A stretch of 64,000 nucleotides of DNA from Spinacia oleracea (Eukaryota; Streptophyta; Magnoliopsida; Caryophyllales; Amaranthaceae), in NCBI RefSeq assembly GCF_020520425.1, contig NC_079487.1:7425501-7489500 (forward strand). The letters are read 5' to 3'. The notes beneath the pieces were generated by a model. That model saw only the letters and a program-made list of their open reading frames with translations, was not told the origin of the DNA and ran no database searches. This document shows, piece by piece, positions 1 through 64,000 of this stretch. Position numbers and translations under genes: made by a program. Each line of letters starts with the position of its first letter. Position 1 is the stretch's first letter.

Positions 1-1610
1 TAAAGTTTAAATAAGGTTTTAGATTTTATAAAGTTGCTGGAAATTTAATGAACATGGGAATAATTTAAGTGTCATTATTTTGATAATAGGAGGTGATTTC
101 TAAGTGAGTGCTCGTTGTTGTAAAGTGGCCCCTACGCTTAGGTATTCAAGGTACGTACAAGTCTAGGGCGACCACACTTTTGTCAAGGACATTACATGAT
201 TGTTGATGATGTGAATTATATTATGTGGATTCATATATGCTTTGGTGAACGATCATGTGAATTATTATTATTGGAATTATTGAATTGTTGATTGAACAAG
301 CATGTTGAGATTATTATGAGTATGGATTTCATTGTCAATCATGTTGTTCAATATTTATGCATGTATGGTTTGTTTCACATGCAATGGATGGATTATTTAT
401 TTGTATGCTATTGTACGGGATGTCTAGCATACATTGAGCCAATTATTCGTACTTCGTTGTACTATTTATTTTACCACATGTGAAGGGTTAGCTCACGTAA
501 GCCACCGCACATGTAGGGTTAAGTTGGGAACATTTTGTATGAAATGAATTAGGATTTGTCGTGCAAGAGCACAACCCTCATGTTAATGGGCATGATGTGG
601 AATCTCACTTTGGTGAAAAGGAACATGGTAGTAAATTCAAAAGAGTCTTGCTTGGTTGATCACAAGTCCTAAGACATTAAAATAAGATTATTTTGGTTGT
701 TGTTTATTAATTGTATGTGTGTACGTTGTTGAGTCTTGAGTTCACCTTTAATAAAATATTAATAAACGTAAAGTGCAACCAGAACAAGCTTCAAAACTCT
801 TGGAACGTATATACCTTGAGTATGAACAATGGGGGGAGTCTTGCCGGAAAGCTCGTACTCCTACTAATGATACAAGACGTTGTTTCATTTATATTATGCG
901 CAGGAATTCCGTCGGTATGGCCCGACACTCGGTATGACCCGATTTATTATTTATTATTTTGTATATGGTTGGCTCCCATCACCTTTTTCCTTTATGGAAC
1001 TTTCTTTTGGCCCGTTCGAAGCTTATTCTAATTAAGTTGCATGTCAAGAGTCGAGTCAAGAGTCGAGTCTTGTATTCATGATTGATTGTTAATTAATATA
1101 TGGCTTTTGCATGATGATTAGTACTGAGTGAGTGATGCATGTTTTAGTTTCATTCACTCTATTCTTATAAGTACTCAGCTTTTGCTGACTACGTGCTTTG
1201 TGTGTTTTGGTCATGGCCTTTGCCTTAATGACCCTATGATGATCTATCATTTGCACTTGCATTGATGGGGAGTAGAATAATATAGCAGGTTGGTAGATCG
1301 GAATCATGTGGCTTGGGATGATCGAGAGAGTTGCATGTTTTCGTATTTTGAACTATTTAAGTATACTTTAACTATGTTTGAAATGTTTGAACTTTTTATA
1401 TTTTGGTTTTTGGGCCGTTATGGTTCCAAATTGTAGGAGGCCTCAATATTTCATTAATTATGTTTTTAAAAGTTAGTTGACATTAATTTCCGCTGCGTAA
1501 TTCTGGTAATAGCCTTAACCGTTATCACGGTGGCGGTAATTCTTTAGTAATTCCTTTATTTTAAGTTGGAAAATGATTTTATAAAAGGAAGGAATTATTA
1601 GGGTGTTACA
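1..1610 (+). mobile_element. 3' part of a Ty3/gypsy (chromovirus-type) LTR, cut by the window edge
   Basis: No credible ORF is present. The right end is GGGTGTTACA, the usual end of plant chromovirus LTRs. About 120 bases before it is a TTCCGCTGCGTAATT tract like the TTAATTCCGCTGCTAATT tract in the gypsy LTR at 2159-4780, which suggests a related family. The sequence just after it (1611 on) is the middle of a copia-type LTR, so this element probably inserted into that LTR. A target duplication beginning GAAAT is predicted at its unseen left end. Confidence 0.65.
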
Positions 1611-2158
1611 GAAATATTGTCGGAAACGGAAATATTGTCGGAATCGGAAATATTGTCGGAATCGGAAATATTATCGGAATTGGAAATAAATTCCGGAATC
1701 GGAAATATTAAATATTTGTTCGAAATGGAAATTAATTCCGGAATTGGAAATATTAAATATCGGAATCGGAAAATTAATCGGAAGTGCGTCGTACGAAATA
1801 AACATCGGACGAGCTTGCTAGACGCAAGGCCCAACACGAAGCTAGGCCCGCACCTAGCGAAGCCCGCGCACAGCAGGCGAGCAAGCAGCTCGCGCGCCAA
1901 GGCAAGCAAGGCCCAGCCAAGCAACGAAGCAAGGCCATGCCCAGCAAGCTGGCGCGCCCTTCGTGGGCAGCGTACCAGCTGCTGGGCCGAGCCAGTCCAC
2001 CGCGCGCGCGGGCAGGCCCCCTTGTGGGCTGTTCGTGCGTGTTGGTGTGTTCGTGCATGTTACGAATCCTTAAGCGTTTAGGATTTATCCGATTATACTA
2101 TTTTCATGAAACTACTAGAATTAGTTGTTATGCAAAACACTAAAACTAATAGATTTAA
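1611..2158 (+). mobile_element. Copia-type LTR, left surviving segment
   Basis: It begins in the middle of a tandem CGGAAATATT-type repeat (1611-1790), then enters a very GC-rich block (about 1795-2045), then AT-rich DNA. The order matches the complete LTRs at 8145-9602, 44966-46426, 53098-54548 and 55290-56700. The left third is missing because another element ends at 1610. It stops at TTTAA (2154-2158), the target duplication of the inserted gypsy element, and resumes at 23209. Confidence 0.8.
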
Positions 2159-4780
2159 TGTAACACCCCGACCTCTAAATCACTTATTAGGAATAATTAG
2201 CAGCGGAATTAACCTAATTCGGTCGGGACATTACTGTCGTAACTCCCTCTTGGGAATTACAAGGCAACCATCAATCATAAGCTATTAAACTCCAAAATTA
2301 ACATAATAATCCTTTTTAATTCTTCATTAAAAATACGCAACTTAATCAAAAATCTTTACTTAAACTTGTTACAACTTAACATTACTTAGGTGAACTTTGT
2401 AATAGTGAAATCCTCGCCACTACTCGTTTCCGTGGTCCCCAGCAGTACCTAAAACGGAAAACAAAACGGTGAGCCGAAGACTCAGTAACGAGTTACCCTA
2501 GCATCGTAACATCATTTCAATTCATTTTATTTAATAACACAGGGAGAATAGAATATAGTAAAACATTTAATAAATCATCATTTCAAAAGCATCATATCGA
2601 AAACATTATTTCAGGAACATCATTTCAGGAACATCATTCTTTAAACTTTTTTCTTTTTAATAGTATTATTCTGGTCGTCAGGACTTTACAGGAAAACATG
2701 GTAGGACGTCTCCTACGAATAGGGGAAGCCAGTGCTTCATAACAGGGGGAGTCAATGCTCCATAGCAGGGGAAGCTAGTGCTTCATTTCAGGGGGAACCT
2801 TGGTTCCATATCAGGGGAAGCCAGTGCTTCTTATCAGGGGGAACCTTGGTTTCATATCAGGGGAAGCCAGTGCTTCTAATCAGAGGGAGCATGGGCTGGA
2901 TATCAGGGGAACTTGACCAGTTCTTAAACTTTCATTTATCATGTTTACATTTCTTTTAGTTGAACATTAGTCAGGAAAATCTCAATCATTCAGGGTGGTT
3001 CAATAAACCATTAAATCTCGTTATTTCATAAAATCATTTCTTTCAGGAATAATAATTCATTAAATCAATACTTTTCATAAAGTTGCATTATCGTAAAACA
3101 ATTCAATCAAATCATACTTGTAATCTCGCAAATCATAAAACATCATTATAAAACATCAATCATTCATAAATCATTCATAAATACATTTCGAAGGGATTGC
3201 GGGTACTAGCAATAACCGTTACCTCAACCGTAGTTTTTATACTTCTTGTCTGATGGATCGTCCTTCCTGAGCTCCGAGTCTGATTTCTTTCAAAAGTTAA
3301 ATTGTTGAATTGATATTAAGACGAGAAATATTGTAAAATTAATATTTCTAAATAATTTTCGTTTAAAAATTCATAAAACAATTTACCTAAAGTATTATTA
3401 AATTCTATTAAATCAATACATAATATTTTCATAATTAATAAATACTTAAAACAATTAATATTTTCATAAATCAACACATGAAGTATTGTTTTCAAATCTT
3501 AAATCAAAATAGTTTCTAAATCATTGATTTAAATTATAACAATGCTAAAATAAGTAACAATTTATTTAGGGCCTAAATTAAATAGTGAAACTTACTTTGC
3601 AAAATTGGGCCAAAGGAATTGGGCCTTGGCTTGAGAAAATAAAGGGGGACTGAGTTCCAAACTGGAACGTGTTTTCTGGAAAGAAGAAAAGAGGAAGCGC
3701 GGAGCAGGGAGGTGGGTGCTCGAAACAGAGGAGCACGAAGGGAGGGAAGAGAGAAGGGAGACAGGCGGCGGCTGGGTGGCGGCTAGGCGGTGTCTAGGCC
3801 TAGGTGGTGCGGCGGCGAGGTGGAAGGAATGGGATAACAAGGGCGGCGATGATGGTGGCTGTGCGAACCAGAGAGAGAACAGGGGAGTCGAGTGAGGAGG
3901 GAGGCAGGGGAGCTGAATGAGAGAGACGGCGAGGGTGTAAGGCAAGGGAAGAAAAGGAAGAAGGAACAGGGGAGTGGGTGGCTGCGGGGGAGGTGAGAGA
4001 AGATAAGGGAGGTGTTGGGTCGTGTTTTCCGTAGATGGTGGCGGAGGTGAGGCGGGTAATGGTGGCGGAGATGGCTGACGATGGTGGTGGAAGAGAATGG
4101 TGGTGGTGAGTGTTGATGGTTCGAATCAGAAAATAGAAGAGAGGAGGAAATATTGAAATTGGTTTTGGTTTTCCATGTTAGAATTCCAATTCTGTAATGT
4201 TGAATTTGTAAATAGGAAGAGTGATGAACAAGGAGAAGTCATTGGTCTCCAAGGCATGCATTTGGACTGATTTCAAGGGAAAGGAAGAAAGAAATGAAAA
4301 ATGCTCCTTCTTGCTTGTACGTGGAGAGCAAGGAGAAGAGGTGAAATGGAATCTTGCTCTTCAAGGGAATTTTCGTAATTTCACATTATTAGGCCAAAAT
4401 TCAGAAAATTGATTTCTATTATTAGGAAATTAATTGGAATAGAAATAGTTAATTAAAACTAAGTTTCGAAATAATCCTTTTTTAAAAATATCGTTAACGA
4501 AAAATAAATTTAGTTTTCGAATAAAATAAGAATGTTCCGAAATTATTAAAAATCCGAAAATAATTAAAATTTAAAAAGGTCGTTAAACTCGTAAATATGA
4601 AATTAAATTATAAATTGAAAAATAAATCGTGTAGCAATGTTAAATAAAATAAAAAAATAAAAATCCAGCGAAATGAAACTTCGTTAAAATAAAGTTCGAA
4701 TTTAGGATTTAAAACGATTTTAAGCTAAATAAAAATAATTAAGCATGATTAATCAAATTTAAAAGCTTCGGGGTATTACA
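2159..4780 (-). repeat. 3' LTR of the non-autonomous gypsy element
   Basis: It is 2622 bp and ends TG...CA on the minus strand. Internal landmarks are a mini-hairpin array (2701-2925), a G-rich plus-strand tract (about 3650-4110) and an AT-rich tail. The other LTR lacks about 230 bp corresponding to roughly 4302-4535 and carries about 67 bp (near 22537-22602) absent here, so each copy has lost a different piece since insertion. Confidence 0.85.
2701..2925. repeat. Array of short inverted repeats (mini-hairpins) in the gypsy LTR
   Basis: About ten consecutive perfect or near-perfect hairpins occur, each with a 5-6 bp stem and 4-5 nt loop, spaced by short ATCAGG-like linkers. In order the stem/loop/stem units include GTAGGA-CGTC-TCCTAC, GAAGC-CAGT-GCTTC, GGAGT-CAAT-GCTCC, GAAGC-TAGT-GCTTC, GGAAC-CTTG-GTTCC and GAACT-TGACC-AGTTC. 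The stems differ from unit to unit yet remain self-complementary. The second copy lies at 8128-8143 and 21314-21510, split by the copia insertion. Confidence 0.8.
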
Positions 4781-4797
4781 CTCTTACCCCCCTTAGA
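4781..4797 (-). other. Polypurine tract of the non-autonomous gypsy
   Basis: The minus strand reads CTAAGGGGGGTAAGAG directly before the TGTAATACCCC start of the 3' LTR. The adjacent TTTCGAGGACGAAAC motif is typical of the 3' end of plant chromoviruses. It would prime plus-strand DNA synthesis. Confidence 0.8.
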
Positions 4798-7552
4798 AAA
4801 AGTTTCGTCCTCGAAACTTGAAAATTAGATTTATAAAATGATTGTTGAAAATTGAAAATGCTCGAATAAAAGTATAATGTTTTATTTAAAACCAAGATCT
4901 CACAATTTCAATTCTGACAATGTCTAGCCTTCATTCCGCCATCATCTTTTAGAACTGCGCTTCAACTCGAGACCTAGAATCGAAGAGTAAAGAATACAAA
5001 AGGGGCAAAATTATTTATTGATTCTTAATCGTCATTAAGGTCAATTACATTTCGCCATCGTCTTTCGTATCTCCACTTGACTTCATATAATAGGATCGAG
5101 GAGCAAAGAACATAAAAGGGGCAAACTTGTTAGCTTAGACTAGGCTTCCATATTACTTTGTGATATCTTGTTGGAAAATATTTTCTACCGAAAATAGTAA
5201 CTTTTAATGCAAAATTATAATTCTGAAAATATATGTATATGTAATGAAAATAAATATTTATCTACCAATTTCAACACTCAAATAATTTGTAAAAGTCATT
5301 TGTTATATCAATCTCGTACTCTGAGCTCAGGAGAACTTCCATCGGAGACGGCATCCATGTATAACAATAAGATCACCAGTACAATCATGTCATGTCAGCA
5401 TAAACATAATTCATATCATAGAGACATAATTCATGTGAAAATTTCAAATTCAACATAAGCATAACATTCATAATCATTTGATCTAACACACGAGCATGGT
5501 TGACCATAACATAATCATTCATAGAAAACATAGTAATTCATACATCATATCGTTCGTGGGCGAATAATTAGAGATATTTCGCTTTCATTTTCTATTGGCT
5601 TCTTTGTTGCAGGAATCTTGTCGTTGACTTCCGTTATTCGATTCGATTTCGATCTCCGATCTTTTCTTCTACGTTAAACAACTTCGTTTACTAAGTTTGT
5701 TGCAGGGGTTCGAGTGCATTCATGTGACAGGAAATACATCGTTTAAACATGCGATTTCGTTACTTATCTTTAATATTTTAAGTTGACAAACCTCAGATTA
5801 TGCGGATAATTCCAAGCCATCATACGTGCCCTTATCAGAAAAAATCTAGGTTCCAGAAACTTAGTTCAGACTACCTGGCTTTTACAGACATGTCATTTCG
5901 TCGATTTCTTTTCTTAACTCCATTGCATTCCTCAATCACTCATAATTCTTTTTGACCTTCATAACATTCATTGATATCATCAACTAATTCTCGATAACTT
6001 ATTTTGGTAAGTTCCTCAAAGCTTTATATGCAAACTCAATTCCATATTTTCACCATAAATCATGTTTTCCACATAACATTTCGCAAAACTTTAAATTCTT
6101 TCGCTTAGCTTTCTTTATGGAGATTATCAAGCATCCTTTCAGATAAATACATAAAAACAATCCTTATAAGTTATGCGGAAAGGTAATCTAAGAATCAATT
6201 TCAATCATAACTTCAATACTTTAAACCTCAATTTAATTGTTGATTCGCCACTTAGGAAATACAAACTCATGCTCTTTCGATACTCTATTATTCAACCTTT
6301 TGATAACTAATTCTTGATAACTCCTTTTGATAAAATCCTCAAGATCTTATTCATGTATCAACTCAAACGGGGTTTTTACCATAACTCATGGGGTTTATAA
6401 CATTCATGTATAACTTCTTAGCTTCCTTAATAAAGGCATATCAATCATTTTTTTAGATACTAGACTTTTGTACTTATAAACACCAAAACATTCATCGGAA
6501 AGGTAACCCAAGAATAACTTTTATTCATAACTTTAACACTTTAAACTTCGAATAATCTCAACTTAATTAGTGATCCACCAGTCATGGAATACAACCTTAT
6601 GCTCGCTTGGTACTCTTAACATTTATACTATCCTTAAAATTTTCATAACCATAAAAATTCCTCAAAACGATTCATATCCACAAAGTCTTGAGTTCGAGCC
6701 GTGCTTACCTTAACTTCTTCCAAGAAAACAGTAATACTTAAAATTTTCCTAGTCTGTCTAGGGTAGGAAATTCATAACATGACATGTGACGATAAATATG
6801 AAATCAAGGGAAGTTCGGTTAAAATAATATCAGCTTTGTCGTAATCTTCGTCTTTCATCATGTAAGCTCTTGCATATGTCGTGATCGTGTTGGATTATGA
6901 TTAACCCTAGGATTGTTGTTGTTTCGTTCATGATTGGTCGAGGTTGACGAAATGCTCTTTTCCTCCATGTATTCGTTCCTACACGACATTAGTTTCTTAT
7001 TCTTCGGGGCATTTCAAAGTCTCCAATAGTTGATCCATCTTGTTGGTCAAATCTTCAAATTCCATCGAATCGGCTTACCGTCATAGATTGGTGGATTCCA
7101 GGGTGAAATTTTCTCAAATAGTGATGCATTTTCGTTCGATTTCGTTTTTCGAGAATATTTGACAGATTAAGTTGATATCGTACTTGCATTTCCTAATCGT
7201 TTCATCATCTCCTCGTGGTCTTCTATCAATTGATCGTCACAAGAATCATCATGGCAAACATCATTGTGGACGACGTCATCGTGAATATTGCGTTTGTTGT
7301 GAGCTTCGTTCGTGGTATCGTTAGTAACCTCGATAATCGATATTTCGCATAACATATTCAATCAGGAAAACATAAATAACATGAGAATAAATCCCTTTAA
7401 TCCCGCTCCTACACTCACACTCATTCCATTTTAACTTGACTTGATCTTAACATATTCTTTTTAACTTATTCCTTAACACTCTTTGCTTAAAGCCTATTGA
7501 ATTCTATTTCGTGCGAAACCCATAAGGTTTAGCACTTATGGTACAGAACCTT
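4798..7552 (-). mobile_element. Non-coding internal region of the non-autonomous gypsy
   Basis: It is AT-rich with no ORF resembling gag or pol on either strand. The only sense-strand ORF of note is 64 codons (7167-7361), rich in Asp, His and Asn, near the primer-binding site; it may be a gag remnant or chance. A diverged tandem duplication of about 320 bp is visible (roughly 6000-6320 and 6320-6640), each copy carrying an AAAGGTAA...CAAGAAT stretch. A short repeat (AAAAGGGGCAAA) recurs near 4999 and 5115. Confidence 0.6.
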
Positions 7553-7566
7553 GGCTCTGAATACCA
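7553..7566 (-). other. Primer-binding site for initiator tRNA-Met
   Basis: The minus strand reads TGGTATTCAGAGCC, a near-match to the complement of the plant initiator tRNA-Met 3' end. It starts three bases after the 5' LTR end at 7570, which fixes the element's orientation as minus. Confidence 0.85.
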
Positions 7567-7569
7567 AAC

Positions 7570-8144
7570 TGTAACACCCCGACCTCTAAAACACTTATTA
7601 AGGAATAATTAGCAGCGGAATTAACCTGATTCGGTCGGGACATTACTGTCGTAACTCCCTCTTGGGAATTACAAGGCAACCATCAATCATAAGCTATTAA
7701 ACTCCGAAATTAACATAATAATCCTTTTTAATTCTTCATTAAAAATACGCAACTTAATCAAAAATCTTTACTTAAACTTGTTACAACTTAACATTAACTT
7801 AGGTGAACTTTGTAATAGTGAAATCCTCGACACTACTCGTTTCCGTGGTCCCCAGCAGTACCTAAAACGGAAAACAAAACGGTGAGCCGAAGACTCAGTA
7901 ACGAGTTACCCTAGCATCGTAACGTCATTTTAATTCATTTTATTTAATAACACAAGGAGAATAGAATATAGTAAAGCATTTAATAAATCATCATTTCAAA
8001 AGCATCATATCGAAAACATTATTTCAGGAACATCATTTCAGAAACATCATTTCAGGAACATCATTCTTTAACCTTTTTCCTTTTTAATAGTATTATTCTG
8101 GTCGTCAGGACTTTACAGGAAAACATGGTAGGACGTCTCCTACG
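7570..8144 (-). repeat. 5' LTR of the non-autonomous gypsy, distal segment
   Basis: It matches 2159-2717 almost base for base and then stops inside the hairpin array at CTACG (8140-8144), the target duplication of the nested copia. It continues at 21309. The first hairpin (8128-8143) is intact and the copia entered at its base. Confidence 0.9.
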
Positions 8145-9602
8145 TGAAGGAAATAATGCCCTTGGTCCAAGTATGCATTCAATGATAAGTCTAATATATG
8201 CGGTTCAGTATTAATTAACAAGTTAATAATTCAGTGAGATCAAGTGAGCTGAATGCCTAGCTAGAGGCCACTTCAGTTCAAGTGGAATTAATGATATTAA
8301 TCCACAGCTTACTCTTGACTGAACCCGTAGGGTCACACAAATAGTACGTAAACGGATCAAGTATTTAATGGCATTAAATACTCCAACTATGGATATTCGG
8401 AATCGACGGATCTTGGTTTCAGTGGGAGCTGAGATCGTCACAGGCAAGAAATGAATACTCCGGAAACGATGATATTGCCGGAAACGGAAATATGGATCGT
8501 ATCGGAAATATAAATATTATCCAAGTCGTAGATGTTACCGGAAACGGAAACATGGTACGTATCGGAAAATATTATAGGAAATGGAAATATTGCCGGAATC
8601 GGAAATATTTCCTGAAACGGAAATATTGTCTGAATCGGGAAATATTATTGGAAATAGAAATATTGCCGGAATCGGAAATATTGCCGGAAACGGAAATATT
8701 GTCTGAGTCGGAAATATTATCGGAATCGGAAAATAATTCCGGAAACGGAAATATTAAATATTTGTTCGAAACGGAAATTAATTCCGGAATCGGAAATGTT
8801 AAATATTGTTCGTATCGGAAATTAATTCCGGAATCGGAAAATTAATCGGAAGCGCGTCGTACGAATTAGCATCGGACGAGCTTGCTAGACGAAGGCCCAG
8901 CACGAAGCCAGGCCCCCGTCCAGCAAGGGAAACGCGCGCCACAACACGCCAGCCCAAGGCTGCGCCAGGCCCACCGCAAGGCAGGCCCAGCGCGCGCCCA
9001 AGGTTGCGGCAGTCGTGGGCTGCGATGCTCGGGTTGTGCGCGCGCGCGCATGGCGCCCCTCGTGGGCTGCTGTGCGTGCGTGGGTGTTTGTGTTCACATA
9101 CGAAACCTAAAACGTACAGGATTCGTTTAATGATTAAATCCTAAAACTATTAGATAATGATTATTTAATTAGAGTCCTAGTAGGATTATAATTAAATAAA
9201 TTAGTATCCTAATAGGATTCCAAAACCTTTTCCATAACTCTATAAATAGGTGCCTAGGGTCACATATTTACATAGATTATTCAAGTATTCAAAGTGAGTT
9301 TTTGAGAGAAAAATTCAGTCACATACCTTGCCTAAAAGTGCCGAAATTATTAGTACCTTAAGGGCGATTCTAGTTGGTCAATCTTAAGGCGGATCCGGAC
9401 GTGCTGTGGACTATCTACGGAGGGACGACACTTGGAGTCCTAAAGACTTGTTCTTGTTCGGTTCGGGCGCAGCTAGGGAAGGCACGCAACAAAGAGTATG
9501 CATCTAAACTATGCTATATGATTATGTGTAAATAATATGTATTCCTGGCTAAATGGTTTTTCCGCATGATTTATGAATTGTCATATGTATCATAACCTAA
9601 AA
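8145..9602 (+). repeat. 5' LTR of the young copia
   Basis: It starts TGAAGG. From about 8460 to 8850 it carries a tandem repeat of CGGAAATATT-type units. From about 8855 to 9080 there is a sharply GC-rich block with CG-alternating runs, then AT-rich sequence with a TATA box at 9241. The last two bases read AA where the 3' LTR has CA, so the terminal inverted dinucleotide has been lost here. Confidence 0.93.
9241..9248 (+). promoter_or_regulatory. TATA box of the copia LTR promoter
   Basis: TATAAATA lies downstream of the GC-rich block and upstream of a probable R region. The same box sits at 20942, 23284 and 54187 on the plus strand, and in reverse at 45319 and 55641, so it is conserved across both LTR subfamilies. 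Confidence 0.75.
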
Positions 9603-9603
9603 G

Positions 9604-9617
9604 TGGTATCACGAGCC
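9604..9617 (+). other. Copia primer-binding site
   Basis: TGGTATCACGAGCC resembles the complement of initiator tRNA-Met and lies one base past the 5' LTR. The identical 14-mer is at 55276-55289 (minus) in the other copia element. Confidence 0.85.
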
Positions 9618-10415
9618 TCTTATTATTTTCATAATCTAAATTGCATGAACATGGTTAAATATTACAAATTTGCAAGAATTAAAAGGGGTGATTAATTTTC
9701 GTAATTGTTAATTAATTGCAAATTGCGTTTATTTAATTATACGTACGCAGTTTTTTCGGCAGTTTCTTCGTTACTCATCCAAATCGAGTGATTTTTGTGT
9801 CAATTCCGCATGTAAAAGGCATTCTAAAATTTTGACAAAATTAGTTTTTTTCTGCCGAACCCAGAATTCTCAAATTCGAAGCCTAACTATGACTTTTCGA
9901 AGGTTTTAGTTTTTCGAATGCAAAATTTCGTAAATTTAAGATGTTAAATTAAATATTTGCGATTCTTGTTGATAAATCTTGAATTTTTGATTGACCTACT
10001 GTATATGTTTAACAAGTTTGAATGCCTAACCTTGTATATGCAATCTAATTTGTGATTGACCTACTGTATATGCAATCTAATTTGTAATTATGATTAATTT
10101 GTTGAAAATTAGAATAATTTAGAATTAATTTGATTTTCATAATTAATTATAATTTAATTAGATTCCTATGATTAAAAACCACCATAAAAATTGTAAATTT
10201 ATGATAAATTTTAAATTTTTATGACCTAGACTTGAATCCATGTTAATCGGAAATCAATTGAATAATAAATTTTCGATTTTTCGCCCTAAAATTATGAAAT
10301 TAATATTATTTATTAATTTGTCATTAATTTTAAATATAAATTTTTTAAATTAAATGCGATTCGTTCATATAACTTGCACGCACAAAGCAATGGACGCTAC
10401 GTGTTACCCTTAAGG
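9618..10415 (+). mobile_element. Copia leader, first part
   Basis: AT-rich and non-coding. It corresponds to the reverse complement of about 54570-55275 in the second copia. It ends at AGG, the 3-bp target duplication of the CACTA insertion. Confidence 0.75.
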
Positions 10416-10436
10416 CACTAGTGGAAAAACAATCAT

Positions 10437-10706
10437 TTGCATCACCATATTTGCCTCGCACATTTAAACATGTGACGCAATTGACAGTTTTAAGCATTAA
10501 AATTAGTCATTTGCGTCGCAGAATTACTAATCTGCGACGCAGATGACTCTAAGATGTTCTTAAAGTCATTTGCGTCGCAGATTAATAATAATGCGACGCA
10601 AAATATTACCTCCTTTGCGTCGCAGAATTACTAATCTGCGACGCAGATGACTCTTAGAGTCATCTGCGTCGCAGATTTACTAATCGGCGACGCAAAGGAG
10701 GTAAAA
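10437..10706. repeat. Left subterminal repeat array of the CACTA element
   Basis: Alternating direct and inverted copies of TTTGCGTCGCAGA and its complement, many paired as short hairpins around TTACTAATC spacers. Such arrays are the binding sites for CACTA transposases in known families. Confidence 0.85.
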
Positions 10707-10739
10707 AATTTTCGGTTTCTAATTAAAATTTAATTATTA

Positions 10740-11275
10740 CCTTTTCCTTTTCTTTTTTAATTTGGTGCGACGCCCTGCTCCCATTCCCTTTCTCCCTCAT
10801 ACATTTCCTGCCTCCCCAAACTCTTTCTCTCTCATAATTTCCAGATCTCCATTGTTGAAATTCCAAAGCTTCTCTGTCTCTCCTTCAGAATCAGTATCGA
10901 GCTTTCCCTTCAAAGTCTCCTCTCACCAAATCATCCCAATATCTCAAATTTGTTTTAAAATTCAAGCTTAGCGAATACGAAGGAGGCAAACCCAGATCTG
11001 AAAGCGATGACGTCTTCAGCCGGATTTCAAGCCGCATTCTCTGCAAACTCCAGCTCTGAGGTGGATGACTCGGCGGCGACTCATCTGGGTGCGGTGGAAG
11101 TGGGGCTGAGTTTTTGGGGAATCTGTTGAGTCGACTCAGACCGAGTTGGTCCCGAGTTACACCGCCATAACAACGCCGAAGTGTTGGTGCTGGAGTTTCG
11201 GTTTTTATCGCCACCGACCTTGAATACCTTGTTTCGATCTAAAGGTATTTTCTCTCTCCCTACCGTGATTTCCAT
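10740..11275 (+). pseudogene. Probable captured 5' region of a second plant gene
   Basis: A CT-rich stretch typical of a plant 5' UTR (10770-10960) is followed by GC-rich, codon-like sequence. That sequence includes an ATG at 11007 opening a short reading frame that closes near 11130, and ends in a GGTATTT donor-like site near 11244. The base composition differs from both CACTA ends and the copia leader. I do not recognise the protein. It could be the first exon of the same helicase gene as the exons downstream. Confidence 0.4.
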
Positions 11276-11755
11276 GTTTAATTAATTTTGCAACTTTTTC
11301 ATATTGTTTTGATGAATCTAGGGCTTAATTATGTTAGTTAGTTGGTGATTTTGAGTATTTATTTTACGATTGTTTGAACTCTTCATTTTAGGATTTTGAT
11401 TTCAGATGTTGTAGTTTGTTATTGATTATGTCGAATCTGTTTAGGATTTTGATTTTGATTTTAGGATTTTGATTTCAGATGAATCTAAATTTTGATTGTT
11501 TGAACCCTAGATTTTGATTTTGATTTTAGGATTTTGATTATGTCGAACTCTTAAAAGAGATTCATTAACTAGCTAAGACAATATCATGAAACATATAGTC
11601 CATCCAGTTGAAAAAATTCAGTAAGATTTACCTTTGGATTTTTTTCTTTGTCTACCATGATTGCTAGGCAACCCTGCAGTAGAAGCAAGAACTTAATAGA
11701 CACACATATGCCACATATATGACAGAAAAAACAACTAATTTAGTCTTTTGGAACC

Positions 11756-12118
11756 TTGAAGAAATCTTCGCTGACATCTTACAGTCTGAACTCAGCCCAT
11801 AGAACAGTAGAGGATGTAGAACTTGGACCAGACTGGGACCAGAAAGCCAACAGCCTGCTGCGTAAACATTTTGGGTACTCCGGGTTGAAAAGTTTTCAAA
11901 TGGAAGCTCTTGGTGCTTGGTTTTCTCAGCAAGACTGTCTTGTTCTTGCAGCAACATGGTCTGGTATTTATTTTCTGATTCTTATTCTCCCTTTTCTGTG
12001 CATTTCTTCTTGAATCCTTTGTACAATGTATATACTGTGTCAATGTTTTTGAGGCTTTAATGTTTCTACAGGGAAATCTCTGTGCTTTCAGCTACCTGCG
12101 CTTTTTCTTTTCTTAATA
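11756..12118 (+). pseudogene. Captured fragment of a RecQ-type DNA helicase gene
   Basis: Two exons are visible. The first ends at 11963 with a stretch reading HFGYSGLKSFQMEAL followed by DCLVLAATWSG. After a 108-bp GT...AG intron the second begins at 12072 and continues KSLCFQLPA. This is the start of a RecQ helicase core with the Walker A motif split by the intron. A normal motif would have Gly where Trp now stands, so the ATP site is dead. The sequence looks most like plant RecQsim-type helicases, but that assignment is from memory. The retained intron means capture from genomic DNA, not from mRNA. No downstream helicase motifs are present. Confidence 0.8.
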
Positions 12119-12529
12119 AGGGTGAATATGTATTGCCTTTGTTGCTAAGAATGTGATTGTTCTGCTATTTTTGTTTGTTTTCTTTGGGCTGATTACATTA
12201 TGAGCAATGTCGATATTTAGCTAGTTTATTGTAATATTTACTTAAACTTTTATGTTTAAAGTGTAGTTAGGTTATCAACATGTTGGTTGATCTATGGTGA
12301 ATTTGCCTTTTATTGGGTTGTAAACTGTTTTGACAGGTATATATTAATGTATTATAACATTCCCGGTATTGGGGAGGGTCAAATTACAAAGGAAATATTG
12401 TCAAAATTTTCACCTAGTTTACTTTTATTTTTATGCTCTGAATATACTAGTACTGAAAGCTGCTTATTTTATTTAATCTATGGATTAAATAAAATCAGCA
12501 GCTCATTTTTTTTAGAATATCCAAAAGTC

Positions 12530-12948
12530 ATTTGCGTCGCACTTTAGCTAATCTGCGACGCAAATGACATTTTTTTTAACATATTGAAAAGTCATTTGCG
12601 TCGCACATTTAGCTAATGTGCGTTGCAAATGACATTTTTTTTAACATATTGAAAAGTCATTTGCGTCGCACATTTAGCTAATGTGCGTTGCAAATGACAT
12701 TTTTTTTAACATATTGAAAAGTCATTTGCGTCGCACATTTAGCTAATGTGCGTTGCAAATGACTTTTCAGCACCATGCCTGAAAAGTTATTTGCGTCGCA
12801 CATTAGCTAATTGTGCGACGCAAATAAGGTTCATTTGCGTCGCATAAATGTGCGACGCAAATGACTTTTAGTCATTTGCGTCGAGAGCTTTTGCCACGCA
12901 CGATGTGCGACGCAAATGTGCTTAAAAGTGCGATGCAAATGACCCTTT
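12530..12948. repeat. Right subterminal repeat array of the CACTA element
   Basis: Several near-identical units of about 64 bp (around 12590, 12653, 12716) each hold GTCATTTGCGTCGCACATTTAG and an imperfect inverted partner, ending in denser copies to 12948. Direct-repeat amplification is more advanced here than at the left end. Confidence 0.85.
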
Positions 12949-12962
12949 TTCCACTAGTGAGG

Positions 12963-13570
12963 GGTGTTGTATAGTGCGGGCATATGACGACGAGCAAGGG
13001 AGCTCGTTGCCCATGCGGCACGAATGCAATGAGAAAGGGCATGGTGCACGAGCACAAGGCAGCAGCCCTGCCTTGTGTCGTGGGCTATGAGCAATGGACA
13101 AATGGGCATGGGCGAAGGCAAGGCACGGCAGTCGCGTGTGGGCAGCAAGCGAGCTGCGCCACAACGCGCACTGCCTCGCGCAAGCGCGCGCAACCTCGCG
13201 CGCAGCGAGCGCAAGCTCGCGTGCCACGAGTGCTGCGCCCAGCGTCGATGCCGCGCGCAGCGAGCGCCTGCTCGCACCAAGCGAGCGCTAGCGAGCGCGC
13301 ACAGCATGCGCTGGCGAGTGCACGAAGCGAGCGCTGGCTCGCGTGCATCGAGCGCTGGCGCGCGCGCAGCGAGCACATGCTCGCGTGCATCGAGCGCTGG
13401 CGCGCGCGCAGCGAGCACCAGCTCGCGCGATGGCTTGCGAAGGGTAGAAGCAGCAGCTATGCGACGCAGCGCATGGGCTGCGCGCACATGGCCAGCGATG
13501 GCTGTGTGCGTGTGGCCCATGGGCGTGCGATGCGTAGGGTGTTTGCGTTGCGATTAGATCGTTTTGAATG
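12963..13570 (+). repeat. GC-rich repeat block in the copia leader
   Basis: It is strongly GC-rich inside an AT-rich leader. It contains diverged tandem units such as GCGAGCGCTGGC and GCGCGCGCAGCGAGCAC, with many self-complementary runs. The counterpart in the second copia is 52670-53065 (reverse). Long overlapping ORFs exist on both strands only because stop codons are rare at this composition; none resembles a known protein. Confidence 0.7.
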
Positions 13571-14992
13571 TTTAATTTGAAATTTTCAGTTTACGTAATT
13601 TTAATTAATTTTAAAATTAATAATTTAAATTATTTTCTTGGATTTTAATTTTGAATATTGTAATTATAATAAATTTTATTTATTCTAATTATTTTACTAA
13701 AATTAAAATCATGAATTAATTTAAATACGACTGAAATTAAATTAAACTTTTGGATTCAATTATAAATTTATATGAGCTTTAAATTTTAATTAAATTTGTA
13801 TGTTTCCGGTTAGATAAGAAATACATTTTTATGTTTAAAATTAGTAAAGCATATGAATTTATTGGTTTAAGTGGGAGCGCTTTTAGTCATAAACTCTTGA
13901 TTAGGTCTACAAATCCTTAAGGTTAAAACAACTTGATTAGAATTAATAAGGACTGAATAATTGGTAGATTATTGGTGCCCTTGATTAATTGCTGCAAATG
14001 TTTACGTGATGCATAATGTGTTTTACTAACCAGCTATGTGGGCCATTCATGATAATGAATGGGTGAATGGTATATATTGTATATGTACTGTTTTGCAGGT
14101 TATGAAGTGACTAGTATGGCCCAAATAGGATAGAAAATATGGTCTTCCTACCATTAATTTGAATGTAATTGGTCTAAAGTACCAAAGTTGTTTTTCAATT
14201 CAAATATGGTCTGCGTACCATCAAATAGTTGTAATTAGTTTTAATTATAGCTTATCCTATTTGAAGAAAATGGTGCCTCCCACGGAGATTTTCAAGACGG
14301 ACTTTGAAGTTAAAGCTTCAAGATGAAGTCGGGCCATACTAGATCACATTTATCTTATGCATGTTTTAAGTTATTTATTGCTTTTAAATATGTCTTAAAA
14401 TGCATGAGATCAAAAGCTTGATTATGTTGCATGATTAAGGATTTTAGTTCACTTAAAATCTAACCAACATAGTAAGAGCCTTAAGTTCCAAACTTAAAAA
14501 TTGAGTTATAAGGTGCCATGCCAAACTATACACTTGCTTGGATATCCTTTACATCAATCTAGTAATAGTTTTCGTTCAGCGAGGTGTTACTTATTGGTCC
14601 TAAAGGGGCAAGGTACACAAATAATTGTGAGTACATGTTAGTTTTGGTGAAACTCAACGATATAAGTAAGGAGTCCTTTTATGTCGTGGCAAAATCGATA
14701 GGTTTACCTAATAAGTTCTTAGACGTACCTATCAACCAAGAATAGTTTCTAGACTATTAGCAAAAGGCTTTTGCTTACCTAAGATGTTTTAGGATTAAGT
14801 CGACAAACTGTGCTTAGTTCTTCAATGATTTTAGGATCTTGGAATCATTTTATTCACACCTGCCGGAACACATAACTTGAATAAAATGCTTAATAAACAT
14901 TGAATTATGCATGTATGCTAGAATTTAAGTTTATTAAGAGAAACTGTGAATGGTTATTTATTTGTTTATTCTTTTCAATTGTAGTTTTGAAT
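13571..14992 (+). mobile_element. Copia leader, last part
   Basis: Non-coding. From about 14000 to 14869 it is very similar to the reverse complement of 51300-52350 in the second copia (about 8 differences in 190 bases compared by eye around 14570-14770). Similarity stops abruptly after CCTGCCGGAACA at 14869, just before gag. Confidence 0.75.
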
Positions 14993-15760
14993 ATGGCAAA
15001 CAACAATCAAAACATCATCATAGGTTCTGAGCTTATGGTCAAGCTAAACCTGGCAAATTTTCTTGAATGGGAAGCTAAGCTAGTTGAAATAGTCAAACTC
15101 AATGGACTTGAGTATGTACTGTCACATCCCATGCCAAGCTACTATGCCAGAGACATGACCCCTGAGAGATTTTACGCCTGGGATGCGGATCTCAAAAAGG
15201 TTATGAGTCTCATGCTGAACAATATCCCTGATGATTGGGCTAGAAGGTTTGTAGCCTATGAACCTTTTACGCTCATCAAGAATCTGAGGGATATCTGTCG
15301 TGGAAGCACGGAGGACAGGGACCTGAACGTCCATGAGTTGATTGAATCAATGTCTGGTCTAAAGGTTAGTTCTCCCAACAGGTGTTATAGGATGGAGGTC
15401 CAAGAAACACATGTTCAGCTCCTTCGCACTAAACAGAGGGTAGGCGTCCCACTGAGGTTCCATGTGGATCTTATGCGTTCATACTTTGATCGCCTAAGTC
15501 TACTAGGAACACCAATAAGCGAAAGGATGGCAGTCTGTATCTTGCTCAATTCACTACACAGTGGGTTTGGTCGCTTCAAGCAACTATACCTAAGTGAACC
15601 AAGAGAAGAAACAGTTGCAGAATTTGTTCACCTTGTCAGAAAGGCTGAAATAATACTGGACTGTGAAGCCAAAGATTTACTCAAGGCTAGAAGGAGACCG
15701 TTCAAGAAAGGTGGAAAGTCCAAGGGCAATGCTAAATCACAGCAGGACAAGTCCACATGA
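14993..15760 (+). CDS. gag: Copia gag, capsid part
   Basis: About 255 codons, starting at the ATG that opens MANNNQN; an upstream in-frame start at 14900 is less likely because it lies in the leader. The protein resembles copia gag (UBN2/retrotrans_gag-like): a helical region with a YALSxxMPxx-like N-terminal part and a basic C-terminus rich in KSKG. It would form the virus-like particle shell in the cytoplasm. An in-frame TGA at 15758-15760 stops it just before the nucleocapsid zinc knuckle, which continues in the same frame. This is most simply a point mutation; readthrough is possible but unsupported. Confidence 0.85.
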   Translation: MANNNQNIIIGSELMVKLNLANFLEWEAKLVEIVKLNGLEYVLSHPMPSYYARDMTPERFYAWDADLKKVMSLMLNNIPDDWARRFVAYEPFTLIKNLRDICRGSTEDRDLNVHELIESMSGLKVSSPNRCYRMEVQETHVQLLRTKQRVGVPLRFHVDLMRSYFDRLSLLGTPISERMAVCILLNSLHSGFGRFKQLYLSEPREETVAEFVHLVRKAEIILDCEAKDLLKARRRPFKKGGKSKGNAKSQQDKST

Positions 15761-17470
15761 AGCTGTCTTTATTGTGATGGAATAGGCCATTACAAAAAAG
15801 AATGTCCAAAGCTAAAGGAAGATCAGAAGAACGGAACAGTCGTTCCATATTCAGGTATTTTCGTTATAGACTGTATACTTGCTAATTCAACTTCTTGGGT
15901 ATTAGATACAGGTTGTGGCTCACACTTATGTTCCAATCCACAGGGACTACGAAGAAGTAGAAAGTTAAGCAAGGGTGAAGTCGACCTACGAGTGGGAAAT
16001 GGAGCACGAATTGCTGCATTAGCTGTAGGAACTTACTATTTGTCGTTGCCCTCCGGGCTAGTTTTGGAACTGGAAGAATGTTTCCATGTTCCAAGTCTTA
16101 CTAAAAACATCATTTCAGTTTCTTGCTTAGATGCTAAGGGATTTTCCTTTTTAATAAAAGACAATAGTTGTTCGTTTTATTTTAAAGAGATGTTTTATGG
16201 ATCTGCTAGATTAGTCAATGGACTTTATTTATTAGATCACGACAAACAAGTATATAACATAAATACCAAAAAGGCCAAAAAGGATGATTCAGATCTCACC
16301 TATCTGTGGCATTGTCGATTAGGCCATATAAACTTGAAACGCTTAGAAAGACTTCAAAAGGAAGGAATTCTAGAACCATTTGACTTAGAGGATTATGGTA
16401 AATGCGAATCATGTTTACTTGGCAAAATGACAAAGCAACCTTTCTCTAAAGTTGGAGAAAGAGCAAATGAACTATTGGGTTTAATCCATACAGATGTATG
16501 TGGACCAATGAGTACAAATGCTAGAGGTGGTTTCAGCTACTTTATCACTTTCACTGATGACTTCAGTAGGTATGGTTATGTCTACCTAATGAAGCATAAG
16601 TCTGAATCCTTTGACAAATTCAAGGAATTTCAGAGTGAAGTAGAGAATCAATTAGGCAAGAAGATTAAGGCACTGCGGTCTGATAGAGGCGGTGAATATC
16701 TGAGCTATGAATTTGATGACCATCTGAAAGAATGTGGAATTCTATCAGAATTGACTCCTCCTGGAACACCACAATGGAACGGTGTGTCAGAACGGAGGAA
16801 CAGAACCTTGCTAGACATGGTCAAGTCAATGATGGGTCAGGCCAAACTTCCATTAGAATTTTGGGGACATGCACTAAATACAGCTGCACTCACTATAAAT
16901 AGAGCTCCGTCTAAAGCTGTCGAAAAGACTCCATATGAATTATGGTTTGGAAAGCCTCCAAATGTGTCTTTTCTTAAGATTTGGGGATGTGAAGTATACG
17001 TCAAACGATTAATTTCAGACAAACTTCATCCAAAATCTGACAAATGTATCCTTGTGGGCTATCCAAAGGAAACAAAGGGGTATTACTTCTACAATACATC
17101 TGAGAACAAGGTGTTTGTTGCTCGAGATGGTGTCTTTTTGGAGAGAGACCACATTTCCAAAATGACAAGTGGGAGAAAAGTAGACCTCAAAGAAATTCGA
17201 GTCGAACAACAAACTCTAGAGAATGCTCAAGATGACATTCAGGATGAAACTCATAGATCTTTAGAAGAATCTGGTGAGAATCATGGTCAAACTAGAAATG
17301 TTACCCCGCGTAGATCGCAAAGATATAGATCTCAACCGGAAAGGTACTTAGGTATTTTGACGAACGAGAGCTATGACGTTCTATTACTTGATAGTGATGA
17401 ACCTACGACTTACAAACAAGCTATGACGAGCCCTAGCTCCAAGCAATGGCAAGAAGCCATGCAAATCTGA
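15761..17470 (+). pseudogene. pol: Copia nucleocapsid, protease and integrase section of pol
   Basis: It is open in the same frame as gag after the TGA. In order it shows a CCHC zinc knuckle (CLYCDGIGHYKKEC), a protease with an LDTG active site, and an integrase. The integrase has an HHCC zinc domain (H...H, CESC) and a catalytic core containing the TDVCGPM, SDRGGEY and WNGVSERRN landmarks, that is, the D, D and E residues. It ends at TGA 17468 because of one extra A in 17463-17465; removing it would restore the next frame. Together with the TGA at 15758 this leaves the element unable to make its full polyprotein from one mRNA. Confidence 0.9.
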
Positions 17471-17480
17471 ATTAGACTCC

Positions 17481-18980
17481 ATGTCTGAAAACCAAGTATG
17501 GGATTTGGTCGATTTGCCAGATGGCTACCAAGCCATTGGAAGCAAATGGGTTTTCAAACTGAAAAAGGACAAGGATGGGAAACTTGAAGTTTTCAAAGCT
17601 AGATTGGTTGCAAAAGGTTACAGGCAAGTCCACGGTGTGGATTACGATGAAACCTTTTCACCAGTTGCAATGCTAAAGTCTATTCGGATAATGTTAGCAA
17701 TCGCTGCATATTACGATTACGAAATATGGCAGATGGATGTCAAAACTGCTTTCTTAAACGGCGTTTTAACAGAAACTGTGTTTATGACACAGCCTGAAGG
17801 TTTTGAGGATCCAAAGAATGCTAAAAAGGTATGCAAGCTAAAGAAGTCAATCTACGGATTGAAGCAGGCATCCAGGAGCTGGAATATACGTTTTGATGAA
17901 GCAGTCAGTGACTTTGGTTTCATCAAGAACGCAGACGAATCTTGTGTATACAAGAAGGTCAGTGGGAGCAAAATTGCTTTCCTGGTATTATATGTCGACG
18001 ACATATTACTTATCGGAAATGACGTTCCTATGTTGAACTCTGTCAAGATTTGGCTTGGGAAATGTTTTTCGATGAAAGATCTAGGAGAAGCACAGTACAT
18101 ATTGGGCATCAAGATTTACAGAGATAGATCTAAAAAGATGATTGGACTTAGTCAAAGCACTTATATCAATAAGGTGCTTGATAGGTTCAAGATGGCGGAC
18201 TCCAAGCGAGGCTACCTACCCATGTCTCATGGAATGACTCTAAGCAAGACTCAGTGCCCAAAAACACTTGATGAGCGTAGACGAATGAATGGGATTCCAT
18301 ATGCATCATTGATTGGTTCAATAATGTATGCTATGATATGTACACGCCCAGATGTTGCGTATGCACTTAGTGCTACGAGCAGATACCAGTCAGACCCAGG
18401 AGAGGCGCATTGGACTGCTGCCAAGAATATTCTGAAGTACCTGAAAAGGCACAAAGATGACTTCCTGGTCTATGGTGGAGATGATGAATTAATTGTTAAA
18501 GGCTATACGGACGCAAGTTTCCAAACCGACAAAGATGATTTCAGATCACAGTCTGGGTTTGTCTTCTGCCTCAACGGAGGAGCAGTAAGCTGGAAAAGTG
18601 CTAAGCAAAGCACCATTGCGGATTCTACAACTGAAGCGGAGTACATTGCTGCACATGAAGCAGCAAAGGAAGCTATATGGCTAAGGAAGTTCATAGGTGA
18701 ACTTGGTGTAGTCCCCTCCATTAAAGGACCAATAGCCCTGTATTGTGATAATAACGGAGCTATTGCACAGGCAAAGGAGCCTAGACACCACCAGAGAGTC
18801 AAGCATGTACTTCGTAGATTTCACCTTCTACGAGAGTTCGTTGAAAGAAAAGAAGTCGAGATAAGCAAAATTGGAACTGATGACAACATATCAGATCCAT
18901 TGACTAAACCTCTGCCGCAGGCGAAGCACAACTCGCACACTGCAGCTATGGGAATCAAGCATATTGGAGAATGGCTTTGA
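17481..18980 (+). CDS. pol: Copia reverse transcriptase and RNase H section of pol
   Basis: 499 codons in a shifted frame. The reverse transcriptase has the usual copia landmarks: GSKWVFKLK near the start, FSPVA, the QMDVKTAFLNG block, KSIYGLKQA, and the catalytic YVDD in the second half. The RNase H follows, with STTEAEYIA and the terminal DPLTKPL motif. The frame is clean to its natural stop. It begins inside the polyprotein and has no start of its own; the ATG at 17481 is incidental. Confidence 0.92.
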   Translation: MSENQVWDLVDLPDGYQAIGSKWVFKLKKDKDGKLEVFKARLVAKGYRQVHGVDYDETFSPVAMLKSIRIMLAIAAYYDYEIWQMDVKTAFLNGVLTETVFMTQPEGFEDPKNAKKVCKLKKSIYGLKQASRSWNIRFDEAVSDFGFIKNADESCVYKKVSGSKIAFLVLYVDDILLIGNDVPMLNSVKIWLGKCFSMKDLGEAQYILGIKIYRDRSKKMIGLSQSTYINKVLDRFKMADSKRGYLPMSHGMTLSKTQCPKTLDERRRMNGIPYASLIGSIMYAMICTRPDVAYALSATSRYQSDPGEAHWTAAKNILKYLKRHKDDFLVYGGDDELIVKGYTDASFQTDKDDFRSQSGFVFCLNGGAVSWKSAKQSTIADSTTEAEYIAAHEAAKEAIWLRKFIGELGVVPSIKGPIALYCDNNGAIAQAKEPRHHQRVKHVLRRFHLLREFVERKEVEISKIGTDDNISDPLTKPLPQAKHNSHTAAMGIKHIGEWL

Positions 18981-19834
18981 TGTCTCTGTTTAATGTTTTA
19001 AAGTTTTAGAGTTTAAATCTTTGTAAAACATTATTGGTTAATCATTCACAATAAATGAAAAGAATTCATTTTTCCATTTAATTTGTGGTTTATTAAATGA
19101 TGAGTCCCTTCAATTTGACGATATATTCAAGATAGACTGTCAGGACCAGTCCTGTGACTAAGAAATGTCTATCAAGTGAACTTGAATGTCAAAGGTTGAA
19201 AATGGTCCCTAGTCGGAGTTTTCTATAAAATTAGACGCATAGAAAATGTTAGACGACTAGAATGCAAGATGACTAGTAGTTCTGTTTCTTGAACTATGTG
19301 GACATGGCAATGTCATAATCATTTGCATAGATACTTACTTTGTGAAGACTAGTATCGGACAAGACCTATAAAACTTTACTGTAAGAGATGAAAATCTGTC
19401 ATAAGTAAATTTCATTAAAATTATTAGACACTGAATCCTCAATACCTGAGTGATTTGAGATTACTTGTTTGAGAACTGGTTACTTTGACGTTGACCAACC
19501 GTCGCACCGTAAAAGGAGGCTATAAAGGCAAGGCTCAGGTAATCACCTATCAAACGAAGTCTAATCTCAAGATCGCAAGATTGGGATTGTCCTCCCATAA
19601 ATCGGGATGAGATGCTTAAAAGTTGTACAAGGCCACTCGGAGAGCTAGAAACTGTGAAATGCATGGCCGTGCTCGGATGAATCATAGGCTATGATTATCT
19701 GTTTATTTGATCAGTTGAACTCTGAAACCGAGGAACACCTCTGGACATAATAAGGATGACAACTCTTACCTTATGTTCAAGAGCAAGCATCGAGCGACAA
19801 AGGAATTAGGAAATGCACACTTGTCCCTAAGGAC
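18981..19834 (+). mobile_element. Copia 3' non-coding region
   Basis: No ORF of note. From about 19090 onward it is nearly identical to the reverse complement of 46427-47170 in the second copia element (7 mismatches in about 225 bases checked), although the adjacent coding regions of the two barely align. The conservation suggests a cis-acting role such as packaging or reverse-transcription signals. Confidence 0.7.
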
Positions 19835-19845
19835 AAGTGGGAGAC
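19835..19845 (+). other. Copia polypurine tract
   Basis: AAGTGGGAGAC lies immediately before the TGAAGG start of the 3' LTR. The same tract precedes the 3' LTR of the reverse copia at 46427-46437. Confidence 0.85.
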
Positions 19846-21303
19846 TGAAGGAAATAATGCCCTTGGTCCAAGTATGCATTCAATGATAAGTCTAATATAT
19901 GCGGTTCAGTATTAATTAACAAGTTAATAATTCAGTGAGATCAAGTGAGCTGAATGCCTAGCTAGAGGCCGCTTCAGTTCAAGTGGAATTAATGATATTA
20001 ATCCACAGCTTACTCTTGACTGAACCCGTAGGGTCACACAAATAGTACGTAAACGGATCAAGTATTTAATGGCATTAAATACTCCAACTATGGATATTCG
20101 GAATCGACGGATCTTGGTTTCAGTGGGAGCTGAGATCGTCACAGGCAAGAAATGAATACTCCGGAAACGATGATATTGCCGGAAACGGAAATATGGATCG
20201 TATCGGAAATATAAATATTATCCAAGTCGTAGATGTTACCGGAAACGGAAACATGGTACGTATCGGAAAATATTATCGGAAATGGAAATATTGCCGGAAT
20301 CGGAAATATTGCCGGAAACGGAAATATTGTCTGAATCGGGAAATATTATTGGAAATAGAAATATTGCCGGAATCGGAAATATTGCCGGAAACGGAAATAT
20401 TGTCTGAATCGGAAATATTATCGGAATCGGAAAATAATTCCGGAAACGGAAATATTAAATATTTGTTCGAAACGGAAATTAATTCCGGAATCGGAAATGT
20501 TAAATATTGTTCGTATCGGAAATTAATTCCGGAATCGGAAAATTAATCGAAAGCGCGTCGTACGAATTAGCATCGGACGAGCTTGCTAGACGAAGGCCCA
20601 GCACGAAGCCAGGCCCCCGTCCAGCAAGGGAAACGCGCGCCACAACACGCCAGCCCAAGGCTGCGCCAGGCCCACCGCAAGGCAGGCCCAGCGCGCGCCC
20701 AAGGCTGCGGCAGTCGTGGGCTGCGATGCTCGGGCTGTGCGCGCGCGCGCATGGCGCCCCTCGTGGGCTGCTGTGCGAGCGTGGGTGTTTGTGTTCACAT
20801 ACGAAACCTAAAACGTACAGGATTCGTTTAATGATTAAATCCTAAAACTATTAGATAATGATTATTTAATTAGAGTCCTAGTAGGATTATAATTAAATAA
20901 ATTAGTATCCTAATAGGATTCCAAAACCTTTTCCATAACTCTATAAATAGGTGCCTAGGGTCACATATTTACATAGATTATTCAAGTATTCAAAGTGAGT
21001 TTTTGAGAGAAAAATTCAGTCACATACCTTGCCTAAAAGTGCCGAAATTATTAGTACCTTAAGGGCGATTCTAGTTGGTCAATCTTAAGGCGGATCCGGA
21101 CGTGCTGTGGACTATCTACGGAGGGACGACACTTGGAGTCCTAAAGACTTGTTCTTGTTCGGTTCGGGCGCAGCTAGGGAAGGCACGCAACAAAGAGTAT
21201 GCATCTAAACTATGCTATATGATTATGTGTAAATAATATGTATTCCTGGCTAAATGGTTTTTTCGCATGATTTATGAATTGTCATATGTATCATAACCTA
21301 ACA
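19846..21303 (+). repeat. 3' LTR of the young copia
   Basis: Same length as the 5' LTR, with scattered substitutions (for example at the GGCC(A/G)CTTC site near 19969, in the CGGAA repeats and in the GC-rich block) and no indels seen. It ends CTAACA, the expected CA terminus, followed by the CTACG target duplication. Confidence 0.93.
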
Positions 21304-21308
21304 CTACG

Positions 21309-23208
21309 AACAGGGGAAGCCAGTGCTTCATAACAGGGGGAGTCAATGCTCCATAGTAGGGGAAGCCAATGCTTCATTTCAGGGGGAACCTTGGTTCCAT
21401 ATCAGGGGAAGCCAGTGCTTCTTATCAGGGGGAACCTTGGTTCCATATCAGGGGAAGCCAGTGCTTCTTATCAGGGGGAGCCTGGGCTCCATATCAGGGG
21501 AACTTGACCAGTTCTTAAACTTTCATTTATCATGTTTACATTTCTTTTAGTTGAACATTAGTCAGGAAAATCTCAATCATTCAGGGTGGTTCAATAAACC
21601 ATTAAATCTCGTTATTTCATAAAATCATTTCTTTCAGGAATAATAATTCATTAAATCAATACTTTGCATAAAGTTGCATTATCGTAAAACAATTCAATCA
21701 AATCATACTTCTAATCTCGCAAATCATAAAACATCATTATAAAACATCAATCATTCATAAATCATTCATAAATACATTTCGAAGGGATTGCGGGTACTAG
21801 CAATAACCGTTACCTCAACCGTAGTTTTTATACTTCCTGTCTGATGGATGGTCCTTCCTGAGCCCCGAGTCTGATTTCTTTCAAAAGTTAAATTGTTGAA
21901 TTAATATTAAGACGAGAAATATTGTAAAATTAATATTTCTAAATACTTTTCGTCTAAAAATTCATAAAACAATTTACCTAAAGTATTATTAAATTCTATT
22001 AAATCAATACATAATATTTTCATAAATCAATAAATACTTAAAACAATTAATATTTTCATAAATCAACACATGAAGTATTGTTTTCAAATCTTAAATCAAA
22101 ATAGTTTCTAAATCATTGATTTAAATTATAACAATGCTAAAATAAGTAACAATTTATTTAGGGCCTAAATTAAATAGTGAAACTTACTTTGCAAAATTGG
22201 GCCAAAGGAATTGGGCCTGGGCTTGAGAAAATAAAGGGGGACTGAGTTCCAAACTGGAACGTGTTTTCTGGAAAGAAGAAAAGAGGAAGCGCGGAGCAGG
22301 GAGGTGGGTGCTCGAAATAGAGGAGCACGAAGGGAGGGAAGAGAGAAGGGGGACAGGCGGCGGCTGGGTGGCGGCTAGGCGGTGTCTAGGCCTAGGTGGT
22401 GCGGCGGCGAGGTGGAAGGAATGGGATAACAAGGGCGGCGATGATGGTGGCTGTGCGAACCAGAGAGAGAACAGGGGAGTCGAGTGAGGAGGGAGGCAGG
22501 GGAGTTGAATGAGAGAGACGGCGAGGGTGTAAGGCGTGGCGGAGGTTGGCTTACAGGGTGGTGGGGGTGGTTGGGAGCAGTGGTGCGACGCTGGTGGTAC
22601 CGCAAGGGAAGAAAATGAAGAAGGAACAGGGGAGTGGGTGGCTGCGGGGGAGGCGAGAGAAGATAAGGGAGATGTTGGGTCGTGTTTTCCGTAGATGGTG
22701 GCGGAGGTGAGGCGGGTAATGGTGGCGGAGATGGCTGACGATGGTGGTGGAAGAGAATGGTGGTGGTGAGTGTTGATGGTTCGAATCAGAAAAGAGAAAA
22801 GAGGAGGAAATATTGAAATTGGTTTTGGTTTTCCATGTTAGAATTCCAATTCTGTAATGTTGAATTTGTAAATAGGAAGAGTGATGAACAAGGAGAAGTC
22901 CTTGGTCTCCAAGGCATGCATTTGGACTGATTTCAAGGGAAAGGAAGAAAGAAATGAAAAATGTTCTGAAATTATTAAAAATCCGAAAATAATTAAAATT
23001 TAAAAAGGTCGTTAAACTCGTAAATATGAAATTAAATTATAAATTGAAAAATAAATCGTGTAGCAATGTTTAAAAAAATAAAAAAATAAAATCAAGCGAA
23101 ATGAAACTTCGTTAAAATAAAGTTCGAATTTAGGATTTAAAACGATTTTAAGCTAAATAAAAATAATTAAGCATGATTAATCAAATTTAAAAACTTCGGG
23201 GTATTACA
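21309..23208 (-). repeat. 5' LTR of the non-autonomous gypsy, proximal segment
   Basis: Continuation of 7570-8144 after the copia insertion. It carries the rest of the hairpin array, in cleaner form than at 2750-2925, the G-rich tract (about 22240-22760) with a 67-bp segment missing from the other LTR, and the TGTAATACCCC start at 23208. A deletion of about 230 bp relative to the other LTR falls near 22966. Confidence 0.9.
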
Positions 23209-23643
23209 TTTAATTTGAATCAAATTCTAATAGAATTAGATAAGTTGAATCCTAGTAGGTTTCTAGTTCCGATAATCCTACTCTATAAATAGGTGATGGC
23301 AATCACAATTTATAATACATCAATTCAAGTATTCATATAGTTTTAAGTGAAAAACTAAAGTTAATAATTTGTCACAAAATTATAAACGAATAACATAATA
23401 CCTTAGGCTAAATTTTAGTTAATTGAATCTAAGGCGGATCTAAACGTGTTGTGGACTATCTACGGAGGGACTACACTTGGAGTCATAAACTTGTTCTTGT
23501 TCGGTTCGGGAGCAGCTAAGGAAGGCATGCTTCGAATGTATGCATCCTAAATTATGCTAATTGTTATGTGGCAATTAATTTGGATTCCTGGCTTTATGGT
23601 TTTTCCGCATGAAATATATGTTTTATATTTGTCATAACCTTAC
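23209..23643 (+). mobile_element. Copia-type LTR, right surviving segment
   Basis: Resumes the LTR begun at 1611 after the TTTAA duplication. It has a TATA box at 23284-23291, the GGCGGATC...GTGGACTATCTACGGAG block shared by all copia LTRs here, and the end CATAACCTTACA at 23643. The U5 part follows the second-copia subfamily (ATAGGTGATG...) and not the young copia. Whether it is a solo LTR or part of a larger element cannot be seen, because its left end is off the window. Confidence 0.8.
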
Positions 23644-23729
23644 ATTTAAAGGGGTGGGAATAGATCTTACAGGGTTATGTGTTATAAGCGTTAGGTTTCT
23701 CAACTATCTCTCTCTCACCTCCTGTCATT
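23644..23729. other. Short unique spacer
   Basis: A small stretch between the nested retrotransposons and the L35 fragment. Nothing recognisable. Confidence 0.4.
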
Positions 23730-23854
23730 TCCACCGGTATTTAGCAACGCGAAGGAGAGCTGAGAGGCGCCAACGGTAACCTTAGCAACGCGAAGGAGAG
23801 CGAGCTCAGCCTTGAGATCCTTAAGTTGAGCCAAGAGATCTGCCTCAACTCATG
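23730..23854 (-). pseudogene. RPL35: Fragment of a ribosomal protein L35 (uL29) gene
   Basis: Minus-strand codons from 23843 to 23775 read ADLLAQLKDLKAELALLRVAKVT, shown here only as its key blocks: LLAQLKDLKAEL and ALLRVAKVT. These are the hallmark of eukaryotic large-subunit protein L35/uL29. An HELR block just upstream (23854-23843) is out of frame, so some 10-15 bases are missing between the two. A 20-base piece encoding ALLRVAK is duplicated at 23741-23760. No start, no C-terminal half and no flanking UTR are visible, so this is a dead fragment. Whether it is processed or genomic cannot be told. Confidence 0.78.
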
Positions 23855-24618
23855 GGGTTTGATTCTCGCTGCACAAATTCAAGCCATAAAATGCTGAACG
23901 AATCAACATTGAAAAGGCTTGCAATCGTCGAATATGGAGGAGAGAGAAGAGAGGAAAATCAATGGCGGAGGTGCCGGAGGCGACGGCGGCGAATCAGTAG
24001 GTGCTAGTACCGCTTTAGAAAGGGTTTAATGGAAGAAAGGAAGTTCTTTATATATGTGGTTTGTGGTTGCAGGTTAATGTGTCTATGGTTTTGTAAAAGT
24101 ATTTGAACTTCAAAATGGGTTTAGGGTTTTGTAAAACTCGTAGATAAATCAAATTGGTTATGCATGTCTTTTTATTTATTTTTGTATTTTTGATCATGTT
24201 GGTTGCTTTGGTATGGTTTTTTTTTTTTGACAGCACAAAATAAGCATGGGTATGGTTACATTACTTTGACTTTGGTCAGGTCCAGTTCATATATAAAGCC
24301 ATTTGAAGAAAATTTAGCCCGAATAAAATACAGTCTGGCCCGGGCCCGTTAAAGCCCGGCCCGAAAAAGTTAGACTAGGCCCAACCCGACCCATCCCGTT
24401 TGATTTCAGCCCGGTCCGGCCCTAACCCGGCCCGTTCAACAGGTCTAGTTGGGTCTATTAAATTAGGTGTCGAGTTTGATCTTGTTTATGAATTGGTCAG
24501 ACCAGGTTTGGTTTAGGATCCATTAAACTTTGAGTAAATATCAGTCCGGGTCAGATTTTTCTGATTAGATCAACTTTGGGGAAAGCCAAGTAATCGTTTA
24601 TCAAAATTTAAATAATAA
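23855..24618. other. Intergenic region with a GGCCC-rich low-complexity tract
   Basis: From 24325 to 24440 there is a run of variants of CCCGGCCCG and GGCCCAACCCGACCC. Such tracts occur in many plant genomes as part of repeats of unknown origin. No gene is seen. A purine-rich GAGAGAGAAGAGAGG stretch lies near 23940. Confidence 0.45.
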
Positions 24619-24876
24619 CTAGTTTTTGGGCCCAGGCGATGCCTCGGGTTACTATATTAATAACATTCATTTTTAGTTATATGTGTTTTTTTTTCCAATA
24701 ATTACATGAAACATGTAATAGCTTAGCGGTAAAAAGCTTTATGGGTTAAACTCTAGGTCAAGGGTTCAAACCTTAGCAAACTATATTTGATTTTTTTTTA
24801 ATGCATATGAAGATTACATAGAGCAAATTACCCATAAGCAGAGTGCTACGTGTCACGTATACTTTCTAATGATGGC
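24619..24876 (-). mobile_element. Putative Helitron, 3' end clear and 5' end tentative
   Basis: On the minus strand the sequence ends with a GC hairpin (CCCGAGGC...GCCTGGGC, about 24629-24648) followed a few bases later by CTAG and then T, the structure of a Helitron 3' terminus inserted between A and T. A possible 5' end (A then TC) is at 24876, with GACACGT shortly inside as in the Helitron at 39800. The left boundary at 24619 is well supported and the right is a guess. Confidence 0.5.
24712..24800 (+). mobile_element. tRNA-derived SINE-like unit
   Basis: RNA polymerase III promoter boxes are present: an A box TAGCTTAGCGG at 24719-24729 and a B box GGTTCAAACC at 24763-24772, about 34 bases apart, followed by a T run. 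The region does not fold as a tRNA, so it is a SINE head or a tRNA relic. Confidence 0.5.
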
Positions 24877-25351
24877 AAAAAATATATTTTAACAATAAAA
24901 TATTATGATGTAATAAACTACGAGTAACTAACTAGCATTTGGTCGGCGCCGAACAATTTAGATCAGATCAGTTCGGTTCGGTTATTTCACTTTAGATCAA
25001 TTTATGTATAAGATAAGTCAAATTTGGATTAATTTTGGTTCATATTATTTTTGGCTTAGGGTGAGTTTATCCTTAAACTTACCTCTAATTTTCAGACTCT
25101 GCCACATCAGCTTTCAATAATTTTTTTCATTATCCAGACTCACACAAAACTCACCCTATTTTTACTCATTATCCTTAGACTCACTTCAGACTGATCTAAC
25201 ACTTAAAATAATAGTTTATGTATATATTTTTTTGGGTACATTTTCTACATAATATTTAAAATGTTTTCTTATATACAAACAAAGTAATTTATAATTCGAT
25301 AAAAAACAAAAGAAAAATATGACAGAAAATGTTAATTTTGAAATTGACATG
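24877..25351. other. AT-rich intergenic region
   Basis: No ORF or repeat structure that I can name. A GATCAGATCAGTTCGGTTCGG stretch near 24961 is low-complexity. Confidence 0.4.
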
Positions 25352-25700
25352 TACTTCCTCCATTCTTATTTATATGACACAATTGAGTTTTAGACACTAT
25401 TCACAAATGATCCTTTGACTTCGTTTTGTGATTTATACTTAAGAAAAAACATAGTCGTGTGGGGTCTTGTTGGATTCGTCTCAATAAATAATTAACCCAC
25501 CTACCCCTACTCCATACAAAAAATAATTAAAAATTCAACCCCTACTCTCCCCAACCCCACCTCTTAACCCACCTCTCACTAACTACATTAAAATAATACC
25601 CCACTATCAACTAATACCTATTAAATTAAATAAGTCAATTCAAGCCCCTTAAACTCTGTGTCGGTCAAACCGGGTCGAGTATTCCGGAACGGAGGGAGTA
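25352..25700. mobile_element. Stowaway-type MITE (Tc1/mariner)
   Basis: The ends are TACTTCCTCCATTC and GGAACGGAGGGAGTA, the standard Stowaway terminal inverted repeat with its TA target duplication (25352-25353 and 25699-25700). It lies 240 bp upstream of the start codon of the gene at 25939 and so may form part of its promoter region. Confidence 0.85.
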
Positions 25701-25773
25701 ACAAATTAAGTATTTGACCGAACTATAACAAGTCCAATGGTTAATTGGTTATAGCCCAAACCAACAATCTCTG

Positions 25774-25868
25774 TTCCCGCCAAAATGATAGTCAAACACT
25801 TACCTATTTCCCGCCACCACTATTTCAATCATATAAACTAATCCCCACTCCCACCATCTCTTCCCGCC
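25774..25868 (+). promoter_or_regulatory. Three E2F-like sites and a weak TATA-like box upstream of the 25939 gene
   Basis: TTCCCGCC occurs at 25774-25781, TTTCCCGCC at 25807-25815 and TTCCCGCC at 25861-25868, each matching the E2F consensus TTTSSCGC on this strand. A TATAAACT at 25832-25839 could position transcription. Three sites in 95 bases suggest S-phase-linked expression. This is inference from motif matches only. Confidence 0.6.
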
Positions 25869-25938
25869 ACCCTCAAATCCTCCCATTATCTCTCTCCACA
25901 TTCTTTCTCACTCCTCAAATTTGCAGCTTCTGGAAGCC

Positions 25939-28900
25939 ATGGAAGCTCAAACGCAAAGCTTGAGGAAGCGAAAACAGCGTTCATCATCAGTAGCAGCAGA
26001 AGGAAATTCAAATCCATTTGCTGGGATTTTAACCCGCCATAAATCCCAGAAGTTTTTCTTCCACCATAATAGATCTGGAAAATCTCGCAGAAGCCGGACT
26101 TTTCCGTCTTCGCTTACGAACCCTAAATTGCCCACCACCCATTATAGATCAGCTGATTGTAATCTTCATGATGTTGCTATTTGTGACGAAGGTGACGATT
26201 CGATTTGCCATGGTTCGATCAAAGATCTTCGAGCTCGGAGAGTTTTCTCGAAGCCCTTTGAATTGGAATCCGCGGGTAAGATTCAAGACGGTAGAGCCGG
26301 TAAGATTGCAAACCCTAATCTTGATTCTGAGTTGATTGATGTTAAATTGGATGAATGTGATGTTAAATCGGATGGAAATGATGTTTTTTGTGGAAACCCT
26401 AGTTTGTCGGTGATGGGGAAATGTGATTCAGGGGATGAATTGAAAGGGGAGCGTTTAGATAGTGGAAACCCTAATTCGGTAATGTCAAAAAATTGCGACG
26501 ATTCTGGGGCTGAATTGAAGGTGGATTTAAATGGTGGAAACCCTAATTTGTCAGTTGAAGGTATTGGCGCCAAGGATGATTTTGGAGGCCCGGTTTCTGA
26601 TTGTATGAGCCCTGGTTTAAGTAGTAAGGTTTTGAAGGGTAGGAATGGTGAACATTGTGAGGAAGATGTGCAGACAACGCCTCCGGATGCTGTGATTTTG
26701 GTTAGGCAGAGTGAAGATCAAAGTGTCTTGCAAAGCAGAAGTGCTGATTCGAGGTCACCACCAAAGAAAATCAGCCCTAGTAAAGGTGGAAGTGCTCAAC
26801 CGAAAAAGAGTTTTCCTTCTTCCAGGAGAAATTTGGTATGATCATGGTTTTCTTAACTCATAAAATATTCAAGTGTGACTTGTTTGATGATGTCATGTAA
26901 CATTGATGATAATGTGTGCTTGATTATAGATGTTAGTGTTATGGAGGTTAACAGTTGTATAGGGACATACACATTTAATTGTTTATCTTTGCGTGTTGAT
27001 AAATGTTGAAATTCATTAATAATGCACAAGGGTTAGAATCCGTGCTTGAGCCCGACGGTATCATTGATGATAATGTGTACTTGATTGTAGGCATAAATAT
27101 TACTAGGTTAGTGTAGTTGATCTTAGTAGTTTATAAGAACATTAACATTTAATTGTTTATATTTGTTTGTTGATTAATGTTGAATTTATTTAATAATGCA
27201 TTAGGGTTTGAATCCATGCTCGAGGCTGAAGGTATTTCAGGCCACGAATTCATTCAGCTACAAGAGAATGCTACCCTTCCTAAAGGATTTAGAGAAGGAT
27301 ACACCACGTAATTCCTTAGGCCCTCTTTTTTTCCTTTCCTTTTTAACATGATTGTTCTCAGCATTGTAGTATTTGATAGTCTTCCTGAACTGTTGCTATG
27401 TACAGGTGCACCAAAAGTTACTCCAGACATTAAAATTGGGACCAGCGTTGAAGAAAAGCCTCTAGATTTTTCTACTCAGGAAAGTAATGTTGATTGCCCT
27501 AAAGTGGATGAAAAGCCACCTGCAACTCCAGTTTCTTGCAATCCTCTGGAAATGAATGTTGATGGTAAAGAAGAAGAAAATCTTAGTTTGGACTGTAAGA
27601 CTAATACTTCCAATCTTCAGCAAGATGCTCCATGTACCCCCATTGACTGCTCTTTGGAAAAGAGCCAAGAAAACCCAGTATCTGATGCAAGTCAAATGGG
27701 AACCCCTGTAACAGGTGATCCCGAAAATGACAGTGCTTCTCCTGATAGACAGGTTTCATTGGATAATTTAGGGAATTCAGAAGACATCAATCCAATCGTT
27801 GAATCTGATCTTGTTCTCACATTGCACAGCCCAAAGAGAAGTTCTGAACCTTCAAGCGAAGATGCCATATTAAATACTCCTTCTCATATAAACTCCAAAT
27901 CAGAAGAAAGTTTGATTAGTGTGTTTCAGAGCTCATCTAAACCGGAAGCAGTTGTTTCTCCAGTTGTTCCTAGTTTTGGTCTAGCCAAAGGAATCCTGAT
28001 GAGAAATCCCAGGGGATGTCGTGGTATATGCAACTGCTTGAACTGTGCTTCATTCCGTTTAAATGCAGAAAAGTCATTTGAGTTTTCTAGGAATCAGTTG
28101 CTTGATGCTGAAGAACTTGCCATGGACTTGATGAAGGAGATGTCAAATCTGCGATGTATGTTAGAAAGATGTGTTAATGGAGCCGATCATAATGCTATTC
28201 TACCAGCTGATCAGGTAACTAATGGTCTCAATTGGTGATGTTTTTTCTATTCCTGTGCTTGTTATAATGTTTCGAGATATTTAACCTGATATATGTTGGA
28301 TAAAACATGGTGCTGTTTCTATAAAGAATTAGTTCTATATAGTTCCATCTACACATGCCATTGTAGTTGTGAAAAAATAATTTCTGGAATCAATGAATAG
28401 CCTATTTTTGCTTTGGTTTCAGCAATATTTAATGGCTTATGTGATATACTCTGTGGTTTAGTTGTAGTGGTGAAGGACGCTGACTGGCATGTCATGGATT
28501 AGTAACCATTGCCTTTTGTGATTTGCTCATAATACTTCTATCTACTCAGTATGTGATAATCTTGGTTCATTCATGTATATCCTGCATAAGACAACAATAT
28601 TTTCCTGATTTTAACTTCACCGCAAAAATTTGGAACCCAAATTTTTAGGTCACATTCCCCCCTTCCTTTTTATGGAACTTCTGTTAGTGAGGTTTACTAC
28701 AAGTTTGGATGATGTCAATGAATGCTTACTCGAAGAAGACAATTTCCCTGAATTTGTGATTTTGATGCTTTTATGTGGTACTCACAAACAAACAGGAATT
28801 AACCACTCTGTTGTGTTCTTATTAGAATCGAAGAATGTAGTAGCACTTTGAGTTTGAAAGCTGGTGGAAGTTTTCATTCACTTGTTCTCCACAGTTCCAC

Positions 28901-29235
28901 ACTAATTATAATTCAGAACAATATCCTTGAATAGTCTGCTGAACCGAATTCTATGTACAGGTTGAGGAAGTTTGCAGAAGAGCTTCCCACGCAGAGGATA
29001 CTGCAAGAAGTCGCCTTAAGCTAATGAATGAAGATCTCCATGTTCATTGCAGAACCAAGGTAAGTTTCATACACAATTACACATTGTCTTTGATATTACT
29101 TTTGATTCTTAAGCTTAATTATCTGACAACTCCCTACAGCCTTTGCAGCGTCCCCTGGTGAACTTCTCAAGCTCCGTCCAAGAAAAGATCACAGGAGTAA
29201 CTAAAAAACCTAGCAAGATAACCAAAAAGTCTTGA
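25939..29235 (+). CDS. Unknown plant protein with a conserved CRGxCxCLNC C-terminal motif (five exons)
   Basis: Exons 25939-26835, 27205-27307, 27406-28214, 28961-29059 and 29140-29235 join in frame to 667 codons, all with GT...AG introns. The start is GCCATGG (good Kozak context). The N-terminus is basic (LRKRKQR) with a GILTRHKSQ block. Exon 2 encodes an SYKRMLPFLKDLEKD block. The middle is acidic, Ser/Pro-rich and probably disordered, with several SP/TP sites. Near residues 530-590 is GCRGICNCLNC followed by FEFSRNQ and a probable coiled coil. I recognise this as a conserved plant family without an established function that I can name. The basic N-terminus, possible CDK sites and E2F-like promoter motifs hint at a nuclear, cell-cycle-linked role. 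Alternative splicing cannot be excluded. Confidence 0.85.
26901..27230 (+). repeat. Tandem duplication of an intron-exon junction in intron 1
   Basis: About 161 bp starting CATTGATGATAATGTG at 26901 is repeated from 27062. Each copy ends with an AATAATGCA...AGGGTT(T/A)GAATCC stretch. The second copy contains the used acceptor and start of exon 2; the first is a diverged, unused duplicate of the same junction (27030-27060), reading GGGTTAGAATCCGTGC. Confidence 0.8.
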
Positions 29236-29891
29236 CAAGAATATTGGACTTCTGATTAGCAACATTCATATGAGTCAGTAAATTAGTACTTTTGATCCCT
29301 TTAAGAACCTTTCTGTTCCCTCTAGTGGGAAATGTTGTTATATTTCATGATTGCCCCTGCCTGAAGAAAAGGGAGGATCATATTTGTTGCAAAATAGAGG
29401 ATACATGTGTTGGATCGCTTAATGAAACAGTGATTGTTAAATATTTCTGTATTGTGAGTGAAGACAAGATATATGACAAACTCCCTGGAGAATATTGTTA
29501 CCCTATAACCCAATCATATTCCTCCCAAATTCATGCATGTGGCATCTCAAGTGATCCTTCTGCAACGCGCACTTTTAGTTTAAGGTAAACTTAAACGTCT
29601 TTTGTGAAACCAGACATAATTTATGCTGTCATGTGGGCATGTGGTTGTGATATGCAATGATATAGTATTATTATTGGTCACTTGATTCCTTTCTCCTGAA
29701 TTTTCACTTGAGGCAGGGTGGACTTAAACATTCAAAAGAACAGACAAGACTTTTATTTCTATGAATCAAAGAATGTAAATTTAATAACAATCAAACACAT
29801 ACCAAATACAAAGAATTATATGATTTACGTACTATTTATTCAATATGATATAACAAGGATTTTGTTTGTCTAGTTTTCTCTTCAATCAACC
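29236..29891. other. Convergent intergenic region between the 25939 gene and the first XTH gene
   Basis: It should hold both 3' UTRs. A 98-codon ORF at 29292-29588 has no family features and lies where a 3' UTR is expected. ATTTATT- and AATAAC-type signals near 29778-29850 could serve the XTH mRNA on the minus strand. Confidence 0.5.
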
Positions 29892-31652
29892 CTAAACCCT
29901 GTTGTGCTTGCACTCAGTAGGATAACCTTGAGGAAATCGATTTGAGTCACTGCAATAATCATAAACCTTAAAGTGTTTATGCACCCATCTCATCCTTTTC
30001 CTGCCATTTGCATCAAGATCATGGGTCCTCCATGAAGCACGCGTTCTCCCTCCATTAGCCGGCCTTTCAGAATTGGTGTTAGCAGCGGGTTCAGTAGCAC
30101 AAGAGGAATGACTGTCACCTACAACACAACCATCAATATTGAAGTTGCGGTAGTATGCTGTGAAGGGTGCTTTAGACCAATCAGTCTTCACCAAACCACC
30201 TTGAGTAGCCCAATCGTCAGCATTCCAAAGGCTAGCATGGATTGTCATAGGCTGCTTCTTTGGGAATGAAACTCCATGTTTCTCATGGTTTCTGAATATT
30301 CTCACTGGTGTTTCGTCAATTAAGAACCTGCAAGTTAATCAAAGTTCACAGGGGGTTAACCATATGTTCAGTCTAAACTTTTAAGGAAAGACCGCCTAAT
30401 GATTAGACCAATTTGTTGTCACCTAATGAAACTGATTAGTTAAGCACTGAACAAATTAGTTAAACAATGAAACTGATTAGTTAAGCAATGAGATCAATTA
30501 ACTACGATTTTATGAGTTTTAGTTAATAATAAGTTTGTTCAAAATAATAACTATTCGTCTCATAAGTTTAGGCTGTAGTGAAAGATTCTCTCAAGTACTT
30601 ATGATTTTATTACTTTTAGTTATGCTTTACACTAGTTTAGTTAATACCAAAAAAGTGGTCTAACTGTTAGACGGTCTTACACAAAAGCTTTTGTTCATTC
30701 AGAAACAAGTTAAAATAAACAAATCAATTAAAGTGGTGTTTTAGCTTAGTTACGTTACTTACATGATGAGTTTTGTGTTCCAAACGATGGAATAAGTGTG
30801 GAAGTTCTTAGTAGGATCAAACCAAAGGTGGAATTGCTGCTCCCTGTTGCCTTTCCCTTGGCTAAACACATTGGTGTGGATGGTGTAAGGGTTTCCACTC
30901 GAGTTTCCCAAGAACTCGAAATCAATCTCATCATGTATGCCTGTGGTTTGATCAGCTGATAACTGCAAAATGGTAATGCCAAAATCAGCAAATTATTTTA
31001 TAACTTTGTGGTATTCAAATGCAAGGACTATAACTTGTAACAATAACTTAAAATTATAGACTAATGAATAGTCTTATCGTGGGTACATGGCACATGACTA
31101 GTCAACGCCTGAAAACCAAGTCAACGTTTGGATTCCGGCATGAGGTTTAATTTAATAAAAAAATAAATTACTTTAAGGTTTCTTCTTAATTACCAAAAAT
31201 TTGTATATATAATATGATTTTTCTCAAAGTCGTACTTTAAGATGGTTTTTGACAAATTTTCCTAACAATAACATGAAACTATAGAAGTATAAATCGACTT
31301 ATTGAGCTAGATAAATGGACTCTAGATAAATAACTAGCAAGTAAAAGTGGCTTACATAAAATGTAGTAACGGTGCCAGCAGAGTTACCGGGCACAAGTTT
31401 CAATTGCATATCGACCCTTCCATACAAGTATTCCTTGTTAGACCGGAACCCGGATCCGGAATATTTGTCTAGGGTGAGAGAGAGAAGCTCGCCGGCCTGA
31501 CCGAAAATCCGAACTCTACCATCACCAAATGTAGGTTGAAACTCATCCTTGAAATTGCCTGCGCCATAGGCGGTAGCACTAACCATAAGAACAACAACCA
31601 TAACAATCTTAGAGACGAGTAACATATCATGCCAATGTGATGAAATTCCCAT
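29892..31652 (-). CDS. XTH: Xyloglucan endotransglucosylase/hydrolase (XTH), first copy
   Basis: Three exons (31652-31356, 30962-30763, 30327-29892) give 310 codons. It cuts and rejoins xyloglucan chains in the cell wall (GH16). The N-terminus is a signal peptide ending near AYG (residue 30). The active site [10 protein letters not shown] is at residues 109-118, with nucleophile E111 and acid/base E115. The adjacent NSS (119-121) is the usual N-glycosylation site. The C-terminal XET domain keeps the four conserved cysteines (DGCV, SSCA, YDYC, TECK). The start MGISS was chosen because the paralogue at 42012 begins MGI; an ATG eight codons upstream is also in frame. The length is slightly above the usual 280-300. 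Confidence 0.95.
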
Positions 31653-31763
31653 GTTTTTGTTTTTGTTGGACAACAAAAAGAAAAGATGTAGAGATGATTA
31701 AGAGGACTTAATGAAGATTATGTGTTTTGTAATTGTGTGAAGAAGATAGTTAAGAAAGACAAG

Positions 31764-31773
31764 TATTTATATA
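31764..31773 (-). promoter_or_regulatory. TATA box of the first XTH gene
   Basis: The minus strand reads TATATAAATA about 115 bases upstream of the start codon, a normal distance allowing a short 5' UTR. Confidence 0.7.
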
Positions 31774-32340
31774 CATGCAAAATTGTTAATTATTAGTAGA
31801 TTTAATGCATGCTTAATACGAGGGAAGGTTCTTAGGTAGTGAATGCTTCACACGCAGGTATTAACTGTGGATTTGAGGCTATAAGCTGGCCAATATACCG
31901 ATACATTGTGTGTGATCTCCAACTAGTCAAATGTTAAAAGTCAACGGTTTTTACGATTATAAAATGTCTAAACTTACTAATTATGGAAGGAAAACAAAAA
32001 AAGTTATGTTGTTTGTTATTTGAAACTAAAGTGGGTTCGTTATTGCTTTTTTTTCATACAATTTTTTGTTTTTTTTTCCAAAATAAAAAACAAATAAGTA
32101 AACCGCAAAAAATAGTTTTTCAGTTCCAAAATCAATATGCTCATTATAGATGGGACAACTTTTAGTTCATATCTCAACTTAAATCATTACAAGGGTGAAA
32201 CTAAGGGGGGCCCCTTATTATTATGGTTAAAAATTAAATATGCCTTATAAAACACATACGAAGTATCTTAATTGGTAATTTTACCTTGAAAGTTAGAAGT
32301 TCTTGGAGATACAAGGTCAAATCTTGTCTCCCTTATTTTT
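31774..32340. other. XTH upstream region with a possible SINE-like relic
   Basis: Promoter-side DNA of the first XTH. From about 32190 there is GGGGGGCCCC, a tRNA-like CTTAATTGGTAATTTTACC (32268) and GGTCAAATCTTG (32320) that could be weak A and B boxes of an old SINE. The rest is T-rich without genes. Confidence 0.35.
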
Positions 32341-32513
32341 ATACTTGATTTTTTTCAATTTTATTTTGTTTTGCATAGTAATAAAAACCGTATGATAAGT
32401 TTTGCCCCCTTATGTATAATTTTTGGTTATGCCATACGACTATGAAAATTATAAAACCAAAAACTATTAGTGATACCGAGTGGGAAGTTGATTCATTCCT
32501 TTTTAATTACATG
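32341..32513. repeat. Direct duplication, first copy (173 bp)
   Basis: Nearly the same as 32933-33103: both run from ATACTTG through TTGGTTATGCCATAC to GGGAAGTTGATTCATTCC. The pair brackets the left inverted-repeat arm at 32572-32905. The second copy ends 18 bases before the copia insertion site. Confidence 0.85.
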
Positions 32514-32571
32514 AATATTTTCTCTCGGCGTGTTATTTGAAATTTGAGCCCTACACTAACTTGTTCTTTTT

Positions 32572-32905
32572 TTTTCTGGTTTTTTCATGAAATTTCCCTA
32601 AGATTTAACAAACTGCTTCAAATACCCCCACGTTTTTAGAATGCACCAAATACTCATGAGTTTTAAAACAATATACAAAAATGCCCTAAAGGTAGACGAA
32701 CATTAAATCTCTGTTCGGCTATTAAGTAGTGAAAACCTTTTGCATCAAATACCCTTTAGGTTTAATATAATGCACCAAATACCCCCAGGCTTAAACAACA
32801 TATTTTTCCAAGAACTAGCCTTTGGAATTGAATAAACTTTGCAACCCCTGATTTCCTTTACAAATACGTACCCCCATACAATCCTAAACCGTTCTCCCCT
32901 TGCAT
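32572..32905 (+). repeat. Inverted-repeat arm, left (possible Mutator-like terminal repeat)
   Basis: It reads GGTTTTTTCATGAAATTTCC, then several TGCACCAAATACCC repeats, then CCCCTGATTTCCTTTACAAAT. The reverse complement of 38630-38945 carries the same blocks in the same order with roughly a quarter of bases changed. Long inverted arms fit a Mutator-like element, but no 9-bp target duplication could be fixed. Confidence 0.6.
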
Positions 32906-32932
32906 CAAATTGAACAATAGCCTTTGAAATTC

Positions 32933-33103
32933 ATACTTGTTTTTCTTTTTTTCCAATTTTATTTTGTTTTGCATTGTTAGAAAAACCGTATGTTAAGTTT
33001 TATCCCCTGTGTATAATTTTTGGTTATGCCATACAGCTATGAAAATTGTAAAACCTTAGTGATACCGAGCGGGAAGTTGATTCATTCCTTTTTAATTGCA
33101 TGA
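32933..33103. repeat. Direct duplication, second copy (171 bp)
   Basis: Second copy of 32341-32513, with about 10 percent difference and a small deletion near 33050. Confidence 0.85.
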
Positions 33104-33121
33104 AGTTGTTTAGGTTGAATC

Positions 33122-33477
33122 TGTTAGATATAATAGTCTTCACTTTGTTATGTGGGAGTTTTCTCCCACATGGAAGAAATATGAACCTTTGTATATCTTT
33201 AAATATACCCATGTGCTTGACTTATTAAATATGTTGTGGCTTGAGTCATTGGGCCAAGTGGGGCATTGGCCGGGCTTGTTTGCTAGTGTTGGGTTAATAA
33301 TATGGCTATATATTATTAATCAAGACTTAGCACTTAGCACTTTGCACTTATTTAAGGATCTAATTAACGATTAATCTTTTTGCGGTTATTAAATATTTTA
33401 ATTAATTTAAATATTAATTAATTATTTAATTAAATAGGATAATATCAGAGGCGGTTACTTTTGTAACTGCCATATTA
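33122..33477 (+). repeat. 5' LTR of the defective copia, truncated
   Basis: It matches 38021-38360 with small differences (a CGGG insertion near 33271 and an ACGATT insertion near 33368). It then departs at CCATATTAT, where the 3' LTR continues for about 260 more bases. The junction places the LTR directly against the gag reading frame. Confidence 0.85.
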
Positions 33478-36400
33478 TGGAACGCACGATGAAGATGTTC
33501 GGTAATGATACTGTGAAACTAGATCGTTTTGATGGAACCAACTTTCTGCGTTGGAAGGAGAAGATTTCGTTCTTGCTTACTGCTTTGAAGATTTTCTATG
33601 TTCTGGATCCGAAGTTGGGGCCGTTGCCAGAACCGTCAGACAAGGACACGGAAGGGATGGTTGCGGATCGTAAGAAGCGCACTGAAGATGAGATGCTGTG
33701 TAGAGGTTATATTCTGAATTCCCTCTCTGATCGTTTATATGATCTCTACACTCCAATTCAGTCTGCAAAAGAGATGTGGAAATCCCTGGAGTTTAAGTAT
33801 GATGCTGAAAAACAAGGGGCATATAAGTTTATTACTTTTAAATTCTTTGAATTTTCAATGGTTGATGGCACTTCTATTCTTGATCAAGTGCATGAATTTC
33901 TGATATTGATTTCTAAGTTTAAAGATCTGATGATAACTATTCCTGAGAAACTGATTGTGGGTGGGATTATTGCAAAGTTACCACCATCCTGGAATGATTA
34001 CAGGAAAAAGTTGCTGCATACTTCTGAGGAATTTACTTTGGAACAGATTCAGAAACACTTACAAATTGAAGAGGAAACTCGTATTCGTGAGAAGGATCTG
34101 AATATTGCTTCTAGTTCTAAACTGAATTATATTAGTCAGAAGAATCAGAAGGGTAAGAGAACAGCAAATAATAATCCTTATTCTTCTAACCCGAACAAAA
34201 AGGGAAAGAAGGATATTTCTGAAATTGTTTGTTACAATTGTGGAAAGAAAGGACACTTTAAACGTTTCTGCAGGAACCCTAAGAAGGAAAAGGAGCAAAA
34301 TCAGAACCAAAACCAGAAGAAGAGTAATGAAGAGAAGGCGGTTGCAAACGTTGTTGAACAAAAAGACAACGAGATTACTTGTATGGTTTCTGATTTGCAC
34401 ATTGGAATGATCCAAGAGTTGCATATGGCTGCAGTTGCTACAAGTGATGATTGGTGGTATGATTCTGGTGCTACCACCCATGTTTGCAATAATGGCTCTC
34501 TCTTTAAGGATTATGTTGATGCCGTTGATGGGCATGAAATTCTGTTGGGAGATCATCACACTAGCAAGGTTCTTGGAACAGGAAGTGTGGTGCTCCAGTT
34601 TACTTCTGGAAAGAAAGTTACTCTTACTAATGTAATTCATGTTCCTTCTATTAGGAAGAATTTGGTTTCTGGTTTTGTTTTGTGTAAGAAAGGACTCAAG
34701 GCTGTTTTAGAGTCCGATAAAATTATTTTATCTAAGGCTGGTTCCTTTGTTGGAAAGGGTTATGTATCAGATGGCATGTTTAAGCTAAGTATCAATAAAG
34801 ATGAAAGTTCTAATTATTTTTGTGTGCAATCTTTTGATTTCAGTTTTAATATAGAATGTACAACTTTTAATCTTTGGCATAATCGTTTGGGACATGTTAA
34901 TTATCAAACAATGAAGTTCATGTGTAAAAACGGAATTATTTCTTATAGCAATGAACACAAAGATAAGTGTGAAGTTTGTGTCCAAGCGAAAATGAAAAGG
35001 AAACCTTTTCCAAAGGTTGATAGACAATCTGAAATTTTAGAGCTTGTACATTCTGATATTTGTGAGTTAAATGGTGTTTTAACTAGAGGTGGCAGTAGGT
35101 ATTTTATTACTTTTATTGATGATTGTTCTAAATTTACCTATGTCTATTTAATGAAATCAAAAGATCAAGCATTTGACATGTTTAAAGTTTACAAAGCCAT
35201 GGTAGAAACACAAAAAAGCAAGAAACTGAAAATCTTGAGAAGTGATAGGGGTGGGGAATATTTTCCTACTGAATTTACTTCATTTTGTGAAGATAATGAC
35301 ATTGTTCACCAAGTTAGTGCACCTTATAGACCTCAACAGAATGGGGTGGCAGAAAGGAAAAATGGAGTTTTAGTTGATATGGTAAATGCCATGATTGTTA
35401 ACTCCAATTTACCAACGAATTTATGGAGTGAGGCTTTACTAACTACATGTCATGTACACAATAGAGTTCCTTCAAAGAAGCTGAAATTATCTCCTTATGA
35501 AATTTGGAGAGGAAGGAAACCTAATATTAGTTATTTTAGGGTATGGGGATGCTTAGCTTATTATAAGGTCCCAGATCCTAAGAAAACTAAATTAGGCCCA
35601 AGAGCTTTGAAAAATGTGTTTATGGGATATGCTGAAAATTCTAAGGCATATAGACTTTTGGACTTAGACTCAAATGTCATTGTGGAATCTCGAGATGTAG
35701 AATTCTTTGAAAATAAATTTCGAAGTGATTCCAAAACAGTTGATGAGTCTTTGCAGCAAGTTCCACAAACTGAAACAAGTTCTAATCCTTGTTCTAGCAA
35801 TGTGAGGTTAAATCCTAATGATTCTAGTGAACCTAGTGAACCTAGAAGAAGTATAAGAGCTAGAAAGGAAAAGAACTTGGGTCCTGATTTCATTAATTCA
35901 CAAGCTATTTCTTTTCTGGTGGAAGGTGATAGAGAAACAGTTACCAATAAAATCCCAATAATTCTCAATACTGAAAATGAGAATGGTGATCCAAAGACAT
36001 TTCGGGAAGCAATGGCTTCTAGAGATTCGGCTTTTTGGAAAGAGGCAATAGATGACGAGATGGATTCTCTTGTATCTAACAAGACTTGGGTCTTGGCAGA
36101 TTTGCCTCCTGGTTCCAAAGCTATTGGATGTAAGTGGGTTTTTAGGGTAAAGAAGAATGTGGATGATGAATCAATTAAAGTTTTCAAAGCTAGACTTGTG
36201 GGTCAAGGTTTTAGTCAAAGAGAATGAGTAGATTATTTTGATACATATGCTCCTGTGGCTAGAATTACATCCATAAGAGTCTTGATAGCTATAGCTGCTT
36301 TGAATGGATTGCATGTACACCGGCCACACCAAATGGATGTTAAACTGCTTTTCTAAATGGTGATTTAGATGAAGAGGTGTACATGAAGCAACCTGAAGGG

Positions 36401-37539
36401 TTTGTCCTTCCTGGTTATGAACATAAAGTTTGTAAGCTACTAAAATCATTGTATGGATTAAAGCAAGCTCCAAAGCAATGACATGAGAAATTTGATTCTG
36501 CAATATTGTCTCATGGTTTTGTTCATAACTCTGCTGATAGATGTATATATTCTAAGTTTACAAAGGAATATGGTGTCATTTTATGTCTATATGTTGATGA
36601 TATGTTAATATTCGGAACGAACATGATTGGCATAAATGAAACTAAAGCTTATTTAAGTTCTTGTTTCAAGATGAAAGACTTAAATGAGGTTGATACTATT
36701 TTAGGCATCAAAGTGAGAAAAAATAGTGGGGGTTATTCTTTGAGTCAATCTCATTATGTTGAGAAGATGCTTAAGAAATTTGAGCATTTAACTTTCAAAG
36801 AAGCAAATACTCCATATGATACATCATGTAAGCTTAGTGTGAACAGTGGAAGAGCCGTAGCTCAGCTAGAGTATGCTAGTGCAATTGGTAGTTTGATGTA
36901 TGCTACTCATTGTACTAGACCTGATATTGCATTTGCAGTTTGCAAGCTTTCAAGGTTTACTAGCAATCCTAGTACAGAACATTAGAAAGCAGTTGGAAGA
37001 GTTTTTGGTTATTTAAAAAGAACCAAAGGTTATGCTTTACACTATGGAAACTTTCCATCTGTACTTGAAGGATACACAGATGCTAGTTGGATATCTAGTG
37101 ATATGGGGATAATAAATCCACAAGTGGTTGGATTTTTATGCTCGGTGGTGGTGCTGTTTCTTGGGCCTCAAAGAAACAAACTTGTATTACTCATTCCACC
37201 ATGGAAGCTGAATTTTTAGCTTTAGGGGCAGCAGGCAAAGAAGCTGAATGGTTGAGAAATATGTTATTGGATATAAAGTTGTGGCCACAACCCATGCTAG
37301 CTATTTCTTTGCATTGCGATAGTGAGGCAACATTGTCTAGAGCTTATAATAAGATTTATAATGGTAAGTCTAGACACATCAGTTTGAGACATGCATATGT
37401 AAGACAGTTGATATCCGACGGGATTATAACTGTAATTTATGTAAGGTCTTGTAACAATTTGGCGGATCCTTTCACCAAAGGACTTCCGAGAGAGATGGTT
37501 TATGGAACAAGCCGGGAAATGGGCTTGAGACCTATTTGA
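33477..37539 (+). pseudogene. gag-pol: Copia gag-pol polyprotein gene, broken
   Basis: The long open part (33477-36227, 916 codons) covers gag (native start probably ATG 33489), a CCHC knuckle CYNCGKKGHFKRFC near residue 252, a protease with a DSGA active site near 328, an integrase with an HHCC domain and the SDRGGEY core, and the start of RT. Breaks follow: a TGA at 36225, a 1-base loss near 36345, TGA in place of a Trp codon near 36479, TAG in place of a Trp codon at 36983, and a 1-base loss near 37105. RT YVDD and RNase H STMEAEF motifs remain in the downstream pieces (36506-36985 and 37138-37539). Two of the stops are G-to-A changes, as expected for methylated, silenced DNA. Confidence 0.93.
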
Positions 37540-38009
37540 TTAATCAGCAACAATGGAAACCCAACCTTTTATTATGAGTACCCATTATTAAAAGGTTCAA
37601 TGAGGTAATAACAAATTGTTGATAACTGGTTATGTCACACTAGTTTATCAATTATTCTGGTGTATGTTTTAGGGTGAGTTATTTGTACTCTTAATGAAAT
37701 TCTAGTAATAGAAGAATTTCACCTATGTAGACATAAGAAGTGGTGCCGCTTCTAACAAAAGTTTTAAGGTCAAACTTTTGTAAATGTCTATGAACCAGGT
37801 GGAGCACATGGCCATAATGGTGCTACCTTGTTTATGAACATGTTAAGGGACGTTTGTGTGTGAGGTTTTTCCGATTCTAACACAAGGAATTTTGGCTCAA
37901 AAGCTTATAGCTGCCATAAATTTCGTTAGTGTTTTGAAGAACCGTCACTAAGTGAAAGTTCAAATCGAAAGATACTTTTATATATGCACATTCTGTCAAA
38001 TTGAAGACT
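37540..38009 (+). mobile_element. 3' non-coding region of the defective copia
   Basis: No ORF. It leads into the polypurine tract and has no evident similarity to the 3' non-coding region of the other copia elements here. Confidence 0.6.
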
Positions 38010-38020
38010 AAGTGGGGGAT
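38010..38020 (+). other. Polypurine tract of the defective copia
   Basis: AAGTGGGGGAT sits directly before the TGTTAG start of the 3' LTR. Confidence 0.85.
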
Positions 38021-38621
38021 TGTTAGATATAATAGTCTTCACTTTGTTATGTGGGAGTTTTCTCCCACATGGAAGAAATATGAACCTTTGTATATCTTTA
38101 AATATACCCATGTGCTTGACTTATTAAATATGTTGTGGCTTTAGTCATTGGGCCAAGTGGGGCATTGGGCTTGTTTGCTAGTGTTGGGTTAATAATATGG
38201 CTATATATTATTAATCAAGACTTAGCACTTAGCACTTTGCACTTATTTAAGGATCTAATTAATCTTTTTGCGGTTATTAAATATTTTAATTAATTTAAAT
38301 ATTAATTAATTATTTAATTAAATAGGAAAATATCAGAGGCGGTTACTTTTGTAACATCCATATTATTTTCCTATTTAACCTAAGGCAGAAGGTTAATGTT
38401 AATTACGTTTTTCATTCATATTTCTGATAAACACATGTTCTTGAGAATGGATGATATTGCTGTAATCCATTCATATGATTAGGGAATCCTGGGGGTAGAT
38501 TAGCTTTGAATCCCATCAGCAATTATAGTGGGGGCTAATATTATCCTAAGGACAGAGACAATCTCGTCCTAATCTAGTTTCTATAATTTCGTTTTCATAT
38601 TTCAAAGTACAGTTTGTAACA
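38021..38621 (+). repeat. 3' LTR of the defective copia
   Basis: 601 bp, from TGTTAGATATAATAG to TTTGTAACA, followed by the GAATC duplication. It shows how much of the 5' LTR is missing. Confidence 0.9.
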
Positions 38622-38629
38622 GAATCTGT

Positions 38630-38945
38630 TAAAAGGGGAAGGGTGCTGTTGTTGCCGTTGTATCTGGTGTAAGTGCGAAGGGTTTAAGATTCTATGGGGA
38701 TATTTGTAAAGGAATCAGGGGTCGCAACGGCTAATTTTTGCAAAAATTTGTTGTTTAAAACTAGGGGTTATTTTGTGCATTATATTAAATCTCAGGGGTG
38801 TTTGATGCAATAGGTTTCAACTATTTAACAGCCTAACGGCGTTTAGGTCATTTTTTTATATTATTTTAAACCTTAAGGGTATTTGGTGCATTTTGTTAAA
38901 TCTCGGGACCATTTCATAAAAAAACCGTTTTCCCTCAATGCTTTC
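38630..38945 (-). repeat. Inverted-repeat arm, right
   Basis: Inverted counterpart of 32572-32905. Before the copia insertion the arms would have been about 0.5 kb apart. Confidence 0.6.
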
Positions 38946-39799
38946 ATGCTTTTAAAAATTTGTACCTTTTGTTCATGGAGCAAACCAATTGAGAATTAGG
39001 ACAAAGGGTATCACTTAATTACAATAGGACAAAGGGTATCACTTAATTACAATGTCGAATTCAACAAAAGTAAGTTAATTATTTTTTCTAATATATGTTA
39101 CTATGCTATGAAGCCTACAATTATAAGCATAAGGCGCTTTTGCATTGCGAAAGTAAAAGTTACAATCTAATGAGAACCTTCATCTTGTTATTGGATGTAC
39201 GTATATCAGGTATTATAAGTTTATAACTTATCAAATGAGCAAAAAACATCATTTGATACATCTAACTTCAAGTATAAACAAAGTTTTGTACCATGGGATT
39301 TAATTACTTCTATCAAGATGCTTTTCATTGTTGATTAAAGTTTTGTACAATGGGATTTAATAACTTTTATCAAGATGCTTTTCATTGTTGATTATTTATG
39401 TGTGCATGTGTTATAGAACCATGTAGCTTGCACCCATATGTAGTAGCATGTTCAAATTTTCAATAATGTATTTTTAATAATGTAATGTCAACGCCTATAT
39501 ATTGCTCAATCGAGACTAAAGTAATTCATTGATCAATTCATGATTAAGAAAAGTAAAGCCACTTTAGTTTTATTTTATTAAGGAATCTCTAATCAAAAAC
39601 AACTTTCCCAGTTACTCACTTGCTTTGTTGTTTGTCAACACCAGATCATCATTCCAAATAGCATCTAGCTACTACAATCTCCTTCTATCATAAGAAACTT
39701 CATACGTGCCGGATGCTAATGAGCTAGAATACTCCGGTTAGGGTATTCTGTCAAAATTTCAGGAATTAGAACTGAAATTAGGACTAATTTAGTTTAGAA
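38946..39799. other. Intergenic region with two short tandem duplications
   Basis: A 26-bp unit containing AGGACAAAGGGTATCACTTA is doubled at 38998-39052. A unit of about 57 bp from AAAGTTTTGTAC to CATTGTTGATT is doubled at 39279-39394. No genes are seen. Confidence 0.6.
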
Positions 39800-40230
39800 C
39801 TAGATTAGATCCCGTGCACGCACGGATTTTGATCATCTTTTTTACAAATATTTAATTGAGTATCTCCTAAACTACTGCATAGTTATAACATTTTTAACAT
39901 ACTCATTTAAATTTATTCATCTAATATGCATATTTAAAATGCTAATATGGTAATTTGACCAAAATATCGAGTGATATATTTTTCATTATTAATATAGCGA
40001 TTTGACTAAAATATTACCAATTTAGAATCATTATTATCACACCGTATCTATTATTACCATAATTTATAAACTAAATTTTGTTTCCATACATAAATAGTTT
40101 ATAAGAAAGGCAGACAATAAAAAAAATCAAACAGATACACTTTTTTTGGAAAAGATTTTTGGCGGGAAAAAATCGCACCAGGAATTGACACGTGTCATTC
40201 CTGGTGTCTCTTTTAGTATATAGTAATAGA
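39800..40230 (-). mobile_element. Non-autonomous Helitron
   Basis: On the minus strand it begins A|TCTATTACTATATAC (5' TC at 40230). It ends with a perfect 6-bp stem hairpin CCGTGC-GT-GCACGG (39812-39825), then about nine bases later CTAG|T (39800). There are no terminal inverted repeats and no target duplication, as expected. At 431 bp it encodes nothing. Confidence 0.78.
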
Positions 40231-40724
40231 TTACTGTCATATTTATAGTAATAATGTTGATTTTAGAAACTGACAACAAAAACTAGAAACTAGCTACTTG
40301 TGGTTTTCATATTTTGGTTTTTAGTTTTGTAAAAAATAGAAATCTAGAAACAAATAACGATACCGAACGAACAACAACTTTCAGTTCTGGAACATCATGT
40401 TCCTAATAGATTTCGGGTCCGACTTCAAGATATCCCGACTTTTTACTCACCCATAATTATGACTTATGAGCGTTGATATACCGTATAGTATTAGAGACGA
40501 AGTCACTGCAAATAGTAAATGTTAAGAACTTCTAGATGTTGTGAAAAAAAAAAAAACTTCTAGTTACAAATATATAACCTTAATCCGTATTTATTGCTAA
40601 AGAATAAAGAATTGTTCGATTAAATAATCTTATAAAGTTACAAGTATGCAAATCCATACGAAAAAATACATATGATATGATAAACGTTGTAATGTTTTCG
40701 CTCGAAATACTTCAAAATCCATTT
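40231..40724. other. 3' flank of the second XTH gene
   Basis: AT-rich with no ORF; it should contain the XTH 3' UTR just left of 40725. Confidence 0.5.
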
Positions 40725-42012
40725 TTAGTGCTTGCATTCAGGAGGGAAACCTTGAGAGAATCGCTTCCAATCTTTGCAATAATCATATACCATGAAATGC
40801 TTCTGGACCCACCTCATTCGGTTCCTACCATTTCCATCAAGATCGTGGGTCCTCCATGAGCCACGACTGGGCTTCTTGTAGGCCGGCCTTTCAGAGTGGG
40901 TAAAGGTTGTAGGCCCAGTTACACAAGAGGATCGGCCTCTAATCGGCCCAACACAAGCATCAATGTTGAAGTTGCGAAAGTAGGCCGTGAATGGGGCTTT
41001 GGCCCAATCTGTCTTCACTAATCCACCTTGTGTGGCCCAATCATCAGCATTCCATAAGCTAGAGCATATTCTCATGGGTTGATTCTTTGGAAATGCAACT
41101 CCATGATTCTCATAGTTTCTGAATACCCTTATCGGAGTTTCATCGACCAAGAACCTGCGTGTTCAAATACATTAGTAAAAGATGGATCGAATCGCTGTGA
41201 TACCATGTTAAATTCGTTGGGCCTGACATGGGCACGGACAAGAGGAAAGTCTGACCATGTATTAGTCTAATATGGTTCTATCCTAAAACCAATTGGTAAT
41301 AAATGGAATACTCCACCAATCTTTATATTTTTTTAATATAGGATAATTAGTCCAATATTTTGTACCGTACCGAAATTAAAATGAGCAGATAAAAAGAGTG
41401 ATGATTTAATTTGGACTTACATGATGAGTTTTGGGTTCCAAACAAAGGAGTAAGTATGGAAGTTCTCAGTTGGGTCAAACCAAAGATGGAATTGTTGCTC
41501 CCTGTTGCCTTTCCCTCGGCTGAACACATTGGTGTGGAGGGTGTACGGTTGGCCGGTAACATTCCCCAAGAACTCGAAATCTATCTCGTCGTGTGTACCC
41601 GTGCTTTGATCCGATGTTAACTGGAAGTCACAAAAATATCATAAGATTAGACCAGATCACATCAACAGTATACAACAATATATTACCACCAAGGTAAAAA
41701 CAAACTTACATAAAGAGTGGTAACCGTTCCAGCAGAGTTACCACCAACGAGTTTCACTTGCATATCTACCCTTCCATACAAATATTCTTGTTTAGAACGG
41801 AATCCGGACCCGGAATACTTGTCTAATGAGAGGGAAAGGAGCTGGTTGCTTCGGCCCGATACCCGAACCCTATGCCCACCAAATGTGGGCTCAAACTCAT
41901 CACTAAATCGGCCTACACTACCATAGGCACTAGGGCACACTATAAGGCCAACCAACGTCGTAACAAATATAAGTGTAGCCATTTTATGTCGCTTAAGCGA
42001 TATAATTCCCAT
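40725..42012 (-). CDS. XTH: Xyloglucan endotransglucosylase/hydrolase (XTH), second copy
   Basis: Exons 42012-41710, 41620-41421 and 41154-40725 give 310 codons, the same length and the same intron positions and phases as the first copy. Signal peptide to about AYG (residue 31). Active site [10 protein letters not shown] at 111-120, with E113 nucleophile and E117 acid/base, then NVT (121-123) for N-glycosylation. The C-terminal domain has the conserved cysteines (DACV, SSCV, YDYC, PECK). It is clearly a tandem paralogue of the gene at 29892-31652, transcribed the same way. The introns are shorter (89 and 266 bases). Substrate preference (donor and acceptor glycan) cannot be read from sequence. 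Confidence 0.95.
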
Positions 42013-42130
42013 GATTTTATAAGAAAAAGGACTTTGGACGTCGGAATTAATTTAGAGGGCGACGAAAAATAAATTAAATGTGAAGCTAAGTAATTAAGTG
42101 GATGTTTAAGAAAGAGTGTAAGAGAAAGGG

Positions 42131-42138
42131 TATATATA
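42131..42138 (-). promoter_or_regulatory. TATA box of the second XTH gene
   Basis: TATATATA about 119 bases upstream of the ATG, at nearly the same distance as in the paralogue. Confidence 0.7.
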
Positions 42139-42621
42139 GTAGTGTAGTGTGAAGATAAATCACATGGAATTTCAGAGTTAGTAATGTAAGACAAGGATAC
42201 ACTATCTGGAGTTTAGAGCATCATTAGCTGGATTATCATCATCCTAATTTAACTTCATTACTGAAACTTGATCCAAATTCGTATTGAAATTATATATTTT
42301 TTTTGTAATTTTCCTTGGTTTTTCATTTGGAAATATTCTTAATTGTTTCTTACTCCATTCATTATCGTTTACATGATTGATGATTTGTTATTAATATTTC
42401 TTAAATCATGTAGCACCGAAATGGAGTGTATTATCGTAGTACTACCTCCATTTTGTAATGATTTTACACTTATTATTTGCACAAATATTAAGATAAAAAG
42501 GGAGAGCGTGTAAAAAGGTGGAGAATATAATATAATACGAATAAAATAAGATATATGTGTAAAAATGTGAGTGAATGTAAGAAAAAGATGAATAAAGTAA
42601 GGAAGTTCCTCCATATTTTTA
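42139..42621. other. XTH promoter-side intergenic region
   Basis: AT-rich. CTACCTCCATTTTGT (42443) and GGAAGTTCCTCCATATTTTTA (42601) suggest a worn Stowaway-like MITE between about 42437 and 42621, but the ends are imperfect. Confidence 0.4.
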
Positions 42622-42850
42622 TACTCCCTCCTTTTTTTTCACTTTGAATTTGATACTATCATATACTAAGTTTGACTTGAATTTTTTATACCAATATATA
42701 ATAATCAAATGTTATTATATCTGTAAAACGTTGTTGGATTAGTTACAATGCATTTTTCATAACATCAACTTTTTGTAATTTTTCAAATACAAAATTAGAG
42801 TAATGGTCAAATGATGCATAGTCGGTCCAAGAAAAAAAAGGGAGAGAGTA
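42622..42850. mobile_element. Stowaway-type MITE
   Basis: TACTCCCTCCTTTTTTTT at the left and AAAAAAAAGGGAGAGAGTA at the right form the terminal inverted repeat with TA duplications (42622 and 42849). About 229 bp. Confidence 0.8.
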
Positions 42851-43099
42851 AATGTTCTATGGTAAAAGGGGTAATATAGTAAATTTATACGCCAAAAAAT
42901 AGTATAAGGCACAATGTAATTAAAGAAAATTATAAATTAGACTAAAACGAAAAGTGTAAAGATCGTTTTGAAACAAAGGTCATTCAAGTTGTTTGTGTAA
43001 TGTTGAGATAAAAGTTTATGCCATTGGACAATGGATTTTTTATTTTTTATGTGAATAACTTACAAGGGCAATACAAATTGCAAATAAGGGAGATAATTT
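42851..43099. other. AT-rich spacer
   Basis: Nothing recognisable. It ends with TTT (43097-43099), the target duplication of the next element. Confidence 0.5.
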
Positions 43100-43932
43100 C
43101 ACTACAAAAAAAACCTCGTATAGCAACGGATGTATACTCGTTTCTAATTTAGAGACGGAATACTCATCATTCTTCTCCAAATTTATTTAGAGACGGTTAT
43201 TGTAAATCCATCCCTACTTTTCGCAACATACGGATTTATAAATCCGTCTCTAAGTTAGGATATTAAAATCCATCCCTATTGTGTTTTAGCAATTCTCCAA
43301 TTTAGAAACCTAAAGTCAAGGACCAATTTCTCCTAGACTCTACGTAGAAGTTAGATATAAATTAGAGACAGAATTTTAAAATCCGTCCCTAATGTATTTT
43401 AGCAATTTCTCTAAATTAGAGATAGAAATTTTAATCCGTCCCTAATTTAGAGATGGAATTTTAAATCCTTCCCTAGTTTAGAGACGGATTTTCTAGATCC
43501 GTTTCTAATATTTCTTTTAATTATTATCAATTTCACACATAGAAGTATACAAGTTGTAGTTGGTGTAGTTGGTTGAAGTTTCTCCTTGTGACTTTGAGGT
43601 CACGAGTTCAATTCCCTTATCCCTTCCCCATGCAAAGCTAGACCGGGTTGACTTAATGAGATTCCGAACCGGTAATGGGACCGAGTGGAACCAAACTTCT
43701 AACAATATGTAGCAACTATTTTTAGTTGATAAATTTAGAGACTATTTCAGAAATCCGTCCCTAAATTTTAGAGAAGGATTTTATGGAATCAGTACTTAAC
43801 TTGAATTAGTGACAAGATTTTTAATAATGGACGTAATCCGCCTCTAAATCCGTTCCTAAGCACATATAGCGACGAATTTGACCAATTTTGAGACAGGTTT
43901 GGTCCGTCGCTATATGAGTTTTTTTTATAGTG
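43100..43932. mobile_element. Small non-autonomous CACTA element
   Basis: The ends are CACTACAAAAAAAACC and GAGTTTTTTTTATAGTG, with a TTT target duplication (43097-43099 and 43933-43935). Subterminal sequence is made of many direct and inverted copies of TTAGAGACGGA and CCGTCCCTAA. It is of a different family from the CACTA at 10416. It carries a SINE-like insertion. Confidence 0.8.
43545..43700 (+). mobile_element. SINE-like insertion inside the small CACTA
   Basis: A-box-like TGGTGTAGTTGG (43561-43572) and B-box-like GAGTTCAATTCC (43604-43615) are followed by ACCGGGTTGACTTAATGAGATTCCGAACCGG. The segment interrupts the GAGACGGA repeats and has different composition. The ends are not certain. 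Confidence 0.55.
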
Positions 43933-43935
43933 TTT

Positions 43936-44119
43936 CCCTCGTGTGATTGCTCGCCCCAATTCTTTACCTCTAGGACAAGACAATATTAACTCTTATTAAC
44001 TATATGTTACATATTATTGATTACCTTGCTTACATGATTAAGATGATGATCCGGGAATGAACATTCAAATTGATAAGATAGTCCTTGAATCCGGGGTTAA
44101 AAAAAGCCTATGTGTTATT
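43936..44119. other. Unique spacer
   Basis: No gene or repeat recognised. Confidence 0.4.
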
Positions 44120-44895
44120 TGATGGAGGCGTTTGGTATGTGGGAATGAGAATTTGGGGAATATAATGTGAGATTAGAATGAGAATTTGTGGGTGGGAATA
44201 CCTTGAGAATTTTTCCATTGACTTGTTTGGGTAGTGATGGGAAATGCATTGGGAATACATAACAAAATTACGCAAATACCCATATAATACAACTCATCTT
44301 GCTTATTCATTATGGCATTTTGGAAACATTTCTCCTTTCTTACTTCCCTTCCTCAATGAGTCAATTCCCACCCCTCTCTAGTACTAGTTCCCTCCCAAAA
44401 TGTACTTTACGTAATCCATTTCCGGTGTCCCAAAATGTTCTTTATATTTCCTTTTATATTATCACATAAATGCTTTAATATTCTATCAAAATTTGGGTCC
44501 AAGAATTATTTTAACCAATTAAATTCATTGTATATTTAATCTCTCAAGCTTTTCTATTGGGGTATTAAATCTTTTCAATTTCCCCAATGTCAGATTTTTG
44601 ATGAAAGGGAAAACATTTTAAATAAATGTAATTTGCCTTGTTTAAATAAAAAATAGAGGACTCTCAATGCACATTAATTAGTCATTAAATCGCGTGCATA
44701 ATACCAAGCATAAATAACAAAAAAGGACTGAGGGAGTAATAAAATCAAGGGAATTGAGCCTAACATTTCTCATTCCCAAACCCATGCTCATTTTCCATTC
44801 CCACTCAACAAACGTAGGAAATAGAGCAAGTTGGAAATAAATTCCCTACCCCATATTCCCATCCATATTTCCCACGAAAAAAACCCCAATTATTG
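44120..44895. repeat. Old fold-back type repeat interrupted by a Stowaway MITE
   Basis: The left part (GGCGTTTGGTATGTGGGAATGAG) and the right part (CATTCCCAAACCCATGCTCATTTTCCATTCCCACTC) are loosely inverted copies of GGGAATG-type sequence. This is a common plant repeat style, but I could not fix terminal repeats or a target duplication. Confidence 0.45.
44385..44738. mobile_element. Stowaway-type MITE
   Basis: TAGTTCCCTCCC at the left and GGACTGAGGGAGTA at the right, with TA duplications. About 354 bp, nested in the 44120-44895 repeat. Confidence 0.7.
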
Positions 44896-44965
44896 TTTGA
44901 GCGTCGTAACAATATTACCTCAAAACAATTTGTTAGCAAAATACCCACACACGACATACTTAAAT

Positions 44966-46426
44966 TGTTAGGTTATGACAAATATAAAACAAATATTTCA
45001 TGCGGAAAAACCATAAAGCCAGGAATCCAAATAAATTGCCACATAACAATTAGCATAACTTAGGATGCATACATTCGAAGTGTACCTTCCCTAGCTGCTC
45101 CCGAACCGAACAAGAACAAGTTTAGGACTCCAAGTGTAGTCCCTCCGTAGATAGTCCACAACACGTTCGGATCCGCCTTAGATTCAATTAACTAGAATTT
45201 AGCCTAAGGTTTTATGTTTGTTCGATTATAATTTGTGGCAAATTATTAACTTTAGTTTTAACCTTAAAACTATATGAATACTTGAATTGATGTATTATAA
45301 ATTGTGATTGCCATCACCTATTTATAGGGTAGGATTATTGGAACTAGAAACCTACTAGGATTTCATTAACCTAATCTTATTAGACTTAGTTTCCAATTAA
45401 ATATTTTAAGCTAGTGTTTATTTCAACAACTAACTCTAGTAGTTTTCGGAAAATAATAATTAATCAAACTAATCCTAAATTCTTAAGGATTCGACGCATG
45501 CACAAACTCAACGCACACACACGCACAACCCACGAGGGCGCTGGGCGCGCGCGCGCGGAGGGCTCGGCCAAGTAGCGCTGCAGCCCATGCTTGGGCGTGC
45601 CAGCCTGCTGGCCTCGCTGGGCCTGGCCTTGCGTGTTGTTTGGCTGGGCCTTGCGGTGCTTGGCGGGCTGCTGCTTGCCTTGCTGCTGCTTGCCTTGCTG
45701 CGCGCCGGCCTTGCTAGGCGCAGGCCTGGCTTCGTGCTGGGCCTTGCGTCTAGCAAGCTCATCCGATGTTTATTTCGTACGACGCGCTTCTGATTAATTT
45801 TCCGATTCCGGAATTCGTTTCCGATTCGAACAATATTAATATTTTCGATTCCGGAATTAATTTCCGTTTCGAACAAATATTAAATATTTCCGATTGCGGA
45901 ATTATTTTTCGATTCCGATAATATTTGCGATTCCGACAATATTTCCGTTTCCGGCAATATTTCCGATTCCAGCAATATTTCCATTTCCAATAATATTTTC
46001 CGATACGTACCATGTTTCCGTTTCCGGCAACATCTACGACTTGGATAATATTTATATTTCCGATACGATCCATATTTCCGTTTCCGGCAATATCATCGTT
46101 TCCGGAGTATCCATAATTTGCCTTTTGACGATTTCAGCTCCCACTGAAACCGAGATCCGTCGATTCCGAATATCCATAAATGGAATATTTAATTCACTTA
46201 AATACTAGATCCGTTCACGTACTATTTGTGTGACCCTACGGGTTCAGTCAAGAGTAAGCTGTGGATTAATATTATTAATTCCACTTGAACTGAAGCGACC
46301 TCTAGCTAGGCATACAGTTCACTTGATCTCATTGAATTATTAACTTGTATAATTAATTAATACTGGACCGCATTTATTAGACTTAACATTGAATGCATAC
46401 TTGGACCAAGGGCATTATTTCATTAA
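44966..46426 (-). repeat. 3' LTR of the reverse copia
   Basis: It carries, in reverse, the TATA box (45319-45326), GC-rich block (45530-45740) and CGGAAATATT repeats (45780-46090). The internal-side terminus is altered (TTAATG in place of TGAAGG), next to the polypurine tract GGGAGAC. Confidence 0.9.
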
Positions 46427-47170
46427 GTCTCCCACTTGTCCTTAGGGACAAGTGTGCATTTCCTAATTCCTTTGTCGCTTGATGCTTGCTCCTGAACATA
46501 AGGTAAGAGTTGTCATCCTTATTATGTCCAGAGGTATTTCTCGGTTTCAGAGTTCAACTGATCAAATAAACAGATAATCATAGCCTATGATTCATCTGAG
46601 CACGGCCATGCATTTTACAGTTTCTAGCTCTCTGAGTGGCCTTGTACAACTTTCAGTAACTCATCCCGATTTATGGGAGGACAATCCCAATCTTGCGATC
46701 TTGAGATTAGACTTCGTTTGATAGGTGATTACCCGAGCGTTGCCGTTATAGCCTCCTTTTACGGTGCAACGGTTGACAACGTCAAAGTAACCAGTTCTTA
46801 ATTAAACAAGTAATCTCAAATCACTCAGGTATTGAGGATTAGTGTCTAATTATTTTAATGAAATTTACTTATGACAGATTTTCATCTCTTACAGTAAAGT
46901 TTCATAGGTCTGTCCGATACTAGTCTTCCCAAAGTAAGTATCTATGCAAATGATTGCGACATTGCCATGTCCACATAGTTCAAGAAACAGAACTACTAGT
47001 CATCTTGCATTCTAGTCGTCTAGCGTTTTCTATGCGTCCACCTTTATAGAAAACTTCCGACCAGGGACCATTTTCAACTTTTGACATTCAAGTTCACTTG
47101 ATAGACATTTCTTAGTCACAGGACTGGTGCTGACAGTCTATCTTGAATATATCGTCAAATTGAAAGGACT
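46427..47170 (-). mobile_element. 3' non-coding region of the reverse copia
   Basis: Near-identical to 19090-19845 of the young copia in reverse (7 mismatches in about 225 bases checked), including the polypurine tract next to the LTR. No ORF. Confidence 0.8.
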
Positions 47171-50100
47171 CAATATTTAATACTAAACCAAGATTAAATG
47201 GAGTATGAAAAATACATTTCATATATGATAAATGTTCAACCTCAATGTTTTACAACAATGGGCCTCAAACCCATCTTTAAACAGTTTGTGGAATTCAAAG
47301 CTATGCTTGATTTCCAGTGCTACAATGTGAGTGTTGTTTCTCACTTATTGCATAGGTTTAGTTATCATGTTTGCCAATCTTAATATCCTTTTCATCGAAT
47401 GTTCTTCGAGATAGGATGATAAGATCTTTTGAGTATGTTTATTTTGTGATCTAGTCTTTCTTGCTACAATAGTGGTTCTACGCATTTTGCAATGAAGAAC
47501 CTTCAAGTCAGCAAATATGTGATCTACCCAAGTCCAGTGAAGAACTCTTTAACATAAACAACCATGTTTTTATTGCTTCTTAGGCAATAAGTACTTTTAC
47601 TTCAACTGTATAGGTTGCTAGTGATGTTTTTTTTTTTTTTTTTGGATTTACCTATCCAAGCAGTTCATAGATATGTGGAAGACTTTCTATCTGTATCTCA
47701 GAACATAGAAATTAATATTTAATTTCCCACGCAACAACTCATGGTGTTCAATCCATGTTGCCATTTCAAAACACGATGCTCTTTAGCTCGTCTTTACCAA
47801 TGGTTAACTCCAAATGAATCTTGCTTGATCCTTTGCCAGTGTTTATGCGTGTAGCATCAATATTTAGCATATCTTTATTTCCTTGAATCAAGAACTATTC
47901 CTATTTACCTTTTCAAGTACAATAGGATTTTCTTGATCTCAATCTAGTTGATGAATTCATTCCAATAGAGATTGTTATATGTTCGTCATGCCTAAAGTCA
48001 TACGATACGTTTTAGCAATCCTCTATTATATCATACACAATAAATTCTTTTGCAGAGTAATTCCCAATTGAATTCTATTCATGTAACTTTAGCTACCCAA
48101 TTTCAGTAGATACTAAATCCAGCTAAATTCTTTGATATATAATATAGGTGAAGAATCTCATTAGATTCTTTGATGTTTAACTTAGTAAATGCTTATACAT
48201 AGTTCAAACATTCATTACTTAGATTTATTCATATGGGTCGAATATCTCCAATGGAGTCTTTCGTGTTTGATTTAGTAAATGCCATTACTTAATCCAAAAC
48301 AATATTATAAGATCTTTGTAAATAGATCTTAATACCCAATATGTACTAAGTTTCGCCTTGGTCCATCATTGATAAATAATTTCAAATCTAAGTCATTAGT
48401 ATTTGAATGTTATTTCACAATAGAGAGATATGTGTGTGATACACATAGGACCAATTAAGTTTTATGTACTCCCACTAAACTTCTTATATATCTATAAGAT
48501 TCATGTATATTTTATGAAACTAAAATACTTATTAGTTTCACTAAAATACATTTCTAATTCCCAATTGCTTGCTTAAATCTGTACTTAGATTTCATAAGCT
48601 AGCTTTCCTTTTCAAGTATTTATTTGGATCCACAAATCCTATGACATACCATGTACATAGTTTCTTCCAACATTTGATTGAGGAAGATGTTTTGTCATCC
48701 AATTGCCAAATGTACCAATATGCAATCATTGCTTGATTTATAGACTTGAGCATTACGATTATGCATGAGGTTTTAACACAATCCACACCATGAATTTGCT
48801 TGTAACCTTTAGCAACTAATCTAGCTATGTGTGTGAAGACACAATTTCATGTTTGATAATTTTTATCCTTAAAACAAACTTGCAACCAATAGGTGTGAAA
48901 CTATTCTTGCAAATCAACAAAATGTCAATTTTGTCATCAAAACATTGATTCTGTTTTATGGCCTTTAACCATCTAAAACATTTGCGTCTATTATATGGCC
49001 TCTAACCATTTTAGGGAATCTATATTTCGTCATAGCTTTCTTACAAGTCACATACTCATTATCATCTTGATAATAGTTTGACTGCAAGTTGTAGGTTTCT
49101 TCACTATCTAATAGAAGAATCTCATAGTTTCAGTGACCTGAACTCTATGTTTCTTCACTATCTAATAGAAGAATCTCATAGTTTCAGTGACTTGAACTAT
49201 ATGTATACTTGGGTATAGAACATCAAACAATAGAATATTAACAGGCACTTTGAGAGTCCTTTGAATATTCTGTTCTCCTTGAAGCACTTGTAAAGTCTTC
49301 TAAGAGATGTCTATTATTTAAAGCCACTTCTAAAGTCCTTAAAGAATACGTGTTTGGATTTTCTAAAGAACTTCGAAAAGCCTTTGGAATGTCCGTTTAT
49401 GTTTGTTGTTCGCCTCGAAGACTTTCGAGGTCTATTTTCTCCCACTTGTCATTTTGGAAACGAAACTCCAAAAGGACACTATTTCGAGCAAACAAACATT
49501 ATGTTCTCAAAATTCGTGGTAGAAACAATACCCTTGTGTCTCATTTGAATAAATCACAATGAAATATATATCTACACTTGGGCCTTAGTTTGTTGAATAA
49601 CAAACACTAAGCTCCCAATGAGTTTAGCAACTCTTTAGATATGTATTATGAAAAGATATTCTGAAATTACTTTTCAATAGCTTTGACGAATTTGGTTTAG
49701 TTAGGTGGTAGTTGAGCATTTTGTTTTAGAATTTATAGGAAAAGTCTTTATGATTCATCATTGATCGAATTAAGTACTAATTGACTTCGATCATTCCAAC
49801 GTAGATATGCCATATCTTATGGAGCTAGATCGTGAAATTACAACACAAAATCATCGATGATCATTTATGGTCTTAAAGTAATCATCTTCATGATCTAACC
49901 TAGATCTTTATAATTTCTTGCCATGTGGATTTTATACTTCTGAATCTTTGAACTAGCCAAACAGATAATCACTTTGAGTAAATAAACCAATATTCACTCA
50001 AATCTAGGTGAAATACAGTCATAATATCTTTCTTTAGCTTTGAACTCTATTCTCTAGGGGTTCTAACAATATATCTTTTGTTACTTCCAACAAGTGAGAC

Positions 50101-51300
50101 TAACTTGTCTTGAATGATCTAGAAATCAATCAACTTTCAAAAGTCCATCAAAATAGAGCTTTAGAACGTTAACTTGTTGATATGGTCTAAGTAACAATGC
50201 CAAAGATTATTGGAACTCAAATTAAGGGATTGATTTAAACCTGGTAAAGTTCTTCTTGTTAAAGAGTTGTTTGTTTTAATCAAGCATATTGACTCAACCC
50301 GTAAATGACCATTTCATTCAAATAAACAAACAAACATTGTTTTTATTTTTCTTGAATGTGAGTCTTTATGTGTTTGAAAACATAAATTTAGGTATGCTGA
50401 TTATGGAACAAAATAGCCATTAAGTTCAAGCCTTGAAAGGACTTAAAAACAAATTAAACTAGATGACCCTACAACTAATGTAGCATTGCCATGCTTCATT
50501 CCCACTTGTAGGTCATTAGTGTATCCTAGCTTCCATTGTTTGAGTTATTACCGAAGTAAGAACCTCAAGCGGTATATGATACCAAGGAAGTTTGATTTCT
50601 AGGCCACTTCTCTTTTAAACATAAAATTATAGGTAGAAACGGAATCGTAATTCCTTTCATTTGTTCTTTGTTTTCCTATTTCTTGTACCCTTTCTTATAG
50701 TCTTAAGAATTGACTTCTCTAGTGTTGACTTTTATACTTTGTTAGACATGTCCAATGTCACTCCAACAAGGTTCTTACCATTTAATTTATGTTGAATATT
50801 TTTGTTTCAACTAGATGATCTTACCAGAAGCTTTTAAAGTTCTCTAAGAATCGATCTATTCGAATGTCTAGGGACTAGACTCATTCGAGAATTAAATGGA
50901 CAAAGATATTAGGTTGTTAACCATTGGTAAAGCTGAGCGTTTAAACTCAATGCTTTATGATCTCAAAACTACATTGTATTTTGAATTCACAAGCACCAAT
51001 CGGTTTTCCATTCGACTTTGATACTCGAAAACAACCATAAAAGTCGCTAAAAGAAACATACATTTTAAATTGCTCACTTTCTCTCATTACCGTGAATCGT
51101 TTTTGGATTCACTACCAATCGAGGAAATTTACTGTTACCTTCTAAAAGGATTTACTGCAGTGCAAGATATTTAATTATAAACAATAATTAAAATATACAT
51201 TGAAGCATGCAAAGTCTAAACATTTATCATGAGTAATAACTTGAAAATTAAAGCAATCATGCAATTTAAACAAGTCATTGACATTTTATTCGAATCAATT
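47171..51300 (-). pseudogene. Decayed former gag-pol block of the reverse copia
   Basis: Size and position match the gag-pol block of the young copia (14870-19090), but no minus-strand ORF longer than 64 codons exists. One patch is still recognisable: 49430-49560 in reverse aligns with the integrase/RT linker of the young copia around 17040-17180, including the shared TTTCCAAAATGACAAGTGGG stretch, but it is riddled with stops and frameshifts. A TTTCTTCACTATCTAATAG stretch of about 57 bp is tandemly doubled at 49095-49200. Confidence 0.7.
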
Positions 51301-53097
51301 GTTCCGGCAGGTGTGAATAAAATGATTCCAAGATCCTTAAATCATTGAAGAATTAAGCACATTATGTATTTAGACTCAATTCTAAAATATTTTAGGTAAG
51401 CAAATCCTTTGCTAATAGTTTAGAAACTACTCTTGGTTGATAGGTACGTCTAAGAACTTATTAGGTAAACCTATCCCGTTTGCCACGACATAAAAGGACT
51501 CCTTACTTATATCGTTGAGTTTCACCAAAACTAACATTTACTCACAATTATTTGTGTACCTTACCCCTTTAGGATCAATAAGTAACACCTCGCTATGGCG
51601 GAAAACTATAACTAAGATTGATATAAAGGTTATCCAAGTAAGTGTTATTTTGGCATGACACCTTTTAACTCAATTTTTTAAAGTTTTGAACTTAAGGCTC
51701 TTACTATGTTGGTTAGATTTTAAGTGAACTAAAATCCTTAATCATGCAACATAATCAAGCCACAATCTCATGCATAATTAAGACATATTTAAAGCAATAA
51801 ATAAGTTAAAGCATGCACAAGATATAAATGTGATATAGTATGGCCCGACTTCATCTTGAAGCTACTTCATCTTGAAGCTTCAACTTCAAACTCCGTCTTG
51901 AAAATGGATTGGAAACTCCGTCTTGAATTTCACCATGGGAGGTGCCATTTTCTTCAAATAGGATAAGCTATAATTGAAACTAATTACAACTATTTGATGG
52001 TACGCAGACCATATTTAAATTAAAAACTTTGGTGCATTAGACCAATTTTACATTCAAATTAATGGTACGTAGACCATATTTTCTATCCTATTAGAGCCAT
52101 ACTAGTCACTTTTCCATAACCTGCAAAACAGTACATTTACAATATACCATTCATCCATTCATTTATCAATGAATGGCCCACGTAGCTGGTTAGTAGAACA
52201 TATTATGCAACACATAAATATTTGCAGCAATTAATCAAGGCTTCCAATAATCTACAAATTATTCAATCCTTATTAATTCAAATCGAGTTGTTTTAACCTT
52301 AAAGGAATGTAGACCTAATCAAGAGTTTATGACTAAAACGCTCCCACTAAAACCAAGAATTTTACATGCTTTACTAATTTTAAACATAAAATTGTATTTA
52401 CTAGTCCAACCAGAAACATACAAAATTAATTAAAATTTAAAGCTCATATAAATTATTATTTAAATCCTTTAATTTATTTTCGTTGAATTAAATAAATTAA
52501 TTTAAATTTAATCAAGGTTTTAATTTAGTAAAATAATTAGTATAAATAAAATTTATAATAATTAAATTATTCAAAATTAAATTCCGAGAAAAAATTAAAT
52601 TACAAATTTTAAATTTAATTAAAATTGTTTTTCAACTAAAAATCAAAATTAAATTAAAACGAACCAATCGGGTCAAGACGAGGCCATGGGCTCGCGCCCA
52701 TGCCCCATCGAGTCCACGTAGCAGCAACGCCCCACGCGATTGATCGCATAGCAAGGCACGAGAAGCCACGCGTAGACGCAGCAAGGCCAGCCACACCTAC
52801 GTGCAACAACAACTCGCTCGCTGTGGCGAGGCAGCGCTCGCTGGGCGAGGCATCCCTCGCTGCTGCGGAGCATCGCTCGCTGCCCGCGCGCGCAGCTGCT
52901 TGCTTCGCTTGGTGCCTTGACTCTCGCCCCATCCGCCCACTCGTCGCAGCACTAGACGCATGGCAGTGCCGCTGCCTTGTGCTCTCGTGCCACGCGCTTG
53001 CTCGCTGCATTCGTACCGCATGGGCGACGAGCTCCCTTGCTCGTCGTCGCATGCCCGCACTATACAACACCCCTTAAGGGTAACACTTAGCGTCCAT
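51301..53097 (-). mobile_element. Leader of the reverse copia, gag-proximal part
   Basis: 51300-52350 is about 95 percent like 14000-14869 in reverse. 52350-52660 is AT-rich. 52670-53065 is the GC-rich block equivalent to 12963-13570. At 53065-53080 the CACTA target site is present without CACTA. Confidence 0.8.
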
Positions 53098-54548
53098 TGA
53101 AGGAAATAATGCCCTTGGTCCAAGTATGAATTCAATGCTAAGTCTAATAAATGCGGTTCAGTATTAATTAATTATACAAGTTAATAATTCAGTGAGATCA
53201 AGTGAACTGTATGCCTAGCTAGAGGCCACTTCAGTTCAAGTGGAATTAATAATATTAATCCACAGCTTACTCTTGATTGAACCCGTAGGGTCATACAAAT
53301 AGTACGTGAACGGATCAAGTATTTAAGTGAATTAAATACTCCATTTATGGATATTCGGAATCGACGGATCTCGGTTCCGGTGGGAGCTGAAATCGTCAAA
53401 AGGCAAATTATGAATACTCCGGAAACGATGATATTGCCGGAAACGGAAATATGGATCGTATCGGAAATATAAATATTATCCAAGTCGTAGATGTTGCCGG
53501 AAACGGAAACATGGTACGTATCGGAAAATATTATCGGAAATGGAAATATTGCCGGAATCGGATATATTGTCGGAAACGGAAATATTGTCAGAATCGGAAA
53601 TATAATCGGAATCGGAAAATAATTCCGGAATCGGAAATATTAAATATTTGTTCGAAACGGAAATTAAATACCGGAATCGGAAATATAAATATTGTTCGAA
53701 TCGGAAATGAATTTCGGAATCGGAAAATTAATCGGAAGCGCGTCGTACAAAATGAAAATCGGACGAGCTTGCTAGACGTAAGGCCCAACACGAAGCCAGG
53801 CCTGCGCCTAACAAAGCCCGCGCGCAGCAAGGCAACAAGGCAACCTGCCAGCACCGCAAGGCCCAGCCAAGCAAAGCGCAAGGCCAGGCCCAACGAGTCC
53901 AGCAGAGCGCGCGCCCTTCGTGGGCTGCGAGCAGTTGCTGGGCCGAGCTCTCTCCGTGCGCGCGCGCGCCCAGCGCCCCTCGTGGGCTGTGCGTGCGTGT
54001 GTGCGTTGAGTTCGTGCATGCATCGAATCCTTGAGCGATTAGGGTTAGATTAAAGATTAATTTCCTAAAACTACTAGAGTTAGTTGTTAAATTAAACGTT
54101 AACTTAATAGTTTTAATTAATATCTAATTCTAATAAGATTAGATTAATTGAATCCTAGTAGGTTTCTAGTTCCGATAATCCTACCCTATAAATAGGTGAT
54201 GTCATTCACAATTTATGATCAATCAATTCAAGTATTCATATAGTTTTAAGGTTAAAACTAAAGTTAATAATTTTCCACAAATTATATTCGAATAACTTAA
54301 AACCTTAGGTTGAATTCTAGTTAATTAAATCTAAGGCGGATCCGAACGTGCTAGGGACTATCTACGGAGGGACTACACTTGGAGTCCTAAACTTGTTCTT
54401 GTTCGGTTCGGGAGCACCTAGGGAGGGCACGCTACAAATGTATGCATCTTAAATTATGCTAATTGTTATGTGGCAATTAATTTGGATTCCTGGCTTTATG
54501 GTTTTTCCGCATGAAATATATATGCTTTATATTTGTCATAACCTAACA
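53098..54548 (+). mobile_element. Solo copia LTR
   Basis: 1451 bp from TGAAGGAAATAATGCC to CATAACCTAACA, flanked by TCCAT (53093-53097 and 54549-54553). It has no internal region, so it remains after LTR-LTR recombination. The TATA box is at 54187-54194. Its U5 resembles the reverse copia into which it is inserted, in opposite orientation, so the family jumped into its own relative. Confidence 0.93.
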
Positions 54549-55275
54549 TCCATTGCTTTGTGCGTGCAAGATTCGTGAGCGGATTTCATAAAAATCAAAA
54601 CTTTATAATTTAAATTTATAGGCGAATTAATAAATCATATTAATTTCATAAATTTAGGGCGAAAAATCTAAAATTTATTATTCAAATTAATTTCCGATCA
54701 AGTTTATTTTCATGCATTCAAATCTAGGTCATAAAATTTTAAAACTTTTCAGTCTAGGTCATAAAATTGCTAATTAATTATTAAAATCAAATCAAATTCT
54801 AAATTATTCGAATTTCAACAAATTAATTACAATTACAAATTAGGTTGTATAATTAATTAGCTTAGGCATTAAAATTGTTAAACATATACAGTAGGTCAAT
54901 CATAGATTCAAGATTTACAAACAAGAATCGCAAATATTTAATTTAACATCTTAAAAATTACAAATTTTGCGTTCGAAAAACTAAAACCTCCGAAAAGTCA
55001 TAGTTAGGCTTCGAATTTGGGAATTCTGGGTTCGGCATTAAATCATTGATTTTAGTCAAAATTTTAAAACGTCGTTTACATGCGAAATTCACTATAAAAT
55101 TATACGATTCCGACCATTATTGACTAAACTGCCGAAAATTTTGCAAACATATAATCAAACAATCGCACGAATTTGCAATTAATTACAAAAAATCGAAATT
55201 AATCACCCCTTTAATTCATTGCAAATTTATAAAATTTAACCATGTAAACTATAATTTATTATGGAATTAATTAGA
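54549..55275 (-). mobile_element. Leader of the reverse copia, LTR-proximal part
   Basis: AT-rich non-coding sequence matching 9618-10395 in reverse, next to the primer-binding site at 55276-55289 (TGGTATCACGAGCC on the minus strand). Confidence 0.75.
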
Positions 55276-55289
55276 GGCTCGTGATACCA

Positions 55290-56700
55290 TTAGGTTATGA
55301 CAAATATAAAACATATATTTCATGCGGAAAAACCATAAAGCCAGGAATCCAAATTAATTGCCACATAACAATTAGCATAATTTAGGATGCATACATTCGA
55401 AGCGTGCCTTTCCTAGCTGCTCCCGAACCGAACAAGAACAAATTTAGGACTCCAAGTGTAGTCCCTCTGTAGATAGTCCACAGCACATTCGGATCCGCCT
55501 TAGATTCAATTAACTAGAATTTAGCCTAAGGTTTTATGTTTATTCGATTATAATTTGTGGCAAATTATTAACTTTAGTTTTAACCTTAAAACTATATGAA
55601 TACTTGAATTGATGTATTATAAATTGTGATTGCCATCACCTATTTATAGGGTAGGATTATTGGAACTAGAAACCTACTAGGATTTAATTAACCTAATCTT
55701 ATTAGAATTAGATTCCAATTAAATCTTTTAAGTTAGTGTTTATTTCAACAACTAACTCTAGTAGTTTTAGGAAAATAATAATTAATCGAACTAATCCTAA
55801 GTTCTTAAGGATTCGACGCATGCACAAACTCAACGCGCACACACGCACAACCCACGAGGGGCGCAAGGCGCGCGCGCGCGCGGAGGGCTCGACCCAGCAG
55901 CGCTACAGCCCACGCTTGGGCGTGCCAGCCTGCTGGCCTCGCTGGGCCTGGCCTTGCGTGTTGTTTGGCTGGGCCTTGCGGTGCTTGGCGGGTTGCTGCT
56001 TGCCTTGCTGCGCGCGGGCCTTGCTAGGCGCAGGCCTTGGTTTGTGCTGGGCCTTGCGTCTAGCAAGCTCGTCCGATGTTTATTTCGTACGACGCGCTTC
56101 CGATTAATTTTCCGATTCGAACAATATTTAATATTTTCGATTCCGGAATTAATTTCCGTTTCGAACAAATATTTAATATTTCCGATTCCAGAATTATTTT
56201 CCGATTCCGATAATATTTCCGATTCCGACAATATTTCCGTTTCCGGCAATATTTCCATTTCCAATAATATTTTCCGTTACGTACCATGTTTCCGTTTCCG
56301 GCAACATCTGCGACTTAGATAATATTTATATTTCCGATACGATCTATATTTCCGTTTCCGGCAATATCATCGTTTACGGAGTATTCATAATTTGCCTTTT
56401 GACGATTTCAGCTCCCAGTGGAACCGAGATCCGTCGATTCCGAATATCCATAAAAGGAGTATTTAATTCACTTAAATACTTGATCCGTTCACGTACTATT
56501 TGTGTGACCCTACGAGTTCAGTCAAAAGTAAGCTGTGGATTAATATTATTAATTCCACTTGAACTGAAGCGGCCTCTAGCTAGGCATACAGTTCACTTGA
56601 TCTCACTGAATTATTAACTTGTATAATTAATTAATATTAAACCGCATTTATTAGACTTAACATTGAATCCATACTTGGACCAAGGGCATTATTTCCTTCA
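55290..56700 (-). repeat. 5' LTR of the reverse copia
   Basis: It starts TGAAGG at 56700 (minus). CGGAAATATT repeats at 56110-56390, GC-rich block at 55850-56090, TATA box at 55641-55648. It is about 50 bp shorter than the 3' LTR owing to small gaps in the repeat region. Confidence 0.9.
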
Positions 56701-56828
56701 TAAATGATTTAGTGTGACAATCTAATTTGAAATTAAGTTTAACAAACAAGAACGGATTTAAGAAACAATAATGATGAAATTGAAATGAGAGAGGAGATGA
56801 GAGGTTTTCGTGGGAAACCCGAGAACCA

Positions 56829-56970
56829 ATATAAAAACCCACGCTATGCACTATGGAGTAGTATAGTTGAAGAATAAACATTACATAAGCATCAATTTCT
56901 TAGAATTCAATACCCTCTCCAAACTCTCTCAAGAACCCTAGGTCTAAGTGTTTGAACGTGTGAATTGTCC
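56829..56970 (+). promoter_or_regulatory. Possible promoter and 5' UTR of a truncated gene
   Basis: TATAAAAACCC at 56830 is followed by CT-rich, UTR-like sequence (CCCTCTCCAAACTCTCTC near 56911) and then an ATG at 56971. Layout only; no expression evidence. Confidence 0.4.
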
Positions 56971-57164
56971 ATGAAAATGGAGTACAACAAGTATATATAT
57001 GATCTAGCTAAAGAGCTAATCCGATGCTCCACAATAAGACACACACCTATCCCAAACAATGTAGAGAAAACATTGGACGGAGAAACCAGCAGGCACCCAG
57101 CGGGCCCGTTGGATTTCGCAGATAAAATATTGTTTGCTTCTGATCTGTCCGTTGGGTGTAGACG
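56971..57164 (+). pseudogene. Unidentified ORF truncated by a gypsy insertion
   Basis: A 65-codon open frame starting MKMEYNKYIYD runs without stop to AGACG, where the gypsy LTR begins; the next stop codon is supplied by the LTR start (TGTAAC). It is mildly charged, without a signal peptide or recognisable motif. I do not recognise the family. It could be the 5' exon of a host gene or chance. The gene's remainder, if any, lies beyond the gypsy element outside the window. Confidence 0.4.
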
Positions 57165-57636
57165 TGTAACGCCCCGACCTCTAATTCAAGTATTAAAGCA
57201 TAATTAGCAGCGGAATTAACCTAATTCGGTCGGGTCGTTACACGCTGTAAATTCCTCTTGGGAATCACAAGGCAACAATCAATCATATTCCATTAGAACT
57301 CCCAAAATAATATAATAGTCCTCAAAATAAAAGTACATAACTTACTAAAAGTCTTTAATTAAACTATTACAATATTAAGCATAAACTAAGTGAACATTAT
57401 TATAGTGAATTCCTCGCCACTAATCGTTTCCATCGTTCCCCGCGGTACCTAAAACAGAAAACAAAACGGAGAGCCGAAGACTCAGTAACGACTATCCTAG
57501 CAGCGTAAATTCATTTCAATTCATTTTATTTAATAACACAGGGAGAATAGAATATAGTAAAATATTTTATAAAGTCCTTTATTTAATTCATTTATAGATT
57601 TAGGGTGCACATGCTAGCCGTGGCAAGTATGACATG

Positions 57637-57730
57637 GTGGAACGTCTTCCACGATGGACCGCTGTCCATAAAACATGGGGCCTTGGCCCGGAAAACATGA
57701 GAGCCTTGGCTCAATGGGCAGATGCCCCAT
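57637..57730. repeat. Mini-hairpin array in the chromovirus LTR
   Basis: Five successive short hairpins: GTGGAA-CGTC-TTCCAC (57637), ATGGAC-CGCT-GTCCAT (57654), GGGC-CTTG-GCCC (57678), GAGC-CTTG-GCTC (57701) and GGGC-AGAT-GCCC (57716). The first has the same CGTC loop as the first hairpin at 2701 with a different but still complementary stem, and the CTTG loop also recurs in both LTRs. Confidence 0.8.
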
Positions 57731-59534
57731 GGGTACATGCATGACCGAGAATCGTAACCTGTGAACATATACTGCCAAACGGACTAGGTATTTCACTTTC
57801 ATTTATCATGTTTCGTTTAATTTTACATTTTAGCCTTTTTACTTTAATTGAAATAAAATAATTCCTTTAGATCATGTGATCAACATAAATCATCAATTCT
57901 TTCATGGTTTCTTATAGATACTATTTTATAAGAAATTCACTCAATCATGATATCATTTTATAAGAAAATCCAATCAATTATAATATAAGGAATAAATCCA
58001 TCAAATCATATTATAATAAATAATTCAATAAAATCATATTTCATTTCCCGCAATTCATAAAACATGTCAAAACATTCAATTCATAAATATATCATAACAT
58101 GGTAATTTCATAAACGCATTTATAAGGGAATTGCGGGTACTAGCAATAGGCTTTACCTTGATTCCGCGACTTTGCTAAGGGATTTTCGTTGGTTCGTTCG
58201 TCCTGAGCTCCGAGTCCAATTTCTTTCAAAATATTAAATAATTGAATTAGTACTAGATCGATAAATAATTTAAAATCAACATTTTATAAATAATAATTTT
58301 TATAATAATGGTTTTATTAATATAATTTCATAATTTAATGAAAATAGATTTAAACGAAATTTTTATCAAATTATATTTATATAAATCGATTTACATGAAA
58401 ATAATATATGAATTCGGTTTTTTGTTAAGTAAAGCTTAGAAATTTATTTTATTAAATTCGATAACTAAACCTGAAAAATATTAAATAATTTTATTAGTAA
58501 ATATTTATATCATAGAAATAAATTAAAACATGAAACTTATAAATTAGGAAAATCTGAAATCATAAGTGGGTTTCTTACCCAAAAGCCCCAATTAATTTGG
58601 CCCAAATTTTATTTTGTGGGTTATAAGGGGAATAAAGATCAAACCAAAAATTATTTTGGTTTTGGCTGGGAACAGAGACGAACGAAACAGGGGAGGGGAG
58701 GAAGAACACGAAGAGGAGGAGAGGAGAGGAGAGGAGAGAGGTGGCTGCCTGGGCTCGGTGGTCTGGCGCAGCGCCGGAGGTGAGGCGACGATGGTGGTGG
58801 TTGACTGGTGGTGGCAGAACGGCGAGGGAGGTAGAGAAAGGCGCGAGAGGGCGAACGAGTAGGGGAGTTTTGGGGTGGTTTCGTGGGTGGTTCTGGGCGG
58901 CGACAGGGCGGCTTGTCGGGCTATTGGGGTCGGGGGTTTGTTTGGGGAGGTGGTGAGGTGCTTTTAGGGTGGTGGAGTGGCGTGGTGCGGGTGGCGCAGC
59001 GAGCAGGAAAGGGAGAGACAGGGGAGGGGGCAGGGGTGCGCGCGGGGGAAAGGGAGAGGGAGAGGGAAGGAGGTGGTGCGTGCGGTGGTGCCGCGAGGCG
59101 AAGGTGGTTAGGGTGGTTTGCTGTGCTGGACGGAGGTGGCAGTGGTGGTAGCCGGTGGTTGCGGTGGTCTTTGCGGTGGTTCGAAATTACAGGAAATAGA
59201 AGGGAGTGAAATTGAAGTTTTTGATCTTGATTTTTGGTTGAGGGAATCAGTTCTGATGGTTGGGTTTGTAAAGGGAGAAGAGAAAGAGTTCCATTTGAAC
59301 TTTGCAAGTGAATGTAGATGGGATTAAGGGAAAAGAGGAAGGAAGGAAGAACTCAGCTTCTTCTTGCTCTGGTTCACGTGGAGAGCAGGAAAAAAAACGA
59401 GTGAAAGTGAAATTTTATTCTTAAGGGCATTTTGGTCATTTCACAAGATTAGGCCAAATTCTGAAATTTGTTGCTATTTTTGGAAACTACTAAAAATGGA
59501 AATGTTTAGTTTAAAATAATTCTTAATAAAAATA

Positions 59535-60077
59535 GGATATTTTGGTATTTACTATCTTAAAAATACACCACTTTTGTATTTACTACCTTATGAAATTTTT
59601 ATTTTAAATTACTACCTTAAACTTCCAATTTTTATTTATTTACTACCACTTTACAGTTTTCTCATTTTAAAATTAAGATATCTCTTTTGTTTCTTAATCG
59701 TTTAATGTAATTCAAAGTTCATTAGTCTCCTTGCTCTATAGGGATTTCATTGAGAACGACATTTTAAAACAATCCGTTTGATAATTCATATACATTTTAA
59801 ACTTTTACATATAATATTTAACTCATTTTACATTTAGTAAAATTTTAAAAGCAAGATCTCTATGGAATCCTTACACATAAATGAGAAGAATGGGCTTTGA
59901 ATCACTTAAAATGATTAGGAAACGAAAGAGATATCTCAATTTTAAAATGAGAACATTGTAAAGTGGTAGTAAATAAAAATAAATTGGAACTTTAAGGTAG
60001 TAATTTAAAATAAAATTTTCATAAGGTAGTAAATACAAAAGTGGTGTATTTTCAAGGTAGTATATACCAAAAAATCC
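59535..60077. mobile_element. Mutator-type MITE (long terminal inverted repeats)
   Basis: Inverted arms of about 160 bp, starting GGATATTTTGGTATTTACTA and repeating TTTACTACCTTA, flank a short centre. A perfect 9-bp duplication ATAAAAATA flanks it (59526-59534 and 60078-60086), the hallmark of Mutator-like insertion. The related LTR at about 4478-4503 reads straight through this site, giving the empty state. Confidence 0.9.
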
Positions 60078-60256
60078 ATAAAAATATCGTTAACGAAAAA
60101 TGAATAAATTTTCGTTTATAAATTTATCGTTTAAAATAAATCGTAAAAACGTTTAAATTAACGGAATTCGATAATTCGTAATTATTTAAAACGAAATCAA
60201 GCTAATAAATATTTTTAATTTTAATAAATCAAGTTTAAAAATTTCGGGGTATTACA

Positions 60257-60275
60257 TCCTTACCCCCTTAGAAAA
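60257..60275 (-). other. Polypurine tract of the chromovirus-type gypsy
   Basis: The minus strand reads CTAAGGGGGTAAGGA before TGTAATACCCC. The preceding TTTCGAGGACGAAAC matches the other gypsy at 4798. Confidence 0.85.
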
Positions 60276-60431
60276 AGTTTCGTCCTCGAAACTGGAGCTC
60301 AGTTGAACTAGCCATCCATAGAAATCATACAATTCGCACTTAATCATTCTATTTGTTGCACAAACATGATGAAATAACATTATAACATAAATATTGAAAT
60401 AACATATTAAAATTCATACATCTTATTGCTT

Positions 60432-60865
60432 CTAAACGAATAACTGGGGGTATTTCGATCTCATTTGCGCTTCGACTTCCCAGGTGGCTTCGGATGTCAA
60501 GTAATTGGCCCACAAGACTTTAACCATTGGAATTACTTTGTTTCTAAGTCGTTTCTCTCTTCGTTCAAGAATTTCGATTGGTTTCTCCTCGTAAGTCAGA
60601 TCGTTTCGCAACATCAAGTGTTCGTGAACAATCACATGGCTAGGATCAGGAACATATTTCCTTAACATGGATACGTGGAACACATTATGCACCTTTTCCA
60701 AGTCGGTCGGTAAAGAAAGTCGGTATGCTACTTCTCCTATTCTTTCTAATATCTCATATGGCCCGATGTACCTTGGGCTCAACTTTCCAGCCTGACCAAA
60801 CCTCATTATTCCTTTTGTGGGTGAAATTTTCAAGAACACGTGATCACCAACTTCAAATTCTAACG
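60432..60865 (-). pseudogene. pol: Gypsy integrase C-terminus and chromodomain
   Basis: About 140 codons in a frame shifted from the preceding integrase: [15 protein letters not shown], then GPYEIL and VFHVSMLRKYVPDPSHV (integrase GPY/F-type module), then YEEKPIEILERREKRLRNK...ATWE, a chromodomain of the plant chromovirus type that would direct integration to heterochromatin. The natural stop is at 60432. A 1-base loss near 60866 separates it from the rest. Confidence 0.88.
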
Positions 60866-63090
60866 TCTTCTTCGTCGGTCTGCATAACTCTTTTGCCTAC
60901 TTTGCGCTGCTTTCATTCTCGATTGGATTAAACGAATCTTGTCGGTAGTTTCTTGAATCAATTCTGGTCCTATGACATGTGCTTCATCGATATCACTCCA
61001 ACATAATGGTGTTCGACATTTTCTTCCATATAGAGCTTCGTACGGTGCCATACCAATGGTGGCCTGATAACTGTTGTTGTACGAAAATTCAACCATAGGT
61101 AGAAACTTCTCCCAGGTTCCTTGAAAATCCAAAATACATGCTCTCAACATATCCTCGACAATTTGATTGGTACGTTCCGTTTGTCCATCGGTCGTTGGAT
61201 GAAATGCAGTACTAAAGTTAAGTTTCGTCCCAAGGGCTTTCTGCAATTCTTTCCAATAGGTTGATTGATACCTCGTATCACGATCAGAAACAATCGAACT
61301 AGGCACTCCATGTAATCGCACAATAGTGTTCACATATAGTTCAGCAAGTTGATCCAAACTTGAATTGTTCTTCATTGCTAAGAAATGCGCTGACTTTGTT
61401 AATCGATCAACAATGACCCAAATAGCATTCATTCCCTTTGTTGACCTTGGCAACCCTACGATAAAATCCATTGAAACCGAGTCCCATTTCCACTCTGGCA
61501 CATCCAGAGGTTGCAGCAACCCTGCTGGTCTTTGATGCTCTATCTTAATTCTTTGACACGTCAAACATCTAGCCACATATTCTGCCACTTCCTGCTTCAT
61601 GTTGCTCCACCAATACACTTGTCTCAAATCCTTATACATCTTATTTTCTCCAGGGTGGATCGAGTATGGCGAACTGTGAGCTTCCTCTAAGATTCTCTTT
61701 TTCAACTTTTCGTCGTTTGGTACGCATAATCTCCCTTGAAATCTCAACGTGCCATCTTCTTGCACTACAAAACCAGGTGACTTCCCATTTTGCACTTCGT
61801 TTCTTATTCTTCTTAATTGCAAGTCCTGACATTGTGCTTCCTTAATCTCATCAATCAAAGTTGGCTTCATTACGAACGTATACAAACATGCACTTCCTTT
61901 CTTAATGAACTCATTTTCCATCTTTTGCAAATCATCTTGGTTGGCTCGAGAAAAAGTTAGGATTGAGCTTAGGTGAGATTTTCGACTTAATGCATCGGCA
62001 ACTACGTTAGCCTTTCCGGGATGGTATTGAATATCAAGATCATAATCTTTAAGGAGTTCTAACCACCTACGTTGTCTCATGTTGAGTTCTTTTTGGGTGA
62101 AAATATACTTAAGGCTTTTATGGTCAGTGAAAATTTGACACGAAACTCCATACAAATAATGTCTCCAAATCTTAAGGGCGAAAACAACAGCTGCAAGTTC
62201 AAGGTCATGGGTAGGGTAGTTCTGTTCATGGACTTTGAGTTGGCGCGAAGCATAAGCTATGACTTTTCCATTTTGCATTAAGACACATCCTAACCCATTC
62301 TTAGAAGCAGCACTATAAATAACGAATCCCTCAGTTCCAGATGGAAGGGTAAGAACAGGGGCAGTGGTAAGTCGTTTCTTAAGTTCTTGAAATGCACATT
62401 CACAATCATCATTCCACACAAATTTGGTATTCTTCCTAACTAATCGGGTTATAGGTAAGGCAACCTTAGAAAAGTCTTGAACGAACCTTCTATAGTATCC
62501 AGCTAAACCCATAAAACTCCTTACTTCAGGGACATTAGTTGGTCTAGGCCATTCCACAATTGCTTTTATTTTCTCAGGGTCAACAGATATACCTTTCTCA
62601 GAAATAATATGACCTAAAAACGAGATTTCCTTAAGCCAGAACTCACACTTTGATAACTTGGCATACAATTGGTTTTCAATCAATGTTTCTAACACTTTTC
62701 TCAAATGAACCTCATGTTCCTCATTACTCTCGGAATATACCAAAATATCATCAATAAAAACAACCACAAACTTATCAAGGTAGGGTTTAAAAATACGGTT
62801 CATTAAATCCATAAATACAGCTGGTGCATTGGTCAACCCAAAAGGCATTACAACAAACTCATAGTGACCATATCTAGTTCTAAAGGTTGTCTTTGGAATA
62901 TCCTCAGGTTTAATTCGGAGTTGATGGTATCCAGACCTTAGATCAATCTTAGAAAATACTTTTGCGCCTCGAAGCTGGTCAAACAAATCATCAATACGTG
63001 GTAAGGGATACTTATTCTTAATGGTGATCTTGTTTAGCTCTCTATAGTCTATGCATAACCTCATAGTTCCATCCTTTTTCTTCACATAAA
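60866..63090 (-). pseudogene. pol: Gypsy reverse transcriptase, RNase H and integrase core
   Basis: An open frame of over 740 codons. [33 protein letters not shown] and the catalytic FIDD (usual YVDD/FIDD box), then FLGH. RNase [21 protein letters not shown]. Integrase: H...H...C...C zinc domain (CLTCQRIK), [16 protein letters not shown] and the TDGQTERTN block carrying the catalytic Glu. It ends early at TAG after a 1-base loss near 60866. Confidence 0.93.
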
Positions 63091-64000
63091 ACAGGGGCTC
63101 CCCAAGGTGAAACACTAGGTCGAATATATCCTTTTTCAAGTAACTCATCTAATTGTTTCTTTAATTCTTGTAACTCAGCTGGTGCCATTCTATATGGGGC
63201 CTTAGAGATGGGGGTGGATCCTGGAATTAATTCAATACTGAAATCTAATTCTCTTGGTGGGGGCATACTAGGTATTTCTTCTGGAAAAACATGTGGGTAC
63301 TCACAAACAACGGGTATGTCGGTAATGGAAGATCCAGGGGTATTTAGGTCAATAATACTACACAGATAACCAGAAACACTACTCTCAATCATTTTACGTG
63401 CTCTCAAAGCATGGACAATTTGAATCGTTAACTTATGGAATGAAACTCTCTCTCCATTTGGTGTTCTAAGGGTCACACTTTGCCTCGAACAATTAAGGTT
63501 AGCTTCATACTTAGTCAACCAATTCATTCCCAAGATTACATCAAATTTAGATAGGTCAAAAGCTACTAAGTCTGCTAGAAACTCTACTTTTTCTATTACA
63601 ATGGGACAATCTCTATACATGGTTCTACATTTCACTATTTCTCCACTAGGAAGGGAAACACTCATAGCATGAAAGTCACAACATGGTTTCAAACATAAAC
63701 ATTTAGCAAACAATGGAGAAATAAAGGAATGTGAAGCACCGGAATCAAAAAGAACATGGGCAGGTGAAGAGTGGATAGAAAAGGTACCAGTGATAACATT
63801 ATCGTCCTCATCTGCTTCATCTTGTCTCATCACAAACACTCTCCCAGTTGGCGGGGGTCGTGGTGGATTGCGGTTCGAACCTCCTGCATTGTTGTTCTGA
63901 CCACGATCGTTGCTAGTTGAAACTGGTCCTCTCATGTTTGGCGTCACTTGATTTGGGCAATCTCTGACGTAATGATCATGGCTTCCACAACGATAGCAAG
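63091..64000 (-). pseudogene. gag-pro: Gypsy gag C-terminus and protease, partial at the window edge
   Basis: The right end encodes a zinc knuckle CYRCGSHDHYVRDC (about 63958-64000). Then comes a Pro/Asn-rich linker, a protease with DSGASHSF, and the beginning of RT (YRMAPAELQELKKQL...GYIRPS). Near 63090 one base is missing within the VLF-KKKDG region and the frame ends shortly after. Most of gag and the 5' LTR lie beyond the window. Confidence 0.9.

Follow-up and report, generated by a model that had tools for sequence, protein, structure and literature searches.

The long terminal repeats (LTRs) of Ty3/gypsy retrotransposons in Spinacia oleracea carry a string of mini-hairpins. Its leading hairpin, H0, occupies one LTR position in four array types (A, C, D, and E), and the stems differ between types by matched changes in both arms. 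Two-sided stem changes that retain pairing are a criterion of conserved structured RNA elements, and such changes were observed here. We put at about even the reading that the array is a selected cis-acting string of stem-loops in the transcribed part (R or 5' leader) of the LTR, a putative aid to packaging or dimerisation. The window, i.e., the whole stretch of DNA analysed, comprises 64,000 nucleotides (C1:7425501-7489500), and its host DNA consists of nested LTR elements of the plant.

Host Elements and Layout of the Array

Three LTRs in the window carry the array, all in minus-strand orientation. LTR A (2161-4779; TG..CA ends; sense = minus) is the 3' LTR of a non-autonomous Ty3/gypsy element. 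LTR B is split into two halves (7572-8144 and 21304-23208) by a copia-like insertion, which is flanked by the duplication CTACG at 8140-8144 and 21304-21308. A 5-bp duplication, TTTAA, read from the sequence, brackets LTR A and LTR B as one element, whose termini are TGTAA..TTACA; the two LTRs share 98% identity (2342/2387 aligned letters). The 2.8-kb interior between them (4780-7571) is devoid of a long open reading frame, the ORFs of at least 60 aa at 4700-7600 being just 83 and 64 aa, as befits a non-autonomous element. LTR C (57169-60254) is the 3' LTR of an element whose pol domains lie at 60432-63998. It is 68% identical to LTR A (1608/2367 aligned letters), and the identity reaches 83% over 417 aligned letters at the LTR 3' end.

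The assignment to Ty3/gypsy LTR retrotransposons is based on TG..CA ends, a polypurine tract, the 5-bp target duplication, and the order of protease, reverse transcriptase, RNase H, and integrase; the ends and duplication were found in the A/B element, and the pol domains (RVP_2, RVT_1, RT_RNaseH, and Integrase_H2C2, on the minus strand) adjoin LTR C. The pol region beside LTR C is spread across three minus-strand ORFs, and this copy therefore looks broken. The same element gave a Tf2-1-like SH3 match of 89.9 bits and a PF00385 Chromo match (E 0.00015) whose 22.1 bits lie under the curated cut-off of 25.1. Judging from the style of LTR and polypurine tract, these chromovirus-like elements may belong to the Tekay clade. 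LTR C also contains an inverted repeat at 59535-60077 (235-nt arms, 86% complementary, 73 nt apart), which is perhaps a foldback insertion.

The array of LTR A spans 2701-2925 and consists of ten mini-hairpin positions on the minus strand, namely H0 and nine 23-bp units. H0 (GTAGGA-CGTC-TCCTAC) lies at 2701-2716, and its position is homologous in types C, D, and E. Units u1-u9 (2721-2927) hold one hairpin position each, in which a five-pair stem encloses a loop of 4-5 nt: u1 2725-2738, u2 2748-2761, u3 2771-2784, u4 2794-2807, u5 2817-2830, u6 2840-2853, u7 2863-2876, u8 2886-2899, and u9 2909-2923. A tandem period of 23 or 46 was detected over 2721-2911 by TRF. Pairing is perfect at seven of the ten positions; u2 contains one T.G pair and u6 one G.T pair, and u8 is broken in this copy, so that nine of the ten retain five or six pairs when G.T is counted. 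LTR B has the same ten positions, at 8128-8143 and 21316-21514: its H0 (8128-8143, minus strand) stands immediately ahead of the copia-like insertion and its units u1-u9 (21312-21518, minus strand) beyond it. Unlike in LTR A, u6 and u8 are intact in LTR B, u8 being GGAGC-CTGG-GCTCC.

In LTR C, five minus-strand hairpins were found at 57637-57727, with spacing altered relative to A: H0 GTGGAA-CGTC-TTCCAC (57637-57652), h1 ATGGAC-CGCT-GTCCAT (57654-57669), h2 GGGC-CTTG-GCCC (57678-57689), h3 GAGC-CTTG-GCTC (57701-57712), and h4 GGGC-AGAT-GCCC (57716-57727). The first-pass annotation had described about ten hairpins at 2701-2925 and five in a different LTR at 57637-57730, and both arrays are confirmed, with the sequences that it gave. 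A G-quadruplex, suggested by GGGG every 23 bp in A, was dropped by inspection because C and D are without regular GGGG runs. Other repeats were noted in the window: 14-bp repeats AAAACATCATTTCA lie between H0 and AATAAA in A-type LTRs (2572-2638 and 7985-8065), their number varying by copy, and a 65-bp tandem repeat of five copies, with inverted TTTGCGTCGCA-like words, is present at 12504-12825.

Distribution of Array Types in the Genome

The genome searched comprises 894,210,420 bases in 242 contigs. The array-adjacent motif GAGCCGAAGACTCAGTAAC, with at most one mismatch, gave 972 + 1077 = 2049 matches, and the reversed control gave 0; the matches fall on six contigs, C1-C6. The H0 pattern had 1205 genome matches (reversed control, 42). 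Among the 100 of these that were listed, 93 have by eye a perfect stem AGGA/TCCT or GGAA/TTCC, and the remaining seven are three copies with GCAA/TTCC and four single copies.

Type, as used here, is the array type, assigned without an element tree. Loci L001-L060 are the nearest copies of A and C (40 scored of 686 and of 934 candidates, respectively) and form a biased set, L061-L090 are the first 30 of 100 motif places listed on C1, and L091-L110 are 20 that we picked from the other 70. H0 is present in 48 of the 50 C1 motif places sampled (L061-L110, which include the three LTRs of the window, L065-L067), with 20 of type D, 14 of A, 13 of C, and 1 of E. The two other places, L076 and L095, have different sequence instead of H0. 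Type E is not single copy: besides L075, 39 other places have 89-94% identity over most of the 371-letter query (40 scored of 1467 candidates). Unit number in A arrays was followed at 42 loci by a walk that halts at irregular spacing, and it was 9 in 34 loci, 7 in 4, and 1, 2, 10, and 11 in one each.

Among the 48 sampled places with H0, the array is interrupted further on in L066, L093, L098, and L108. The arrays of LTR B (8144/21304), L093, L098, and L108 are interrupted by sequence that opens with TGAAGGAAAT, as does the window's copia-like LTR, and in L095 and L076 the break precedes the array. An insertion preference for arrays was considered and dropped, as the 30 places L061-L090 show no clear excess, 28 being unbroken on the side of the array and 29 on that of U5.

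Hairpin Excess and Matched Stem Changes

The first-pass annotation had proposed comparing hairpin density with shuffled sequence, and an excess was found. With arms of at least 5, the array of LTR A has 7 perfect hairpins against a dinucleotide-shuffle mean of 0.52 (maximum 3, 500 shuffles), the units of LTR B without H0 have 8 against 0.57 (maximum 3), and the array of LTR C has 2 against 0.31 (maximum 2); with arms of at least 4, the latter has 6 against 1.0 (maximum 4). The bin at 2701, with 7 perfect hairpins, is the joint top with that at 21376 among the 284 bins of 225 bp in the window. A GC-rich 21-bp tandem array TGGCTCGCGCGCAGCGAGCGC at 12900-13500 holds 4 and 5 perfect hairpins per 225-bp bin (bins 13051 and 13276). 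Single arrays of each type were also compared with 2000 shuffles at arms of at least 4. The counts were 9 against 1.8 in A (reached by 0/2000), 5 against 1.2 in C (5/2000), and 6 against 2.0 in D (6/2000), the fifth C and sixth D hairpins being overlapping alternatives of the named last hairpin; in the one E array the excess was absent (2 against 1.0; 527/2000). Hairpin counts in A and B are inflated by tandem duplication, which makes matched changes in the stems the more reliable test.

Such changes are present at several positions. H0 is GTAGGA/TCCTAC in A, GTGGAA/TTCCAC in C, and GTGAAG/CTCCAC in D; among E-like places it is GTGGAA/TTCCAC in one of two and, in a separate set, four of five, with L075 the exception both times. 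The h1 stem is TGGAC/GTCCA in C and TGGGC/GCCCA in D, and E-like places have ATGGGC-CAGT-GCCCAT (GGGC/GCCC) in three of five, against ATGGAC-CGCT-GTCCAT in C, the four places besides L075 having been assigned as E-like by this string alone. The last hairpin is GGGC/GCCC in C and GGAC/GTCC in D. The A units were counted over 40 unique sequences, six unique ones of the terminal type being set aside: at pair 6-17, 19 have A-T, 18 have G-C, and 3 have another combination, and at pair 8-15, 35 have G-C, 3 have A-T, and 2 have another combination. Across the A units, 92% of cells pair, against 14-37% when slid, and 0/2000 shuffles reach 92%. The number of pairs with two-sided change in A units is reached by 830/2000 shuffles, and this measure gives no support.

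In six comparisons among types A, C, and D, picked by us after viewing the arrays, 7 pairs are kept by two-sided change and 2 pairs are broken, which supports the compensating change proposed in the first-pass annotation. This outcome was reached by 1/100,000 simulations with 67% transitions, by 17/100,000 with transitions only, and by 106/100,000 when the tandem units were omitted; the events are few, and the test is a simulation rather than R-scape on a tree. A ten-comparison version, with E rows and one non-independent row that were dropped from the final simulation, gave 8 kept and 4 broken, reached by 0/100,000 simulations. Because the hairpins of C and D were recognised as hairpins in the first place, h1 and the last one are taken as homologous by their position and flanks, a bias from which H0 and the A units are free.

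Decay Within Types

Relative to the commonest pair, the C copies (44 loci, 1052 cells) show 9 left-only and 5 right-only changes, 4 two-sided non-pairing changes, and 1 two-sided pairing change (0.014 expected). The D copies (18 loci, 418 cells) show 8 left-only and 11 right-only changes and 0 two-sided changes of either kind (0.07 expected). Pooled over 1470 cells, there are 33 one-sided, 4 two-sided unpaired, and 1 two-sided paired changes. Thus, within types, copies mostly lose pairing one side at a time after insertion. Single-sided loss within types, together with two-sided changes fixed between types, fits selection over element generations.

The paired double is found in h3 of L042, where G-C has become T-A; the pair is G-C in the 43 other C-type copies. 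Genome-wide it is G-C in 603 copies, changed on the left only in 6, on the right only in 2, and on both sides in 1 (about 0.03 expected under independence). This pair was chosen for the genome-wide count on account of its double, so it gives a weak hint of a concerted event and no more.

Position in the LTR and Strand

In the sense order, the array is followed by TTATTAAATAAAATG, which holds AATAAA (2526-2531, minus strand); beyond this lies a stable block that contains TTTTGTTTTNNNTTTTAG/GT (the slash marking the splice-like boundary). Among ten aligned LTRs, AATAAA is present in eight and missing in L075, of type E, and in L076, which has an E-like flank and lacks H0. The putative 3'-splice-site-like TTTTGTTTTNNNTTTTAG (2449-2468, minus strand) is present in nine, L062 ending in GTTGTAG. 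A putative 5'-splice-site-like AG/GTAA (3216-3227, minus strand) lies upstream of the array; in nine of the ten LTRs, L076 excepted, AG/GTAA..TTGCTAGTACCCGCAAT stands about 245-335 letters upstream in sense. TATA-like words occur at distances that vary among LTRs. The poly(A)- and splice-like motifs would fit a location in the R region or 5' leader, perhaps inside an intron of that leader, and the array probably lies within the transcribed part of these chromovirus-like Ty3/gypsy LTRs.

In short-range folding of the sense strand, A forms ten hairpins in a row and D forms a six-pair H0 with one G.U, and the antisense D fold lacks that six-pair stem. In local folding, the antisense of A is lower (-66.6 against -59.8 in sense), C and D are about equal, and L075 (E) folds better in sense (-29.2 against -19.7); the folding z-scores of the two strands lie at a modest -2.2 to -2.4. 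Non-standard pairs at the level of types are a G.U on the sense strand in H0 of D and one on the antisense strand in u2 of A. By our tally, one-sided transitions in C and D copies number 8 against 9 between strands. The H0 of E had been considered as a further type-level G.U pair on the sense strand and was dropped, as other E-like places have GTGGAA/TTCCAC; the letter in H0 of L075 looks private to that copy, and L075 was therefore not counted in the strand question.

Alternative Explanations

Several other processes could produce paired arms. In hairpin-templated copying, i.e., a template switch in reverse transcription or repair, one arm would be copied from the other without selection. The two-sided changes between types and the T-A double of L042 (1 copy changed on both sides genome-wide against about 0.03 expected) agree with it, the latter pair having been selected for its double, while one paired double against 33 one-sided changes in 1470 C/D cells indicates that the process would be rare, and the breaks in u6 and u8 of window copy A were left uncorrected. 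Copying error as the main cause, a possibility raised in the first-pass annotation, is thus disfavoured by the 44 C and 18 D copies, and we regard this explanation as quite unlikely. A passive tandem minisatellite, whose founding unit chanced to hold a hairpin and in which pairing has no role, would account for the 23/46-bp array of A units with their variable number; it leaves aside the hairpins at 57637-57730, where TRF finds no tandem array, and H0, which is not a repeat unit and still has two-sided changes, and the simulation without units (106/100,000) also counts against it. The passive reading is disfavoured already and is very improbable.

The arms could also be read as DNA. Dyad-symmetric sites for a dimeric protein in the LTR promoter, with RNA pairing as a by-product, would be palindromic with a 4-5 nt spacer, as these stems are, and the left arms are chiefly purine; D-type stems moreover contain TGGGCC, which we take to resemble plant TCP/site II motifs. 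The half-site, however, is not fixed, the stems including GAAGC, GGAAC, GGAGC, GAACT, GGGC, GAGC, GGAC, GTAGGA, and GTGGAA, and a joint drift of both arms is unexpected for a sequence-reading protein. We regard such sites as an improbable cause. An RNA alternative places the array in a structured part of a 5'-leader intron, so that the leader of the unspliced genomic RNA alone would carry it and the structure would control splicing or tag that RNA. AG/GTAA upstream and TTTTGTTTTNNNTTTTAG/GT downstream, each in nine of ten aligned LTRs, speak for this; against it, spliced retrocopies gave 0 matches for one joined-exon pattern, fitting C/D-like ends. We consider an intron-based role unlikely.

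Proposed Mechanism

The best reading of the array is that of an RNA element, as a candidate, based on the sequence comparisons. It is likely that pairing has been maintained over element generations. On balance, the pairing may well reside in the element's RNA, and its serving packaging or dimerisation is possible, if doubtful. Under the selected stem-loop string that we favour, selection over element generations would keep the stems paired while stem letters, loops, spacers, and hairpin number vary. The array would be transcribed, with the sense RNA as the paired molecule, and the string would provide Gag with multiple equivalent sites for binding or dimer formation, which would help packaging or dimerisation of the genomic RNA. 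Every arm is also able to pair with its counterpart in a second copy of the RNA, so a zipper-like dimer contact would be the natural version of this mechanism. A bolder form, which we hold to be rather unlikely, is a lineage-wide, modular, copy-number-variable string of interchangeable stem-loops, in which pairing and not sequence is selected. Such a string would sort genomic RNA for packaging, acting as a multivalent zipper or as a landing strip for Gag, and it could be restricted to unspliced leader RNA.

Relation to Known Systems and Significance

Little is known, as far as we are aware, about the signals by which plant Ty3/gypsy elements package and dimerise their RNA. No Rfam family matched the window at its gathering score, and at 2161-3300 there was one weak match (E 0.6; 19.4 bits against a gathering score of 54.9). 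The array queries had 0 matches in viral_contigs and no confirmed relative in genome_contigs beyond the source plant. No description or name of such a hairpin array was found in the available portions of open-licence literature, which is weak evidence of novelty.

In BARE of barley, the translated and packaged RNA pools differ, and the likeness to the present case would lie in cis signals in the RNA of a plant LTR retrotransposon (PMC3735527). BARE, however, is a copia element, and the words "hairpin" and "stem-loop" occur 0 times in that paper (PMC3735527). A packaging role of the present array is a candidate one. The ENE triple-helix of Evade/ATCOPIA93 is likewise a structured RNA of a plant LTR retrotransposon and affects mobility; its internal loops contain U-rich tracts, and it is located between the ORF and the 3' LTR (PMC12501189), whereas the loops of the array are by inspection without U-rich tracts and the array is sited inside the LTR. 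Bongo (Tekay clade) chromoviruses of Beta vulgaris share the probable chromovirus affiliation and long LTRs, mostly 2.6-3.0 kb in the published table; the terms "hairpin", "tandem", "palindrom", and "inverted repeat" occur 0 times in that text (PMC3605345), the comparison being one of published descriptions. Conservation of long R regions in retroviruses has been linked to stem-loops, as in the LTR array here, but the available part of that account does not describe an array of interchangeable mini-hairpins (PMC3601003).

The array is a short, sequence-defined candidate signal, which can be tested by breaking one arm and restoring the pairing with the other. The approximately 2000 motif-bearing LTR copies in one genome provide a natural data set for selection and decay acting on the RNA structure of a mobile element.
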